In this document: positions 1 to 64,000 of the stretch, piece by piece
Numbering within the stretch: position 1 is the stretch's first letter
Layout: each line of letters starts with the position of its first letter
Assembly: GCF_011378715.1 (NCBI RefSeq)
Contig: NZ_WTKU01000004.1
Coordinates: 62,001-126,000, forward strand
Source of the DNA: Psychromonas sp. SA13A
GTDB taxonomy: Bacteria > Pseudomonadota > Gammaproteobacteria > Enterobacterales > Psychromonadaceae
Length of the DNA: 64,000 nucleotides
Direction: 5' to 3'
Notes under the pieces: generated by a model
The model's input: only the letters and a program-made list of their open reading frames with translations
The model's database searches: none
Told to the model about the DNA's origin: nothing
Translations under genes and position numbers: made by a program

Positions 1-357
1 GCAGTTAAGGTTGAAGAAACTGAAGCCGAGCAAGCTGAAGCAGTTAAGGTTGAAGAAACTGAAGTTGAGGTAACCGAAGTTAAGGCAGAAGAAGTTGAAA
101 CTGCGCCTGTTGTGGAGACAGTTGCTCAGGTTGTTAGTAATCAATCAACCTCAAGTTCTCACGGCACAGTCAGCAACGCTAAGGGTAAATCAACCTCAGC
201 TATGGTTAAAACAATTTCAGAGCCTTTAGATTTAACTAAAGAGATTCAAATTGTAGCTGCAACTGAACGTCAAGCAATTGTGAAAGCTTCACAACAAGCT
301 GGTAGTTCATTTGCAAGTAACCGTGCTAGTAGCGAAATGGTAAAAACGTCTTTATAG
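1..357 (+). CDS. rne: C-terminal end of a repetitive acidic protein, probably ribonuclease E
   Basis: The reading frame is open from base 1, so this is the 3' part of a gene that starts outside the window. The visible 118 residues are rich in Glu, Val, Ala, Thr and Lys and begin with a 13-residue repeat (AVKVEETEAEQAE, then AVKVEETEVEVTE) that is nearly identical at the DNA level (1-25 and 40-64). A Ser/Thr-rich stretch follows and the end reads NRASSEMVKTSL. Long disordered acidic tails with such repeats, ending in an Arg-Ala-Ser...Met-(Val/Thr)-Lys motif, are typical of gammaproteobacterial RNase E, where the tail holds RNA- and degradosome-binding segments. None of the catalytic part is visible, so the name is an inference. 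A strong terminator follows at 384-418. Confidence 0.5.
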   Translation, partial: AVKVEETEAEQAEAVKVEETEVEVTEVKAEEVETAPVVETVAQVVSNQSTSSSHGTVSNAKGKSTSAMVKTISEPLDLTKEIQIVAATERQAIVKASQQAGSSFASNRASSEMVKTSL

Positions 358-383
358 TTTAGTAGTTATTACCTATCAATAAG

Positions 384-418
384 AACGGATATTTCGATGA
401 GATATCCGTTTTTTTTTA
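384..418 (+). terminator. Rho-independent terminator after the rne-like gene
   Basis: A perfect 9-bp stem (aacggatat at 384-392 with atatccgtt at 402-410), a 9-nt loop and a run of eight T follow the stop codon at 357. Confidence 0.9.
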
Positions 419-484
419 CTGAAATTGTCACTTCAAAAGTTTAGTATTAATAAACTTTATCAATTATTAATTAGCGCAGTTTAA

Positions 485-1477
<993 letters not shown>

Positions 1478-1500
1478 TAATATTTACAAAAATTCGTATA

Positions 1501-1526
1501 AAAAAGACTGCATTTGCAGTCTTTTT
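1501..1526. terminator. Bidirectional terminator between trxB and folD
   Basis: A near-perfect palindrome of two 12-base arms (1501-1512 and 1515-1526, core aaaaagactgca) has A/T tracts on both sides. It can therefore end transcription of trxB on the plus strand and folD on the minus strand. Confidence 0.85.
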
Positions 1527-1574
1527 TATTTCTAAAACATAAACTTAAACATTAATTAACAATATTTACGCCGT

Positions 1575-2429
1575 CTACGAGTGAAATTCATTACAAGCGA
1601 ACAACGTATTTTCAATTAATGTTGCTACTGTCATCGGCCCAACACCACCAGGTACTGGTGATATCCATGCCGCTCTTTCTTTAGCGACATCAAACTCTAC
1701 ATCACCGGTTATTTTACCATTTTCTAATCGATTAATACCTACATCTAATACAATTGCACCTTCTCTAACCCATTCACCGGGAATAAAGTTGGCTTGTCCA
1801 CGTGCAACCACTAAAACTTCAGCTTGACGAACATGGTATTCGAGGTCTCTAGTAAAACGATGGCAGGTTGTAGTGGTACATCCCGCTAATAATAACTCTA
1901 ACGTCATCGGACGACCTACTATGTTTGAGGCACCAACAACTACGGCGTGCATACCACGAATATCAACACCAATCGCTTCAATCATAGAGATCATGCCACG
2001 TGGAGTACAAGATCTTAATAGGGGAATACGTTGCGCTAAACGACCGACATTATAAGGATGAAAACCATCCACATCCTTGTTAGGCGCAATACGCTCTATT
2101 ACTGATGTTTCATCTAACCCGTCTGGCAATGGAAATTGCACTAAAATACCATCAATGGTCTTATCGTCATTCAACTCGTCTATTAATGCTAATAATGTCT
2201 CTTGAGAAGTTGATTCTGGTAAATCATAAGCTTTCGAAGTAAACCCTACTTTTTCACAGGTACGGCGCTTACTTTGTACATATATTTGTGAAGCAGGATC
2301 GCCCCCTACCAATACAACGGCAAGTCCAGGTACGCGTAATCCTTTTTCTTTCCGTGCATTTACGCCCGCAGTTACTTTATCGGTAATCGCAGCGGCAATC
2401 GCTTTTCCATCTATGATTTGTGCAGACAT
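1575..2429 (-). CDS. folD: Bifunctional methylenetetrahydrofolate dehydrogenase / methenyltetrahydrofolate cyclohydrolase
   Basis: FolD interconverts 5,10-methylene-, 5,10-methenyl- and 10-formyl-tetrahydrofolate and so supplies one-carbon units for purine and formyl-Met synthesis. The protein (284 residues from the ATG) keeps the catalytic residues at the same numbers as E. coli FolD: Tyr50 and Lys54 in YVQSKRR, Gln98 in [10 protein letters not shown] and Asp121 in KDVDGFHP. The C-terminal half has the NADP-binding [11 protein letters not shown] and the [10 protein letters not shown] signature. I start at the ATG at 2429, with an AAGAG nine bases upstream, rather than at the TTG one codon earlier. 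Confidence 0.96.
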
Positions 2430-2710
2430 CAAACATTACTCTTTTTAGTTAAAAAAATTCCACGCTATTGTCGCAAAAGTCACTTAAAATGTCACATCAA
2501 AGATACAAAATTTAGTAACTTAGAGTTAGGGTTTTAAGGTAATATCCTGACTTTAAATCAAAATTAGTTGTTTTTTTAGTTAACGTATTTAGTTACTTGA
2601 AAAATAGGCTGATATTAATATAAGTATTCAATAATATGTTGCTCAAGAGTTATTTGAAGAACAACACCCCACTTTAGGTTATTGAGTATTGAAACCATGA
2701 GAAGTCATCT

Positions 2711-4903
2711 ATGCAAAACCCTTTAACGTTGATGGTTAGACGCTTAATTTCTGACTCGAATGCCCACTCTGGGTTTAGAGTCGTGATTGCAATGACCTGT
2801 ACTTTTATCCCTGCCATATTTGACCTCGATATTGGATTCTTTGAACAATCGAATTTAGCTATTTCACTGTCACTATGTTTAGGCGTAATGGCATCAGCCA
2901 TTGTAGAGGTAGATGAGAATACTAAAGATAGACAAAAGTTTATTGCAACCGTCATCGCCTGCTTTTTTATCGCCGCATCCAGTGTCGAATTGCTACTACC
3001 CTACCCGTTGTTTTTTGCCATTGGTTTAGGCACATCTTCCTTTGCATTTATGATGTTGGCAAGTTTAGGTATGCATTATAGCAAAATTGGCTTTGGTGCC
3101 ATTTTAATTGCTATCTACACCATGATAGGACATCGAGATAATGTTGCTTGGTTTGAACAACCATTGTTATTAGCCATCGGTGTATTGTGGTACGGATTAT
3201 TTGCTATTTTTTGGTCTCATTTTAGCCCTAACCGCACTATTCGAGAACAACTGGCACAGCTATTTTATGCAATCAGTCGTTATCAGCATCAAAAATCAGA
3301 CCTCTTTGATGCTCAGAAAGGTAATTCGCGAAAAGCCATCACTGAAACACGACAAAAATTAGCTCAGCTTAATATCAGCATCATGGTGCGATTAGAATCA
3401 TCACGAGATATGATCCGTGGCCAATACCAAGCTAATAACCACCAGCGTGAATTAAGTTTATTAAACCAATACTATTTAGTCGCAGAGCAAATACATGAAC
3501 GTATTAGCGCTAGCCAATACTTATATAGTCAACTAGAACATACCTTTGGCCGTAGTCAAATTCTCGAAGGCTTCCATCAACTGTTTTTACAACTCAGTGA
3601 TGATTGTCATATGCTCGGTGCTAGCATCAATGACAAAAAGCAATATCAACACTCAAGGCGTCTGAAGTGGACCATTCATGCCCTTTCAGACCAACTTTAT
3701 TTGTTAAAGCAAAAACTGCAATTATTTGATAATAACCAAGAGGCCATGCAAGCGCTGCAAGCTATTTACGACAACCTCGAAGGCATAGATTGCTTACTTG
3801 TATCTTTGGGGGATATGCATGAACTTAATAAATCAGGACATAGCTATCCGATTATCGTTGATAATGAGCAACAACCTAAAAACTCATTCTGGAAAAGCAT
3901 TCACAATGCTTATCTTCAAAAAACTGGCGTATATAAGCATGCGGTACGGATTAGTTTATCCCTGGTGTTTGCCTATTTAATTCAAGTGCAATTCGAACTT
4001 CATAACGGCTTCTGGATTTTATCGACGGTGCTGTTTGTTTGCCAGCCTAGTTTTAGTGAGACACGTAAACGTTTAGTTTTAAGAAGTTTTGGCACGCTAC
4101 TCGGTATTTTAATGTGCTTTCCGGCGTTCATTCTGATCGAAAATAACCCAGTACAAATTGTATTAATGATTTTGTCCGCCTTTTTATTCATTAACTACGT
4201 CAGAACAAACTATGGTTTAGCGGTTATTTTTATCACCTTATTTGTCATGTTCTTAACTAACTTACTGGCTCCTTCCGGAGTCGATGTGTTGTATGAGCGC
4301 ATCTATGAAACCATCATAGGTTGTGTATTAAGTGCAATAGCGATCAGTGTTATTTATCCTGATTGGCAGTTCAAACGTTTTCCTGCGATGGTCAATGGCT
4401 TACTGCTTAATAGCAGTCGTTATTTCAAGCAAATATCTCAACAGTACCGCTTTGGGCGTAGCGAAAGTATGATTTTTAGACAAACCCGCTTTGCTTCATT
4501 TAAAGCTGATGCAGGTTTAACCACGGCTTGGCAAAGCATGCTGTTTGAGCCAAGTTCCAAACAGCACCTTAAACAAGAGATGTATGGGTTAGTAAACCGT
4601 TGTGATGCACTTAACTGCTATATGGCAGCACTGTCTTCACATCGCCATAAAATAGAGACCAATGAAGATTTAGTAGTATTACAGCGTCTGTTTGATAGTA
4701 CAGCAGAACAAATTTTATATACGTACCGCCCAGAGTTAAAACAGACGGCTATTGATAAAATTGAGATTGAGTCTTTTGAGTCCTATAAACAAGGCTTGTC
4801 AGATGAATCCAAATTAATCGTTGAACAATTGCGTTTAATTGCTTTTACCGCCATGGATATTCAGGTACTGCTGCAACAAATTGAAAGTAAAGTGTCAGAT
4901 TAA
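2711..4903 (+). CDS. yccS: YccS-family inner-membrane protein (FUSC superfamily)
   Basis: This 730-residue protein has two blocks of hydrophobic segments (about residues 20-175 and 410-560), each followed by a long soluble domain. That is the duplicated layout of the fusaric acid resistance/aromatic acid exporter superfamily. Segments such as SVELLLPYPLFFAIGLG and GAILIAIYTMIG match E. coli YccS closely. No substrate has been settled for YccS, and transport of aromatic acids is only a family-level guess. It is followed 80 bp later by tusE on the same strand. The ATG at 2711 gives full family length. Confidence 0.85.
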   Translation: MQNPLTLMVRRLISDSNAHSGFRVVIAMTCTFIPAIFDLDIGFFEQSNLAISLSLCLGVMASAIVEVDENTKDRQKFIATVIACFFIAASSVELLLPYPLFFAIGLGTSSFAFMMLASLGMHYSKIGFGAILIAIYTMIGHRDNVAWFEQPLLLAIGVLWYGLFAIFWSHFSPNRTIREQLAQLFYAISRYQHQKSDLFDAQKGNSRKAITETRQKLAQLNISIMVRLESSRDMIRGQYQANNHQRELSLLNQYYLVAEQIHERISASQYLYSQLEHTFGRSQILEGFHQLFLQLSDDCHMLGASINDKKQYQHSRRLKWTIHALSDQLYLLKQKLQLFDNNQEAMQALQAIYDNLEGIDCLLVSLGDMHELNKSGHSYPIIVDNEQQPKNSFWKSIHNAYLQKTGVYKHAVRISLSLVFAYLIQVQFELHNGFWILSTVLFVCQPSFSETRKRLVLRSFGTLLGILMCFPAFILIENNPVQIVLMILSAFLFINYVRTNYGLAVIFITLFVMFLTNLLAPSGVDVLYERIYETIIGCVLSAIAISVIYPDWQFKRFPAMVNGLLLNSSRYFKQISQQYRFGRSESMIFRQTRFASFKADAGLTTAWQSMLFEPSSKQHLKQEMYGLVNRCDALNCYMAALSSHRHKIETNEDLVVLQRLFDSTAEQILYTYRPELKQTAIDKIEIESFESYKQGLSDESKLIVEQLRLIAFTAMDIQVLLQQIESKVSD

Positions 4904-4983
4904 TATTTTTTGAATAGGCAACTGAATATTTTTGATATAGAATTTTGCACCCATTAAGCGTTCACTATTTAGAGGAATTAAAC

Positions 4984-5310
4984 TTGATATTTAACGGTCA
5001 AGAAATAGCAACAGATACGCAGGGTTACCTACTTGATGCTAACGGGTGGGATGTATCTCTAGCGGCTGCTATCGCAGAATTAGAAAATATCACCATGAGC
5101 GACGAGCATTGGCAAGTTATCTATTTTGTACGCGATTTTTATGAGCAGTTTAATACCTCTCCGGCAATACGTGCATTAGTAAAGGCGATGCAAAACAAGT
5201 ACGGCGCAGAGAAAATAAATAGCCGTTATTTATACCGATTATTCCCAGACGGCCCAGCGAAACAAGCGACTAAAATTGCCGGTTTACCTAAACCTGCACG
5301 ATGTATATAA
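4984..5310 (+). CDS. tusE: Sulfur carrier protein TusE (DsrC family)
   Basis: TusE takes persulfide sulfur from the TusBCD complex and hands it to MnmA for 2-thiolation of tRNA wobble uridine. The protein ends in the family tail GLPKPARCI with the sulfur-carrying cysteine penultimate (Cys107), and contains RFVRDFY- and [10 protein letters not shown]-like segments ([20 protein letters not shown]). I place the start at the TTG at 4984, giving 108 residues beginning [11 protein letters not shown], because E. coli TusE begins in register there and GAGGA at 4972-4976 is correctly spaced. The longer reading frame to 4945 has no ribosome binding site. The neighbours yccS and efpL lie on the same strand. 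Confidence 0.92.
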
Positions 5311-5333
5311 GCACTATATAAAGGAAATATAAT

Positions 5334-5900
5334 ATGCCTAAGGCAAGTGATATCAAAAAAAATACAGCTGTTGAATTTAACAACAGTGTTTACATTATCA
5401 AAGACATTGAACGTTCAGTACCTCAGGGGCGTGCAGGTGGTAGTTTATACCGCATGCGTATGTACGATGTAGTATCTGGCGCAAAAACCGACGAAACGTT
5501 TAAAGACAGCGATATGTTAACACTGGCTGACTTAATTCGTCGTAATGTTGTGTTTTCATACCTTGATGGTGATGAGTTAGTATTCATGGATAATGAAGAC
5601 TACACACCATACAACTTAAACAAAGAAAGCATAGCTGATGAAGTTTTGTTTATTGATGAAAATACACAGGGCCTACAAGTGGTTATAGTTGATGGCGCAC
5701 CGGTAGGTGTTGAATTACCTGCCAGTGTTGATTTAACTATCGTAGAAACAGACCCATCAATCAAAGGCGGTTCTGCGACTGCACGTACTAAACCAGCTAT
5801 TTTATCTACTGGTTTAACCGTACAAGTACCTGAACATATCTCTACTGGTGATAAAATACGTGTGAACACTGCCGAGAAGAAATTTATGGGGCGTGCATAA
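5334..5900 (+). CDS. efpL: Elongation factor P-like protein EfpL (YeiP)
   Basis: EfpL is a paralogue of EF-P that binds the ribosome between the P and E sites and relieves stalling at proline-containing motifs. The 188 residues show the three-barrel EF-P layout: a KOW-like N-domain (1-65), an OB domain containing [12 protein letters not shown], and a C-terminal OB domain ending KFMGRA as in E. coli YeiP. The loop that reaches the peptidyl-transferase centre reads VPQGRAGGS and places Arg33 at the tip, the residue used by EfpL instead of the modified Lys of EF-P. The start is supported by AAGGAAA upstream and it lies 23 bp after tusE. Confidence 0.93.
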
Positions 5901-6293
5901 TTTTAATACAGGTTCTGGTTTTAATGAAAGATTTAGGCTAAATGTAGATCTAAGTTAAATGTAGGCTTAAGTTAATGTACAGACTGTAAATTAAATCAAC
6001 TCAGATAACCCTACCTGTTAAGAAGCCGGTTTTTAAACCGGCTTCTCTTTACACCGCAATTTATATATCACTTTACACGGCGCTTTACATAGTAATAAAT
6101 TACTTTGTCATACCCTAGTTAAATAATTTTTAACCTCCCCCTTCATTAAAAACGTGATCATCTTCAATACTAAACCAAGCAATACAATCCATTATGTTAT
6201 ATGTCTAAGTAAATAGAGTATGAATGTGCCAAGCAACCTGCTATTTTAAGACTATTGATTGTTAACTGATTTATTTCTAAAACGGGATTTACT
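5901..6293. other. Intergenic region efpL-qmcA (393 bp)
   Basis: No convincing ORF lies here. It holds the hairpin at 6021-6046 and, before it, a short imperfect repetition of the motif aatgtag(g/a)..taagttaa between about 5935 and 5975. The rest is AT-rich sequence that must include the qmcA promoter. I see no RNA gene. Confidence 0.6.
6021..6046 (+). terminator. Terminator-like hairpin after efpL
   Basis: A perfect 12-base inverted repeat (agaagccggttt / aaaccggcttct) with a 2-base centre is followed by ctcttt-type sequence rather than a clean T-run. It is probably the terminator of the tusE-efpL transcript, 120 bp after the efpL stop. Confidence 0.7.
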
Positions 6294-7229
6294 ATGGATA
6301 TTTTGTTTGAGTACTTTTTAAGAATTGAAGTTTTTATTCTTGTGTTAGTGTTCGTTATTTTAAAGTCATCAATCATTTTTGTTCCACAAAATCGGGCTTA
6401 CATGATTGAAAGATTCGGTAAATACCAATCAACTCGAGAAGCAGGCCTTAATTTTATTATTCCGTTTATTGATCGTATTGGTGCTGATCGATCTTTAAAA
6501 GAACAAGCTGTCGATGTACCGAGTCAAAGTGCGATCACACGCGATAATATTTCTCTTAGTGTCGATGGTGTTTTGTATTTCAGAGTATTAGATCCGGTGA
6601 AGGCCAGTTATGGCGTAGATGATTATGTGTTTGCAGTAACGCAGTTATCTCAAACAACTATGCGTTCTGAACTAGGTAAAATGGAATTAGATAAAACCTT
6701 TGAAGAACGTGATGTACTCAATACCAACATAGTTGCAGCTATTAATGAGGCATCTGGCCCATGGGGCATTCAAGTTTTACGTTATGAGATAAAAGATATC
6801 GTACCACCGCAAACAGTAATGGAAGCGATGGAAACACAGATGAAAGCAGAACGTATTAAACGTGCTCAAATTTTAGAGTCTGAGGGTGATCGTCAAGCTG
6901 CTATTAACGTTGCCGAAGGTAAAAAACGTTCTGTTGTCTTAAACGCTGAAGCGGAAAAAGAAGAGCAAGTATTACGAGCTCAAGGTGAAGCACAAGCAAT
7001 TATTGCCGTTGCAAAAGCACAGGCAGAATCTTTACGTATGGTCGGTGAAGCGGCTAATACAGAGGAAGGTCAAAAAGCGATTCAACTCGATTTGGCGACT
7101 AAAGCAATTGAAGCAAAAGCGGCGATCGCAAAAGAATCATCTGTGGTGTTATTACCTGATAGTGGCAATGATGCGGCATCAATGGTTGCACAAGCTATGA
7201 CCATTATTAATAGCTTAAATAAAGGCTAA
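6294..7229 (+). CDS. qmcA: SPFH/Band 7 (stomatin-like) membrane protein QmcA
   Basis: A single N-terminal membrane segment (about residues 11-30) is followed by a Band 7/SPFH domain starting VPQNRAYMIERFGKY. Next comes a long Ala/Glu/Lys coiled coil (about 170-280, e.g. MKAERIKRAQILESEGDRQA) and a C-terminal hydrophobic patch. This is the QmcA/YbbK layout. Such proteins assemble into large membrane-anchored cages and are linked to FtsH and membrane quality control. The next gene, 2 bp later, encodes an NfeD protein, the constant operon partner of this stomatin subfamily. Confidence 0.92.
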   Translation: MDILFEYFLRIEVFILVLVFVILKSSIIFVPQNRAYMIERFGKYQSTREAGLNFIIPFIDRIGADRSLKEQAVDVPSQSAITRDNISLSVDGVLYFRVLDPVKASYGVDDYVFAVTQLSQTTMRSELGKMELDKTFEERDVLNTNIVAAINEASGPWGIQVLRYEIKDIVPPQTVMEAMETQMKAERIKRAQILESEGDRQAAINVAEGKKRSVVLNAEAEKEEQVLRAQGEAQAIIAVAKAQAESLRMVGEAANTEEGQKAIQLDLATKAIEAKAAIAKESSVVLLPDSGNDAASMVAQAMTIINSLNKG

Positions 7230-7231
7230 TT

Positions 7232-7696
7232 ATGGACTACTTACTTTCTCATCTGCCAGAAATGTTAATAGTACTAGGGTTGATCATGTTAGCAACCGAA
7301 GTACTAGTATTAGGTTTCTCAACCTTTGTACTATTTTTTATTGGTATTGGTACAATAATTACAGGTTTATTGATGCTACTAGGAATACTATCGGAAACGA
7401 TACTGAGTGCATTGTTAGCGATCGCCATAATCTCTAGTATTGTCGCGGTGATCAGTTGGAAACCGATGAAACGTATGCAAAATAATGTAACGTTAAATCA
7501 AGTTAACAATGACATGATAGGTCACCAGTTTACTTTATCAGAAGATTTAACAGTGGGGAAAAGGATCACCCATCGTTACTCAGGGATTGATTGGCAAGTT
7601 AAAGCAAAACAGCCCCTAACTTCAGGTACTGAAGTGAGTATCGTAAAAATGGAAGTGGGCTTATTAACTGTTGAAGCGGTTAAAGAATCAGCTTAA
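7232..7696 (+). CDS. NfeD-family membrane protein (YbbJ-like)
   Basis: The protein (154 residues) has three to four hydrophobic segments in the first 80 residues and a small beta-rich C-terminal domain (about 95-150, GLLTVEAV near the end) of the OB-fold type seen in short NfeD proteins. The start codon lies two bases after the qmcA stop, so the two are almost certainly translated from one message. The family works with SPFH proteins in membrane microdomains; no enzymatic activity is expected of the short form. It corresponds to E. coli YbbJ next to YbbK. Confidence 0.88.
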   Translation: MDYLLSHLPEMLIVLGLIMLATEVLVLGFSTFVLFFIGIGTIITGLLMLLGILSETILSALLAIAIISSIVAVISWKPMKRMQNNVTLNQVNNDMIGHQFTLSEDLTVGKRITHRYSGIDWQVKAKQPLTSGTEVSIVKMEVGLLTVEAVKESA

Positions 7697-8095
7697 TCGA
7701 ACTTAAATATCTCATTGACTATGCATTTTTCAAATCTTGTTTATTTATCGAAATTAATAGCTTCCAGTAACCCTTATCTACTCAGGTCATAGGTTCATAA
7801 AGCCATAGGATCATCTCTGCAATTAAGATTCTTGTCAGACAAGCGCAATTAATTTGCAGTATTTTTATGCTTATCGTTACACATGCTTATGTCACCATGA
7901 CCTCAAGCCAACTTAACCTTTGCATCCCTATTTACCAATGAAATAAAAGTATTACGTCCCTAAAAGCACTCACAAAGAAATAGCTAAGTGCTTTTTTATT
8001 AATTAGTCTTGCTATAAAGTTGTTAATTAAAGGACTAATCAGTAATATCGTTTTAATTTATTACTCTTATTATTTGAATTCAATCAGGATAATCC
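7697..8095. other. Intergenic region after nfeD (399 bp)
   Basis: No gene is evident. The region holds a compound inverted repeat at 7817-7859 (outer arms ctgcaattaa / ttaatttgcag with a one-base indel, inner arms cttg / caag) and a terminator at 7962-7997. The last 60 bp before 8096 must contain the promoter of the next gene. Confidence 0.5.
7962..7997 (+). terminator. Terminator downstream of qmcA-nfeD
   Basis: The arms aaaagcact (7962-7970) and agtgctttt (7987-7995) form a 9-bp stem with a 16-nt loop, running into a T-rich tract. It lies 265 bp past the nfeD stop, so either the message has a long 3' end or the hairpin belongs to an unseen transcript. Confidence 0.6.
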
Positions 8096-8443
8096 ATGTC
8101 ACAAAAAATTTATTGTATCGCCATGTTTAAAGCCAAACCTGGCAAAGAAGAAGCACTATTCAAAATATTGCAATCTCTTGAGCCAAATACACTAAGAGAA
8201 GATGGTTGTTTACAATATCTCGTGACCAGAAAAATAGAAAATGAGTTTGCTTCGGGCGACAGCTTTCCACTGGTTTTTAATGAAATTTGGGAAAATAAAG
8301 CCGCCTTTGAAGCTCATTGCCAACGTCAAGAGATCCTTGCGTTTTTTCAACAACAATGTGTCGATGAAGCAGGTTTGGTTGAGGATCATAATGTGTGTGT
8401 TTATAGTGACCAACCACATCACTATGACGCTCCCACCCTATAG
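8096..8443 (+). CDS. Antibiotic biosynthesis monooxygenase (ABM) fold protein, putative quinol monooxygenase
   Basis: This 115-residue cytoplasmic protein starts with the typical beta strand and helix of the dimeric alpha/beta barrel ABM fold (IYCIAMFKAKPGKEEA), has the central LREDGCLQY and FNEIWENKAAFEAHCQ segments, and is of normal length. Relatives such as YgiN act on quinols, but many members have no known substrate, so only the fold is secure. AGGA lies 7 bases before the ATG. It is monocistronic as far as I can see, with the protease gene 150 bp downstream. Confidence 0.82.
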   Translation: MSQKIYCIAMFKAKPGKEEALFKILQSLEPNTLREDGCLQYLVTRKIENEFASGDSFPLVFNEIWENKAAFEAHCQRQEILAFFQQQCVDEAGLVEDHNVCVYSDQPHHYDAPTL

Positions 8444-8593
8444 AAAGATTAAATATATAATTATTAATACAATTAAGTTTTGAGGCTTAATTCAGCCAAT
8501 AAAATTCATAATAAAGTCATAGAAAAAGTATATGCAGAAGTAATTTACATACACTTTACATGCATTAATTGCCTTAACGTGGACAGAGATAAA

Positions 8594-10294
8594 ATGAAAA
8601 AATATAAACTGTATAACCTTTTTAGCCTTTGGTTTTTATTATTACCATCATTTTATGTATTGGCTGATGAGTCTCAAATATCTAGTCGAATCGTCGGTGG
8701 AGATCAGGTTTCAGAACAGTCTGATTACCCTTGGGTGGTTAGTTTAAAATACCAGTCAAGTAAACAACATTTTTGTGCCGGTACTTTAATCGATAAACAA
8801 TGGGTACTGACTGCTGCACATTGTGTTATTGATCAAACAGCAAGTAAGATCATTGCCACCGTGGGTGAATATAATTTATCTTCCAACCCTAGTACCACTT
8901 CCACAAATATAACTAAAATTATCATCCACCCTGCTTTTAATGAAAAAACATTTAATAATGATATCGCTTTATTAAAACTATCTGAAACGTTAACACAGCA
9001 AACCGTTAGCCGTTTATCTAGCTTAGAAACAGCACAATCTATTAGTGTAGATAATATTATGGCTACTGCTATCGGATGGGGATCTACTATTGCCTATGCC
9101 TCTAAAGGCGAGGGTCAAGATATACCCGTAAGCTACCCAAGTATCCTTAGGCAGGTAACACTGCCACTTTTATCTTCACAAAGTTGCAGTAGTGTCATGC
9201 CAAACATTACAGATAACATGATCTGTGCGGGTGATGTGAACAATGGTGGTTTAGATTCTTGCCAAGGTGATAGTGGCGGACCGTTATTAGTTGAATCGGC
9301 CACCGAAACTGTTCAACAAATTGGTATTGTCAGTTTTGGTCAAGGATGCGCTCAACCTCAGACGGCGGGTGTTTATACTAAAGTATCTAACTATCAAGAT
9401 TGGATAGAGTCTAACATCACAGGCATTACAGCACTCACAGATACCCACTATTTTGTGGCAGATATTGATGAAAGTAATACCTTTGAAATATTGATACAAA
9501 ACCAGTCAGAACAATCGTTTGCTCCTATATTCTCTCTTACAAATGACACTCTGTTTGAATTAGAAAGTAACAATTGTGACAATTTAGCGACGCAAGCAAC
9601 CTGCACATTAAACTTAACCTATAGCCCTAATAGCGGCTCCTATAATAGTGAAGATTCAGCCAATATTGAGATTGAAACAGGTGTTAGTACAATCACTAAT
9701 CCGCCTATATTATTAACGGCAATCGCCATGCGTAAAGTCAGTGCAGATGCGGTATCACTGCCTAATAATAATCAAATTAGGTGGTATCAATCAAACTCAT
9801 CACCTTGGTTAGTTGTCAATGATGTTAACTATTTAAGCTCACCCGCTATCAACGCGAATCAACAAACTCAATTTGTTGCTATTATATCAGGGCAAGGAAC
9901 TTTACATTTTGATTGGGCAGTCAGTTCCGAAGATGGCTACGATACATTAACGTTACTGATTAACGGCGTTGAAATGGATAGCATTTCGGGCGATCAACAA
10001 TTTTCATCAAAAACCTACTCATTATCAGGCACAACCAACCTTGTTACTTGGCAATACTCAAAAGATAGTAGTATTAACAGTGGGTCTGATAAAGCATTTA
10101 TCCACAATATCCGTTTTCAAAAACCAGGTGAAGTGGATAGTAATGATATCACCGCACCTACTTTAGTTTTTACTAATGCTTCTGTTTCAAAAAGCTCAAG
10201 CGGCGGAGGTAGTTTACAATACTGGAGTCTATTTTTATTGTTGTTACTCGCCTGTTATAAACAGCGTTTATTTTATTTTCAACGACCACAATGA
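8594..10294 (+). CDS. Secreted trypsin-like serine protease with GlyGly-CTERM sorting signal
   Basis: This is an S1-family endopeptidase made as an exported precursor. From the ATG at 8594 (AGAG upstream) it has 566 residues. Residues 1-24 form a signal peptide, and Arg32-IVGG marks the usual activation cleavage. The catalytic triad is His76 (TAAHC), Asp123 (NNDIALLKL) and Ser227 (GDSGGP). A domain of about 240 residues of unknown function follows the protease. The C-terminus has a Ser/Gly-rich linker (SSSGGGS), a hydrophobic helix and basic residues: the GlyGly-CTERM tripartite tail, cut by rhombosortase for type II-dependent surface release. No rhombosortase gene is in the window. An in-frame upstream TTG at 8480 would add 38 residues ahead of the signal peptide and is unlikely. 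Confidence 0.92.
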   Translation: MKKYKLYNLFSLWFLLLPSFYVLADESQISSRIVGGDQVSEQSDYPWVVSLKYQSSKQHFCAGTLIDKQWVLTAAHCVIDQTASKIIATVGEYNLSSNPSTTSTNITKIIIHPAFNEKTFNNDIALLKLSETLTQQTVSRLSSLETAQSISVDNIMATAIGWGSTIAYASKGEGQDIPVSYPSILRQVTLPLLSSQSCSSVMPNITDNMICAGDVNNGGLDSCQGDSGGPLLVESATETVQQIGIVSFGQGCAQPQTAGVYTKVSNYQDWIESNITGITALTDTHYFVADIDESNTFEILIQNQSEQSFAPIFSLTNDTLFELESNNCDNLATQATCTLNLTYSPNSGSYNSEDSANIEIETGVSTITNPPILLTAIAMRKVSADAVSLPNNNQIRWYQSNSSPWLVVNDVNYLSSPAINANQQTQFVAIISGQGTLHFDWAVSSEDGYDTLTLLINGVEMDSISGDQQFSSKTYSLSGTTNLVTWQYSKDSSINSGSDKAFIHNIRFQKPGEVDSNDITAPTLVFTNASVSKSSSGGGSLQYWSLFLLLLLACYKQRLFYFQRPQ

Positions 10295-10511
10295 CCATTA
10301 TTGCTATCAATAACCAATTTGCTGAGTTTTTTTAAACTATTTTTGAAAACAATGTTCTTTAAAACTTTTACAACTTTTAGAAATTTTATAGCGAAGTTTA
10401 CTGGTTATTGTGGCATTTTAGCGGCTTATTTTTACAACATTATTTTGTGACTAAGCAGACAAACTGTTATGGTAGCGATCATTATCATTACCCTATCAGG
10501 AAATTATTATC

Positions 10512-11900
10512 GTGAGTGAAACCTCTTTTGCATCCTTGCCACTATCAAACAGCCTATTAAGCAATTTAGACTCTTTAAACTACCTAAAGATGACTGAAAT
10601 ACAGGCTCAATCTTTACCATTAATTCTAAATGGAGAAGATGTGATTGCGCAGGGTAAAACGGGCTCAGGTAAAACAGCTGCGTTTACGTTGGGTATTTTA
10701 CACCGTTTAAACGTAAAACAATTTAGGATCCAGTCATTAGTTGTATGTCCTACTCGTGAATTAGCAGATCAAGTAGCGACTGATATTAGAAAACTAGCAA
10801 GGTCAATCCATAACATCAAAGTAATGACACTATGTGGTGGTACGCCACTGAGCCCACAGGCAGCTTCTTTAGAACACGGTGCTCATATTATCGTAGGTAC
10901 ACCTGGTCGACTTCAAGATCATTTAAGCAGAGGTTCTTTAAACCTTGAGCATGTCAGCGTATTAGTTCTTGATGAAGCGGACAGAATGTTAGAAATGGGC
11001 TTTCAAGACGCCATTGATAGCATCATAGAGCACAGCCCGAAACAACGCCAAACACTCCTATTTAGTGCCACTTACCCTGAGCAGATACAAAAAATTGCAC
11101 AGCGTATTATGAATGCACCAAAGCAAGTAACTGTTGCAACCACACACGATAATAACATTATCGAGCAAACATTTTATTCGGTACAAAATAACCAAGAAAG
11201 AATGATCGCGTTACGCTTGTTATTGAATCGTCACCAACCTGAATCTACTGTTGTATTTTGTAATACAAAGCGAGAAGTCACTGAAGTTGCTGAAGAACTC
11301 GCTAACCGAGGCTATAGTGCCATTGCATTACATGGTGATTTAGAGCAAAAAGATCGCGACCAAGCATTGATCCGTTTTGCCAACAAAAGTGCACGTATTT
11401 TAGTCGCAACCGATGTTGCTGCTCGTGGATTAGATATTGATAATTTAAGTGCGGTATTCAACTTCCATGTTGCTCATGACCAAGAAGTACATGTTCACCG
11501 TATTGGGCGCACCGGTCGTGCAGGTAGCAAAGGATTAGCCTTTACTTTCTTTAGCAATAAAGATGATTACCGTATTAAGTTATTAGAAGATATTCTAGAC
11601 CGTAATATCAGTGCTAGCCCGCTACCCGATGCCTCTTTACTTGAAGTAACACCACCACCATCAGAGATGATCACAATTCGTATTGAAGGTGGGAAAAAAC
11701 AAAAAATTCGCCCAGGTGATATCGTGGGTGCATTAACCGGCCAAGATGGTATTACCGGACAACAAGTAGGTAAAATTTACGTTGCCGATAACTGGTCTTA
11801 TGTTGCAGTTCATCGAGCATTACTAAAAGTTGCATTTAAAAAACTGAGCGAAGGAAAACTAAAAGGCAGAAAGTTCCGTGTAATGGTAGTAAGAGGCTAA
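10512..11900 (+). CDS. dbpA: ATP-dependent RNA helicase DbpA
   Basis: DbpA is a DEAD-box helicase that binds helix 92 of 23S rRNA and assists 50S subunit assembly. The 462 residues carry Walker A (GKTGSGKT), the DEAD box (VLDEADRML), SAT, and the motif VI HRIGRTGRAG. The C-terminal DbpA-specific RNA-binding domain is present at about 385-462 (ITIRIEGGKKQKIRPGDIVGAL). The start is a GTG with AGGAAA upstream. It is monocistronic, and a hairpin at 12042-12079 follows. Confidence 0.95.
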   Translation: MSETSFASLPLSNSLLSNLDSLNYLKMTEIQAQSLPLILNGEDVIAQGKTGSGKTAAFTLGILHRLNVKQFRIQSLVVCPTRELADQVATDIRKLARSIHNIKVMTLCGGTPLSPQAASLEHGAHIIVGTPGRLQDHLSRGSLNLEHVSVLVLDEADRMLEMGFQDAIDSIIEHSPKQRQTLLFSATYPEQIQKIAQRIMNAPKQVTVATTHDNNIIEQTFYSVQNNQERMIALRLLLNRHQPESTVVFCNTKREVTEVAEELANRGYSAIALHGDLEQKDRDQALIRFANKSARILVATDVAARGLDIDNLSAVFNFHVAHDQEVHVHRIGRTGRAGSKGLAFTFFSNKDDYRIKLLEDILDRNISASPLPDASLLEVTPPPSEMITIRIEGGKKQKIRPGDIVGALTGQDGITGQQVGKIYVADNWSYVAVHRALLKVAFKKLSEGKLKGRKFRVMVVRG

Positions 11901-12041
11901 CTTAGCAAGTACCAAGTAGCAACTAACAAGTGCCAATATAAAAATATTATGTAGTGATTATATTTATTCATTTAAAATTAATTACTTATAAGATTTTTAC
12001 TGGAATAAAGTAATTATACAAATCTAGCGTCTTAAAAATAA

Positions 12042-12079
12042 ATTTCCCGTTTAGTCTATGCCTCCTCTAAGCGGGAAAT
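12042..12079. terminator. Stem-loop downstream of dbpA
   Basis: The arms atttcccgtttag and ctaagcgggaaat pair over 13 positions with one G-U, and the loop is 12 nt. There is no clear T-run on the plus strand, but T-rich sequence follows on the minus strand, so termination in either direction would be modest. Confidence 0.5.
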
Positions 12080-12098
12080 ATTTAGAGGCTTATCTAGT

Positions 12099-12128
12099 CC
12101 TATAACCTATAACCTATAACCTATAACC
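12099..12128. repeat. Heptanucleotide tandem repeat (cctataa x4)
   Basis: Four uninterrupted copies of cctataa run from 12099 to 12126, followed by cc(cc). The repeat is outside any gene, about 300 bp upstream of ptsG. Perfect short repeats of this kind can gain or lose units by replication slippage. Confidence 0.85.
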
Positions 12129-12320
12129 CCTAAATTTTCTCCTATAATTACTTTCAGCCACCCTCTTCAAATATGACTTTTTTATAAACACTTTGTGCAG
12201 CAATAAACATCATTAACTTGCGATATCCTTAGACTATAAAAAAGGCTGTTTCAAATTTTAATTTGTAACATATTGCAACAGCACTATCTACAATGTAAGT
12301 AAACGTAACTTCTTATTTTA

Positions 12321-12336
12321 TGTGATCATCTACACA
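12321..12336 (+). promoter_or_regulatory. Candidate CRP-cAMP binding site upstream of ptsG
   Basis: The sequence tgtga-tcatct-acaca matches the CRP consensus TGTGA-N6-TCACA in nine of ten core positions, with A/T-rich flanks. It lies 87 bp before the ptsG start. CRP control of ptsG is well known in E. coli; here it rests on the sequence match only. Confidence 0.6.
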
Positions 12337-12422
12337 TTTTTTTTGAATTTCGATCGCTACACTCCCGTCATCAAATATCGCTACAGATATTTTATCAAAA
12401 CTTAACCACCTTGGAGTAATCT

Positions 12423-13829
12423 ATGAATATATTTGGGAATTTACAAAAAGTAGGGAAGTCTTTAATGCTTCCTGTATCAGTGTTACCTATTGCAGGTATT
12501 TTATTGGGTGTAGGTGCTGCTAAATTTAGTATCCTACCTGATGTTGTATCACAACTGATGGAACAAGCCGGTGGCGCAGTATTTGGTAACATGGCGTTAC
12601 TATTTGCTATTGGTGTAGCACTTGGTTTTACTAAAAATGATGGTGTAGCCGGTCTTGCTGCTGCAGTTGGTTATTTCATCATGATGCAAACTATTGAAAC
12701 ACTAGCACCAGGCGCGAACACAGGCGTATTAGGTGGTATCGTTGCCGGCGGTATTGCTGCTGCGATGTATAATCGCTTTTTCAACATCACATTGCCTGAC
12801 TACTTAGGTTTCTTTGCGGGTAAACGTGCAGTGCCGATTATGACGGGTTTTGTGGCAATTATCATGGGTGCTATTTTATCAATCATTTGGCCTCCAATTG
12901 GTGCAGGTATTGCTTCATTCTCTCACTGGGCTGCAAACCAAAACCCAACGGTAGCTTTTGGTATCTACGGTGTGGTTGAACGTTCATTAATTCCATTTGG
13001 TTTACACCATATCTGGAATGTACCTTTCTTCTTCGAAGCAGGTTCTTGTGTTAATTCAAGCGGTGAGCAATTAAACGGTATTTTAACTTGTTACTTATCT
13101 GCTGATGATGCTTCTCGTGCTGCTGGTAATGGTTTTGGTCAATTAGCTGGCGGTTACATGTTTAAAATGTTTGGTTTACCAGCCGCTGCTATTGCTATTG
13201 CACACTCTGCAAAACCAGAAAATCGTGCAAAAGTAATGGGTATCATGGTATCTGCTGCCTTAACATCATTCTTAACAGGTATTACTGAACCAATCGAATT
13301 CTCATTCATGTTTGTTGCTCCTGTATTATACGCTATTCATGCATTACTAGCTGGTTCAGCGTTTGTTGTAACTAACATGTTAGGTATGGTTCACGGTACA
13401 TCATTCTCACATGGTTTAATCGATTTCTTGGTACTTTCAGCTAACTCACAAAAACTTATCTACTTTATTGTTGTTGGCCTTATCTATGCAGCAATTTATT
13501 ACTCTTTATTCCGCATCGTGATCCGTGCTCTAAACCTAAAAACACCTGGTCGTGAAGATGAAGAGCAAGCTACAACGGCTAAATTAAACAATGAAGAAAT
13601 GTCTTCTGCATTAGTTACTGCATTTGGCGGTAAAGCAAACATCGTTAACTTAGATGCATGTATCACACGTTTACGTATTAGTGTTGCTGATATTGCACTT
13701 GTTGACCAAGCTGGTCTTAAAAAACTAGGTGCTGCTGGAGTGGTCGTTTCTGGTAATGGTGTACAAGCTATCTTTGGTACTAAATCAGATAACTTAAAAA
13801 CAGATATGGAAGCTTACTTAGGTAAATAA
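12423..13829 (+). CDS. ptsG: PTS glucose-specific transporter subunit IIBC
   Basis: This permease imports glucose and phosphorylates it at the inner membrane, using phosphate from EIIA-Glc. The 468 residues comprise a IIC domain (about 1-370, many membrane segments, GITEPIEF substrate-site motif) and a C-terminal IIB domain with the phosphorylated cysteine in [10 protein letters not shown] (about Cys413). There is no IIA domain, so it must use a separate Crr protein, as in E. coli. GGAG lies 7 bases before the ATG, a CRP-like site sits upstream, and a strong terminator follows. A sugar-binding protein with a two-component system lies just downstream on the other strand. Confidence 0.95.
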
Positions 13830-14245
13830 CCTTAAGGCACAAGTTTCTACCCAATATAAAATAGGCATCTTCGAGATGCCTATTTTTTTGTCTATTGGTT
13901 TTATTTATGGATTTTATCTCTTTGTGTCCTCTATGGCTTATATATATTTCAGTTACTACTCATATGCATTATTCAAGGCCTAGCTCGGACATTTAGACAA
14001 TGCCAAATAGCAATTTAAGCAAAGCAAATAGCTAGTCATTTATGCTTGTTAAAATGAACCTTAGCTTTGTTTTTGTTATTGGTTAGTGTTATTGGTAGCT
14101 ATAGGCTGTTATATATTTTTGTTATAGTTTTGTTATAGATAGGAATGAAAGCTCGACTTAGCCCGTTATATGTTCAACTTGATGCTTGAATCTGTTCGCC
14201 TCTCGACTGACTTATTTTTGCATATTGAATGGTCACGAGCTTAAC
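13830..14245. other. Intergenic region between convergent ptsG and the sugar-binding protein gene (416 bp)
   Basis: Apart from the ptsG terminator at 13860-13889 I see no gene. Around 14090-14150 the sequence repeats short motifs (gttattggt, ttgttatag) but without a long perfect unit. Confidence 0.5.
13860..13889 (+). terminator. ptsG terminator
   Basis: An 11-bp perfect stem (aataggcatct / agatgcctatt) with a 3-nt tcg loop and a seven-T tract lies 30 bp after the ptsG stop. Confidence 0.92.
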
Positions 14246-15487
14246 TTACTTTTTATTAACGGCTCTAATGGCTAACGCTAACTGTTTAGTTACTTGTTCA
14301 GCGCTGAGATTGTCACTCTTAAAATAAGTACTGATCACTTTCCTCATTTCACTTTGTAAAAAGCTGCTTGTAGCGATATTTTGAGAAAAAGAAGGGACTA
14401 AAGCGGACTGTTTAAAGTCACTGTATGATTTATGACTACAGGCATCAAAATCACTAATATCAATATCCGTTCGCACTGGAATAGAACCTTTATCAATATT
14501 AAAATCACGCTGTAATTGCTCTGAGAGAAGTGTATTTGCTAATATTTCCGTATTTAAATTATCACCATTTTGATGTTGCTTTTTAAAGAAAACAAAGCTG
14601 TCAATATTGTAACTAAACAAGTTTTTGCTTTCAGGGACATCCACACACAAGTAATCCTCATTAGCCACTTTACCAGAAGTGTGCCATAAGCCTTTTGCCC
14701 AATCACCCATGAATAACATGCCAGCTTTTTTATCGGTAAGCATTTGACTGGCAATTTCCCAATTTTTACCGACCATACCTTTATCGACATATTGATGTAA
14801 CCGTTTAAACAATCTAAACGCGTCGATCATGTCAGAGGAAATAAGAATCGATTCATCAAACTCTACAAAAGCACGTTTGTATTTTTCAGCTCCTAAGATC
14901 GACAACGCAACCGATTCGAATAATAAATTATCCTCCCAACTTGTACCGCCGTGAGACAGTGCAATATAACCTGCCGCTTGGATTTTATCTGCAATACTAA
15001 AGAACTCATCCCATGTAGTAGGGGGAGAGAGGTTAAGTTGATCAAAAATAGCCTTATTTAACCACAACCAATTGACGCGATGAATATTCAGTGGCAATGC
15101 CATATAGTGGCCTTGATAGGTGATAGTTTGCTTCACCACATCTGGAATATTTTTGTCCCATAATTTGTTATTTAATATATTATCAACTTCTTTTAACATG
15201 CCTATTTTTGACCATTCAGCAATGTCAGGACCTTTGATTTGCGCTGCATCGGGTGGATTACCGGATAATGCACGCATTTGTAATACTCGCATCGCACTGC
15301 CACCGCCAGAGCCCACAATCGCAAAGTCTTGCCAGCTTATGCCTTGTTTTGCTAATGCCTGCTTCAGTACCTTTTGTGCTTCAAACTCACCGGGAGCCGT
15401 CCACCAGTGCAATACCTCCAAAGAGTTTGCATTGCTTGGCATACTCAACAATAGAGGAATTAACGGCAGTATTTTTTTCAGTTTCAT
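14246..15487 (-). CDS. Periplasmic sugar-binding protein (GltB/GtsA-like glucose-type ABC solute-binding protein), orphan
   Basis: The mature protein begins LEVLHWWTAPGE after a signal peptide of about 22 residues, typical of family-1 carbohydrate-binding proteins. Segments such as NPPDAAQIKGPDIAEW, HRVNWLWLN, PPTTWDEFF, GMLFMGDWAKG and KGSIPVRTD are those I associate with glucose/mannose-binding proteins of the Pseudomonas type. No permease or ATPase gene is nearby. Instead the gene follows a histidine kinase and response regulator on the same strand, so it may act as a sensor accessory rather than for transport. The start at the ATG at 15487 puts the signal peptide at the N-terminus; ATG and TTG codons up to 18 bp earlier are possible. 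About 413 residues. Confidence 0.85.
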   Translation of the reverse strand: MKLKKILPLIPLLLSMPSNANSLEVLHWWTAPGEFEAQKVLKQALAKQGISWQDFAIVGSGGGSAMRVLQMRALSGNPPDAAQIKGPDIAEWSKIGMLKEVDNILNNKLWDKNIPDVVKQTITYQGHYMALPLNIHRVNWLWLNKAIFDQLNLSPPTTWDEFFSIADKIQAAGYIALSHGGTSWEDNLLFESVALSILGAEKYKRAFVEFDESILISSDMIDAFRLFKRLHQYVDKGMVGKNWEIASQMLTDKKAGMLFMGDWAKGLWHTSGKVANEDYLCVDVPESKNLFSYNIDSFVFFKKQHQNGDNLNTEILANTLLSEQLQRDFNIDKGSIPVRTDIDISDFDACSHKSYSDFKQSALVPSFSQNIATSSFLQSEMRKVISTYFKSDNLSAEQVTKQLALAIRAVNKK

Positions 15488-15554
15488 TTGTCTCATTAAT
15501 CGCAATTGCTATTTTCACCCAGCGTTTTAAGTTAGGGTCAGATGACCATTCAAT

Positions 15555-16988
15555 TTATTTTTTGTAATTGCGCGGGAAGATAATCACAACTTCCAACCCA
15601 CCCTGCTCACGATTGATCAGATGTAAATCACCATTATGAGCATGAATAATATTACGCGCAATACCCAGTCCAAGTCCATGTCCTTGGTCATCATTATGCA
15701 AGCGCTTATAGGGTTGAAAGATGGTTTTTAGTTCATGTTCTGGAATACCAGGCCCATTATCTTGAATAATAATTTCTAATTTTTCATCACTGTCAATCAC
15801 TTGCACATTAACCTTGCCGCCATATTTAACGCCATTTTCAATTAGGTTAGATAAGCAACGTTTTAACGCTAAAGGTTTGCCTTGATAAGGAGAAATACTA
15901 GCCGGTTGGATCACGATTTTTTCACTACGATTTTCACTAATTTGTAATAATAACTTAAGCACATCAACATACTGAATATTTTCATGAATATCTGTGTCTT
16001 GAACGCTTTGTATCGCGCCTTTTACCAGTATCTCTAAATCGTCTAAATCATGGTTAAAGCGCTCTGTTTGTTGCTCATCATCTAATAATTCGGCACGCAA
16101 TCGCAAACGAGTAATGGGCGTTTTTAAATCATGTGAAATAGAGCGAAATAACAATTCGCGATCTTGTATGTAACGTTGTAACTTTTGTTGCATACGATTA
16201 AAAGCACGTGTTGCATCAACGATTTCGGTGGCCCCGTGTTCCTTAAGTGGCGCTTGGTCTAGGTCAATACTCATTACAGAGACAGCCTTCGCTAATTTCT
16301 GTAAGGGTTTAGTTTGTTGCCTAAATAATAAATAGATAAATAACAATAATAATAATGTTGTAAAGAACAGGGTCAAAATCTGTTGCGCTGAGATCAACTG
16401 ATTATCCGAAAGTAAATAAGGGGGAGGTAAAATCGCGGCAAGATATAGCCACTCATTACTTTCTACTTCTATTTGCAACACCAATATAGGAGGCTCAGCA
16501 GTAGGGATAATGAGCGAATAAGCGCCCCATGACGGAGGCAGATCCTTTAATAGGATATCATTCTTTAATACGTGTAAATCATCTGGAGACGAGAATTCAA
16601 TTTCCAAATTCTTATCACCAGCGATACCCGTTGTTAATACTTCACTAACGGTTGCAATGACTTGCCTTTTCAATTTGCTATCTTGAATAGGATTAATGTC
16701 TATTTTTTCACTGTTCAGAGAAACAAAAAAACGACTCCCTCCCATGCCCCGCAATTGCTCGAGCACAAGATGACGATATTTAAGGGGTAAATCATTAAAA
16801 AATACGACGGTACTTAGCGCACTTTCAGCGAGATGTTGAGCATTAGCAATCACCGATTTTTTTTCACTCTCTGAGAACTGATGAACCCAAAAAAAGCTGC
16901 TAATAGCTTGCCCTGCGACAACAGAGCAAATCGTCAGTAATAACATGCGCGATATAAGTGAGCGAAAAAACAATTTAAACATCGACAT
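15555..16988 (-). CDS. Sensor histidine kinase (EnvZ/GtrS-like)
   Basis: A membrane-bound kinase of 477 residues: membrane segment 1 at about 13-33, a periplasmic domain of about 170 residues, membrane segment 2 at about 203-223, HAMP (about 224-275), a HisKA domain with the phosphoacceptor His286 (RSISHDLKTP), and an ATPase domain with N box (SNLIENGVKYGG), G1 (DNGPGIP) and G2 (GHGLGLGIARN). The periplasmic domain has no motif I can name. The start overlaps the response regulator stop by one base, so the two are translationally coupled, and the binding-protein gene follows about 70 bp later. The set resembles GltR-GtrS beside the glucose-binding protein in Pseudomonas; that parallel is an inference. 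Confidence 0.92.
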   Translation of the reverse strand: MSMFKLFFRSLISRMLLLTICSVVAGQAISSFFWVHQFSESEKKSVIANAQHLAESALSTVVFFNDLPLKYRHLVLEQLRGMGGSRFFVSLNSEKIDINPIQDSKLKRQVIATVSEVLTTGIAGDKNLEIEFSSPDDLHVLKNDILLKDLPPSWGAYSLIIPTAEPPILVLQIEVESNEWLYLAAILPPPYLLSDNQLISAQQILTLFFTTLLLLLFIYLLFRQQTKPLQKLAKAVSVMSIDLDQAPLKEHGATEIVDATRAFNRMQQKLQRYIQDRELLFRSISHDLKTPITRLRLRAELLDDEQQTERFNHDLDDLEILVKGAIQSVQDTDIHENIQYVDVLKLLLQISENRSEKIVIQPASISPYQGKPLALKRCLSNLIENGVKYGGKVNVQVIDSDEKLEIIIQDNGPGIPEHELKTIFQPYKRLHNDDQGHGLGLGIARNIIHAHNGDLHLINREQGGLEVVIIFPRNYKK

Positions 16989-17722
16989 TAATCAGCACTT
17001 TTGAGCGGTGCAATAAATAGATAACCTTTACCACGCACGGTTTTAATTATATTCGGAGCTTTGGCATCATCACCTAAAAAATGTCGTAAACGACTGACAT
17101 GAACATCAATGCCACGCTCATTAGCAAAGGCATCTCGACCATGTAATGCTTGGCATATTTGGTCTCTAGAAATAGGCTGCTTGTTACTGTGAATAAATAA
17201 CATTAACAATTGAAAGTCCGCCCCAGTTAATGTGAATACATTTTGATGATCATCTATTAGCACTTGCTGTTGTGTATCTAATTGCCAATGAGCAAAAGAA
17301 TAAAAACGCTTACTTTCTTGATTTTTTTGCTCATTATTTTGTTGTTGAGAAAAATGAGTGCGTCTTAATAACGCTTTAATACGTGCTAACAATTCGCGAG
17401 GACTAAAAGGCTTGGCAATATAATCATCAGCACCGATCTCTAAACCTAATACTCTATCCATTTCATCGGAGTTTGCTGTGAGCATTATAATCGGTACATT
17501 CGAATGCTGACGGATGCGTTGACACAGCGTAAATCCGTCATCACCTGGTAACATAATATCTAAAATAATTAAGTCTGGTGTATGTTGTGTTAATAACGAA
17601 TCCATTTCAATGCCTTCCGCAGCGGTGATCACATCAAAGCTATTTTTCGAAAGGTACTGTGCTAATAATTCTCTAATATCTTGATCATCATCAACGACTA
17701 ATATCTGTTTTATGTTACTCAC
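16988..17722 (-). CDS. OmpR-family response regulator
   Basis: The receiver domain (1-120) has the acidic pocket VVDDDQD, the phosphorylated Asp55 in LIILDIMLP, and the conserved Lys in IAKPFSPRE. The C-terminal winged helix (about 145-240) ends RGKGYLFIAP, as in OmpR/PhoB-type DNA-binding domains. I start at the GTG at 17722 (244 residues) because a GGGGG tract sits just upstream; the TTG at 17734 would overlap that tract. It is the first gene of a minus-strand unit with the kinase and the sugar-binding protein, and is divergent from the norspermidine operon. Its targets are unknown; ptsG, 3 kb away, is an obvious candidate. Confidence 0.93.
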   Translation of the reverse strand: MSNIKQILVVDDDQDIRELLAQYLSKNSFDVITAAEGIEMDSLLTQHTPDLIILDIMLPGDDGFTLCQRIRQHSNVPIIMLTANSDEMDRVLGLEIGADDYIAKPFSPRELLARIKALLRRTHFSQQQNNEQKNQESKRFYSFAHWQLDTQQQVLIDDHQNVFTLTGADFQLLMLFIHSNKQPISRDQICQALHGRDAFANERGIDVHVSRLRHFLGDDAKAPNIIKTVRGKGYLFIAPLKSAD

Positions 17723-17904
17723 TATTACCCCCAATTTATTACTATTTATGTGCGGAGAATACCCAAATAACCCAACATTGGGTAGTGTTAAAGATAGGAA
17801 ACCTCGAGTGCGTTTAAAGTGTTTATTTTTTACACTTTATATAAAAAATATAATTATTAATCAGTATGTTAATAAAAAAGGTTAATTTTAGTTAGTTTTT
17901 ACCC

Positions 17905-17932
17905 TTGCTATAGCAAAAATGGATGATAAAAT
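17905..17932 (+). promoter_or_regulatory. Candidate promoter of the norspermidine operon
   Basis: A -35-like ttgcta (17905-17910) and a -10-like taaaat (17927-17932) are separated by 16 bases. The -35 lies inside a 12-base palindrome, ttgctatagcaa (17905-17916), that could be an operator. Transcription would start near 17940, giving a leader of about 295 nt before dat. Confidence 0.4.
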
Positions 17933-17995
17933 GCGCGCGTTTTAACACTCAACCTATTTTATTATAACGACTAACCAAACACGGAGGCTCAAACA

Positions 17996-18097
17996 ATGCA
18001 ACACACTTACATTGACTCATCTGAACCTTTGAATCGTTATTTTACACCTCAAAATCAATACTTATTACAGTATCCTGGACGCACAGTAGAACCTTGA
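17996..18097 (+). CDS. 33-residue upstream ORF (candidate leader peptide) of the norspermidine operon
   Basis: A short ORF begins with ATG at 17996, preceded by a perfect GGAGG at 17983-17987 with 8-base spacing, the best ribosome binding site in this part of the window. It encodes 33 residues starting MQHTYIDSSEPLNRYF and ending YPGRTVEP before TGA, with no signal or membrane segment. The stop lies 137 bp before the dat start. A nascent chain ending Glu-Pro at a stop codon is known to slow termination, and TnaC, the tryptophanase leader, also ends in Pro-stop. I do not recognise the peptide. Its position, translation signal and ending suggest a regulatory leader, possibly sensing a polyamine. 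That function is an inference; translation itself is likely. Confidence 0.6.
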   Translation: MQHTYIDSSEPLNRYFTPQNQYLLQYPGRTVEP

Positions 18098-18174
18098 GCT
18101 AAGACGCTTAAAATCTTGTAGTGCAACGTATATTCGTAATTAAATTTATTGCTATACCTTATTTACACAATTCT

Positions 18175-18192
18175 GTTTATCTGCTGATAAAC
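18175..18192 (+). promoter_or_regulatory. Hairpin in the dat leader
   Basis: A perfect 7-bp stem (gtttatc / gataaac) with a tgct loop lies between the upstream ORF and dat and is followed by caatttt. It is too weak for a confident terminator but could be part of an attenuator. Confidence 0.35.
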
Positions 18193-18234
18193 CAATTTTC
18201 GTACTTTATTTATTTCCAATTAGTGGAGCGTATA

Positions 18235-19647
18235 ATGCAAAACGTCCTTAATTTAGCACCGGAGTGCAAATTAACAAACGAACTAGAAGTCCCTGTTATT
18301 ACAACACCGTATGACTTAACACCAGATGAAATGTTATTAAGCCAAGAACATTATGAATCTGAAGTTCGTTCATATCCTAGACGTTTACCTATTGCTATCA
18401 AAAGTGGCCGTGGTGCGATTATTGAGGATACTAAAGGACAAATATATCTAGACTGTTTAGCGGGCGCTGGTGCATTACCCTTAGGTTACAACCACAGTGA
18501 AATCAACCAAGTATTGATTAACCAAATCAATGCCGGTGTGCCTTACCAAACATTGGATTTAACAACACCTAGCAAAGATGCATTCATCAAAGCGGTGATG
18601 CAATTTCTACCGACTAACTTTGCTAAAACAGCGCGTATTCAATTTTGTGGACCATCTGGCGCTGATGCAGTAGAAGCCGCTATCAAACTAGCTAAGTTAT
18701 ACACCAAGCGTAATACCATGATTTCATTTCACGGTGCTTACCATGGTATGACTAATGGTTCTTTATCTTTAACGGGTAACTTAAGCTCTAAAAGTCGTCG
18801 CACTGGATTAATGTCAGACGTACATTTTATGCCTTTCCCATACAACTTGCGTTGTAAATTTGGTTTAGGTGGTGAGGAAGGCGCTGCGCAAAGCATTCGT
18901 TATCTTGAATCTGTCTTATGTGATGATGAATCAGGTATCACTAAACCTGCTGCCATCATCGTTGAACCAATTCAAGGTGAAGGTGGCGTATTACCCGCTC
19001 CCAAAAAATGGCTACAAGAATTGCGTCGTATTGCAACTGAACATGGCATTTTATTGATTTTTGACGAAATTCAATGTGGTATTGGCCGCAGTGGTGACCA
19101 CTTTGCGTTTGAAGAATCAGGTATTGAACCTGATGTACTTATCTTGTCTAAAGCCATTGGCGGCGGTATGCCAATGTCGATCATTTTATTTAATGAAAAA
19201 TTTGACTGTTGGAATGCAGGCGAGCACACAGGTACTTTCCGAGGCAACCAACTTGCGATGGCTAGTGGTGCAAAAACATTAGAAATTATTCAACGTGATA
19301 ACCTTGCTCACAATGCATTGCAACGTGGTGAACAACTTCGTGCTGCATTACGTGCAATTCAAGCTGACTTTCCACAAATTGGTGAAGTACGTGGGCGTGG
19401 TTTGATGAATGGTATTGAAATAGTTAAACCGGGTGTATTAAATAGCTTGGGTCAAGCCGAAGCAGATCCAGCATTAGCAATTGCAATTCAACGCGCAGCA
19501 TTAGAGTTAGGTTTGATCATTGAAAAAGGTGGCCGTCGTGGAGCGGTATTACGCTTCTTGCCACCACTTATCATTAGTGAAACGCAAATAGAATTTGTTG
19601 CAACGACAATGGCAAAAGCCATCAAAATTGCGGTGGAAGCACAATAA
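18235..19647 (+). CDS. dat: Diaminobutyrate--2-oxoglutarate aminotransferase
   Basis: This class-III PLP aminotransferase makes L-2,4-diaminobutyrate from aspartate semialdehyde and glutamate, the first committed step to 1,3-diaminopropane and norspermidine. From the ATG at 18235 (GGAG at 18225-18228) it has 470 residues. It shows the cofactor-phosphate motif CGPSGADAVEAA, IFDEIQCGIGRSG, the PLP lysine Lys306 in LSKAIGGGMP and the GEHTGTFRGN substrate-site segment. The frame stays open 38 codons further upstream but lacks a ribosome binding site there. The stop overlaps the ddc start (TAATG), so both are made from one message; in Vibrio I recall the two activities as a single fused protein. 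Confidence 0.93.
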   Translation: MQNVLNLAPECKLTNELEVPVITTPYDLTPDEMLLSQEHYESEVRSYPRRLPIAIKSGRGAIIEDTKGQIYLDCLAGAGALPLGYNHSEINQVLINQINAGVPYQTLDLTTPSKDAFIKAVMQFLPTNFAKTARIQFCGPSGADAVEAAIKLAKLYTKRNTMISFHGAYHGMTNGSLSLTGNLSSKSRRTGLMSDVHFMPFPYNLRCKFGLGGEEGAAQSIRYLESVLCDDESGITKPAAIIVEPIQGEGGVLPAPKKWLQELRRIATEHGILLIFDEIQCGIGRSGDHFAFEESGIEPDVLILSKAIGGGMPMSIILFNEKFDCWNAGEHTGTFRGNQLAMASGAKTLEIIQRDNLAHNALQRGEQLRAALRAIQADFPQIGEVRGRGLMNGIEIVKPGVLNSLGQAEADPALAIAIQRAALELGLIIEKGGRRGAVLRFLPPLIISETQIEFVATTMAKAIKIAVEAQ

Positions 19648-21122
19648 TGACCCAAGCTAATAACTGGTCAAATTATTTCGCTCAGCTTGGTGAAAACCAA
19701 GCTTTTGAGCAAGCGACCCAGCAAACACAAGATGCTATCAATGCCTTGTTTAAGCATTCACAAAATGCATATTCAGGTGTCGAACCTACGTTATTAAAAC
19801 AGCAGATTAATGCGGTGGATTTTTCGCAAGCAGCTCCTTTGCAAGAAGTAATAGCAACCACCAATGAATTGATCGCTAAAAATTCTCTATTAGTGCAACA
19901 TCCTCATACGATTGCACATTTGCATACTCCACCGTTGATTGCATCAATTGTGGCAGAGCATTTTATTGCCGCATTAAATCAATCAATGGACTCATGGGAT
20001 CAAGCTCCCGCTGCGACTTTTGTTGAACAGCAAATGGTTGATTGGTTGTGTAAAACTTACCAATTAGGTGAACGCGCTGATGGTGTATTCACTAGTGGTG
20101 GCACGCAAAGTAATTTAATGGGTTTACTACTGGCTCGCGATTGGTTTGCTTATCAGCAATCAAAACATGATGTTCAGCAGGATGGTTTACCTGATTACGC
20201 ACAGAAAATGCGTATCATCTGTTCAGATAAAAGCCATTTTACTGTACAAAAGTCTGCATCATTAATGGGATTGGGCGAACGCAGTGTGGTGTTAGTTAAA
20301 ACCAATGTGCAAGGCCAAATCGATGTTAATGAATTACAACTAACCATTGATGCATTAAAAGCACAGGATTTGTTACCTTTTGCTGTCGTAGCAATGGCGG
20401 GTACGACGGATCATGGTGCAATTGATGATTTACAAACGGTGGTTGAAATTGCTCGTGCAGCAGGTTGTTGGTCGCATGTCGATGGTGCTTATGGTGCAGC
20501 GCTACAACTTAGCGAAGTACATAAATCTCGTTTGAAAGGTATTGAATCTGCCGACTCTGTCAGCGTAGACTTTCATAAACTATTTTACCAAACAATCAGT
20601 TGTGGTGCCCTGCTTATTAAAGATAAAGCTAACTTTAATACTTTGTTGCACCATGCAGATTATCTAAATCGTGAAGGTGATGAGTTACCTAATTTGGTTG
20701 ATAAAAGCATTGCAACGACAAAGCGTTTTGATGCATTAAAGCTATTTATGACGCTCAAGGCTGTCGGAGCAACACAGCTCGGAGAGTTTTACGATTATTT
20801 ATTAGACTTAACACAGCAAGTTGCAGTAAAAATTGATCAAAATAAGCACTTTGAATTATGTTGTACACCAGTATTATCAACCGTGTTGTTCCGTTTATCG
20901 CCGGTTATACAGGGTGAGTTAACTGATCTGGAATTTGATCAAGTACATCAAAAATTGCGTTTGAAACTATTAACAAGTGGTGAAGCAGTGATTGCTGAAA
21001 CAAAAGTTAATGGGCAATTAGCGTTAAAATTCACACTGTTAAACCCTTGTTTAACCTTGCATGATTTTGATACCTTAATCGTAAAAATAGAAAACGCAAC
21101 GCAAGCGATTATCAAGAAATGA
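19647..21122 (+). CDS. ddc: L-2,4-diaminobutyrate decarboxylase
   Basis: This group-II PLP decarboxylase converts L-2,4-diaminobutyrate to 1,3-diaminopropane. The 491 residues contain the family signature SVSVDFHKLFYQ with the PLP lysine Lys311, the cofactor-binding HVDGAYG with Asp279, and FTSGGTQSNLMGLLLARD. It begins at an ATG sharing one base with the dat stop codon, with no room for an independent ribosome binding site beyond the dat 3' end, so translational coupling is expected. The next gene starts 230 bp later, after hairpins at 21176-21248. Confidence 0.93.
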   Translation: MTQANNWSNYFAQLGENQAFEQATQQTQDAINALFKHSQNAYSGVEPTLLKQQINAVDFSQAAPLQEVIATTNELIAKNSLLVQHPHTIAHLHTPPLIASIVAEHFIAALNQSMDSWDQAPAATFVEQQMVDWLCKTYQLGERADGVFTSGGTQSNLMGLLLARDWFAYQQSKHDVQQDGLPDYAQKMRIICSDKSHFTVQKSASLMGLGERSVVLVKTNVQGQIDVNELQLTIDALKAQDLLPFAVVAMAGTTDHGAIDDLQTVVEIARAAGCWSHVDGAYGAALQLSEVHKSRLKGIESADSVSVDFHKLFYQTISCGALLIKDKANFNTLLHHADYLNREGDELPNLVDKSIATTKRFDALKLFMTLKAVGATQLGEFYDYLLDLTQQVAVKIDQNKHFELCCTPVLSTVLFRLSPVIQGELTDLEFDQVHQKLRLKLLTSGEAVIAETKVNGQLALKFTLLNPCLTLHDFDTLIVKIENATQAIIKK

Positions 21123-21210
21123 ATATATAGATAGAAAAAATAAGTAAATAGGTTAATAGGTTAATAGAAAAGTAGTTAATCCGTTCTAATTACATACGGT
21201 TAACAATAAA

Positions 21211-21248
21211 GTTAGCTTGTTAGTTGTGTTAACAACAAACTAGCTAAC
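21211..21248. repeat. Imperfect inverted repeat between ddc and the carboxynorspermidine dehydrogenase gene
   Basis: The outer arms gttagct (21211-21217) and agctaac (21242-21248) pair perfectly, and the inner sequence extends the stem with two mismatches to a gtta loop. A second bulged hairpin (ttaatccgt / acggttaa) lies just before, at 21176-21204. There is no T-tract, so these are more likely mRNA processing or regulatory structures than terminators. Confidence 0.5.
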
Positions 21249-21352
21249 TGTTAATTAAGCAGTACAGAGCACACATGAGATTACTAACACTAACTTAAGG
21301 TTAAGTAGTAGTTAGCTAAGCAATAAAAATTTAATGAATAGGGACTAAAAAA

Positions 21353-22573
21353 ATGTCTGTACTACAAATTGGCGCCGGTGGCGTAGGATGGGTGATAGCA
21401 CACAAATGCGCACAGAATAATGATGTATTCGGCGATATTACTATTGCCTCTCGCACTATTTCTAAATGCGAAAAGATTATTACCTCAATCAAAGGTCGTA
21501 ATAATCTTAAAGACAGCAACAAAACTATCAACGCTGTAGCGATTGATGCCGACGATATTTCAGCCTTGATTGCTTTGATTAATCAAGTACAACCCGATCT
21601 AGTGATCAATGCAGGTCCTCCATGGGTGAACGTGGCGATCATGGAAGCATGTGTACAGACTAAAACGGCTTATCTAGATACGTCTGTTGCGACTGATCTT
21701 TGTAGCCCAGGTCAACAAGTGCCTGAAGCATACGATCCACAATGGGCTTTTGCCGATCGTTTCAAAGAAGCTGGTATTACAGGTATTTTAGGTGCTGGGT
21801 TTGATCCAGGTGTAGTAAGTGTATTTGCTACTTACGCTCATAAACACCTATTCGATGAAATCGATAGCATAGATGTTATGGATGTTAATGCAGGCGACCA
21901 TGGCCAAAAATTTGCAACTAATTTTGACCCTGAAACAAATATGTTAGAAATTCAAGGTGACTCTTTCTACTACGAAAATGGAGAATGGAACCAAGTTCCT
22001 TGCCATAGCCGTATGATGGAATTTGATTTCCCAGTTGTCGGTAAACAAAAAGTTTATTCTATGGCACATGATGAAGTACGTTCAATGGCAGAGTTCATTC
22101 CAGCAAAACGTATTGAGTTTTGGATGGGCTTTTCAGACAGCTACTTAAACTTCTTCAACGTAATGCGTACTATCGGCTTATTAGATACAAAACCTGTTAC
22201 AACCTGTGATGGTATTACTGTTGAACCGCTTAAAGTATTAAAAGCAATATTACCAGACCCAACCTCACTAGCACCTGGCTACACAGGTAAAACCTGTATT
22301 GGTACTTGGTTACGCGGTAAAAAAGATGGCGTAGCTAAAAGTGTCTTTATTTACAACATTTGTGACCATAAAGAGTCATATAATGAAGTAGAACACCAAG
22401 CTATCTCGTACACTACTGGTGTGCCAGCTATCACAGCCGCTTTACTTTATTTCCAAGGTAAATGGAGCGATAAAGGTCTATACAACGTTGAACAACTAAA
22501 CCCAGATCATTTCTTAGAATTAATGCCTAAAATTGGTTTGAGTTGGGAAGTAATGGAGCTTGAGGTCAAATAG
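21353..22573 (+). CDS. Carboxynorspermidine dehydrogenase (synthase)
   Basis: This saccharopine-dehydrogenase-like enzyme condenses 1,3-diaminopropane with aspartate semialdehyde and reduces the product with NADPH to carboxynorspermidine (or carboxyspermidine from putrescine). The N-terminus is the dinucleotide-binding LQIGAGGVGWVIAHK, followed by VINAGPPWVNVAIMEACV and GAGFDPGVVSVFA. The 406 residues are close to the roughly 410 of Vibrio enzymes. An AGGGA stands before the ATG. It lies between ddc and nspC, exactly where the pathway requires it. A terminator separates it from nspC. Confidence 0.93.
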   Translation: MSVLQIGAGGVGWVIAHKCAQNNDVFGDITIASRTISKCEKIITSIKGRNNLKDSNKTINAVAIDADDISALIALINQVQPDLVINAGPPWVNVAIMEACVQTKTAYLDTSVATDLCSPGQQVPEAYDPQWAFADRFKEAGITGILGAGFDPGVVSVFATYAHKHLFDEIDSIDVMDVNAGDHGQKFATNFDPETNMLEIQGDSFYYENGEWNQVPCHSRMMEFDFPVVGKQKVYSMAHDEVRSMAEFIPAKRIEFWMGFSDSYLNFFNVMRTIGLLDTKPVTTCDGITVEPLKVLKAILPDPTSLAPGYTGKTCIGTWLRGKKDGVAKSVFIYNICDHKESYNEVEHQAISYTTGVPAITAALLYFQGKWSDKGLYNVEQLNPDHFLELMPKIGLSWEVMELEVK

Positions 22574-22597
22574 ACTGCAGTTACTAACTTATCTATC

Positions 22598-22630
22598 AAG
22601 GCGAAGTTCAAACTTCGCCTTTGTTTTTTA
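22598..22630 (+). terminator. Terminator between the carboxynorspermidine dehydrogenase gene and nspC
   Basis: An 11-bp perfect stem (aaggcgaagtt / aacttcgcctt) with a 2-base centre is followed by tgtttttta. It stands inside the pathway cluster, only 36 bp before the nspC start, and could reduce nspC expression relative to the upstream genes. Confidence 0.85.
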
Positions 22631-22656
22631 AATACCTTACCCGTCGAGAAAGCGTC

Positions 22657-23784
22657 ATGTCGTTACAACAGCAACACCTCAATACGCCCTACTTTATGAT
22701 CAATGAACAAGCTTTGATCAATAACCTAGAAAAAGCGAAGCAGTTGAAAGAAATATCAGGCGCTAAATTAGTGCTGGCTTTAAAATGTTTTTCTACTTGG
22801 GGTACCTTCGATACTATTAAACCTTATTTAGACGGAACAACTAGTTCTGGCCCCTACGAAGTAAAGTTAGGCCATGAAACCTTTGGTGGTGAAACGCACG
22901 CCTACAGCGTGGGTTATTCAGCTGCAGATATAGAAGCGGTTAAACCCCTTGCAGATAAGATCATTTTTAATTCGTTATCACAACTTGAAGCGCATTACAC
23001 AGCTTGTAAAGACAATGCATCGCTTGGTTTACGTATCAACCCCGAAATGAGTGTTGCAGGACAAGATTTAGCCAACCCAGCACGCCCTTATTCTCGTCTG
23101 GGCGTTAAACAACAGCTTTTAAGTGTAGATGTACTCGATAAAGTTGATGGGTTTATGTTTCATATGAACTGCGAAAATAAAGATACTGATGCCTTTATTG
23201 CTGTCCTTGACCATATCTCAAGCACATTTTCAACTTACTTAGATAAGCTTTCATGGCTTAGTTTAGGTGGCGGTATATTCTTTACTTACCCGGGTTACCC
23301 CATCGAAAAACTAGGATTAGCGCTAAAAAACTTCGCTAAAAAACATGATTTACAAGTTTATCTTGAACCAGGTGAAGCCATTATTACGCGTACTGCAGAT
23401 TTAGTGGTGAGTGTGATTGATATTGTTGAAAATGACAAGAAAACTGCCATCGTTGATAGTGCTACCGAAGCGCATCGTTTAGATACACTAATTTATAACG
23501 AACCTGCGTCGATTAAAGAAGCAACACAAGGTGCTGCATACAATTATGTGATTGGTTCATGCTCTTGTTTGGCGGGTGATCAGTTTTGTGAAACACAGTT
23601 TGAACAACCCTTAAAAATAGGTCAAAAGCTACATATTGAAGACAGTGCGGGTTACACCATGGTCAAACTAAACTGGTTTAATGGTTTAAAAATGCCAAGT
23701 ATTTATTTTCAAAGAGTTGATGGTCGTATCGATCTGTTAAACGAGTTTAATTACCAACATTTCAAAGATACTTTAGGTCGATAG
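22657..23784 (+). CDS. nspC: Carboxynorspermidine decarboxylase
   Basis: NspC is a PLP enzyme of the alanine racemase/ornithine decarboxylase fold that decarboxylates carboxynorspermidine to norspermidine, or carboxyspermidine to spermidine. From the ATG at 22657 it has 375 residues. The PLP lysine is Lys43 in [10 protein letters not shown], and [15 protein letters not shown] and [11 protein letters not shown] are present. An alternative TTG at 22621 lies inside the terminator stem and is rejected. In Vibrio, NspC output controls biofilm formation. The gene ends the cluster; hairpins follow at 23828-23865 and 23911-23965. Confidence 0.94.
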
Positions 23785-23827
23785 AAACTATATGACCTGT
23801 AAGAATAAGTATCTGAATTAGCTGTAT

Positions 23828-23865
23828 TCAAGCAACTTTAACTAGTATTAACTAAAGTTGCTTGA
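23828..23865. repeat. 13-bp perfect inverted repeat after nspC
   Basis: The arms tcaagcaacttta and taaagttgcttga are perfectly complementary around a 12-base loop. No T-run follows, so it is a 3'-end stabilising hairpin or an inefficient terminator. Confidence 0.7.
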
Positions 23866-23910
23866 TGAGTGAATTAGAAAGCTTAATTAGAAAAATAAGT
23901 AGAAAGTTAT

Positions 23911-23965
23911 TCAGCTAGATAATTGGCAATAATCTAATATTTTTCAATGCTCTAGCTGATTTTTT
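23911..23965 (+). terminator. Probable terminator after nspC
   Basis: A 9-bp perfect stem (tcagctaga / tctagctga) with a long 31-nt loop is followed immediately by six T. The long loop lowers confidence. Confidence 0.5.
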
Positions 23966-23981
23966 AAATCCTCAAAGCAGA

Positions 23982-24941
23982 CTATAAAGGTTGCTCAGAA
24001 TTATTCTGCTGTACAGCAATGGCTTTTAACGCTTGTGTCTGTAGCTTTTCTTGAATGTGGCTTAAGTCAATCAAACCATATTTATACTCAATAAAATCTT
24101 TTACATTGGTTGCAACGCTTAATTTTAAATAATAAATGCCTTTGTTAAGGTTATTATTATTCATATGCCAATGTGCTAAGTAATAATAAGCTTCACATAA
24201 ACGCTGTGCTAACTCATCATTTGTTTCTACACCATTTGCGATATTGTCAAAAAAGTCTTTTTCAGATAAATCGCCGTTGATAACATCAATAATCGCCCAT
24301 GCAAAGCGCTTATCTTCTTCTTCCGGTTGTACTTCCTTCAATTGCCCTTCCGCTAGCTTTTGATCCACGTGCGCATTAATAATATAACGCCACAATGAAC
24401 GATAAGGGTCACTTTTATCAAGCTCGTAAAAATGCTCTATATCTTTCTGCGCACCATCATACCGATCCACTAGTGATAAACCTATGGCTCGGTGAAGGTA
24501 GCTGTATTGCATTTTATCGGACAGTTCAATCGCTGAATCGAACGCGTCGAAAGCTTCGTCATAGGCTTCACCCATTAATAGGTAAACACCTAATGAGTTA
24601 TAGGATTGAGCAAAGGTTGGATCAACCTGAATCGATTGAGTGAAATCATAACGACTATGCGCATTAAGTCCCATTCGATCGTAAATTAATCCGCGCTCAT
24701 ACAATAAAGCAGCGCGTTGCTTATCATCGACTTTATCTTTGTCGGCAATTAATTGATTAATACGTAATAATTTGACTTCATCTTGGTATGTTATTTGTAG
24801 CGGAGTCGCGAGAGGAAAGACTGAATTACCGTTACCGGTAGCTTTTAAAGTATAACTTTTACTTTCATGTTGATTGTTTGAACACGCAGTCAATGTGGCA
24901 AAAGACAGGACAATAGCCCATTTATTAAAAGATAATCGCAT
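23982..24941 (-). CDS. nlpI: Lipoprotein NlpI (TPR protein)
   Basis: NlpI is an outer-membrane lipoprotein that scaffolds peptidoglycan hydrolases and the protease Prc. From the ATG at 24941 (AAGGG upstream) it has 319 residues. A lipoprotein signal ends in LTAC with the acylated Cys20. TPR repeats follow (e.g. ALLYERGLIYDRMGLNAHSR, FAQSYNSLGVYLLMGEAYDE), and FRSLW-like RSLWRYI and EYKYGLIDLS match E. coli NlpI. In E. coli nlpI lies next to pnp; here it stands alone, convergent with nspC. Confidence 0.92.
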   Translation of the reverse strand: MRLSFNKWAIVLSFATLTACSNNQHESKSYTLKATGNGNSVFPLATPLQITYQDEVKLLRINQLIADKDKVDDKQRAALLYERGLIYDRMGLNAHSRYDFTQSIQVDPTFAQSYNSLGVYLLMGEAYDEAFDAFDSAIELSDKMQYSYLHRAIGLSLVDRYDGAQKDIEHFYELDKSDPYRSLWRYIINAHVDQKLAEGQLKEVQPEEEDKRFAWAIIDVINGDLSEKDFFDNIANGVETNDELAQRLCEAYYYLAHWHMNNNNLNKGIYYLKLSVATNVKDFIEYKYGLIDLSHIQEKLQTQALKAIAVQQNNSEQPL

Positions 24942-25180
24942 CGTTGAACCCTTATAAACAAGATTTTCAAGAGTGTACCATATCATTGATAATGTAAAGT
25001 TTTACCCATTATATTCAATAAATAATCACTATTTTTCACGGAATAAGGCGTATTGATGACAATATATTTACAATAAAAGAGTGGCTGATGACTTAAATTT
25101 GTTACAGATAGGCAATAGGCTATCACCATATTCACGCACTTTATCTTTTATTATGTAGCCCTTTATTGTTCGGCACTTTA

Positions 25181-25240
25181 TTGATAAGAGGTTTATTGAT
25201 AAGAGGTTTATTGATAAGAGGTTTATTGATAAGAGCATTA
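25181..25240. repeat. 15-bp tandem repeat, four copies
   Basis: Three identical copies of ttgataagaggttta at 25181, 25196 and 25211 are followed by a fourth with two changes (ttgataagagcatta). Traces of a degenerate unit (ctttattg) precede them. The array is intergenic and its unit is a multiple of three, but it does not lie in an ORF. Confidence 0.92.
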
Positions 25241-25334
25241 TTTATATTAGCTTTAGTTTGTCATATCTTTTTTAAAACCAATTATATAAACCCGATGCAA
25301 TAAACCCATAATATAAAGCAAGTTAACGGATACA

Positions 25335-25361
25335 AAAAAGCACTGCCATGCAGTGCTTTTT
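25335..25361. terminator. Terminator of the secDF transcript
   Basis: A 12-bp perfect stem (aaaaagcactgc / gcagtgcttttt) with a 3-base loop and A/T tracts on both sides lies 30 bp past the secF stop. Confidence 0.9.
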
Positions 25362-25390
25362 AAATTGATGTAAACGGGCTATAAAATCAA

Positions 25391-26338
25391 TTACATCAGA
25401 GCGTCTTGATCAGCGCCTTCTTTTTCAATCACTTCAGGGATCATGTGTTCACGCGATATACCAAGGTTAATCGCTAACGCACTGGCGACATAAATTGAAG
25501 AATAAGTACCAACAAAGATACCAATTAACAACGCAGTCGCAAATCCGTGAATGAGCGCCCCACCGACAACAAACAAAGAAATTAATACAAAAATAGTCGT
25601 ACTTGATGTAATGATTGTTCTGCTTAATGTTTGTGTTAAAGATTGGTCAACAATCTCTTCAGGTGTTGCTGTTGCAATGAGTCTGAAGTTTTCACGAATA
25701 CGGTCAAATACTACGATCGTATCATTGAGTGAGTAACCTATTACAGCTAATAAAGCCGCTAACACTGTTAGATCAAATTCAATTTGGAATAACGAGAAAA
25801 CACCTAACGTGATGATGATATCGTGTCCCAAGGCTAATACAGAGCCCATCGCTAATCGCCATTCAAAACGCATGCTCACGTATAACATGATACAGATAAG
25901 TGCGATGATGATAGCAATACCACCATTCTCAGCCAGCTCATCCCCCACATTTGGCCCAACGAACTCTATGCGACGCATATCCACATCACCGAAATCACCA
26001 GCTGTTAGTGCGTTTAACACTTGATTACCGATCACTTGCCCTTTAACACCTTCACGTGGTGCTAAACGAACCATCACTTCATGGCTGCTACCAAAATGCT
26101 GTACAACAGCATCGGGAAAATCAGCTTCACTTAAGGTTAAACGTACATCCTCTAAATTAGCAGGTTGTTGAAAGCCAACCTCAATTAATGTTCCACCGGT
26201 GAAATCTAATCCCCAATTTATCCAATTTGTACTTAATGACCCTACCGAGATAACCACTAATAAAATGGATAACCAAGTTGCAGGCTTTGCATATTTCATG
26301 AAGCGAATGGTTTGCTTCGATTTAATTAATTCCAACAT
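25391..26338 (-). CDS. secF: Protein translocase subunit SecF
   Basis: SecF forms the SecDF complex that uses the proton gradient to help pull exported proteins across the inner membrane. The 315 residues show an N-terminal membrane segment, the LDFTGGTLIEVGF motif of the first periplasmic domain, and a C-terminal block of five membrane segments with GYSLNDTIVVFDRIREN and SRTIITSSTT. It follows secD by 12 bp on the same strand. Confidence 0.96.
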   Translation of the reverse strand: MLELIKSKQTIRFMKYAKPATWLSILLVVISVGSLSTNWINWGLDFTGGTLIEVGFQQPANLEDVRLTLSEADFPDAVVQHFGSSHEVMVRLAPREGVKGQVIGNQVLNALTAGDFGDVDMRRIEFVGPNVGDELAENGGIAIIIALICIMLYVSMRFEWRLAMGSVLALGHDIIITLGVFSLFQIEFDLTVLAALLAVIGYSLNDTIVVFDRIRENFRLIATATPEEIVDQSLTQTLSRTIITSSTTIFVLISLFVVGGALIHGFATALLIGIFVGTYSSIYVASALAINLGISREHMIPEVIEKEGADQDALM

Positions 26339-26350
26339 AGTTGACCCTGC

Positions 26351-28213
26351 TTAGATTGAAAGTTTTTTAATATCATTGCGGCCACCCCATAGTGCATTAA
26401 CAATTGCACGGGTACCGAAGATAGAAGTAAACATTGAAGTTAAGATACCGATTGCCAGTGTCACAGCAAAACCTTTGATTGAGCCAGTACCTACAGCAAA
26501 CAAAATAACGGCGGTAATAAAGGTGGTAATATTCGCATCCGCAATGGTAGAGAATGCATTAGCATAACCTTCATTAATAGCACGTTGAACCGACTTACCA
26601 GCATGTAACTCTTCACGAATACGTTCAAAAATAAGTACATTAGCATCAACAGCCATACCAATGGTTAATACAATACCTGCAATACCCGGCAAGGTTAATG
26701 TTGCCCCTGGGATCATCGACATCAAACCAACAATCATCACAAGATTAAGTATCAATGCAGTATTTGCAACCGCACCAAACTTACGGTAGTAAATAAACAT
26801 AAAGATAACCACGGCTAACAACCCATAGATCATTGCTTTCATACCATTATCGATATTTTGCTGACCTAGACTTGGACCAATCGTACGTTCTTCTACGATT
26901 TGAATCGGAGCGGTTAATGCACCTGCACGTAATAACAACGCTAAGTTATGCGCTTCAGCAGTATTATCTAAACCAGTGATACGGAAACTACGCCCTAACT
27001 GAGCTTGAATAGTGGCTACGTTAGCGACTTCTATGCGTTTTTTAGTTTCTGATTTGCCATTGGCTTTCTTTTTACCCGTTGGTAAATATTCAATAAATAA
27101 AGTGGCCATCGGCTTACCGATATTATCTTTAGTAAAACGTGACATTTTACTGCCACCTTTAGAGTCTAAAGAAATATTTACCTGTGCACGTCCATATTCA
27201 TCAGCACTCGATTGAGCATCAACAATGTGATTACCCGTTAAGATAATTTTTTTCTTGATAACAACAGGAGTGCCATCGCGCTCTTTATATAAAACTGAAG
27301 AAGCTGGAATTCGACCCGCCAAAGCATCCGATAAATCAGTATCAGAATCAACAGGATGGAATTCTAGCGTTGCCGTTGCACCTAGTATTTCTTTGGCACG
27401 CGCCGTATCTTGAATACCCGGCAATTCAACCACAATGCGGTCTACACCTTGACGCTGAACAAGCGGCTCTGCAACCCCTAACTCATTAACACGGTTACGT
27501 AAAATACTTAGATTTTGTTGCAATGCATCTTCTTTTGCAGACTTTAATTTTTCTTCTGTCATGCTAATAGTTAAGTAGAAAGCACCGTTATTTTCTTTTT
27601 CGCTAAACACAAAACCTGGGTTGATCGGTTTTAAGTAATCAATTGCACTATCTAAAATCTTTTGCGATGTAAAACGCAATATTACGCCGGTTTCAGTAGA
27701 TGCTTTTTCGATACCACGAAAACGTATTTTTTGCTCACGTAATTCAGCACGTAAGTCTTGTACCATTTGATCTTGTTCTTTACTGATCGCTTCATCCATG
27801 TCCACTTCCATTAAGAAATGTACACCGCCACGTAAGTCAAGACCGAGTTTTAAAGGACCACCACCAATCGCTTCTAACCAAGCAGGTGTCGATGGGGCTA
27901 AATTTAATGCTGTCACAAAACCATCGCCTATTTGTGCGCTGATAGTTTCACGAGCAATTAATTGATCTTCACTAGAAGAAAGACGCACTAAGATTTGACC
28001 ATTTTCTAATGCGGTTGATTTAGGTGAGATATTAACTTGTTTTAAAATATCTTGAACTTTGTCTAAAGTAGATAGTTCAACTTTAGCACCACGTGTTGCA
28101 GAAACTTGTACAGCAGGGTCTTCTGCATAGAGATTGGGTGCAGCATAAACGAGAGTAAATAAAACGATAAACCCAAGTAGTAAATATTTCCAAAGAGGGT
28201 ATTTGTTTAACAC
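26351..28213 (-). CDS. secD: Protein translocase subunit SecD
   Basis: SecD is the larger SecDF subunit. The 620 residues have a first membrane segment (about 9-28), a large periplasmic region with [16 protein letters not shown] and [15 protein letters not shown]-like [10 protein letters not shown], and a C-terminal membrane block with [18 protein letters not shown] and the functional Asp in AVDANV. The start is a GTG with AAAGGA 7 bases upstream. A strong terminator lies between yajC and secD, so secDF may also have their own promoter. There is only 68 bp upstream of secD, too little for a VemP-type leader. Confidence 0.96.
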
Positions 28214-28250
28214 AATAATGTCCTTTATTTGATGCTAAAGGTAAAGAGAA

Positions 28251-28276
28251 CAAAAAAGGCAGGATAACCTGCCCTT
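28251..28276 (-). terminator. Intrinsic terminator between yajC and secD
   Basis: On the minus strand the stem gggcagg-ttat-cctgcct, extended by A-T pairs, is followed directly by six T. It lies within a cluster usually read as one operon and would reduce read-through from yajC into secDF. Confidence 0.8.
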
Positions 28277-28281
28277 CTTAT

Positions 28282-28617
28282 TTAGATTGATTTAAGCGTA
28301 CCTTTAGGCAGTACCGCTGAAATGAAATCTCTTTTGATTACGATAGTGTTATTTTCATTTAACTCTATTTGAACGTATTCACTTTCAGCACTGATTTTAA
28401 CAACACGACCAATTAGGCCACCAGATGTTAGTATTTCATCGTTTTTGCTGATGCTTTCCATCAGGTTTTTATGCTCTTTAGTGCGACGCGCTTGAGGGCG
28501 GTAGATCATAAAGTAGAAGATAGCTGCAAAAACAACTAACATAAAAATCATTTGCATGCCGCCGCCTTCTGCCGAACCTTCCGCTGCTGCATGTGCTTGA
28601 GAGATAAATAAACTCAT
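28282..28617 (-). CDS. yajC: SecDF-associated membrane protein YajC
   Basis: YajC is a small inner-membrane protein that copurifies with SecDF. The 111 residues have one membrane segment (about 20-40, MQMIFMLVVFAAIFYFMIY), the following RPQARRTKEH, and a soluble GLIGRVVKIS domain. It sits between tgt and secD in the conserved queA-tgt-yajC-secD-secF order. Confidence 0.95.
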   Translation of the reverse strand: MSLFISQAHAAAEGSAEGGGMQMIFMLVVFAAIFYFMIYRPQARRTKEHKNLMESISKNDEILTSGGLIGRVVKISAESEYVQIELNENNTIVIKRDFISAVLPKGTLKSI

Positions 28618-28678
28618 GTTATATCCTTTATTGTATAAAAATTAAACTATGTAATAGTATGGTAATTGTATTGTGTTA

Positions 28679-29878
<1,200 letters not shown>

Positions 29879-29974
29879 CTAAGTCATTGATTTGAGTTTT
29901 AATGTCTTACTTTTTTAGATTAATAGCTTAAAAAGCTCTTTTTAAGGCTTTATTAATTAGTTTTCAGTTAATTT

Positions 29975-31021
29975 TTAGTTAGTTTTTTTAGTTAAAAACA
30001 TTGCATCGCCATAACTAAAGAAACGGTATTTGTTTTCAATCGCAGTTTGATAAGCTTTATCTATATTTTCTTTGCCACAGAAAGCACTGACCAACATTAA
30101 TAAAGTTGATTCCGATAAGTGAAAATTAGTGATCATGGCATCAACTACCTGGAACTGATAACCCGGATAGATAAAGATACTGGTTTCAGAAAAGAAAGGA
30201 GCAAGCGCCAGCCCTTTTGCTAAGGTAACACTAGCAGCACTTTCCACGGAACGTACCGACGTTGTGCCAACCGCAATCACTCTGCCACCCGCCGCTTTAG
30301 TGGCATTAATTTTATCCACAACTTGTTGCGATACCTCTGCATACTCGCTGTGCATTTGATGATCGAGTATATTATCAACTTTAACTGGCTGAAAAGTCCC
30401 AGCCCCCACATGCAAGGTAACAAAGGCGAAATCGGTTCCTTTTGCCGTTAACTTATCTAAAATGGCTTGATCAAAGTGCAATCCCGCAGTTGGCGCAGCA
30501 ACAGCGCCGGGATTTTTATTATATACCGTTTGGTAGCGTTCTTTATCGGCATCTTCATCGGGTCTATCGATGTAAGGGGGTAAAGGCATATGGCCAATAC
30601 GCTCTAAAATTTGTAATACCGTCTCATTGCTGTCCACTTTAATTTCAAATAATGGACCTTGACGCTGCACCATTTCAGCCTTAACGTCATTTTCTAATAA
30701 TAACTGACAACCTGGTTTAGGTGATTTTGAGCTACGAACATGGGCTAGAAAAGACTTCTCATCTAATACCCGCTCCACTAGCACCTCAATTTTACCGCCC
30801 GTTTCCTTACTACCAAATAAACGCGCTGGAATAACCCGTGTATCGTTAAAGATAAGTAAATCATTAGCATTCACTAAATCAATAATATCAGTAAAGTTTA
30901 AATGGCTTAATTCGCCCGCGTTTGCCTGTAATGAAAGTAAGCGACTATGGGTACGCTCCGGCGTTGGGTAACGCGCAATCAATTCTTCAGGAAGGTGAAA
31001 AGAAAAATCAGCAACTTTCAT
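29975..31021 (-). CDS. queA: S-adenosylmethionine:tRNA ribosyltransferase-isomerase
   Basis: QueA builds epoxyqueuosine on tRNA after Tgt has inserted preQ1. The family start [19 protein letters not shown] fixes the start at the ATG at 31021, giving 348 residues. The frame stays open 55 codons upstream, but that stretch is hydrophobic junk crossing the phoU terminator. Conserved segments include [23 protein letters not shown] and [11 protein letters not shown]. It heads the tgt-yajC-secDF cluster with a 171-bp AT-rich gap before tgt. Confidence 0.96.
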
Positions 31022-31106
31022 GTAACGGTTCCAGTAAATAAAACGCGCAGTATACCTGATGCCACATGGGCTGAAAAGGTTTCTCGATTTTAAAAGCAGC
31101 AGAAAT

Positions 31107-31144
31107 ATAAAAGCGAAGCTGAATACATTCAACTTCGCTTTTAT
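31107..31144 (-). terminator. phoU terminator
   Basis: Arms of about 12 bp centred on aagcgaag / cttcgctt, extended inwards by a further five pairs after one mismatch, form a long hairpin. It lies between the phoU stop and the queA start, with T-rich sequence following on the minus strand. Confidence 0.75.
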
Positions 31145-31178
31145 AAATAGCAACGCTTGTGGGATAATCTGTCGAGCT

Positions 31179-31883
31179 TTACTCAATCAATGAATTGATC
31201 TCTTCTTCTGTTGCGTGTCGAACGTCAATCCCTTTTACTAAGTACACGATTTGCTCACAGATATTTTGGCATCTATCACCAATACGTTCGATAGCACGTG
31301 CAGAGGCTAATACATTTAATACAAAGGGTACAGAACGCGGATCTTCCATCATAAAAGTCATCAGTTCACGTAGGATACTCTCGTACTGACGATTTACTTT
31401 TTTGTCTTCATTATGCACAGCAATAGCAGTATTAATATCTAAACGAGTAAAAGCATCTAAAGCATTATGTAACATTTTTAATACAATCTGCCCCATGTTC
31501 TCTAGCCCAATTAATGAAGGCACTTTTTTACCGTGATTCTCAATGACCATTTTAGCAATCGCAACAACACTGTCCCCCACTCTTTCAAGCTCAGTTATCG
31601 TTTTCATAATGGTCAGTATTAAGCGTAAATCACTGGCGGCTGGCTGGCGCTTAGCAATGATTCGTGAACAATCTTGATCCACTTTGGTTTCAAATTGATT
31701 CACTTCATTATCTTTAACTATTACTTTACGCGCTAGCTCTAAATCATTATCTGCCATTGCTGATAAAGCATCGCCTAACTGTTGTTCAATGAGTCCACCC
31801 ATCTGCATAACTTGGTTACGCACACTTTCCAGTTCACTATTAAATTGTCCTGAAATATGACGGTTTAAGTTTAAGTTTTCCAT
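31179..31883 (-). CDS. phoU: Phosphate signalling and transport regulator PhoU
   Basis: PhoU links the Pst transporter to the PhoR kinase and keeps the Pho regulon off when phosphate is plentiful. The 234 residues form the two three-helix bundles of the family, with metal-binding [14 protein letters not shown] and [14 protein letters not shown]. It is the last gene of pstC-pstA-pstB-phoU, 13 bp after pstB. Confidence 0.96.
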
Positions 31884-31896
31884 TTTTTTTCCTTAT

Positions 31897-32709
31897 CTAA
31901 CCGTAACGACCGGTGATGTAATCTTCTGTCTGTTTTTGTTTTGGTGAAGTAAACAATGTATTCGTATCTGAGTATTCAATCAATTTACCCATGTACATAA
32001 AGGCGGTTTGATCCGAGACACGCGCCGCCTGTTGCATGTTATGTGTCACAATCACCACGGTAAATTTTTTCTTAAGCTCAGTAATCAGTTCTTCAATCGT
32101 TAGTGTAGAGATAGGGTCTAGGGCAGAGGTAGGCTCGTCTAATAACAACACCTCTGGTCCAATTGCGATAGCACGAGCAATCACTAAACGTTGCTGTTGC
32201 CCACCAGAAAGACCAAAGGCATTATCGTGTAGCCTATCTTTCACTTCATTCCATAAAGCGGCACCACGCAGTGATGTTTCACAGGCTTCATCCAGTGTAC
32301 GACGATCGTTTATCCCCTGTAATCGTAAGCCATATACCACATTCTCATAAATTGACTTTGGAAAAGGATTAGGACGCTGAAATACCATGCCTATACGACG
32401 ACGTAAAGATGCAACATCTACCGATTTATCATAAATATTGATGCCTTGTAACTCTATATTACCGTCTACACGACAAATCTCTACGAGGTCATTCATGCGA
32501 TTAATACAACGTAATAACGTTGATTTACCACAACCCGATGGTCCGATAAATGCGGTGACTTTACCCTTTGGTATTTTCATCGATACGTTATGTAACGCTT
32601 GTTTGTCACCGTAAAACAGATCTAAGTTTTTAATCTCCAATGCTGTATTTTCAGCGGTTAAAGCACTTAAATCATTACCTTTTACATTTAAATTTGATAA
32701 ATCAATCAT
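31897..32709 (-). CDS. pstB: Phosphate ABC transporter ATP-binding protein PstB
   Basis: PstB is the ATPase of the high-affinity phosphate importer. The 270 residues contain Walker A (GPSGCGKST), the signature LSGGQQQRL, Walker B ([13 protein letters not shown]) and the switch His in [17 protein letters not shown] precedes the ATG. A 117-bp gap with a strong hairpin (32776-32809) separates it from pstA. Confidence 0.97.
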
Positions 32710-32775
32710 TGTCTTTCCTAATCTTTATTCACACACAAGACTGTGTCTGTTTTTAAAATGTGTCATTGATCATGT

Positions 32776-32809
32776 GCAGCCATGCGCGACTATTATCAAC
32801 GCTGGCTGC
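32776..32809 (-). repeat. GC-rich hairpin between pstA and pstB
   Basis: Arms of 10 pairs with one bulged base (gcagccatgcg / cgctggctgc) surround a 13-nt loop. There is no T-run on the minus strand. A stabiliser or processing element that sets the pstCA : pstB ratio is plausible. Confidence 0.5.
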
Positions 32810-32826
32810 GTATTATATTGTTATTT

Positions 32827-34485
32827 TTAATGCTCTAATGAGCGGTATTTTTCACGTAAATTATTACGGATTGAAATGGCCGCTAAATTTAAGCCAATAA
32901 TCACAGTCACTAATAAGAATGAAGTGGCATACACCAGTGGTCTTGCCGCTTCTACATTTGGACTTTGGAAACCAACATCATAGATGTGGAAGCCAAGGTG
33001 CATGAACTTTCTATCCAAGTGTAAGAATGGGAAATTGCCATCTACAGGTAACGTGGGCGCTATCTTCACCACACCAACCAACATTAAAGGAGCTACTTCA
33101 CCCGCGGCGCGAGCAACGGCTAAGATCAGTCCCGTCATAATAGCAGGGCTCGCCATTGGAATAACAATACGCCATAACGTTTCCGACTTGGTTGCGCCTA
33201 ATGCTAATGAACCTTCGCGTAGTGTACTTGGGATGCGGCTTAGTCCTTCCTCAGTTGACACAATTACCACGGGTAAGGTCAAAATAGCCAAAGTTAACGC
33301 TGACCACAATACACCAGGAGAACCAAAAGTAGGTGTTGGTAATGCTTCTGGGTAAAGTAGCTGGTCAATACTGCCACCTAAGATATACACAAAGAATCCT
33401 AAACCAAATACACCGTAAACAATTGACGGAACCCCCGCTAAGTTAATCACAGCAATACGAATAAATTTAGTAATATTATTTTTTCCGGCATATTCATGCA
33501 GATAAATAGCAGCAACCACACCAAATGGGGTAACGATCACAGCCATTAACATCACCATGAATACGGTACCAAAAATAGCAGGGAAAACACCACCTTCGGT
33601 ATTAGCTTCTCGCGGGTCGCTACTTACAAACTTATAAACCTGATGGAACCAATGCCCTACTTTCTGCATAAAGCTCATGTCATTAGGTTGATAGAAATCT
33701 AAGATATAAGATAACGGCATCGTTACTAAACGCCCAGTCATATCTTTCACTACCACACTATCGCGTTTAGCTTGATCTCGGTAATCAAATAACTCATTTT
33801 CTAATGCTAAGTACTCGGCGCGTAAGCTATCACTTTGAGCAGCAAATTCAGCGACCTTTTGTGCTGTTAAACTACCATCAAGCTCTAATTTTCGTTTATT
33901 TAAGCGAATTCGATCTAAGTCGTAGTTGATACGCCCAATATCACCAGTCAGCAATGCATGCTCTTTGTCTCGAAATTCAAGCGCACGTTCAATGCGCTTA
34001 TTTAACTCATCAACCAAGCCACTTTTTTCAATATTTAACTTCTGCTTACCCTCATTGATAGCGTCAAGGTATCCATAAAAATTACCGTTTTTGGTTCTTT
34101 CAAACACAACAATATCGTTGGCAATTTTTTTATCTTTAATAATAGTTTCCAATATCCATTGGAAATCCAAATCAACATACTCACGGTTACCTATTTTAAT
34201 CAAAAAGCGTTGCAAAGAATCGCCTTCGTTCTCAAGACCGATCACCCCTGCATCAAGTAACTGTTGCTTTAGTACACTTTCAGTGTCGTATATTTCACCT
34301 ATTAATACTGATTTTTGACCTTGCTCATTTTGCATATCAAACTCATACACAGTAGCAGGCCAAAAGAAACTTAATCCTCTCCATCCGATTAATAAGAACA
34401 ACCCTATTACAGCAATCAAACTCAAACTTACAGCGCCACCGGTCATCCAAATCCACGGTGTGCCTGATTTAAACCACTTACCCAT
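32827..34485 (-). CDS. pstA: Phosphate ABC transporter permease PstA, long form
   Basis: This is the inner-membrane permease subunit. At 552 residues it is almost twice the length of E. coli PstA. An N-terminal membrane segment (about 12-40) is followed by a periplasmic region of about 240 residues that includes charged, coiled-coil-prone helix (about 165-245). The standard six-segment permease then follows, with the EAA loop EGSLALGATKSETLWRIV. The long form is typical of marine gammaproteobacteria. It starts 16 bp after pstC. Confidence 0.92.
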   Translation of the reverse strand: MGKWFKSGTPWIWMTGGAVSLSLIAVIGLFLLIGWRGLSFFWPATVYEFDMQNEQGQKSVLIGEIYDTESVLKQQLLDAGVIGLENEGDSLQRFLIKIGNREYVDLDFQWILETIIKDKKIANDIVVFERTKNGNFYGYLDAINEGKQKLNIEKSGLVDELNKRIERALEFRDKEHALLTGDIGRINYDLDRIRLNKRKLELDGSLTAQKVAEFAAQSDSLRAEYLALENELFDYRDQAKRDSVVVKDMTGRLVTMPLSYILDFYQPNDMSFMQKVGHWFHQVYKFVSSDPREANTEGGVFPAIFGTVFMVMLMAVIVTPFGVVAAIYLHEYAGKNNITKFIRIAVINLAGVPSIVYGVFGLGFFVYILGGSIDQLLYPEALPTPTFGSPGVLWSALTLAILTLPVVIVSTEEGLSRIPSTLREGSLALGATKSETLWRIVIPMASPAIMTGLILAVARAAGEVAPLMLVGVVKIAPTLPVDGNFPFLHLDRKFMHLGFHIYDVGFQSPNVEAARPLVYATSFLLVTVIIGLNLAAISIRNNLREKYRSLEH

Positions 34486-34501
34486 AATAACTAACTCCTA
34501 T

Positions 34502-36727
34502 TTATAGGCTTGAATATTTTTCACGCAAACGCTGACGAACAAACTCAGCAATGGTGTTGAAAAAGAAGGTGAAGATGAACAATACAAATGCGGCTAGGAA
34601 TAGGACGCGGTAATGTGAACTACCCACTTCAGATTCAGGCATTTCAACAGCAATATTCGCTGATAAAGAACGCATACCTTCAAAGATGTTCCAATCCATA
34701 ATCGGGGTATTACCCGTCGCCATTAGTACGATCATAGTTTCACCCACTGCGCGTCCCATACCCATCATCACCGCAGAAAAAATACCTGGGCTAGCGGTTA
34801 AAATAACCACTTTAGAAAGAGTCTGCCAACGTGTTGCTCCTAACGCCAATGACCCCATTGTTAAACTCTTTGGTACACTAAAAATAGCATCCTCAGCAAT
34901 CGAGAAAATGGTTGGGATAACTGCAAACCCCATCGCAATACCAACAATAAGCGAGTTACGTTGGTCAAAATTAATGCCTAATTCATTAGTCAAATACATA
35001 CGCGTATCACCATTGAATAACCATAATTCAAGCGTATCGCTAAAGGACATAGATAAATAACCCGCAGCCACCAAAATAGGTAATAGGACCAGCGGTAACA
35101 CACCTTCGCTGATTTTATCGCTTAATGACTTGGGTAAATTCGACCAAATCAGGGCTGCTACTAACACGCTAGCAGGTAAGGTAATTAATAATAATATGAT
35201 CCCAGGTAATTGGCTTTCAACAATAGGTGCTAACCATAGGCCTGCTAAAAACCCTAAAATAACCGTAGGTAATGCTTCCATGATTTCTACGGTAGGTTTG
35301 ATATAAGTTCTAATGCTTGGCGCCATAAAGTAAGCAGTGTAAATAGCCGCTGAAATACCAATGGGCACAGCAAATAACATGGCATAGAATGCTGCTTTGA
35401 TGGTACCAAATGAAATCGGTACTAAACTCATTTTTGCTTCAAAGTCATCACTTGCAGATGTCGACTGCCACACATATTGCGGTTCAGGATATCCCTCATA
35501 CCAAACTTCTTGCCATAATGCAGACCAAGTGATCTCAGGATGTTCATTTTCAACATGATAAAGTGTAATAGACTTGCTATCTGCGCTGAGGATTGCATTC
35601 GCACGCGGAGAGATAGCTACGATTAAGTTACCTGCTTCAGTAATAGACTCAGTTAATAACTCAGTTTCGCCTGTGGTATGAAAAATAGATAAGTCACCGG
35701 AAGCTGTCGTGGTTAAAAAACCTTTACGGAAAAACTCAGGAACAATACTAGTCACCGCTGATGATGATTTAAAATCACGAATGAAAGTAAATTCACGTTT
35801 ATTATCACTTAACACTTCAAACCACTGGCTGATCACACCGTTATCATTAGCGACTAACAATGAACTAGCTCCGGTTAGTAAAGCCATATGACTAACATTA
35901 CTACCTTTTGCATTGATTTTAAGTGCCGCAGTGATATGTATATTGTTAGTTTCGGAAACATCGTAAACCAACAAATCATTTCCACTACGTACAAATAATT
36001 TGCTCAGATTAGGTGTTAATAGTAATTGATCTACTTGTTGAGGAAATGAAGGTAATTTAAATAACGATTGCTCCCAAACCGTTTCATCGGTCATCATATT
36101 TTCTTCAGCGGTTAATAGTAGAAACAACCCTTCGCCATTACCTTGTACTGCAGCTAAACCGGCATATTCAGGATTTATCTCAAAAGCTAAATGCGTTAAT
36201 GCTTGCTTATCTTCAGAAACAATAAAATTATCTTCACCAAGAGGGAAACTAACTTCAGGCGTAATTAAGCGTTTATCTTTGGGATAAGATGTCACAAAAC
36301 TTGGTTTAACAATCTTCACTTCACCTCGATCATTACTGATTGCATAAATACCCGTAGACGCCATTGTTTTAGCAATATGCTGAGTATTAGTTAAGGCTTG
36401 GTACTGTAGTAAGTTTTCGCCTAAATCATTTTTCCTCAATGAATAAAAGCTTAATAAACCTTGTTCATCCAGCTGGTAGCTAACTTCATTTTGCTCATCC
36501 AGACCCAATGCATAAATTTTTGTTGAATCTTGACGTTGAAAGGATTGTGTTTGTTCGATACTCACGGGTGCAAAAATAGGCAATACGACATACAATAAAT
36601 ACCCAAAAATTAATAACAATGCGACAAGCACCAATGTGCCGCCTCCTGTTACACCATATTTAACCAACTTATCCTTAACCACTCGCTTTTTATTCGCTTG
36701 CAGCGTGGTCGCTAAATCACGTTCCAT
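34502..36727 (-). CDS. pstC: Phosphate ABC transporter permease PstC, long form
   Basis: This is the partner permease, at 741 residues more than double the E. coli length. One membrane segment at about 24-50 is followed by a periplasmic domain of roughly 370 residues with repeated strand patterns resembling WD40 blades (e.g. SLLVANDNGVISQW). The permease proper occupies the last 300 residues, with the EAA loop GSLALGATRWQTLSKVV. Transcription very likely starts from the Pho-box promoter just upstream. GGAGA lies before the ATG. No pstS gene adjoins it, so the binding protein must be encoded elsewhere. Confidence 0.92.
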   Translation of the reverse strand: MERDLATTLQANKKRVVKDKLVKYGVTGGGTLVLVALLLIFGYLLYVVLPIFAPVSIEQTQSFQRQDSTKIYALGLDEQNEVSYQLDEQGLLSFYSLRKNDLGENLLQYQALTNTQHIAKTMASTGIYAISNDRGEVKIVKPSFVTSYPKDKRLITPEVSFPLGEDNFIVSEDKQALTHLAFEINPEYAGLAAVQGNGEGLFLLLTAEENMMTDETVWEQSLFKLPSFPQQVDQLLLTPNLSKLFVRSGNDLLVYDVSETNNIHITAALKINAKGSNVSHMALLTGASSLLVANDNGVISQWFEVLSDNKREFTFIRDFKSSSAVTSIVPEFFRKGFLTTTASGDLSIFHTTGETELLTESITEAGNLIVAISPRANAILSADSKSITLYHVENEHPEITWSALWQEVWYEGYPEPQYVWQSTSASDDFEAKMSLVPISFGTIKAAFYAMLFAVPIGISAAIYTAYFMAPSIRTYIKPTVEIMEALPTVILGFLAGLWLAPIVESQLPGIILLLITLPASVLVAALIWSNLPKSLSDKISEGVLPLVLLPILVAAGYLSMSFSDTLELWLFNGDTRMYLTNELGINFDQRNSLIVGIAMGFAVIPTIFSIAEDAIFSVPKSLTMGSLALGATRWQTLSKVVILTASPGIFSAVMMGMGRAVGETMIVLMATGNTPIMDWNIFEGMRSLSANIAVEMPESEVGSSHYRVLFLAAFVLFIFTFFFNTIAEFVRQRLREKYSSL

Positions 36728-36757
36728 TTACTATCTCCAACATAATTGATGTGGACG

Positions 36758-36763
36758 ATTATA
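36758..36763 (-). promoter_or_regulatory. -10 element of the pstC promoter
   Basis: A perfect TATAAT on the minus strand lies 10 bases downstream of the Pho box, the spacing of PhoB-activated promoters in which the box replaces the -35 element. Transcription would start about 25 bases before the pstC ATG. Confidence 0.8.
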
Positions 36764-36773
36764 TTGCTCTTAT

Positions 36774-36791
36774 GTGACAGTTATATGACAA
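36774..36791 (-). promoter_or_regulatory. Pho box (PhoB binding site) upstream of pstC
   Basis: The minus-strand sequence TTGTCATATAACTGTCAC matches the Pho-box consensus CTGTCATA(A/T)A(A/T)CTGTCA(C/T) at 17 of 18 positions. The two TGTCA direct repeats are 11 bases apart. It is 47 bp upstream of pstC. Confidence 0.92.
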
Positions 36792-37031
36792 CCTTATTGA
36801 TACTGACATTTATAGTAACTGCATTAAATAACCAATCAATTTTGCTGGTTAAAACGCATCTCTTGCAGGTTTTAAATTTTGTAAAGAAAAGGCATTGCGT
36901 TACAAATATTGCAGATAAATCTCATAGATAAAAGCTTGAGATTGTTACTGAAGTAAAAGTCATATCTGCCAGTAAGGTAAGGTTTAGATGATGTAATCAA
37001 AGTAGAGAAAGATGGGGAGGAATTTTAGATC

Positions 37032-37060
37032 AAAAAAAAGGAGACAAAATGCCTCCTTCT
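37032..37060 (-). terminator. Terminator of the rplT unit
   Basis: On the minus strand a 6-bp stem (aaggag / ctcctt) with a 9-nt loop runs into a tract of T, about 25 bp past the rplT stop. Confidence 0.75.
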
Positions 37061-37083
37061 TCAATTATGTTAATCAATAATGA

Positions 37084-37440
37084 TTAAGCTAGCGCTTTTT
37101 TTGCAACTTCTACTAAATGAGCAAATGTTGCTTTATCAAATACAGCGATGTCAGCTAGGATCTTACGATCGATTTCAACAGAAGCCTTTTTAAGACCATT
37201 GATGAAACGGCTGTAAGATAATCCGCTAATACGAGATGCAGCGTTAATACGTGCAATCCATAGTTGACGGAACTGACGTTTACGTTGACGACGGTCGCGG
37301 TAAGCGTATTGACCAGCTTTAGTTACTGCTTGAACTGCTACGCGATAAACACGTGAACGAGCTCCGTAATAACCTTTAGCTTGTTTTAAGACTTTTTTAT
37401 GGCGTGCACGAGCTTGTACACCGCGTTTTACTCTTGGCAT
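37084..37440 (-). CDS. rplT: 50S ribosomal protein L20
   Basis: L20 is an early 23S rRNA-binding assembly protein and, in E. coli, represses its own operon. The 118 residues begin [19 protein letters not shown] and include [10 protein letters not shown] and [16 protein letters not shown], all family hallmarks. AAGGAA precedes the ATG. It is the last gene of thrS-infC-rpmI-rplT. Confidence 0.98.
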
Positions 37441-37456
37441 TTTATATATTCCTTAC

Positions 37457-37654
37457 TTAAGCGAATGGTAACATTCTGTTAATACTAGGTACGTCTACTT
37501 TAGCTACCATGCTTTGAGCACGTAGATGGCGTTTACGTTTAGTAGATTTCTTAGTAAGGATATGACGTAAGTGAGATTGCTTACGTTTAAAACCACCAGA
37601 AGCAGTCTTTTTAAAGCGCTTTGCAGCACCTTTGTTAGATTTCATTTTAGGCAT
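37457..37654 (-). CDS. rpmI: 50S ribosomal protein L35
   Basis: L35 is a 65-residue basic ribosomal protein. The start [15 protein letters not shown] and the [17 protein letters not shown] segment are diagnostic. CGGAG lies before the ATG. It sits between infC (about 96 bp upstream) and rplT (16 bp downstream). Confidence 0.98.
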
Positions 37655-37750
37655 TGCGAACTCCGCATTGTTAAAATATTAAATTAAACCAGTAAGGCGA
37701 GTAAATAGTGCGAATATTCTCACATTCGCACATCAATACTACTTTATGCC

Positions 37751-38293
37751 TTAGCTAGCACGTTTAGGGCCAAGTACCATCACCATTTGACGACCTTCCA
37801 GCTTAGGGAAGGATTCGACAGTTGAGATTTCAGCTAAATCGTTTTTAACGCGATTTAGTAATTCCATCCCAAGTGATTGATGCGCCATTTCACGACCACG
37901 AAAACGTAGCGTTACTTTGGCTTTGTTACCCTCTTCAAGAAAGCGTATCAGGCTGCGTAGTTTTACCTGATAATCGCCATCATCAGTCCCAGGACGGAAT
38001 TTTATTTCCTTCAACTGAACCTGTTTCTGATTCTTCCGTTGTTCTTTAACGGATTTACTCTTTTCAAAGAGAAATTTGCCATAGTTCATGATGCGACAAA
38101 CTGGCGGCTCAGCATTTGGGCTAATTTCTACTAGATCCAAATCTGCGTCAAATGCCATGTTTTTTGCTTCTTCTAAAGAAACAATACCTACCGGCTTACC
38201 TTCTGAATCAGAAAGACGTACTTCAGTACCAGTTATTTCATCGTTTAAACGATGTTTATTGCCCGTTTGCGGGGCTTTTTTTGCACCTTTTAT
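37751..38293 (-). CDS. infC: Translation initiation factor IF-3, probable AUA start codon
   Basis: IF-3 discriminates against non-canonical start codons and wrong initiator tRNA on the 30S subunit. The family pattern is clear ([18 protein letters not shown]-type [43 protein letters not shown]). There is no ATG, GTG or TTG at a usable place. A strong GGAGGA is followed after 7 bases by ATA AAA GGT at 38293, exactly where E. coli infC has AUU AAA GGC. Starting there gives 180 residues, the E. coli length. The TTG at 38308 overlaps the ribosome binding site itself. A rare start allows IF-3 to repress its own translation. The thrS stop is 20 bp upstream. Confidence 0.93.
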
Positions 38294-38313
38294 AACAAAT
38301 TCCTCCAAGTGAT

Positions 38314-40221
38314 TTATGATCGTGCGATGATTTCTTGTTTTACATGGTCAACAAAATCATTAACCTGCATTTTACCAAGGTCATCACCCTTACGTGTTCT
38401 TACTGCAACTTCATTTGCTTCGACCTCTTGGTCACCCACAACTAATAAGTAAGGAACGCGCTTTAATGTATGCTCGCGGATTTTAAAGCCTATTTTCTCA
38501 TTTCTCAAGTCCGAAATGGCTCTAACACCCGATTTTTTCAATTTATTTACTACTTCCGTGACAAAATCAGACTGTTTGTCCGTAATATTCATCACAACCA
38601 CCTGTTGAGGTGATAACCAAGTTGGGTAAATACCTGCATACTCTTCAGTTAAGATACCAATGAAACGCTCTAAAGAACCAAGGATTGCACGGTGAATCAT
38701 CACTGGTGTATGTCGTTCGTTATCTTCACCAACATAAGTTGCGTCTAAACGACCCGGCATTGAAAAATCTAACTGTATTGTACCACATTGCCATGCACGA
38801 CCTAAACAATCATACAAGGTAAATTCTATTTTTGGACCATAGAAAGCACCTTCTCCTGGCAAGTACTCAAACTTAACACCGTTTTCATCTAATGCATTTG
38901 CTAAAGCTGCTTCAGATTTATCCCATGTAGCGTCATCACCAACACGTTTTTCAGGACGAGTAGATAATTTAACCACAATATCTTCAAAGCCAAATGTTTT
39001 ATAACATTCAAATACCATATTGATACAAGCAGATACTTCTTCAAGAATTTGAGCTTCTGTACAGAATATATGCGCATCATCTTGTGTAAAGCCACGTACG
39101 CGCATTAAACCATGCAAAGAACCTGATGGCTCGTTACGGTGACATGAGCCAAACTCAGATAAACGTAATGGTAGATCTCGGTACGATTTTAAACCTTGAT
39201 TAAAGATTTGTACGTGACCAGGACAGTTCATTGGCTTGATTGCATAATCTCTGTTTTCACTACAAGTACAGAACATGCCATCTTTATATTTATCCCAATG
39301 ACCCGATTTTTCCCATAAAGAACGATCTAGAATCTGTGGTGCTTTTACTTCTTGGTAACCAAAAGCTACGGTCTGTTCGCGAATGTAACTTTCAAGCTCG
39401 CGGAAGATAGTCCAACCATTTGGATGCCAGAACACCATTCCTGGCGCTTCTTCTTGCATATGATAAAGATCTAACTGCTTACCAATTTTACGGTGGTCAC
39501 GTTTAGCAGCCTCTTCAAGACGTTTTAAATAAGCATTTAACTGTTTTTTGTCTGCCCAAGCTGTACCGTAGATACGCTGTAGCATTTTATTATCAGAGTC
39601 AGCACGCCAATATGCGCCTGATACTTTCATCAATTTAAACCATTGGCTAAATTTCATCATCGGTACATGAGGACCACGACACATATCGATATATTCTTCA
39701 TGATGATATAAACCAGGACGATCTTCTTTATCAATACCTTCAAGAATTTCTAATTTGTATGGTTCATTACGTTCAGTGAATACAGCAATAGCTTCATCAA
39801 CGCTGACTTTCTTTTTAACAACTTGATAGTTAGTTTTAACTAACTGTTGCATGCGTTTTTCAATTTTAGCTAACTCTTCATCATTAATGGTTACATCAAG
39901 ATCAATATCATAGTAAAAACCATTATCAATGGTTGGTCCTATTGCCATTTTTGCTTGTGGATACAATTGTTTAATTGCATGGCCTAACAAATGAGCACAA
40001 GAGTGACGTAATATTTCTAAACCTTCATCATCTTTATTGGTGATGATTGAAACTTCTGCATCGTGTTCAATAGGGTCACAAGCATCAACAAGTTGTCCGT
40101 TAACGCGACCTGCAATACAAGCTTTCGCTAAACCGGGGCCGATATCTGCTGCGATATCCATAATTGAAGTAGTAGTGTCAAATTGACGTTGATTTCCATC
40201 GGGAAGAGTAATAATTGGCAT
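38314..40221 (-). CDS. thrS: Threonyl-tRNA synthetase
   Basis: ThrS charges tRNA-Thr and edits mischarged serine. The 635 residues show a TGS domain (1-60), the editing domain with [16 protein letters not shown] and the GFYYDIDLD segment, the class-II catalytic core with [10 protein letters not shown] (zinc Cys), motif 2 CHRNEPSG and FTQDDAHIF, and a C-terminal anticodon domain. GAGGA precedes the ATG. It heads the unit with infC, rpmI and rplT. The leader of about 30-140 nt could carry the tRNA-like operator known from E. coli, but I could not confirm a fold. Confidence 0.97.
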
Positions 40222-40361
40222 GCTAATTCCTCACAGTGATGCTTCCAACCAAAAAGCATTTGTATTTGTTAAAATTGAGGAAAGTATTTTAGAGTATTAA
40301 GGAGCACAATAAAAGGTATTGAAGGTTAATTTATCAATACTCCCCTAAATTCTATCTATTT

Positions 40362-40625
40362 TTATGCGTCGGCTTTGTCAATCGTCTCTTGGTCAAACAA
40401 TTGTCCCTTGAATAGGTTTTGTAATACATCTTTATTACTTGCAACATATAACCCTAACTCTTCCAGTTGCTGATCATCCAATGAAACTGGACTCTGGCTT
40501 AAGAACAATGCAATTTGATCAGCGCTATCGAGCATTTTATCGTATGCATCCGCTTCTTTCTTACTGGTAAAGGTCATTTTTTCAACACCTTTTCTTTCTA
40601 CTATGTATTTAATGATGACTGCCAC
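40362..40625 (-). CDS. yebG: DNA-damage-inducible protein YebG
   Basis: This 87-residue protein contains the near-invariant block KMTFTSKKEADAYDKMLDSA of the YebG family. In E. coli yebG is an SOS gene of unknown biochemical role. The start is a GTG with AGAGG upstream. A candidate LexA site lies 29 bp upstream (40654-40669). It is divergent from the letA-letB-rsmF group, as these genes are also near one another in E. coli. Confidence 0.92.
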   Translation of the reverse strand: MAVIIKYIVERKGVEKMTFTSKKEADAYDKMLDSADQIALFLSQSPVSLDDQQLEELGLYVASNKDVLQNLFKGQLFDQETIDKADA

Positions 40626-40653
40626 GGTGGCCTCTTTTAATAACTAATTAAAC

Positions 40654-40669
40654 ATGGTTTTATATACAG
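40654..40669 (-). promoter_or_regulatory. Candidate LexA (SOS) box upstream of yebG
   Basis: On the minus strand ctgtatataaaaccat matches CTG-N10-CAG except for the final base, with the left half-site TACTGTATATA perfect. The position, 29 bp before the start codon, is typical for LexA repression. Confidence 0.6.
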
Positions 40670-40756
40670 TAAAACTATTTGTAATAGAATGCAACTTTTG
40701 TCATCTTAAAATTAGTTTGCTATTCTCCGTGAATGTTAAATTATTGATAATAAACA

Positions 40757-41350
40757 ATGCAGACAATTATTTGCAGTCACTGTGACTTAGTATCACAAAA
40801 ACCAACTTTAGCCGCCGGCTATGTTGCAAAGTGCCCTCGCTGTGAGCGTATTCTTTACAAAAACAAAGCTGTCAATGCGAATAAGTTGTTTGCCTTATCA
40901 ATAACAGCGTTATTGATCTGTATTCCAGCCTTTTCATCCCCCCTAATATCTATTCATTTATTAGGTATTACGGAAGAAGCTAATCTATTACAGGGCGCAA
41001 TTATGATGATTGATATTGCCCCTATCGTCTCTTTTGTGGTGTTATTTTGTGCGGTGGTTGCACCAGTATTGTTAACTTTATGTATTACTTTTAGTAGCGG
41101 CTGCGTCGTATTCAACAAACGCCCTTCTTTATTAAATCCAGTACTTAAGTTAACAAGTATTCTATTCCATTGGTCAATGTTAGAGGTGTATCTAGTTAGC
41201 TTTATGGTCGCGGTATTTAAATTAATTAGTTATGCAGATGTCTATTTTAATAGTGGGCTGTATTTTTTTGTGGCGTTACTGATACTAAACATGTCTATGC
41301 TCTGTGAATACAGTAATACAAAATATTGGGAATATTTGCGTAATGAGTGA
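40757..41350 (+). CDS. letA: LetA/PqiA-type membrane protein, N-terminal half-protein
   Basis: This inner-membrane protein of 197 residues has an N-terminal zinc ribbon (Cys6/Cys9 and Cys26/Cys29) and about four membrane segments, one copy of the PqiA domain. E. coli LetA (YebS) has two such domains in one chain of about 430 residues. Here the second copy is the next gene, whose ATG overlaps this stop region by 8 bases. Together they would form one LetA equivalent, the membrane partner of the LetB lipid-transport tunnel encoded directly downstream. Confidence 0.87.
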   Translation: MQTIICSHCDLVSQKPTLAAGYVAKCPRCERILYKNKAVNANKLFALSITALLICIPAFSSPLISIHLLGITEEANLLQGAIMMIDIAPIVSFVVLFCAVVAPVLLTLCITFSSGCVVFNKRPSLLNPVLKLTSILFHWSMLEVYLVSFMVAVFKLISYADVYFNSGLYFFVALLILNMSMLCEYSNTKYWEYLRNE

Positions 41351-41975
41351 TCTACTAAAACCCGGCATCAGCGCTATGCAACAAGGTAGGCAGTTATGTA
41401 AGGTCTGCACCATGGACTCTTTAATTTCAGCTAACACAACGCATTGCCCTTATTGCGGTAGCCCAATCTCAGTGCGCATTAAGCATAGCCAACAAAAAAT
41501 GTGGGCTTTGTTGCTGACCGCGATAGTTTTTATTATTCCAGCCAACCTATACCCTATTACCTATTTACTAAAAAATAGTACACTTTATCCTGATACTATT
41601 TTTTCAGGTATAATCAGCTTATTTGATAGTGGTATGATAGGCATTGCCCTTATTGTTTTTATTGCCTCTATCCTAGTACCTATTTTAAAGATTGTTGCAC
41701 TTTCTTTCATTTCACTTGCGGTGCACTTTCAATGGCAGTTTCCCCCTAAAAAACAACTTTTTGCTTTCAAAATAGTCGACTGGATAGGACGTTGGTCAGT
41801 ATTGGACCTATTTGTTATCTCAATCATGGTAGCTGTTTTCGATAAAGGAAATTTTTTATCTGTTTACCCAGGTATCGCCGCTACTTCATTTACCGTTGTG
41901 GTTATCACCACTTTATTTGCTGCGCAGAGTTTTGATACTCGTTTAATATGGGATGCTAATACCAATGCAAAATAA
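41343..41975 (+). CDS. letA: LetA/PqiA-type membrane protein, C-terminal half-protein
   Basis: This is the second PqiA-domain gene, 210 residues from the ATG at 41343. It has its own zinc ribbon (Cys19/Cys22 and Cys35/Cys38) and four membrane segments, with GRWSVLDLFVISIMVAVFDK as a family landmark. The start lies within the end of the preceding gene, and an upstream ATG at 41304 would extend further into it without a ribosome binding site. The end overlaps the letB start by up to 23 bases, so all three genes are probably translated as a coupled unit. Confidence 0.88.
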   Translation: MSDLLKPGISAMQQGRQLCKVCTMDSLISANTTHCPYCGSPISVRIKHSQQKMWALLLTAIVFIIPANLYPITYLLKNSTLYPDTIFSGIISLFDSGMIGIALIVFIASILVPILKIVALSFISLAVHFQWQFPPKKQLFAFKIVDWIGRWSVLDLFVISIMVAVFDKGNFLSVYPGIAATSFTVVVITTLFAAQSFDTRLIWDANTNAK

Positions 41976-44655
41976 CCCCTCTGACCAAGCTATTATTGCT
42001 AAGTCACGCTCAATTTCCCCGATTTGGTTTTTGCCTTGTATTGCAGCCCTATTAGGCGTCTGGATTCTATTTCAAAATATTACCCATAAAAATGAACAAG
42101 TCACTATTCACTTTAAGCGTGCCGACAGTATTATCGTTGATAAAACGAAAGTACGATATAAAGGTGTCATTGTTGGAACAGTAAAGAAAGTAGAGCTTGA
42201 CGAAGTAGATGGCGTTAATGTTATTGCAGAAATAGAATCTCATGCGGTGTTTTTATTGAAAGAGAAAAGTCAATTTTGGTTAGTTTCACCAAAAGCTTCA
42301 TTAACTTCAATATCAGGTTTAGATACTTTATTTTCAGGTAGCTATATCAATTTATTGCCCGGTGAAGGTGAGCCAGAAAACGAATTTATTGCTACTGATG
42401 AACAACCTATTAGTATTCCTGATAATGCATTATTACTAACCCTTAAAAGTAAAAGTGCAGCATCAATCAATGTGGGTACACCGATTTTCTACAAGAAGAT
42501 ACAGGTTGGGGAAGTCGCCCGCGTTCGCATTGATAAGTCAGGACAATTTATCAATATTCAAATATTCATTGAAAGTAAATATAGCCACCTGGTCAAGCAG
42601 CAAAGTCGCTTCTGGAATATCAGTGGTTTAAATGCCAACCTGTCACGTGCAGGTATTGATTTTAAACTAGATAGTTTAACTGCACTTATTGCGGGAGGCA
42701 TTACTTTTAATAGCCCGGCTTCATCTTCGCCACCGAAAGCTGATAAGCAATATCAGTTATTTGATAATATTCACGACAGCGAACAAGGTTTGTCTATTTT
42801 ATTAAAATTAAAAGACACCCATAATTTACCAAACAGAGCTGGCATTTTATTTAAAGGGCATGGTATTGGCCGAATAGATAAGATTCGTTACGACAGCAAT
42901 AGTCAATTATTTTTAGCTGAAGCGACGATTAACCCTGCATTTGCCGAAATGATGACCGAAAACGCACAATTTTGGGTAGAAAAAACCGCCCTTTCATTTT
43001 CTAAAATAGAAAACCTAGGCAATGTTATTACCGGTGATTATATTAGCTTTACGCACAGTCAACAGTACCAACAAGAAACGCCACAATCGGAATTTTTATT
43101 AGCGCAACATAAAGATTCAAACAACGAGTTAACATCAGTCACACTGACCGCTGATAATGCTGATGGTTTGACTGAAGGAGCCCCCGTCACCTATAAAGGC
43201 CTAAAAATTGGCACAATAAGCACACTAAAATTGAGCAAAGACAGCCAACATATTAAGGTGTTACTCAATATAAAAAATAAATTTACTTATTTGATCAACC
43301 AACAAAGCAAATTTCACTTATCAAGTGGGCTAGATTTTAAAGCATCCTTAACTGGGCTTGAACTAAATAGTAAACCGATACAAAAGATTATCCAAGGAGG
43401 TATTACCTTATATAATAGCCAGCGAGTGCTAGAAAAGCAGGCCTCAGAGAAGCAAGTTTCAAAGAATAATAAATCATCCCCGTTTAATAAAACTTTTTAT
43501 TTATATTCATCTAAAGAGACAGCTAAGCTTGGTAAAAATGCATTTGCTTCGCCACTTAATGTCACATTATTAAGTAAAGAGTTGCCTTCTGTTAGTGTCG
43601 GTTCTCCGGTCTATTATCATAAATTACAAGTCGGTGAAGTAAGTGCCTTAGCACTGCATGATTCAAGCTTAATGCAAACTAGCCTTAAAATTAATCCTCA
43701 GTTCAAACATTTAATTTCAGATAGCACCGTATTTTGGAATATTAGTGGTATTAAGGTCGATGCGAGCCTGTCCGGTATCAATATCAATACAGACTCTTTG
43801 TTAGCTATAGCTGCAGGCGGTATAGCACTTGAGCTTTCTTCAAAAGCGATCGCTAATAAAGTGAGCACTGGCCAATATCGTTTATTTGATAGCTTCCAAC
43901 AAGCAACCAACCCTCCTAAACAATTAACGCTTACCTATGACGATGCCTTTGATCTAAAAGCGGGTAATAAAGTAAAACTTCAAGGTTTAGTGGTCGGTGA
44001 AGTCAATCAGCTTAAACTTAACAAGCACAATAAAGTCATTGTCACATTGGATATAGAGCCTCAATATTTTAATAAAATAGCTAAGCAAGGGAGTCGATTC
44101 TGGATTGTGCGCAGTAATATTTCATTATCTGGTACTAAAAACTTAGACACTCTAATCAGTGGTGTATTTATTAATGTATCACCTGGTAAAGGCAATTTAA
44201 TGGCAAGCTTTAAGGGCGAAACGAATGAACCCTTATTAGCGCAGCATCAAACCGGACTGCCAATCACTTTATTAGCGAATAATGCCGGTTCTACTGATAT
44301 TTCAAGTCCGGTTTATCATCGTCAAATACAAATTGGGGAAGTCATCGATAAACGTTTAAATAGCAACGCATCGGGTGTTGAAATCATTATTAACATATAT
44401 CCTCAATATGCCCATTTAATCCGTACTAATAGCGTATTTTGGCCGGCTTCTGGTTTCAACTTAGACATTGGTATTACAGGTGCAGCATTAAAATCAACAT
44501 CACTGTCTTCATTGCTTAAGGGTGGCATTAATATGAGCACACCAGATGACCAAAAATTACAACCAGCAAGCAATGCTTTCTCTAGTTTTAAACTGCAAAT
44601 AGAAATAGAGGATGAGTGGTTACAATGGAAAATGAAAATTCCCAACGGTAATTAA
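41953..44655 (+). CDS. letB: Lipid-transport MCE protein LetB (seven MCE domains)
   Basis: LetB forms a long periplasmic tube that carries lipids between the inner and outer membranes. The 900 residues have one N-terminal membrane segment (about 20-40, SPIWFLPCIAALLGVWI) and seven successive MCE domains, each recognisable by a strand pair such as VRYKGVIVGTV, IFYKKIQVGEV, VTYKGLKIGTI, VYYHKLQVGEV or VYHRQIQIGEV. Seven domains identify LetB (YebT) rather than the three-domain PqiB. The start may be the ATG at 41953 or that at 41965. rsmF follows, as in E. coli. Confidence 0.94.
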   Translation: MLIPMQNNPSDQAIIAKSRSISPIWFLPCIAALLGVWILFQNITHKNEQVTIHFKRADSIIVDKTKVRYKGVIVGTVKKVELDEVDGVNVIAEIESHAVFLLKEKSQFWLVSPKASLTSISGLDTLFSGSYINLLPGEGEPENEFIATDEQPISIPDNALLLTLKSKSAASINVGTPIFYKKIQVGEVARVRIDKSGQFINIQIFIESKYSHLVKQQSRFWNISGLNANLSRAGIDFKLDSLTALIAGGITFNSPASSSPPKADKQYQLFDNIHDSEQGLSILLKLKDTHNLPNRAGILFKGHGIGRIDKIRYDSNSQLFLAEATINPAFAEMMTENAQFWVEKTALSFSKIENLGNVITGDYISFTHSQQYQQETPQSEFLLAQHKDSNNELTSVTLTADNADGLTEGAPVTYKGLKIGTISTLKLSKDSQHIKVLLNIKNKFTYLINQQSKFHLSSGLDFKASLTGLELNSKPIQKIIQGGITLYNSQRVLEKQASEKQVSKNNKSSPFNKTFYLYSSKETAKLGKNAFASPLNVTLLSKELPSVSVGSPVYYHKLQVGEVSALALHDSSLMQTSLKINPQFKHLISDSTVFWNISGIKVDASLSGININTDSLLAIAAGGIALELSSKAIANKVSTGQYRLFDSFQQATNPPKQLTLTYDDAFDLKAGNKVKLQGLVVGEVNQLKLNKHNKVIVTLDIEPQYFNKIAKQGSRFWIVRSNISLSGTKNLDTLISGVFINVSPGKGNLMASFKGETNEPLLAQHQTGLPITLLANNAGSTDISSPVYHRQIQIGEVIDKRLNSNASGVEIIINIYPQYAHLIRTNSVFWPASGFNLDIGITGAALKSTSLSSLLKGGINMSTPDDQKLQPASNAFSSFKLQIEIEDEWLQWKMKIPNGN

Positions 44656-44876
44656 TTTAACTTTATGTTATCTTGCGCACATTTTTATAGCATTGTGCTT
44701 ACAGAAGCGATCAGTCTATCTGATGAAAAAGTTAAGGTATTCACTTGTCCAATAGATAGCTATTGGCATTGAGAGCAGTACAGGTATTAACTTTATTAGC
44801 CAATAAAAATGATCTTTAACCTAATGTTCGGTGACGTAAGTGAATTGATATTAATGGGCACTCTTTGAGGATTGAA

Positions 44877-46319
44877 ATGGATAGTAATACGTTTATACCA
44901 CAAGCATTTATCGACAAAATGAGCACCATTTTACCTTCTCATTTAAATGTTGAGGATTTAGTGTCCAGTTGCCGCCGCCCTTTACGACGAGCGATCCGCA
45001 TTAACACGATTAAGATTAGTGTTGATGATTTTTTGGTCATTGCTGAAAATAAAAATTGGCAATTAACACCTATCCCTTGGTGTAAAACTGGATTTTGGAT
45101 AGAACTTGATGAGCAACAATGCCCTTTAGGTAATAGTGCTGAGCATTTGGCAGGTCTATTCTATGTGCAAGAAGCAAGTTCAATGATGCCGGTGTCAGCA
45201 CTTACCCACCATTTTCAAGGTTCAGCACAATCTACTTTATTAGATGCAGCCGCCGCACCAGGATCCAAAACAACACAATTAGCAGCCTCAATGAACAATC
45301 AGGGCTTGATCATTGCTAATGAATACTCGTCAAGCAGGATCAAGATGTTGCACGCAAATATACAGCGTTGTGGTATTAAAAATGTTGCTTTGACACACTT
45401 TGATGCAAGCGTATTTGGACAATGGTTACCTAACACTTTTGACGCTATTTTATTAGATGCCCCTTGCTCCGGTGAAGGCACTGTACGAAAAGATAAACAA
45501 GCAATGAAAAACTGGAATCAAGGTGCGATTGAAAGCATTTCAGGGACCCAGAAAACACTCATTGAAAGTGCATTTCAGGCGCTTAAGCCCGGTGGAGTAA
45601 TGGTCTATTCAACCTGTACTTTAAGCCTAGAAGAAAACCAAGAGGTTTGTTTGTACCTGCAAGAAAGCTACCCTGAACAAGTTGAATTCTTATCATTAAT
45701 AGATTTATTTAAAGGTGCGGATAAAACAGTAACAGAGCAAGGTTTTTTACATATATGGCCGCAAGTTTATGATACAGAGGGTTTCTTTGTAGCAAGCATT
45801 AAAAAAACGGGTCATGTTGAATCACCTCAAGCGCATAAACGTTTAGGTAAGTTTCCTTTTCAGCCTGCAGCTGTAGTAACTAAAGAAAAATTGTTTAACT
45901 ATTTTCAGGAACAATTTGGTATCACTGAAATAGAAGGTGTTTTATACCAACGAGATGATGAATTTTGGTTATTTCCAGAAAACATAGTTCCTTTGATAAA
46001 TGAGTTACGTTTTTCTAGATTAGGAATAAAAATTGCCGAGCAATTTGGCAAGGGACGAAAATCAGGCTTCAAATGTACTCATGAATTCGCCTCCTGTTAT
46101 GGCCAACAAACAACGTCATCGGTTAGCCTCTTACCGCATCAAGCACGGGAATACTTTCAAGGTAGAGATATCCATGATATCGATACTAAAAATAGCAAAG
46201 GTGAAGTATTATTGAATTATCAAGGCTATATTATTGGCTTGGGTAAATCACTCGATAATCGCATTAAAAATAGTTTACCAAGAGATCTGATCATAGATAA
46301 AAATCTATTTGAAGAATAG
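44877..46319 (+). CDS. rsmF: 16S rRNA (cytosine-1407-C5)-methyltransferase RsmF
   Basis: RsmF methylates C1407 of 16S rRNA. The 480 residues equal the E. coli length. The SAM-binding LLDAAAAPGSKTTQLAA, the catalytic Cys247 in VYSTCTLS and the second conserved Cys197 in LLDAPCSGEGTVRKD are present, and a C-terminal PUA-like region follows. I start at the ATG at 44877 with GAGG six bases upstream. It lies downstream of letB with a 221-bp gap. Confidence 0.95.
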   Translation: MDSNTFIPQAFIDKMSTILPSHLNVEDLVSSCRRPLRRAIRINTIKISVDDFLVIAENKNWQLTPIPWCKTGFWIELDEQQCPLGNSAEHLAGLFYVQEASSMMPVSALTHHFQGSAQSTLLDAAAAPGSKTTQLAASMNNQGLIIANEYSSSRIKMLHANIQRCGIKNVALTHFDASVFGQWLPNTFDAILLDAPCSGEGTVRKDKQAMKNWNQGAIESISGTQKTLIESAFQALKPGGVMVYSTCTLSLEENQEVCLYLQESYPEQVEFLSLIDLFKGADKTVTEQGFLHIWPQVYDTEGFFVASIKKTGHVESPQAHKRLGKFPFQPAAVVTKEKLFNYFQEQFGITEIEGVLYQRDDEFWLFPENIVPLINELRFSRLGIKIAEQFGKGRKSGFKCTHEFASCYGQQTTSSVSLLPHQAREYFQGRDIHDIDTKNSKGEVLLNYQGYIIGLGKSLDNRIKNSLPRDLIIDKNLFEE

Positions 46320-46471
46320 CCCAAGCTAGGCGAGCAAAAGATTAGCTGGTTTTATAAGCCAGGTAATCTTTTACTGATAGCAGTGTTCGTATACAAAAAA
46401 CGCTAACTATTAACGGCAAGCAATAGCGGTAAGTACTAGCGATAACTAATAGTCGACAATCAGAGTGAAAT

Positions 46472-47875
46472 TTAATAGGCGTTTTTATTCACAAAACCTT
46501 TGAAAATCGTTATAAAAATAATTTTTATATCAAAGCTAATAGACCAAGTTCTAATATATTCTAAATCGAACTCAACGCGCTTTTCCATTTTATCTAATGT
46601 ATCCGTTTCACCACGCCATCCATTAATTTGCGCCCAACCCGTTATCCCCGGTTTGACGATATGACGTAACATATAAAAATCAACTAACTTTCTATATTCT
46701 TCATTATGAGCTACTGCATGCGGACGAGGTCCAACTAATGACATACTGCCGGATAGCACATTAATAAACTGTGGTAATTCATCCAGCGATGTTCTACGTA
46801 AAAAATGCCCTAACTTGGTGACACGAGGATCCCCTTTTACCGCTTGTTGCACAAAAGAACCGTTATCCATCGAGTTCATAGAACGAAACTTCCATACATT
46901 AATGGGGCGACCGTCTAAACCGTAACGCATTTGCTTGAAAAAAACCGGTCCTGGGGAATCTTTTTTGATAAGCAGCGCAATGATTAACATCGGTATCGCA
47001 ATCACAGATAAAATCAATGCTGCTCCGACCACATCTTCAATACGTTTAATTAAACTTGCAGGCCCTGTCATTGGTGACTCATAGACACTGATGGTTTGAA
47101 TCGAACCGACATTAGATAAGCGCGAATTAATTAAATTAAAAGTGAAAAAGTCAGGCACTAAAAATACATCAACAGTCGTATCACCTAATGACCGAAGCAA
47201 CTCCTCAATGCGTTTTTGAGCGGCCAGAGGCAGAGCAATATAAATCACATCAATCTCTCCGGCCTGCGCTGATGCTAATCCTTGGCTTATATTACCTAAT
47301 AAACAGTCATTGTGCTTGGTGGGAGAACGATGGTCGGCTCGGTCATCATAAAAACCCTGCAAAGTGAACCCTGTTTCAGGTTTATTAATTAGCTCATCAG
47401 CTAATAATTCCCCCGAAGATGTTAAACCAAAAATAGCGACTTTCTTAGTGTAAAAACCGGCTCGTCTTCGTTTGAATAAAAACACGTAAAAAAGAATTCG
47501 CCAACCCGCAAGAGCAAAACAGTTGATGATGATCCAAGTGGCAATAATAACTCGGGAGATATCCACACTGGTTTTACTAAAGAATAGAAAGATAACAACG
47601 CTAAAAATGCCTGCTACCCAGGATAAAAAAGTATAACTGGTGATACGAGAGAACTCCCCCACTCGCCAGCTACGATAGAGCATTTGGCTTTCAGCAGAAA
47701 ATGCAAAACCAAGTGAGGCGATTAAGCCAACCACCAAATAAGTATCTGTTAATTGTTCACCTTTAAAGTGAACAATTAAGAACAGGGTTAATTGGATAAT
47801 GACAAAATCAATGCAACGGTATAATGCTGAATAGGCGTGCGCACTATTATCTTTAACATTGTGTTGAACAGGCAT
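46472..47875 (-). CDS. Undecaprenyl-phosphate sugar phosphotransferase (WcaJ-type)
   Basis: This polyprenol-phosphate hexose-1-phosphate transferase starts assembly of a surface polysaccharide by loading the first sugar onto undecaprenyl phosphate. The 467 residues have four N-terminal membrane segments (to about 130), a Rossmann-like middle domain (KVAIFGLTSSGELLADEL), and the C-terminal catalytic domain with KRIEDVVGAALI, KFRSM, RRTSLDELPQFINVL and GPRP. It is closest in layout to the glucose/galactose-transferring WcaJ/WbaP group; the exact sugar cannot be read from sequence. It follows wecC on the same strand with a 97-bp gap. Confidence 0.9.
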   Translation of the reverse strand: MPVQHNVKDNSAHAYSALYRCIDFVIIQLTLFLIVHFKGEQLTDTYLVVGLIASLGFAFSAESQMLYRSWRVGEFSRITSYTFLSWVAGIFSVVIFLFFSKTSVDISRVIIATWIIINCFALAGWRILFYVFLFKRRRAGFYTKKVAIFGLTSSGELLADELINKPETGFTLQGFYDDRADHRSPTKHNDCLLGNISQGLASAQAGEIDVIYIALPLAAQKRIEELLRSLGDTTVDVFLVPDFFTFNLINSRLSNVGSIQTISVYESPMTGPASLIKRIEDVVGAALILSVIAIPMLIIALLIKKDSPGPVFFKQMRYGLDGRPINVWKFRSMNSMDNGSFVQQAVKGDPRVTKLGHFLRRTSLDELPQFINVLSGSMSLVGPRPHAVAHNEEYRKLVDFYMLRHIVKPGITGWAQINGWRGETDTLDKMEKRVEFDLEYIRTWSISFDIKIIFITIFKGFVNKNAY

Positions 47876-47972
47876 TTACTTCCCTTTAAAAAACATTTCT
47901 CGATAAGTTGAAACAATAAAAGTAGTTATATATAGGTATTATTTCAACTTACAAACCGTTTTAATGCACAAA

Positions 47973-49223
47973 TTAAATAATACCGCGTGTATCTATCACC
48001 ACTTTTGTTGCGAACTGAGTGCGATCTGTTGCTTTAAATTGTTTATGGTCCACTAAAACGACGACAACATTTGCTTTGTCTAAAGCATCGCTCAAGGAAG
48101 AAAGTGTCACACCAGATTCTGACAAAGAAGCTGGAAGTTGCTTGATATTAGGCTCAACAGCAATAATATCACCTAACCCTTTAGCAACGAGGTCCTTAAC
48201 AATTTCTAACGCAGGACTTTCTCGCAGGTCATCAATATCTGCTTTAAAAGCTAATCCTAAACAAGCAATAACAGGGCGTTTGAATTCATCTGCTGCTTTA
48301 CATATCTGATCCACAACATAATGTGGTTTAGCGTCATTAGTTAAACGTGCTTGCTTAATTATTTTTGCTTCTTCAGGGCAGCTATCAACAATAAACCAAG
48401 GATCGACAGCAATACAATGCCCACCAACACCCGGTCCAGGATTAAGAATATTCACTCGCGGGTGGCGGTTAGCTAGCTTCACCAGCTCCCATACATTGAT
48501 TTTTAACTTATCACAAATAACAGAAAGCTCATTAGCAAAGGCAATATTGACATCGCGGAATGAATTCTCAGTCAGTTTTGCCATTTCAGCTGTACGTGCA
48601 TTAGTAACGATGCATTCACCACGCACAAATGTTTCATACAATTGTGTCGCTAATTGGCTACATGCGTCAGACATTCCACCAATCACGCGGTCGTTTGAAA
48701 CAAGTTCAGTTAATACATGTCCAGGTAGAACACGTTCAGGGCAATGCGCGACTTTTATATCAGCTGCATCACCTTTATCTTGAGGGAAAGTTAAGTCAGG
48801 TCGAGCCAGCTTTAACCAACCCGCTAACTTTTCAGTGGTCCCAACAGGAGAAGTTGATTCTAAAATAACTAAATTACCCTTAGTGAGCACCGGAGCAATC
48901 ATATTTGCAGCGGCTTCAATATAAGATAAGTCAGGAGAGTGAGATGACGAAGCGTCTTCTTTGAAAGGGGTTGGCACAGCGACCATAAACACATCTGCAG
49001 GTTCAGCAGTTGTTGTTGCTCGAAGCTTGCCAGTGGTGACAACACTTCGAACGACTATGTCTAAATCAGGCTCTACGATATGTATTTGACCTGCATTAAT
49101 GGTATTAACCGCATCGGCATTAACATCAACGCCTATTACGTCAAAACCACGAGAGGCAATCACAGCAGCAGTAGGTAATCCAATATAACCTAGACCAATA
49201 ACAGATATAGTTTTAAATGGCAT
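47973..49223 (-). CDS. wecC: UDP-N-acetyl-D-mannosaminuronate dehydrogenase
   Basis: WecC oxidises UDP-ManNAc to UDP-ManNAcA with NAD. The 416 residues have the NAD-binding SVIGLGYIGLPTAAVIASRG, the catalytic cysteine in PGPGVGGHCIAVDPWF and the closing ADIDDLRESPALEIV. Its substrate is made by the product of wecB, 7 bp upstream. With the WcaJ-type transferase this indicates synthesis of a ManNAcA-containing polysaccharide. The rest of an enterobacterial-common-antigen set is absent here. Confidence 0.94.
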   Translation of the reverse strand: MPFKTISVIGLGYIGLPTAAVIASRGFDVIGVDVNADAVNTINAGQIHIVEPDLDIVVRSVVTTGKLRATTTAEPADVFMVAVPTPFKEDASSSHSPDLSYIEAAANMIAPVLTKGNLVILESTSPVGTTEKLAGWLKLARPDLTFPQDKGDAADIKVAHCPERVLPGHVLTELVSNDRVIGGMSDACSQLATQLYETFVRGECIVTNARTAEMAKLTENSFRDVNIAFANELSVICDKLKINVWELVKLANRHPRVNILNPGPGVGGHCIAVDPWFIVDSCPEEAKIIKQARLTNDAKPHYVVDQICKAADEFKRPVIACLGLAFKADIDDLRESPALEIVKDLVAKGLGDIIAVEPNIKQLPASLSESGVTLSSLSDALDKANVVVVLVDHKQFKATDRTQFATKVVIDTRGII

Positions 49224-49230
49224 ATTTTAT

Positions 49231-50352
49231 TTAATCCTTTAATAATTCTTTAACAATACGAGCACATGCAAAACCATCACCATAAGGGTTATGCGATTTA
49301 GCCATTGTTTGGTATTTTTCATTATCCGTTAATAACAAAATGGTTTCTGAAGTAATACGTTGAACGTCCGTGCCGACTAATTTTACCGTGCCAGCTTCAA
49401 TAGCTTCCGGTCTTTCGGTGGTATCTCGCATCACTAAAACCGGTTTGCCTAAAGACGGAGCTTCTTCCTGTACACCACCGGAATCGGTAATGATAAGGTA
49501 ACAGCGGTTCATAAGATAAACGAAAGGTAAATAATCTTGAGGTTCAATTAAAAATACATTATTTAATGTACTCAATAGACGATTAACCGGCTCTCTTACA
49601 TTAGGATTCATATGCATTGGGTAAACAATCTGCACATCGGGTTGTGCTTTCGCAATATTCGCTAGTGCTTCACAAATACGTTCAAATCCACCACCAAAAC
49701 TTTCTCGACGATGTCCCGTCACCAAGATCATTCTTTTATTACTATCCAAAAAGGGAAATTGCTCAGCCAAAGAAGTCTGTAAGCCAGTATCCGATTCTAA
49801 TTTTTGTTTAACCCATAACAAGGCATCAATAACAGTATTACCCGTCACAACAACATGTTCCTTGGGGACGTGTTCTCTAAGTAAGTTGGATTTTGATAAG
49901 TCGGTGGGGGCGAAATGATAGCGGGTTAACACTCCAGTCAATCTTCGATTTGCTTCTTCAGGCCAAGGAGAATATAAATCACCGGTACGTAACCCTGCTT
50001 CTACGTGACCAATATCAATTTGCTTATAAAAAGCAGCTAATGAGGCAGAGAAAGTGGTCGTTGTATCGCCATGAACAAGTACAACATCAGGTTTGAAGTC
50101 ATCCAGTACCTGCTTGAGACCATTCAATATATTTTCGGTTACATCGAATAAATCTTGCCCGGGCTTCATTATATTTAAATCATAATCGGGGCTAATGTTA
50201 AACAACTGCAAGACTTGGTCAAGCATTTCCCTATGCTGCGCGGTAACACAGACTTTACTATCAATTCCGGGCTGTGCCGCAAGCTCATGAACCAAAGGCG
50301 CCATTTTTATTGCTTCGGGGCGTGTACCGAAGACTGTTAACACTTTTTTCAT
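49231..50352 (-). CDS. wecB: UDP-N-acetylglucosamine 2-epimerase (non-hydrolysing)
   Basis: WecB interconverts UDP-GlcNAc and UDP-ManNAc. The 373 residues begin [20 protein letters not shown] and contain [37 protein letters not shown] and [20 protein letters not shown], all hallmark motifs. It is the first gene of a minus-strand group wecB-wecC-wcaJ-type, preceded by an unusually long non-coding region. Confidence 0.95.
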
Positions 50353-51144
50353 TCCAGAGCCTTACAAGTTATTCAATGCTTAATATACATAAGTCAGTAA
50401 TTTAACTCTTTGATCTTAATTCAACTTTAAAACAGTTAAAAGCCAAAGTATCAACTTACTCTCACATATTCTGACTAACGAGTGTAGGTTACGTAGTTTT
50501 ATTATATATAAAAAACATTAATGTTTGAATTTATCAATTATGACAGTTTTATTAATTAAAAATCAACTTATCACGTTGAAGATAAGCGTAATTTCTATTG
50601 TTATTACATAATAGCTATTTTAAGGCAAAGATCATTGACAATATGACTGCGATAATAATTAAATGAAGTTTAAATAATAACGAGGGAAATAAAAAGTCAT
50701 AAAATAAAAACAGATAACCAAGAAGTTAATAGAATAAAGATGAGTTAGTTAATAAAGAGATCATAACATCAATAAAGATTGCACTGTCGAACTATAAAGC
50801 AACGAAAAATTAATTATAAGCAGCTGTTTTAATTAATCATAAAAACAAAAAACTCAATTATGACACAAAATAATAATAACAAAGGAGCATTCCGATATTT
50901 TTGCTTTTTGAACACTTTATAAACATTTTACCATTGAACAATAATATCACTATAAAAAGCGTTTCAAACTAAAATGCTATCCACTTACGTAAATCACTAT
51001 TTTTATTAATAAGTAATAAGCTATCAAAATATACTACCGCAATTATTTATGAGGTCTTAAAATAACATTATTCATTGTTAAAACAGTCCTTAAATTCAAG
51101 TGATAACGCTCAAAAAACTCACAAAATAAATCGGTAGTATTATC
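50353..51144. other. Long AT-rich non-coding region upstream of wecB (792 bp)
   Basis: This is the longest gene-free stretch in the window. It has no ORF with a ribosome binding site and no strong hairpin with a T-run. Short ATG frames such as that at about 50859 (20 codons) lack translation signals. It probably contains the promoter and upstream control region of the wecB polysaccharide genes. I see no JUMPstart-like element. Confidence 0.5.
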
Positions 51145-51369
51145 TTAATTATATAAACAAATAAGCTTTTGAAATTTATTGTCATCATTTAACTGTAACT
51201 CAAAATATCCGCGCACACCTAGCTGAGTAAAAAAAGGGACAAAACGCATCGCAGGTAATTGCAACATTGCACCTTGTTCGCTACGTACTTTCACTACAGT
51301 ATTAGGAACTCGATATAATTTTTCAAATTCTTGGTAACTGATGCTTATTCTAAAATGGTACCGTTTCAT
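51145..51369 (-). CDS. DUF2835 family protein
   Basis: This small protein of 74 residues begins MKRYHFRISISYQEFEKLYR and contains LQLPAMRFVPFFTQLGVRGYFEL, the pattern of the DUF2835 family found in marine gammaproteobacteria. No function is known. Its ATG lies inside the 3' end of cmoM, overlapping by 20 bases in another frame, so it is probably translated by coupling to cmoM. Confidence 0.78.
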   Translation of the reverse strand: MKRYHFRISISYQEFEKLYRVPNTVVKVRSEQGAMLQLPAMRFVPFFTQLGVRGYFELQLNDDNKFQKLICLYN

Positions 51370-52138
51370 TACGACTCCTAGTAATGGTAAAGTGGGTATA
51401 ACGTCCTAATGACGCATAAGGTTCGCGTTGACAATACTTCATTTCCATTGCCAATAACTGTTCAAAATTATGTTCAGAAAAATCTGCAGATTTCATATAA
51501 TCATGTAAAACGCGAACGCCGGTTTTTTTAATGACAGACATGTTTGCTTGTTTAAGCCAATCAAGTACATCGGCTTCAAATAAAGGATTGATCGGTGATA
51601 AGCGCACTACCTTTTTTCGTGGCATGCCTAACTCAACAAAACTCAAATTGCCCGAGACTAAATTAAAGAAACGCTGCGCTTCTTTGTTATAAAACATCAA
51701 GGATACTAAGCCATCGTCATTTAGCCAGTTTAATAAACTATGTAAGGTCAATTCAGGTTCAGCTAACCACTCTAATACTGCATGATTTAGGATCAAATCA
51801 AACTGTCCCTCGACATGTTCATTTAAAGCTTGAATCGCACAATGTAATACGGTTACATTATTTTTATAGGCTTTATCCGCTAATTGTTGTTTAGCAACAG
51901 TAAGTAACTCACCAGAAATATCACACAACACCACTTGATGACCTAAAGCGGCTAGCTTTTGACTGAAATAACCAAAACCGCCACCTGCATCTAAAATGCG
52001 TAATTTTGGTTTATTTAATAGCTTTATGCACGTTAATAACTCTCGCCAAACAACCTCTTTACGGATTGCACCTTTATCGCTTCCATAAATATTATTAATA
52101 AATTTCTGTGCTATAGGGTCAAAATTATGATCAATCAC
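51350..52138 (-). CDS. cmoM: tRNA 5-carboxymethoxyuridine methyltransferase CmoM
   Basis: CmoM methylates cmo5U34 of certain tRNAs to the methyl ester mcmo5U. The 262 residues match E. coli CmoM (SmtA) along their length: NFDPIAQKFINNIYGSDKG at the start, the SAM motif RILDAGGGFGYFSQKLA, LILNHAVLEWLAEP, and the closing KTGVRVLHDYM and EPYASLGRYTHFT. The start is a GTG. In E. coli the neighbours are elyC and mukF; here elyC lies 2.3 kb away on the other strand. Confidence 0.93.
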   Translation of the reverse strand: MIDHNFDPIAQKFINNIYGSDKGAIRKEVVWRELLTCIKLLNKPKLRILDAGGGFGYFSQKLAALGHQVVLCDISGELLTVAKQQLADKAYKNNVTVLHCAIQALNEHVEGQFDLILNHAVLEWLAEPELTLHSLLNWLNDDGLVSLMFYNKEAQRFFNLVSGNLSFVELGMPRKKVVRLSPINPLFEADVLDWLKQANMSVIKKTGVRVLHDYMKSADFSEHNFEQLLAMEMKYCQREPYASLGRYTHFTITRSRNETVPF

Positions 52139-52260
52139 TAAACTATATTCTCATTTTTATTGGTTTTTTGTTAAAGGAAAGGAGATTCTTAAAGTTGCCT
52201 TTATTTAGCCAAATTAACGTAACTTATTTGAATTAACAGCATTTTCCATAAAAATTGCAC

Positions 52261-52306
52261 TTATTACTTATTACTTATTACTTATTACTTATTACTTATT
52301 ACTTAT
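52261..52306. repeat. Heptanucleotide tandem repeat (ttattac x6)
   Basis: Six perfect copies of ttattac (52261-52302) are followed by a partial copy. The array is intergenic, about 120 bp upstream of the cmoM start and downstream of the ATP-grasp gene terminator. Confidence 0.95.
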
Positions 52307-52343
52307 CATGCAAACATAAAAAGCAGGCATAAAAAAATGGCCA

Positions 52344-52381
52344 TAAAAAAATAGGCAGCTGTATTATCAATACAACTGCCT
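52344..52381 (-). terminator. Terminator of the ATP-grasp gene
   Basis: A 13-position stem with one mismatch (aggcagctgtatt / aatacaactgcct), a 3-base loop and a T-rich tract on the minus strand lie 18 bp past the stop. Confidence 0.88.
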
Positions 52382-52398
52382 CTTATCATAAATTAATG

Positions 52399-53886
52399 TT
52401 ATTTTTTAGATTTCATCTGCTCAATGAACCAAGTAATAATACGATCATACAACTTATCACCTAAAAAATCATCTTCGACTTGATGGTCGATACTAGGGTT
52501 ATCATTTACTTCAACAACGTACACATTACCTTGTTCATCTTCTTTTAAATCAACGCCATACAATCCGAGTCCAACGCCATTAGCAGCGGTTATTGCAACT
52601 TTTTTAACTTTTTCTGGTACATCTTCAAAAGGTAAAGTAACAGAGTCGCCACTAAATTGGTCGCTGTCTTTATCTTTTTCATGATTATATATCTGCCAAT
52701 GATTTTCACTCATAAAGTACTTACAAGCAAACAAACCTTGGCCACCTAATACACCAACTCGCCAATCGTATTTTGTATATAGGAATTTTTGTACCAGGAT
52801 CAAGTCACTTTTTTTCAGCATCTGTTCCAGCACAACTTTCAATTCATCAACATCATCGACTTTTTTTACGCCGATACTAAAAGATCCATCAGGGATCTTC
52901 ACCACCAGCGGAAAACCAAATTCTTTAATGAGTGCATTTAATACTGATGCTTTAGCACTTGAGACAAATCGTCCTGGAATACCTGGCAGTTTTAAACGGT
53001 CTAATAAATTAGACATAAAAATTTTATTTGTACATTTTAAAATAGAGTTGGGATCATCCAGTACAACAATCCCTTCCGAGGCAGCCACTTTTGAAAACTT
53101 ATAAGTATGGTTACTAATCGAAGTTGTTTCTCGGATAAATAATCCATCAAATTGATTTATTTTAGAAAAGTCCTTTTTGGTAATTAACTCTGAATAGACA
53201 GCGTGTCTTTCACAGGATTCCATAAACTTTTTAATAGCTATTTCGTCACTAGGTGGCAGTTTTTCTTCAGGATTAACTAAAATAGCCAGGTCATAAAGGT
53301 ACGCTTTTTGTTTTTTTGGTGTACGCCATATTCTATTGCTGTACTTTTCTAAAGCACTAGCAAAAAAGTCTTGCTCAAGGTCAGAGAGTTCTTTGATATT
53401 AACTGGCACAACAGAATCAATCTGCCAGATAGTACTTTGTATTAATGTCACCTCTAAAATCGGACATGGATAATACTCAAAAATTTCACGAGCTAGCTTA
53501 TCGAAGCCTTTTATTTGTGACTTACTGAAATAAACTTTAAAGCTTAATTTCTTAATGCCACCATCTACCTTAAGAAATTTACTACTTATATTGGTAGTAA
53601 TCTGTTGTAACGCATCGAGATCATTAATGTATAAACTCTTTTTACTGAGATCATTAATTGTTTTTAAATTGGGTAATACCTTATGGTTTCTCGCTTCCGC
53701 TAAAAGGCTACAATAGTACCCATGAGACAAATACTTATACTTTCTTGATAAGTTTAAAACCCTAAGATTTTTAGCATTTTGGTATTGTTGATCAAATAAG
53801 TAACTATCAGTTGTCACCACTTGTTCAGTAGGGAAAAACGGTTGCCAATCTTCTATTTTATCAACGACTACAATAAAGTTATCCAC
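52399..53886 (-). CDS. RimK-like ATP-grasp ligase with N-terminal extension
   Basis: The protein has 495 residues. The last 300 form an ATP-grasp domain resembling RimK (carboxylate-amine/glutamate ligases): FPLVVKIPDGSFSIGVKKV (ATP lysine), VQKFLYTKYDWRVGVLG, GLYGVDLKEDEQGNVYVVEVNDNPSIDHQ (metal-binding Glu and Asn). The first 190 residues are a separate domain of the type seen fused to RimK-like ligases in many bacteria. The substrate is unknown; such enzymes add amino acids to peptides, proteins or small molecules. It starts at a GTG with GAGGA upstream and is divergent, across 65 bp, from a GNAT acetyltransferase gene, a pairing reported for amidoligase clusters. Confidence 0.85.
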   Translation of the reverse strand: MDNFIVVVDKIEDWQPFFPTEQVVTTDSYLFDQQYQNAKNLRVLNLSRKYKYLSHGYYCSLLAEARNHKVLPNLKTINDLSKKSLYINDLDALQQITTNISSKFLKVDGGIKKLSFKVYFSKSQIKGFDKLAREIFEYYPCPILEVTLIQSTIWQIDSVVPVNIKELSDLEQDFFASALEKYSNRIWRTPKKQKAYLYDLAILVNPEEKLPPSDEIAIKKFMESCERHAVYSELITKKDFSKINQFDGLFIRETTSISNHTYKFSKVAASEGIVVLDDPNSILKCTNKIFMSNLLDRLKLPGIPGRFVSSAKASVLNALIKEFGFPLVVKIPDGSFSIGVKKVDDVDELKVVLEQMLKKSDLILVQKFLYTKYDWRVGVLGGQGLFACKYFMSENHWQIYNHEKDKDSDQFSGDSVTLPFEDVPEKVKKVAITAANGVGLGLYGVDLKEDEQGNVYVVEVNDNPSIDHQVEDDFLGDKLYDRIITWFIEQMKSKK

Positions 53887-53951
53887 AAAAGTTCCTCTTC
53901 TATATAATTGAGCCGATTCTGAACCTAAAGGATTAATAAGGAAAGTTAAAT

Positions 53952-54392
53952 ATGCAGTATCGTAAGGCCAAAATAGAAGATATTAAACGCTTACTAGACA
54001 TCGAAAATTTAAATTTTAATTATGATCAGATCAGCCGTAGAAATTTTCATTATTTTATACAACAGGGACACTGTGACCTTATTATGCAGCTAAAAAATAA
54101 TATAATAAGCGCATACGGATTATTGCTTTATCGTAAAGGAAGCCTCAAGGCTCGTTTATATTCACTAGCAGTTCACCCTGACTTTCACGGCCAAGGCTGT
54201 GGTGAAAAACTGATGCGCCAGCTAGAGCAAGTTGCACTGCAGCACCAGCGCCATTTGATTAGCTTAGAAGTGAAGGTAAGTAATAGTAATGCGATTAGGT
54301 TATATCAGAAAATAGGTTATGTGCAGTTTACTATCAAACTAGCTTATTACGCTGATGGTCAAGATGCATTGTGTTTTGAAAAGAAATTATAA
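53952..54392 (+). CDS. GNAT-family N-acetyltransferase (RimI-like)
   Basis: The protein is 146 residues with the GNAT acetyl-CoA motif in LAVHPDFHGQGCGEKLMRQLE (the Gln/Gly-x-Gly loop) and the C-terminal LEVKVSNSNAIRLYQKIGY typical of RimI-type enzymes. The substrate is unknown. AAGGA precedes the ATG. It diverges from the ATP-grasp gene and is followed 19 bp later by elyC, so it may be cotranscribed with the latter. Confidence 0.88.
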   Translation: MQYRKAKIEDIKRLLDIENLNFNYDQISRRNFHYFIQQGHCDLIMQLKNNIISAYGLLLYRKGSLKARLYSLAVHPDFHGQGCGEKLMRQLEQVALQHQRHLISLEVKVSNSNAIRLYQKIGYVQFTIKLAYYADGQDALCFEKKL

Positions 54393-54411
54393 GATTCAAT
54401 AAAGGTCAAAC

Positions 54412-55182
54412 ATGTTATTTATATTAAAAAAATGGATAGGGGGATTATTAATGCCACTACCCTTCTCTTTATCACTATTATTAGTCAGTTTATTATTACT
54501 TTTTTTTAGTCGACGTCAGCTATTAGCTAAAGTCCTCGCGTTATTTAGTTTTATCATTCTCTTTGTGTTCAGCTTATTGCCAAGTGCTTATCACTTAGCA
54601 AAACCTTTAGAGCGCCAATATCCTCCGCTGCTGGTTGCAGAGCAATCTTTGGATTATATTTTAGTACTCGGTTCATCGGGTATAAATGATAAAAACTTAC
54701 CGATCACAGGACAACTTTCCGCAACGGCATTAAGTCGTTTTAGTGAAGCATTACGACTTTACTATGCGAACCCAAATGCCATTATTGTCGTTTCGGGCTC
54801 TGGCTTTGGAGATACACAGAGTCATGCACAATTGTTACAAACACTGGCTTTAACATTTGCAATACCTGAACAAAGAATCATACGATTAGATAGCAGTAAG
54901 GACACACATCAAGAAGCGCAACAAATGTCTACGCTGATACAAGGTAAAAAAGCAGCGCTAGTAACCTCTGCAACACATATGCCCAGAGCCATGGCTTTAT
55001 TCAGCCATTATAATCAATATCCAATAGCCGCACCGGCGATGTATCTTGCTAAAGAAAACTCACATAGTCTACCCGCTTATAATTATATTCCATCGGCTTA
55101 TCAGTTATACAAATCACAAGTAGCTTTACATGAGTATCTCGGTCTTTTACAACAATGGTCTATTAGGAAAATAGCTGATTAA
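54412..55182 (+). CDS. elyC: Envelope biogenesis factor ElyC (DUF218)
   Basis: ElyC is an inner-membrane protein needed for peptidoglycan synthesis at low temperature in E. coli, probably through undecaprenyl-phosphate metabolism. The 256 residues have two N-terminal membrane segments (about 18-33 and 38-56) and a DUF218 domain with DYILVLGSSG, ANPNAIIVVSGSG, DTHQEAQQM and LVTSATHMPRAMALF. It matches E. coli YcbC in length and motifs, and the cmoM gene nearby preserves part of the E. coli elyC-cmoM neighbourhood. Confidence 0.92.
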   Translation: MLFILKKWIGGLLMPLPFSLSLLLVSLLLLFFSRRQLLAKVLALFSFIILFVFSLLPSAYHLAKPLERQYPPLLVAEQSLDYILVLGSSGINDKNLPITGQLSATALSRFSEALRLYYANPNAIIVVSGSGFGDTQSHAQLLQTLALTFAIPEQRIIRLDSSKDTHQEAQQMSTLIQGKKAALVTSATHMPRAMALFSHYNQYPIAAPAMYLAKENSHSLPAYNYIPSAYQLYKSQVALHEYLGLLQQWSIRKIAD

Positions 55183-55292
55183 AATAGCTAACACTACAAA
55201 AGTAGAGCATAAATAAATAAGACATAGTAACTAATGAATGAAAGTTAAAAGTTTAAGACTATGGTTAGAAGGCATATTTGTAAGGTATGGTT

Positions 55293-55318
55293 ATGAGGTA
55301 TAGCTATGAGGTATAGCT
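55293..55318. repeat. 13-bp direct tandem duplication after elyC
   Basis: Two identical units of atgaggtatagct (55293-55305 and 55306-55318) follow a related partial unit. They lie in the 299-bp region between elyC and the DUF1737 gene, which holds no other gene. Confidence 0.8.
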
Positions 55319-55327
55319 ATATACAAA

Positions 55328-55353
55328 AGAGCCTGCAGGAGCAGGCTTTATTT
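55328..55353 (+). terminator. Terminator-like hairpin after elyC
   Basis: A 7-bp GC-rich stem (agcctgc / gcaggct) with an agga loop is preceded by A and followed by ttattt. The T-tract is imperfect. Confidence 0.65.
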
Positions 55354-55481
55354 GAATATGATGCAGGTATTGAGCTGCTATTTAGACTGGTAATATATAT
55401 CAGCAACATAAGTAGCAATATAGACAATAAGATAAGCAAACATATTTATCGACTCAATAAAGCAGTAAGTAATTAACTCAC

Positions 55482-55664
55482 TTACACCAGTTGTGATGGT
55501 CTTTTAATTACAGCCTGGCCCACTACAACATGCTCACCGTTAAAGGTCATGGTTGGTGAACCGTATAACTCATAACCTTCACTTAATACTTTAGTGATCC
55601 GAGTGCAAAACTCAGCATCATCTTTACCCGTGATCAGTTTATAACTATCAATTGAATTTGGCAT
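55482..55664 (-). CDS. DUF1737 family protein
   Basis: A 60-residue protein: SYKLITGKDDAEFCTRITK, LSEGYELYGSPTMTFNGEH and VVGQAVIKR give the complete DUF1737 domain, a short family of unknown function. AAGGA precedes the ATG. The gene stands alone between elyC and thiI. Confidence 0.87.
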   Translation of the reverse strand: MPNSIDSYKLITGKDDAEFCTRITKVLSEGYELYGSPTMTFNGEHVVVGQAVIKRPSQLV

Positions 55665-55886
55665 ATTAATATCCTTTAATCGCGCTTATGAAGTGATTTC
55701 AGCATACGATGAATCAGTGTAAAGGCCTATTATTTATGGACAAAATTGTGAATAAACAGTGTGGATGGCTAAAAATACGGCACTTAATCGACCGTATTTA
55801 ATACATTCACCATCTAATCAAATTATTTCAAAACAAAGAATAATACAGCGCAGTTTAGATAACGTTTTATATGACATTGTAAAAAG

Positions 55887-57341
55887 TTAAGGACGATACA
55901 CTTTCACATTATTGAAACCAGCTTCTTTCAAATACAAAGCCTGTAATTGACTCATCACACCACGGTCACAATACAGTAAATAGGTTTTATCTTGAGCAAG
56001 TGTTTCAAATTGGCTACCTAGTTTAAAGAAAGGAAGATGTTGTACTTCAACCCCATCTAACTGTAATGGTTTATCTTCTTGTTCATCGGCAGATCTAATA
56101 TCTAACACAATATCATTAGTAGAGAAACCTGATACCGATTCGACTTCAGTAACTTGTTCTTTTGCTGCCGTTGCAATGTCTTTAATATCGAGAGTCTGTG
56201 CTTCAGCGACAACTTTATCAATTAATGACATATCAAAGTTAGCTTCTTCATTCTCAATCTTACTCATCACCGCTTTAACTGTAGGGCGCTGAGAGATAAC
56301 ACCACAGTACTCAGGAATCGTTTCAGAAATTTCTGCAGTACCAATTTCACGTGCACAATCAATGATCTCTTGTTTATCGGTTGCAACTAGTGGACGTAAG
56401 ATCAGCATATCGGTCACTTGGTCAATCACTGATAAATTACGTAGTGTTTGACTAGAAACCTGACCTAATGCTTCACCTGTTACCAATCCTTCAATTGCTA
56501 AATTATCAGCCACTTTACGTGCAGCACGCATCATCATACGTTTCAGTACAACACCCATTTGGCCGTTATCCACTTTTTCTAGGATTTCAGCAACAACAGG
56601 CTCAAAAGGTACAGAAACAAATTTCACACGATGAGAAGCACCAAAACGCTCCCACAAATGATAAGCGACTTGCTTCACACCAATTTCATGAGCTGCACCG
56701 CCTAAATTAAAGAAACAGTAATGTACACGAGAGCCACGTTTCAATAATTTGTAACTAGATACGCCAGAATCAAATCCACCGGAAATAAGCGACAACACTG
56801 ATTCTTGCGTTCCTAGTGGGAAACCACCTAAACCTTGATGGCGTTGGTCAACCATAAATAATTTATCTTGATTGATTTCGATATTAACCGTCACATCTGG
56901 ATTTTTTAATTTAACAGCAAGTGCTTCAGTATGTTGATTTAAACCACCACCGACATAACGTTCAACTTCATTTGATCCAAAGTCATGGGTACCAATACGT
57001 TTTGCACGAACACAGAAGGTTTTACCCGCAAGACTATCGCCAAAACACGCTTTTGTTTGCTCGTATATGTCATGAATATCAGTATAAGTAGATTCAGTCA
57101 CTTCCAAGAAAAACGCAATACCTGGCGTACTTTTTAAGTAGTGAATGACCTTTGCTTTATTATCAGGATCGTCATTTTCACTACGAACGATAATTTTATC
57201 CCATTCGAGTATCACTTTAATATCTTCATCATGACGAGTCAGTACGTTACGGATATTGCCCTGTAACATTTTGCTGAAGCGCTTACGCACAGGTTTACTT
57301 TTCATCATAATTTCAGGAAAAAGCTTAACGATAAATTTCAT
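55887..57341 (-). CDS. thiI: tRNA 4-thiouridine synthase / thiamine sulfurtransferase ThiI
   Basis: ThiI makes 4-thiouridine at tRNA position 8 and supplies sulfur for the thiazole of thiamine. The 484 residues from the ATG at 57341 start [19 protein letters not shown], as in the family. A ferredoxin-like plus THUMP region comes first, then the PP-loop [14 protein letters not shown] (about 185-198), Cys346 in EYCGVIS and a C-terminal rhodanese domain with the sulfur-carrying Cys458 in YCDRG; the two cysteines match the E. coli disulfide pair. The frame stays open 40 codons upstream but without family similarity. Confidence 0.96.
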
Positions 57342-57642
57342 GGGTACCACTCTTGGATTCAGGACAGTGTTAATTTTAAAGAAGTGCGGATTATACGCTG
57401 TCCATCTTAGTGTGCAATGTTTATACCTATGTAATACCCATTCCACTAAATAGCGGCACAATCTTGTTGCTTAAGTTGCTTCTTTTATATTGAAAGGCTG
57501 CAAAAGGAATCAACTATTTAATGCTATTTCGGCCTTTAATTAATGGATCCCTTACCCAATATTTAATTACAGACTTATTAGAGTAGCTATTACTTCAAAA
57601 ATGTTATCAGTGGTGCCTGCAAGTATATTGGGTTAGCCCGCA
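57342..57642. other. Intergenic region thiI-yaeQ (301 bp)
   Basis: No gene, strong hairpin or riboswitch-like pattern is apparent. It must contain the thiI promoter and the 3' end of the yaeQ message. Confidence 0.45.
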
Positions 57643-58179
57643 CTACTCACCTTTTAAGGTGGTTAAGTTTACTTCACAACTGCCTTTGTCAGCGGCAATA
57701 TAAAATACATTGTCGGTAAGGGTAATACTAAAGTCCATAGTACGTTCAACCAGAGAAGCAAAGCTTTGAATTTGTTCAAAGTCAAATTGATAGACTTGCG
57801 CATTGATCTTGCTGAAATCTTTCAGCGATTGCTTCCACCACACATTAGATTTAGTGTTAAAAGTATAAATCTTTACGCTTTTAGCCTGACGACAGGCTTT
57901 TTTAATACGTTCAAAACCTGGTTCACCCACATCGACCCATAACAAAAATTCATCACTATAATTTTTAGCCCAAATATCTGGGTCATCGGCCTCACTTAAG
58001 CCTTTAGTAAAACTTAAAAACTCTTGGTTATTAAGCACAAATGCAAGAATACGTGTCACCATGCGTTCCGTTGTTTCCGATGGGTGTTGTGCAATAGTTA
58101 ACGGAATAGTTTCATAAACATCTTGATCTAAATTAGACACATTAATGTTCATTTTAAAAATAGTTGGCTTTAATGCCAT
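57643..58179 (-). CDS. yaeQ: YaeQ family protein
   Basis: The protein (178 residues from the ATG at 58179, GGAGAAAG upstream) matches YaeQ: MALKPTIFKMNINVSNLDQD at the start, HPSETTERMVTRILAF, GLSEADDPDIWAKNYS and WVDVGEPGFERIKKACRQA. YaeQ has a PD-(D/E)XK nuclease-like fold; its biological role is unsettled. Translation could also begin 8 codons earlier, but the leuB terminator stem lies there. Confidence 0.93.
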   Translation of the reverse strand: MALKPTIFKMNINVSNLDQDVYETIPLTIAQHPSETTERMVTRILAFVLNNQEFLSFTKGLSEADDPDIWAKNYSDEFLLWVDVGEPGFERIKKACRQAKSVKIYTFNTKSNVWWKQSLKDFSKINAQVYQFDFEQIQSFASLVERTMDFSITLTDNVFYIAADKGSCEVNLTTLKGE

Positions 58180-58189
58180 GGTCTTTCTC

Positions 58190-58222
58190 CAAAAAAAAAC
58201 CACGTTATAAAACGTGGTTTAA
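58190..58222 (-). terminator. leuB terminator
   Basis: A perfect 10-bp stem (aaaccacgtt / aacgtggttt) with a 4-base loop is followed by nine T on the minus strand, just before yaeQ. Confidence 0.93.
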
Positions 58223-58248
58223 AATTATTTAATCACTTGTGAAAATTA

Positions 58249-59352
58249 TTATACAGGCATTTTCGCCAATTCTTCACATACCATATCACCAAACTCAGCA
58301 GTACTAACTAAGTTTGCTTCACCTGGCTTAGATAGATCTGAAGTTGAGTAACCATTTTCAAATACGCTTTGCATCGCATTCCAAAGGTTTTTAGCTTCTT
58401 TTTCCATACCAAAGCTCATCTCTAACATTAATGCCACAGAACCGATCATTGAGTATGGATTTGCAATACCTTTACCAGCGATATCTGGCGCAGAACCATG
58501 TGATGGTTCGTAGTAAGATTTTTCAGGACCTTTACAAGCAGAAGGCATTAGGCCTAAAGAACCTAAGATACCACCACCTTGGTCACTTAAAATATCACCA
58601 AACATATTTTCCATTACCATTACGTCAAACATAGTTGGTTTTAGACATAAGTATGTCGCTGCAGCATCAACTAAAATGTTGATCACTTCCACTTCAGGGA
58701 AATTTTTGCTTTCTTCTTCTACGATTTCATTCCATAAAACACTTGATTTTAGAACGTTTGATTTATGGATATTGTGCATCACTTTTTTACGTTTCATTGA
58801 AACTTCAAAACCAACACGAACGATTTGACGGATTTGATCTTCATCGTATTCTAATACTTCACGCACATAACGACGGCCTTGTGCATCAATACCTGTTTCT
58901 TTTTCGCCAAAGTACAAACCACCTACTAGCTCACGAATTAACATGATGTCGATGCCTTCACCAACAACAGAGGCTTTAAGCGGAGAGAAGTGAGCCAGCC
59001 CTTTTGGTAAATAAACAGGACGGAAGTTAGCATAGGTATTGTAACGACGACGTAATGGTAATAAAGCACCACGTTCAGGTTGTTCGTCTACAGGAATCTT
59101 TTTAGAGTCTTCGTGATTTAAACCGATGGTTCCTTTTAGAATTGCATCAGCTTTGTCACAAGCTGCTTTAGTTTCTTCAGGGAATGCTTTACCAGTAGCA
59201 AAATAAGCAGCGGCACCAAATAATACGTCGTTTAATTCAAAGTTAACATCTGCATTACGCTGTTCAACTAACTTCAAAACTTTTACTGCTTCTTTCATTA
59301 CTTCAGGACCGATACCGTCACCTGCTAGTAAAGCAATGTTATATGTTGTCAT
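58249..59352 (-). CDS. leuB: 3-isopropylmalate dehydrogenase-like protein (LeuB family)
   Basis: This is an NAD(P)-dependent decarboxylating dehydrogenase of the isocitrate/isopropylmalate family, 367 residues. Conserved features are LLAGDGIGPEV, QPERGALLPLR, IRELVGGLYFG (catalytic Tyr), a catalytic Lys in HKSNVLKSS, the metal-binding Asp in NMFGDILSDQG and the coenzyme loop HGSAPDIAGKGIANP. Some positions differ from ordinary LeuB: HKSNV for DKANV, and VDAAA where DNA is usual. It stands alone with no leuA, leuC or leuD nearby. Isopropylmalate is the likely substrate, but a related beta-hydroxy acid is possible. AGGGA precedes the ATG. Confidence 0.8.
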   Translation of the reverse strand: MTTYNIALLAGDGIGPEVMKEAVKVLKLVEQRNADVNFELNDVLFGAAAYFATGKAFPEETKAACDKADAILKGTIGLNHEDSKKIPVDEQPERGALLPLRRRYNTYANFRPVYLPKGLAHFSPLKASVVGEGIDIMLIRELVGGLYFGEKETGIDAQGRRYVREVLEYDEDQIRQIVRVGFEVSMKRKKVMHNIHKSNVLKSSVLWNEIVEEESKNFPEVEVINILVDAAATYLCLKPTMFDVMVMENMFGDILSDQGGGILGSLGLMPSACKGPEKSYYEPSHGSAPDIAGKGIANPYSMIGSVALMLEMSFGMEKEAKNLWNAMQSVFENGYSTSDLSKPGEANLVSTAEFGDMVCEELAKMPV

Positions 59353-59556
59353 TTTTTTTCCCTAAATGAATTATCGAATTGTATTTATACTCGTCAGTCT
59401 TTAACTTTTATGCCTAGAATCTTTTCAACTCTCAGCTTGCTGGTTTTTAGATATTGAATAATAACGGGTAAGCATGCTGGCATAATAAAGTAAAAGCACA
59501 CTAAGTTTCAATTTTTGAAACACTTTTTTCGCATATTTAAGCAAAATAAGTGAATA

Positions 59557-60312
59557 TTAAACAGGATTATCAATATCTATAAAGATCACTTCAAGATCCA
59601 TTTCTGCAGCTAACCATTCACCTAAAGCTTTTACTCCATATCGTTCAGTTGCATGATGCCCCGCCGCAAAGTAATGAATACCCATTTCTTTAGCAATATG
59701 CGTAGTACGTTCAGATATTTCACCGCTAATAAATGCATCAATCCCTTGTTCTGCAGCAATAGTAATGTAATCCTGTCCACCACCTGTGCACCAAGCAATA
59801 GTTTTAATCTCAGGTTTACCACCATCTATCCATAAGGGTGCTCGTTGTAACTGTTGGGTAATAGATTCAACCAGTGCTTGTGGCGTAATCGCATTTTCAA
59901 ATTTTCCGACTCGACCTACACTGCGTTTATCCCAAGGTTCAAGTGGTCGTCTATCAATAATATTGAGTAGTTCGGCCAATTGTTTATTGTTGCCTAATTC
60001 AGGGTGCACATCTAAGGGTAAATGGTAGGCATAAAGATTAATACCATTTTCTATCAGCGCTTTAATACGATTATATTTCATGCCAACAATTTGTTGTGCT
60101 TCACCCTTCCAGAAAAAACCGTGATGCACTAAAATCGCATCCGCATTATGCACAATAGCCGCATCAATTAACGCCTGATTCGCAGTAACGCCAGTCACCA
60201 CTTTTTTGACTTGCTCACGCCCCTCTATTTGTAGGCCATTAGGACAATAATCTTTAAATTGATGTATTTCTAAAAACTGATCGAGCTTATTAGCAAGTTT
60301 ACGGTTATTCAT
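59557..60312 (-). CDS. ybgI: NIF3-family metal-binding protein YbgI
   Basis: This is a dinuclear-metal protein of the NIF3/GTP-cyclohydrolase-I-type-2 family. The 251 residues from the ATG at 60312 include CPNGLQIEGREQVKKVVTGV, the metal ligands in ILVHHGFFW, YAYHLPLDVHPELGNN, and ISGEISERTTHIAKEMG with AAGHHATERYG. The E. coli homologue's function is not established, although it has been linked to DNA-metabolic and cell-wall processes. The GTG three codons upstream is a possible alternative start. Confidence 0.92.
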   Translation of the reverse strand: MNNRKLANKLDQFLEIHQFKDYCPNGLQIEGREQVKKVVTGVTANQALIDAAIVHNADAILVHHGFFWKGEAQQIVGMKYNRIKALIENGINLYAYHLPLDVHPELGNNKQLAELLNIIDRRPLEPWDKRSVGRVGKFENAITPQALVESITQQLQRAPLWIDGGKPEIKTIAWCTGGGQDYITIAAEQGIDAFISGEISERTTHIAKEMGIHYFAAGHHATERYGVKALGEWLAAEMDLEVIFIDIDNPV

Positions 60313-60503
60313 AGTATTCACTTTTATTGATGTATGTAATATGGCGCTTTATGCACTTATTTTCTGAATCCAAGTTATAAAATAATTGGACTTAATAAAA
60401 TAAACCAACATTGGTTACTTAACCTTTATTTTTGGTAGTCAGATGGTTGCTGATAATCAAATGGATGCTCATAAGTAAATGTTCTGCATAATGAAAGTAA
60501 AGA

Positions 60504-62243
60504 TCACTTTGATTCAAACGCGCCAATATCCGGCGCTAGGCCATTATAAGCGAGAGAAATTAAGTCGCCTTTTTTCCAAGTTATTTTTTTATCTAGGTAT
60601 ATCTTATTAGACAGCCTATCAATTTTTACAACCGTTGCAACTTGTGGCTTTTTATTGTTGATTGAAGCTGAGCGAACCATAATTTGATCCCCTGTTTCAT
60701 TGGCAATCCCTACTCCGTCGTAAAAGAACTGACTATCTTGTACTTGAAAACTATCCCCTTCGCCCGTCGTGCTTATAATTTCACTTAGATGCAGGCCAGT
60801 ATCAACCATCGGACTGCCCGTAGATAACCTATAATCATGCTGGTTTTGATTAACAAACAAAGGATCACTGGCTAAGATATCCTTAAAGCGAACCGGTATA
60901 AAGCTGCCTTCAAAGTCATACACACTCATCTCACGAGAATTTCCCCACAAACCAATCACTTTATCATTGAGGTGACTGCCGATATTGTTATTAACAAACC
61001 ATTCATCACCCTCTTTTTGCCGAAACAGTATTTGTTTTGCATTATTATCACTGCACTGGCTTGCACCTAGCCCTTGATTATTCCAAAGAATATTATTTAT
61101 AAACTGATTATCTGTAAATTTTTCTATTTCACTGCCAATGGCAATACCAACACACCAGTTATCATGAAAAGTATTGTGATAAATGCGATTGCTATAGTTA
61201 TAGGTTGCTTCTGGTCGATAGCTAGCAAGGCTGAATCCTACATTGGTATGATAAAAAGTATTAAAACGGATCAAACCATGTTGACCAGCATATTGGATCC
61301 CGTTACCTCCACTTGCAGAATAATAACGTACGGCATCTTTAAACACATTATGCTCAATAAGGTTATATTGGCTTGCATCTAAGACTGCACTTTGCTGCTT
61401 AAAGCGTCCATTACCATGCCAATTCATGGTGCCCTGTTCGCAATCGAATACCGCACCTAATTTTTGCTTTTTATTACTGAATACATTATCTCGAATAACA
61501 TTGAAACTACCGCATTTAATATTCCAAACATCATGGCCAGCTAGATTCATTGTATTGCCTTGTACACGGTTATAATTTGCATGCACTAGTGATAATAGAT
61601 CCGTGCCTTTTTGAAACAGGTTATTGATGATTTGATTGTGGTGACTAAAAGCGACATACAGACCGCCGCGTTTGCTAGCACTTCGACCATCATTATAAAT
61701 ACTTGAACCAGTGAACTTGTTATTAGAGAAAATATTATGATGCGCATTTAAAAAACGACCAAAACCAATACTTTTATCGACGCTAATTCCGTTCACTACA
61801 ATGTATGACACTTCATCTAACCATATCGCACCATACTCTTCCCCATGATCAATAGAATTAACATTGTACAGTGTCACTTTTTCATTTTTATAGGCGCTAA
61901 ACCCGATATAAGCCTTTGCATTCCCGGATTTAGTGACATGTAAAGCTTGTTTAAAACGTCCTTCACGTAGCAGAAATAGATCCCCTGCTTTCGCCATTTT
62001 ATTAGCCGTTGATAAATTGCTAACAGCTAACCAATGTCCTTGCCCGCATTTACGAGTCGTTGGTTGATAATCGTCACAGCTTGCTTTCAATGTAGGATCA
62101 ATAAACAAATACCTTGTAAAGGCAGGCAGGTTAAATTGTTTTAATAGTGCATTAAAGGTGGGATCAGGCAAAGATTGAGCTTGAATAGACGTTGTTAATA
62201 AGCCGCTAATGAGAATCACCGAGCAATAAAATATTCGCAACAT
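60504..62243 (-). CDS. Secreted right-handed parallel beta-helix protein, function unknown
   Basis: A 579-residue exported protein: residues 1-22 form a signal peptide ending SIQA. From about residue 80 to 420 short repeats of the type N-x-I/V-x-x-N-x-F occur (HHNQIINNLFQKG, YNRVQGNTMNL, FNVIRDNVFSN, YNLIEHNVFKD, QFINNILWNN). This is the asparagine-ladder pattern of right-handed parallel beta-helices (PbH1), common in polysaccharide lyases and epimerases. Four paired cysteines lie in the N-terminal and middle parts. I cannot find the Lys/Arg catalytic pattern of PL6 alginate lyases with confidence, so I assign no activity. It ends with LAPDIGAFESK, a closing motif shared by many secreted beta-helix proteins. 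It is monocistronic. Confidence 0.82.
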   Translation of the reverse strand: MLRIFYCSVILISGLLTTSIQAQSLPDPTFNALLKQFNLPAFTRYLFIDPTLKASCDDYQPTTRKCGQGHWLAVSNLSTANKMAKAGDLFLLREGRFKQALHVTKSGNAKAYIGFSAYKNEKVTLYNVNSIDHGEEYGAIWLDEVSYIVVNGISVDKSIGFGRFLNAHHNIFSNNKFTGSSIYNDGRSASKRGGLYVAFSHHNQIINNLFQKGTDLLSLVHANYNRVQGNTMNLAGHDVWNIKCGSFNVIRDNVFSNKKQKLGAVFDCEQGTMNWHGNGRFKQQSAVLDASQYNLIEHNVFKDAVRYYSASGGNGIQYAGQHGLIRFNTFYHTNVGFSLASYRPEATYNYSNRIYHNTFHDNWCVGIAIGSEIEKFTDNQFINNILWNNQGLGASQCSDNNAKQILFRQKEGDEWFVNNNIGSHLNDKVIGLWGNSREMSVYDFEGSFIPVRFKDILASDPLFVNQNQHDYRLSTGSPMVDTGLHLSEIISTTGEGDSFQVQDSQFFYDGVGIANETGDQIMVRSASINNKKPQVATVVKIDRLSNKIYLDKKITWKKGDLISLAYNGLAPDIGAFESK

Positions 62244-62282
62244 AAACTCTTCCTTTTGCAGCAGTCAGTATCAATAAAAAGC

Positions 62283-62337
62283 AATACAGCGTTCAATACA
62301 AATATATAATCTGGTTATATGAATTGAACGCTGTATT
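62283..62337. repeat. 15-bp perfect inverted repeat upstream of the beta-helix gene
   Basis: The arms aatacagcgttcaat (62283-62297) and attgaacgctgtatt (62323-62337) are perfectly complementary. The 25-base spacer contains a further atataa / ttatat pairing that extends the hairpin. There is no T-run on either side. Confidence 0.92.
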
Positions 62338-62444
62338 AGTAATGGTAGCAGTTTTAGCTGTAGCGCTATCTTATAGCAAAACATGAAGACTATAAATCAA
62401 GTGATTTTACAAACAATATCGATTAAAAAATTTATGTAGAGTCG

Positions 62445-62505
62445 ATATTTTGAACCAATGCCTCTTTTAATAAAACATTAGTTCAGAGGTATTGGTTCAA
62501 AATAT
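62445..62505. repeat. 21-bp inverted repeat downstream of phoR
   Basis: Arms at 62445-62465 and 62485-62505 are complementary at 20 of 21 positions (core ttgaaccaat / attggttcaa) around a 19-base loop. The first bases of the left arm also pair with an upstream aatatcga (about 62414-62421), giving a possible alternative fold. Confidence 0.9.
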
Positions 62506-62672
62506 AAAGTCTAAAAAGGCATTAATTAACGAGCCTGCTATTTAATACTTCTGGAATTCAAGTTTGAATCTAAGATAGCTTAAATCTGCATGATAAAGCT
62601 CGCCTAACATTTATAGCTCAACAAGTAACATCATCGGTCAATAAATAACGTTACTATTTAACAAATATAGTT

Positions 62673-63971
62673 TTAACAAATATAGTTGTCTGGGATAATA
62701 AAGGAAAATTGACTGCCTTCCCCAACATGACTTTCAATATGTAACTTGCTGTCATAGTGAGATAATGCATGTTTTACGATCGACAAACCTAAACCAGAGC
62801 CACCAGTATCACGGGATCTAGAAGCATCTACTCGATAAAAACGCTCGGTTAAATGTAAAATATGTTCAGGAGCAATACCATCACCAGTGTCCATCACGCA
62901 GAAATAAGCTCCTTCCTGTACTCGCTTCCAGATCACTTTAATAGTGCCATGCTCAGGAGTATAATTAATGGCGTTATACACTAAGTTAGCTATCGCGCTA
63001 CGTACTTGCATTTCATCGCCAACCACCGACAATTTAGGATCAACTTTAAAAGTGACAGTTTGCGATTTTTTACGCCCCAATGTAACGGCTTCATTTTCAA
63101 CTTGTGTTAATAAAGCAGACATATTGATACTTTCATGGAAATCTAAGGTCGCCGCACCCTCTATCTTTGATAACGTCATCAATTGTTCAACTAATGCACA
63201 CATACGTGCAGTTTGCTGATCCAGTACTTGAATAGTTTTTAATTGCATTTTGTCATCTTGCGCGCTCATCGCTAGCATTTCAATATAGCCTTGCAAGACG
63301 GTAAGTGGAGTGCGAAGTTCGTGGGAAACGTTAGCGACAAAATGACGTCTATTTTCATCCATTTGACGATAACTAGTGACATCACGCACAATCAATAAGC
63401 GCTGATTTTTGGCATAGGGCATGATCCTAAATTCTAATACTTTTTCATTATTAATCGGGGAAACTAAATCTAGTGGTTCGTTATAGGCATCACTGCGTAA
63501 ATATTCCACAAAATCAGGGTGACGAATTAAGTTGGTAATATTCTCTCCCGCATCATCGGGCCACTTAAAGCCTAGTTGAAATTGGGCAAGTCGATTACAC
63601 CACACGATTTCACCGTCTTTTTTAAATACCACCACCGCATCAGGTAATGCTTCAGAACCTTCACGGAAACGACTAATTACACTAGCTAAATTATTGCGGC
63701 GTTTACGGTGGCGCTGCTGCATATTATGAATACCAATGTAAGCATGTTCCCACACCGACTTACCGGGTGGTAAACGTGTACTTTTGCTGATCCATAACCA
63801 ATCATTTAACTTTTTTAAAAAATAATAATGCCAGGCAATATGTAACACTGTGGTCACTAATAAAAATTCCAGTAAAAACCCTGTTAATAGTCCCAAGATT
63901 AAAACCGGAAAATAAACTAAGCACATTGCCCAGAATAGCTGCTTCCATGTATATACTTTCAAATGCGTCAC
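62673..63971 (-). CDS. phoR: Phosphate regulon sensor kinase PhoR
   Basis: PhoR phosphorylates PhoB under phosphate starvation, switching on promoters such as that of pstC in this window. The 432 residues have two N-terminal membrane segments (about 10-50), the PhoR linker with NMQQRHRKRRNNLASVISRF, a PAS domain (about 101-200, LPDAVVVFKKDGEIVWCN), His217 in FVANVSHELRTPL, and the ATPase motifs NLVYNAINYTPEHG, MDTGDGI and GGSGLGLSIVKHAL. The start is a GTG at 63971; an in-frame stop lies a few codons upstream, so it is complete. phoB is expected just beyond the right edge. Confidence 0.96.
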   Translation of the reverse strand: MTHLKVYTWKQLFWAMCLVYFPVLILGLLTGFLLEFLLVTTVLHIAWHYYFLKKLNDWLWISKSTRLPPGKSVWEHAYIGIHNMQQRHRKRRNNLASVISRFREGSEALPDAVVVFKKDGEIVWCNRLAQFQLGFKWPDDAGENITNLIRHPDFVEYLRSDAYNEPLDLVSPINNEKVLEFRIMPYAKNQRLLIVRDVTSYRQMDENRRHFVANVSHELRTPLTVLQGYIEMLAMSAQDDKMQLKTIQVLDQQTARMCALVEQLMTLSKIEGAATLDFHESINMSALLTQVENEAVTLGRKKSQTVTFKVDPKLSVVGDEMQVRSAIANLVYNAINYTPEHGTIKVIWKRVQEGAYFCVMDTGDGIAPEHILHLTERFYRVDASRSRDTGGSGLGLSIVKHALSHYDSKLHIESHVGEGSQFSFIIPDNYIC

Positions 63972-64000
63972 TCTATATAAGGTGGTGGCTCACTTGTTAA

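Follow-up and report, generated by a model that had tools for sequence, protein, structure and literature searches.

The window, the whole analysed stretch of 64,000 nt from the marine bacterium Psychromonas sp. SA13A, carries a norspermidine operon with the gene order dat, ddc, carboxynorspermidine synthase and nspC. It is preceded by a short leader ORF, and the start codon of dat (ATG at 18235) is located 137 nt 3' of the stop codon of this ORF. The features of the locus are as follows:

17905..17932, + strand: probable leader promoter (TTGCTA, 16 nt, TAAAAT with TG, extended -10)
17983..17987, + strand: Shine-Dalgarno sequence GGAGG of the leader ORF, 8 nt ahead of the ATG at 17996
17996..18097, + strand: leader ORF, 33 codons, MQHTYIDSSEPLNRYFTPQNQYLLQYPGRTVEP, ending in Val-Glu-Pro-TGA
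18089..18097, + strand: conserved Glu-Pro-UGA (GAACCTTGA), candidate slow-termination site, from 130 distinct leaders
18094..18111, + strand: tentative small hairpin, whose 5' arm includes the stop codon, from close-clade folds
18175..18192, + strand: hairpin GTTTATC-TGCT-GATAAAC between leader ORF and dat, present in the fold
18225..18228, + strand: Shine-Dalgarno sequence GGAG of dat
18235..19647, + strand: dat, diaminobutyrate--2-oxoglutarate transaminase (TIGR00709, 539.9 bits, cut-off 401.6)
19647..21122, + strand: ddc, L-2,4-diaminobutyrate decarboxylase-like (NF052646, E 1.4e-109, 366.9 bits, under the cut-off of 900)
21353..22573, + strand: carboxynorspermidine synthase (NF043000, 842.7 bits, cut-off 800)
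22654..23784, + strand: nspC, carboxynorspermidine decarboxylase (TIGR01047, 484.8 bits, cut-off 409.05)

The 33-codon ORF, its GGAGG, the Val-Glu-Pro-TGA end and the 137 nt to dat had been described in the initial annotation and were all found in the sequence. Sites like the GGAGG also precede the ORF in most close relatives. Four of the 995 window ORFs of 15-60 codons end in Glu-Pro-stop, the leader ORF among them. One Glu-Pro-stop alone is thus unremarkable, and the evidence lies in its recurrence in 130 distinct leaders. EfpL, suggested earlier as a factor that might bear on a stall at this site, is encoded at 5334-5900 of the window (NF003392, 315.7 bits, cut-off 216); the gene is confirmed, and nothing was found that ties EfpL to the leader. 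An OmpR/EnvZ-like two-component pair at 15555-17734 (best NCBIfam matches, under cut-off) is divergent from the operon, and ORFs resembling this pair are also located upstream in two other loci (L030 and L034).

The previously proposed leader of about 295 nt depends on the promoter at 17905-17932. At the level of single hits, the promoter pattern occurs as often as expected by chance (7 sites vs. 7.0 expected). Its core TG[A/C]TA[A/G]AATGCG is found upstream of the ORF in 16/16 Psychromonas leaders inspected (13 via the pattern, 3 by eye from the same output), and this recurrence supports the leader length. The hairpin at 18175-18192 forms in the fold as had been described, with 22 of 200 shuffles of the stretch folding equally well or better. 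Near this place, a hairpin of at least 7 pairs with partly different letters is present in 9/9 close-clade leaders (a count without shuffle control); its L030 version sits slightly further on. The stop codon of the ORF is paired in 7/7 close-clade leaders, with differing arms and a mean z of only -0.6 (mononucleotide shuffles). A further element between ORF and dat, at about 18148-18166 of the window (TTGCTATACCTTATTTA), is kept in 7/9 close-clade leaders by pattern and is recognisable by eye in several Vibrio leaders. The C-over-G bias that had been noted for the gap to dat is present as a slight excess (22 C vs. 18 G), but it is weak and not outside what 26 control upstream regions show. It is the leader ORF itself that is C-rich (25 C, 12 G), its best 78-nt stretch ranking by C-richness in the top 0.8% of the windows sampled.

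Recurrence of Glu-Pro-stop upstream of dat

A search of 60 relatives with the leader peptide gave full-length matches in 10 genomes, one of them the peptide's own, at 67-100% identity and E ≤8.5e-8. An identical peptide is encoded at the locus of P. arctica DSM 14288 (L033), whose Dat is also the closest to that of the window (97%). A search with Dat placed a frame ending in Glu-Pro-TGA upstream of dat in 72/74 loci; the remaining two (L061 and L100) are cut at a contig end and have no upstream DNA. TIGR00709 was matched across 394 genomes of the order, and 60 upstream regions were picked from these hits for a second draw. Here, the Glu-Pro-stop frame is present in 12/14 Psychromonas regions, in 4/4 regions of the sister family f12, whose leaders end in Pro-Glu-Pro, and in 24/24 Vibrionaceae regions with a fused dat-ddc. 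The two Psychromonas misses are L144 (genome G017), a dat leader without a Glu-Pro-stop ORF, and L145, a second dat copy. In L143 (G004), the Glu-Pro-TGA frame is kept, but without ATG, GTG or TTG in frame. The third draw covered 9 of the 11 Vibrionaceae genera in which Dat was matched and yielded Glu-Pro-stop in 38/38 regions; together with the second draw, this amounts to 62/62 Vibrionaceae operon regions. The draws overlap, as 13/40 and 2/38 motif-bearing leaders repeat earlier ones, including four from Psychromonas.

All draws comprise 151 leaders, 130 of them distinct over 120 nt; redundancy was removed by exact 120-nt identity only, so that close species are counted separately. Conservation of the ORF and of its C-terminal Glu-Pro-stop in relatives, on which the initial annotation had made its proposal depend, is found in these 130 distinct leaders. 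The frame ahead of Glu-Pro-stop stays open over ≥24 codons in 151/151 leaders. Among the distinct leaders, the stop codon is TGA in 129 and TAA in one (L231, genome G762, the sole leader with Glu-Pro-TAA). Residue -3 is Thr in 117, Val in 9 and Pro in 4 of them; Glu is encoded by GAA (87) or GAG (43), and Pro by CCT (119), CCG (7) or CCC (4). Counting every Pro-stop ORF in these upstream regions, Glu-Pro is the final dipeptide in 150, and ten other dipeptides account for the remaining 15. Since the later draws were screened for any Pro-stop, Glu is a finding and not built in.

No Glu-Pro-stop frame was found before dat in the families f2 (0/6), f18 (0/4), f9 (0/3), f27 (0/2), f76 (0/3) and f16 (0/2, one region partly masked), where dat is not necessarily orthologous to the leader-bearing dat. 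The same holds for a different dat copy of one Vibrionaceae genome (0/1).

Selection on the peptide

In 12 tails from distant Psychromonas, Thr precedes Glu-Pro-stop in 12/12 cases, encoded with three Thr, two Glu and three Pro codons, and residues -4 to -10 are unrelated, so that only Thr-Glu-Pro-UGA is retained. That this end is kept while its codons vary points to selection on the peptide. In the last 7 codons of the Vibrionaceae leaders, mismatch rates at codon positions 1, 2 and 3 are 0.17, 0.12 and 0.50, and codons with a single difference are synonymous in 1083 cases vs. 256 that are not (counted over pairs of related sequences, which are not independent). The last 12 codons of the close clade have no synonymous excess (31 synonymous, 41 not). 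Between clades, the shared part is Thr/Val/Pro-Glu-Pro-UGA alone; the remaining sequence is unrelated, and no residue upstream of -3 is shared from one clade to another (last 11 codons; full peptides compared by eye).

The ORF has its own Shine-Dalgarno sequence and probably its own promoter, as would suit a small protein that acts in trans. We consider such a protein extremely improbable, given that the sequences are unrelated between clades save for the last three residues.

Slippage at NNN-UGA with polyamine stimulation exists in antizyme. On this precedent, a polyamine-stimulated +1 frameshift at CCU-UGA, antizyme- or prfB-like, could give a longer product. However, the frame offset between the stop codon and dat is random (34, 29 and 28 of 91), the +1 frame enters dat in 6/91 only, and 12 of the +1 peptides inspected by eye have no common sequence. 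Fusion to dat was rejected on these counts, and a frameshift of this kind has hardly a chance of being correct.

A further explanation keeps the pause and makes it generic: Glu-Pro-UGA would gauge release capacity (the level of RF2, EF-P/EfpL, tmRNA), and polyamines would act on termination indirectly. It agrees with three residues and a stop codon being all that the clades have in common, without a tunnel motif, and with TGA in 129/130 leaders, which points to RF2. Pausing at Pro-stop without a ligand is also described in excerpts of two publications (PMC3985003, PMC13410324). On the other side, no second clear Thr-Glu-Pro-TGA case was recognised in the part of the matches examined in three scanned genomes. 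We regard a generic pause as unlikely, though far from negligible.

In these three genomes, Thr-Glu-Pro-TGA occurs 4 (window genome), 6 (G005) and 14 times (G144) vs. 9, 9 and 13 times for the reversed pattern, and a genome-wide Thr-Glu-Pro-stop regulon is unsupported by these counts. Two of the 24 matches are dat leaders (L200 and L205); the others were judged by open length and next ORF alone, without gene context. In three of the matches, the frame is open over 20 (L199), 57 (L212) and 47 codons (L214) and is followed by an ORF. One spaced Glu-Pro-stop pattern gave no matches, but its spacing would miss the known leader too.

RNA elements around the leader ORF

In Vibrionaceae, the stretch upstream of the ORF is conserved and corresponds to the Rfam cis-regulatory RNA RF02951 (DABA-DC-AT), reportedly an unsolved candidate out of a 2017 motif survey. 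No openly licensed PMC paper naming DABA-DC-AT was found. RF02951 lies above its gathering score in 6/9 Vibrionaceae loci of a first set, and in 2/6 Vibrionaceae and 0/9 Psychromonas or f12 loci of a second set. At E ≤0.5, it is found in 6/6 Vibrionaceae loci (one above the gathering score, five below) and in 0/2 others. No match above cut-off was obtained in 24 Psychromonas genomes, and no match in four f12 genomes; five Psychromonas genomes contain weak sub-threshold matches away from dat. Positions 17500-18500 of the window have no match at E ≤5, and G000 has none at E ≤1. With covariance-model searches returning no match above cut-off, the presence of RF02951 in Psychromonas or f12 was rejected. 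As these groups keep the ORF without RF02951, the peptide is the wider element. Upstream of one Vibrio norspermidine leader, a tRNA run and group II intron matches are located (L043:430-2477).

RF02951 ends at the start region of the ORF in Vibrionaceae leaders (e.g. L041:2571-2725), and the last 20 positions of its model, ending in GGGAAACCCAACA, are unpaired. Judging from the sequence, this conserved tail probably supplies the leader ORF with its Shine-Dalgarno sequence and spacer. In 120/122 leaders, the tail is followed within at most 2 bases by a start codon that shares the frame of Glu-Pro-stop (TTG 86, GTG 21, ATG 13). The two exceptions are L220, which has three extra bases, and the Vibrionaceae leader L225, where Glu-Pro-TGA occurs twice (its ends lying 318 and 137 nt ahead of the dat match) and the script took a second triplet. 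An in-frame ATG further upstream is also present in 86 of the 120, often the ATG of ATGGGAAACCC within the RF02951 tail, so that no Vibrionaceae start can be called certain, and those of the 34 leaders lacking such an ATG have the best support. RF02951 probably sets how often the leader ORF is translated in Vibrionaceae.

On the downstream side, CCUUGA (the Pro codon and stop) is computed to pair with UCAAGG at the dat Shine-Dalgarno sequence in core Vibrio. When 43 Vibrio leaders are folded as a consensus, from a gappy alignment, no other helix is present. With G-U pairs allowed, the last 6 nt of the ORF pair 6/6 with the dat Shine-Dalgarno region in 57/113 Vibrionaceae leaders (42/91 distinct) vs. 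7.3 on average and at most 26 at other offsets, based on dat starts assigned by script, some of which look wrong. In 74 Vibrio leaders, a ribosome mask at the stop codon frees the dat Shine-Dalgarno sequence by 1.79 kcal/mol on average (>1 in 41/74), and control masks by 0.36 kcal/mol (>1 in 35/222). Relief of >1 kcal/mol from the stop mask was found in 0/19 Psychromonas and 0/3 f12 leaders. Masking of the Shine-Dalgarno sequence by the stop-codon letters was also rejected for the window, where the value goes from 6.01 to 5.87 kcal/mol, which is no relief. Since relief is absent in Psychromonas and f12, no single output mechanism applies to all groups.

The excess of 6/6 pairing and the sole consensus helix would also fit a reading in which the conserved letters are an RNA element, with CCUUGA as anti-Shine-Dalgarno sequence for dat and the peptide irrelevant. 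Yet Glu-Pro-UGA is kept in groups where the last 6 nt do not pair with the dat Shine-Dalgarno sequence (pairing in 0/7 and 2/12 Psychromonas and 0/3 f12 leaders), and an exact complement between ORF and dat is present in only 1/23 leaders of other Vibrionaceae genera. Moreover, distant Psychromonas use CCG, CCT or CCC for Pro, and Glu is not part of the helix. A pure RNA element is therefore very unlikely. The C/G ratio in the 60 nt after the stop codon is 2.1 in distant Psychromonas, 2.0 in f12, 1.5 in the close clade and 1.28 in Vibrio. By analogy with tna, the C-rich RNA after the stop codon in Psychromonas and f12 may suit Rho.

Proposed mechanism and comparison with known leaders

Given its Glu-Pro-stop end, the leader sequence probably encodes a translation-based switch for polyamine synthesis. 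In our preferred reading, to which we assign a probability of about 0.75, it is a TnaC-like cis-acting peptide that pauses RF2-dependent termination and serves as a signal-tuned operon switch via RNA masking. The only conserved working part of the peptide would be its end, Thr/Val/Pro-Glu-Pro followed by UGA. We infer that the ORF is translated and that RF2 acts slowly once Pro occupies the P site and UGA the A site, which leaves the ribosome parked on the stop codon. According to excerpts of the respective papers, Glu-Pro-stop stalls termination in E. coli (PMC13410324) and favours tmRNA tagging (PMC3985003). The parking time would report a pathway signal. The likeliest such signal is the amount of a polyamine or of an intermediate, with norspermidine, spermidine, 1,3-diaminopropane and diaminobutyrate as candidates. 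As no tunnel motif is common to the clades, the sensing of a specific ligand is less certain.

The parked ribosome would mask RNA and in this way turn the operon on. It would cover CCUUGA in core Vibrio and thereby free the dat Shine-Dalgarno sequence UCAAGG; in Psychromonas and f12, where this pairing is missing, the RNA covered may be a C-rich stretch that Rho could use. The Vibrio geometry is what suggests that a pause corresponds to the on state, and end-product control would then mean slow release when the polyamine is scarce. In Vibrionaceae, RF02951 would additionally tune the translation frequency of the ORF from its position at the start region.

A reduced form of this mechanism is put forward tentatively, and we lean somewhat against it. 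Here, Glu-Pro-UGA alone would be a minimal polyamine sensor and RF02951 would gate its initiation, which makes a two-input switch. The Glu side chain near the peptidyl-transferase centre, Pro and the waiting RF2 would form a polyamine-responsive release site, at which the polyamine cation alters release with no tunnel motif required. RF02951, an RNA confined to Vibrionaceae among the genomes searched, would then not be a stand-alone dat riboswitch.

For the TnaC-like switch, a close comparison is the tna leader peptide of E. coli. As described in parts of PMC8429421, TnaC holds Pro in the P site at UGA and keeps RF2 inactive, the stalled ribosome masks a Rho site, and Trp12, Asp16, Ile19 and Pro24 are required. 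The dat leader resembles TnaC as a short leader peptide with a Pro-UGA end, present in 129/130 distinct leaders. In contrast, tunnel residues of the Trp12/Asp16 type at a fixed distance from Pro are absent from it, and the dat operon is biosynthetic whereas the tna operon is catabolic. SpeFL, the ornithine-sensing leader of speF, is likewise a termination-arrest leader in polyamine metabolism, arrest being a prediction for the dat leader. It has RF1-mediated release and an N-terminal sensor domain, as stated in the same excerpts (PMC8429421). The dat leader differs in its UGA stop codon, in the downstream gene and in having no N-terminal sequence common to the clades; the absence of a SpeFL sensor domain was judged from this clade comparison.

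MdtU, the leader of mdtJI (spermidine exporter), is similar in size, distance to the gene, polyamine link and C-terminal conservation. Excerpts of PMC7815308 describe 34 codons, a stop codon 106 nt before the gene, an involvement of spermidine and Rho, and the C-terminus as the most conserved part. E. coli MdtU ends in QHWRNAL-TAG, not in Glu-Pro-UGA, and controls export. With this end, and with dat as the gene here, the two were rejected as the same peptide. By analogy, the dat leader would work like TnaC and MdtU, yet belong to neither. RF02951 is found at the same operon in Vibrionaceae, where its conserved 3' tail borders on the leader ORF and probably serves as its ribosome-binding site. 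RF02951 differs in being an RNA structure, with no match in the four f12 genomes and none above cut-off in the 24 Psychromonas genomes, which are from groups that keep the ORF. The spermidine riboswitch (a SAM-I variant), which answers to polyamines including norspermidine in bacteria, is a polyamine-linked RNA element as well, but an RNA aptamer without a peptide; V. cholerae is said to be without it (excerpts of PMC10853860).

No description of a Glu-Pro-stop dat leader was found in the openly licensed PMC literature, among the matches listed (titles and abstract starts). If the proposed mechanism is true, it would add to the bacterial leader peptides of polyamine synthesis one that has just three residues and a stop codon in common between clades, far more compact than TnaC or SpeFL, and the target of RF02951 would be the translation start of the leader ORF. 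In V. cholerae, norspermidine is described as a biofilm and lysis signal (excerpts of PMC10914755), so that the leader switch would bear on a known signalling system.
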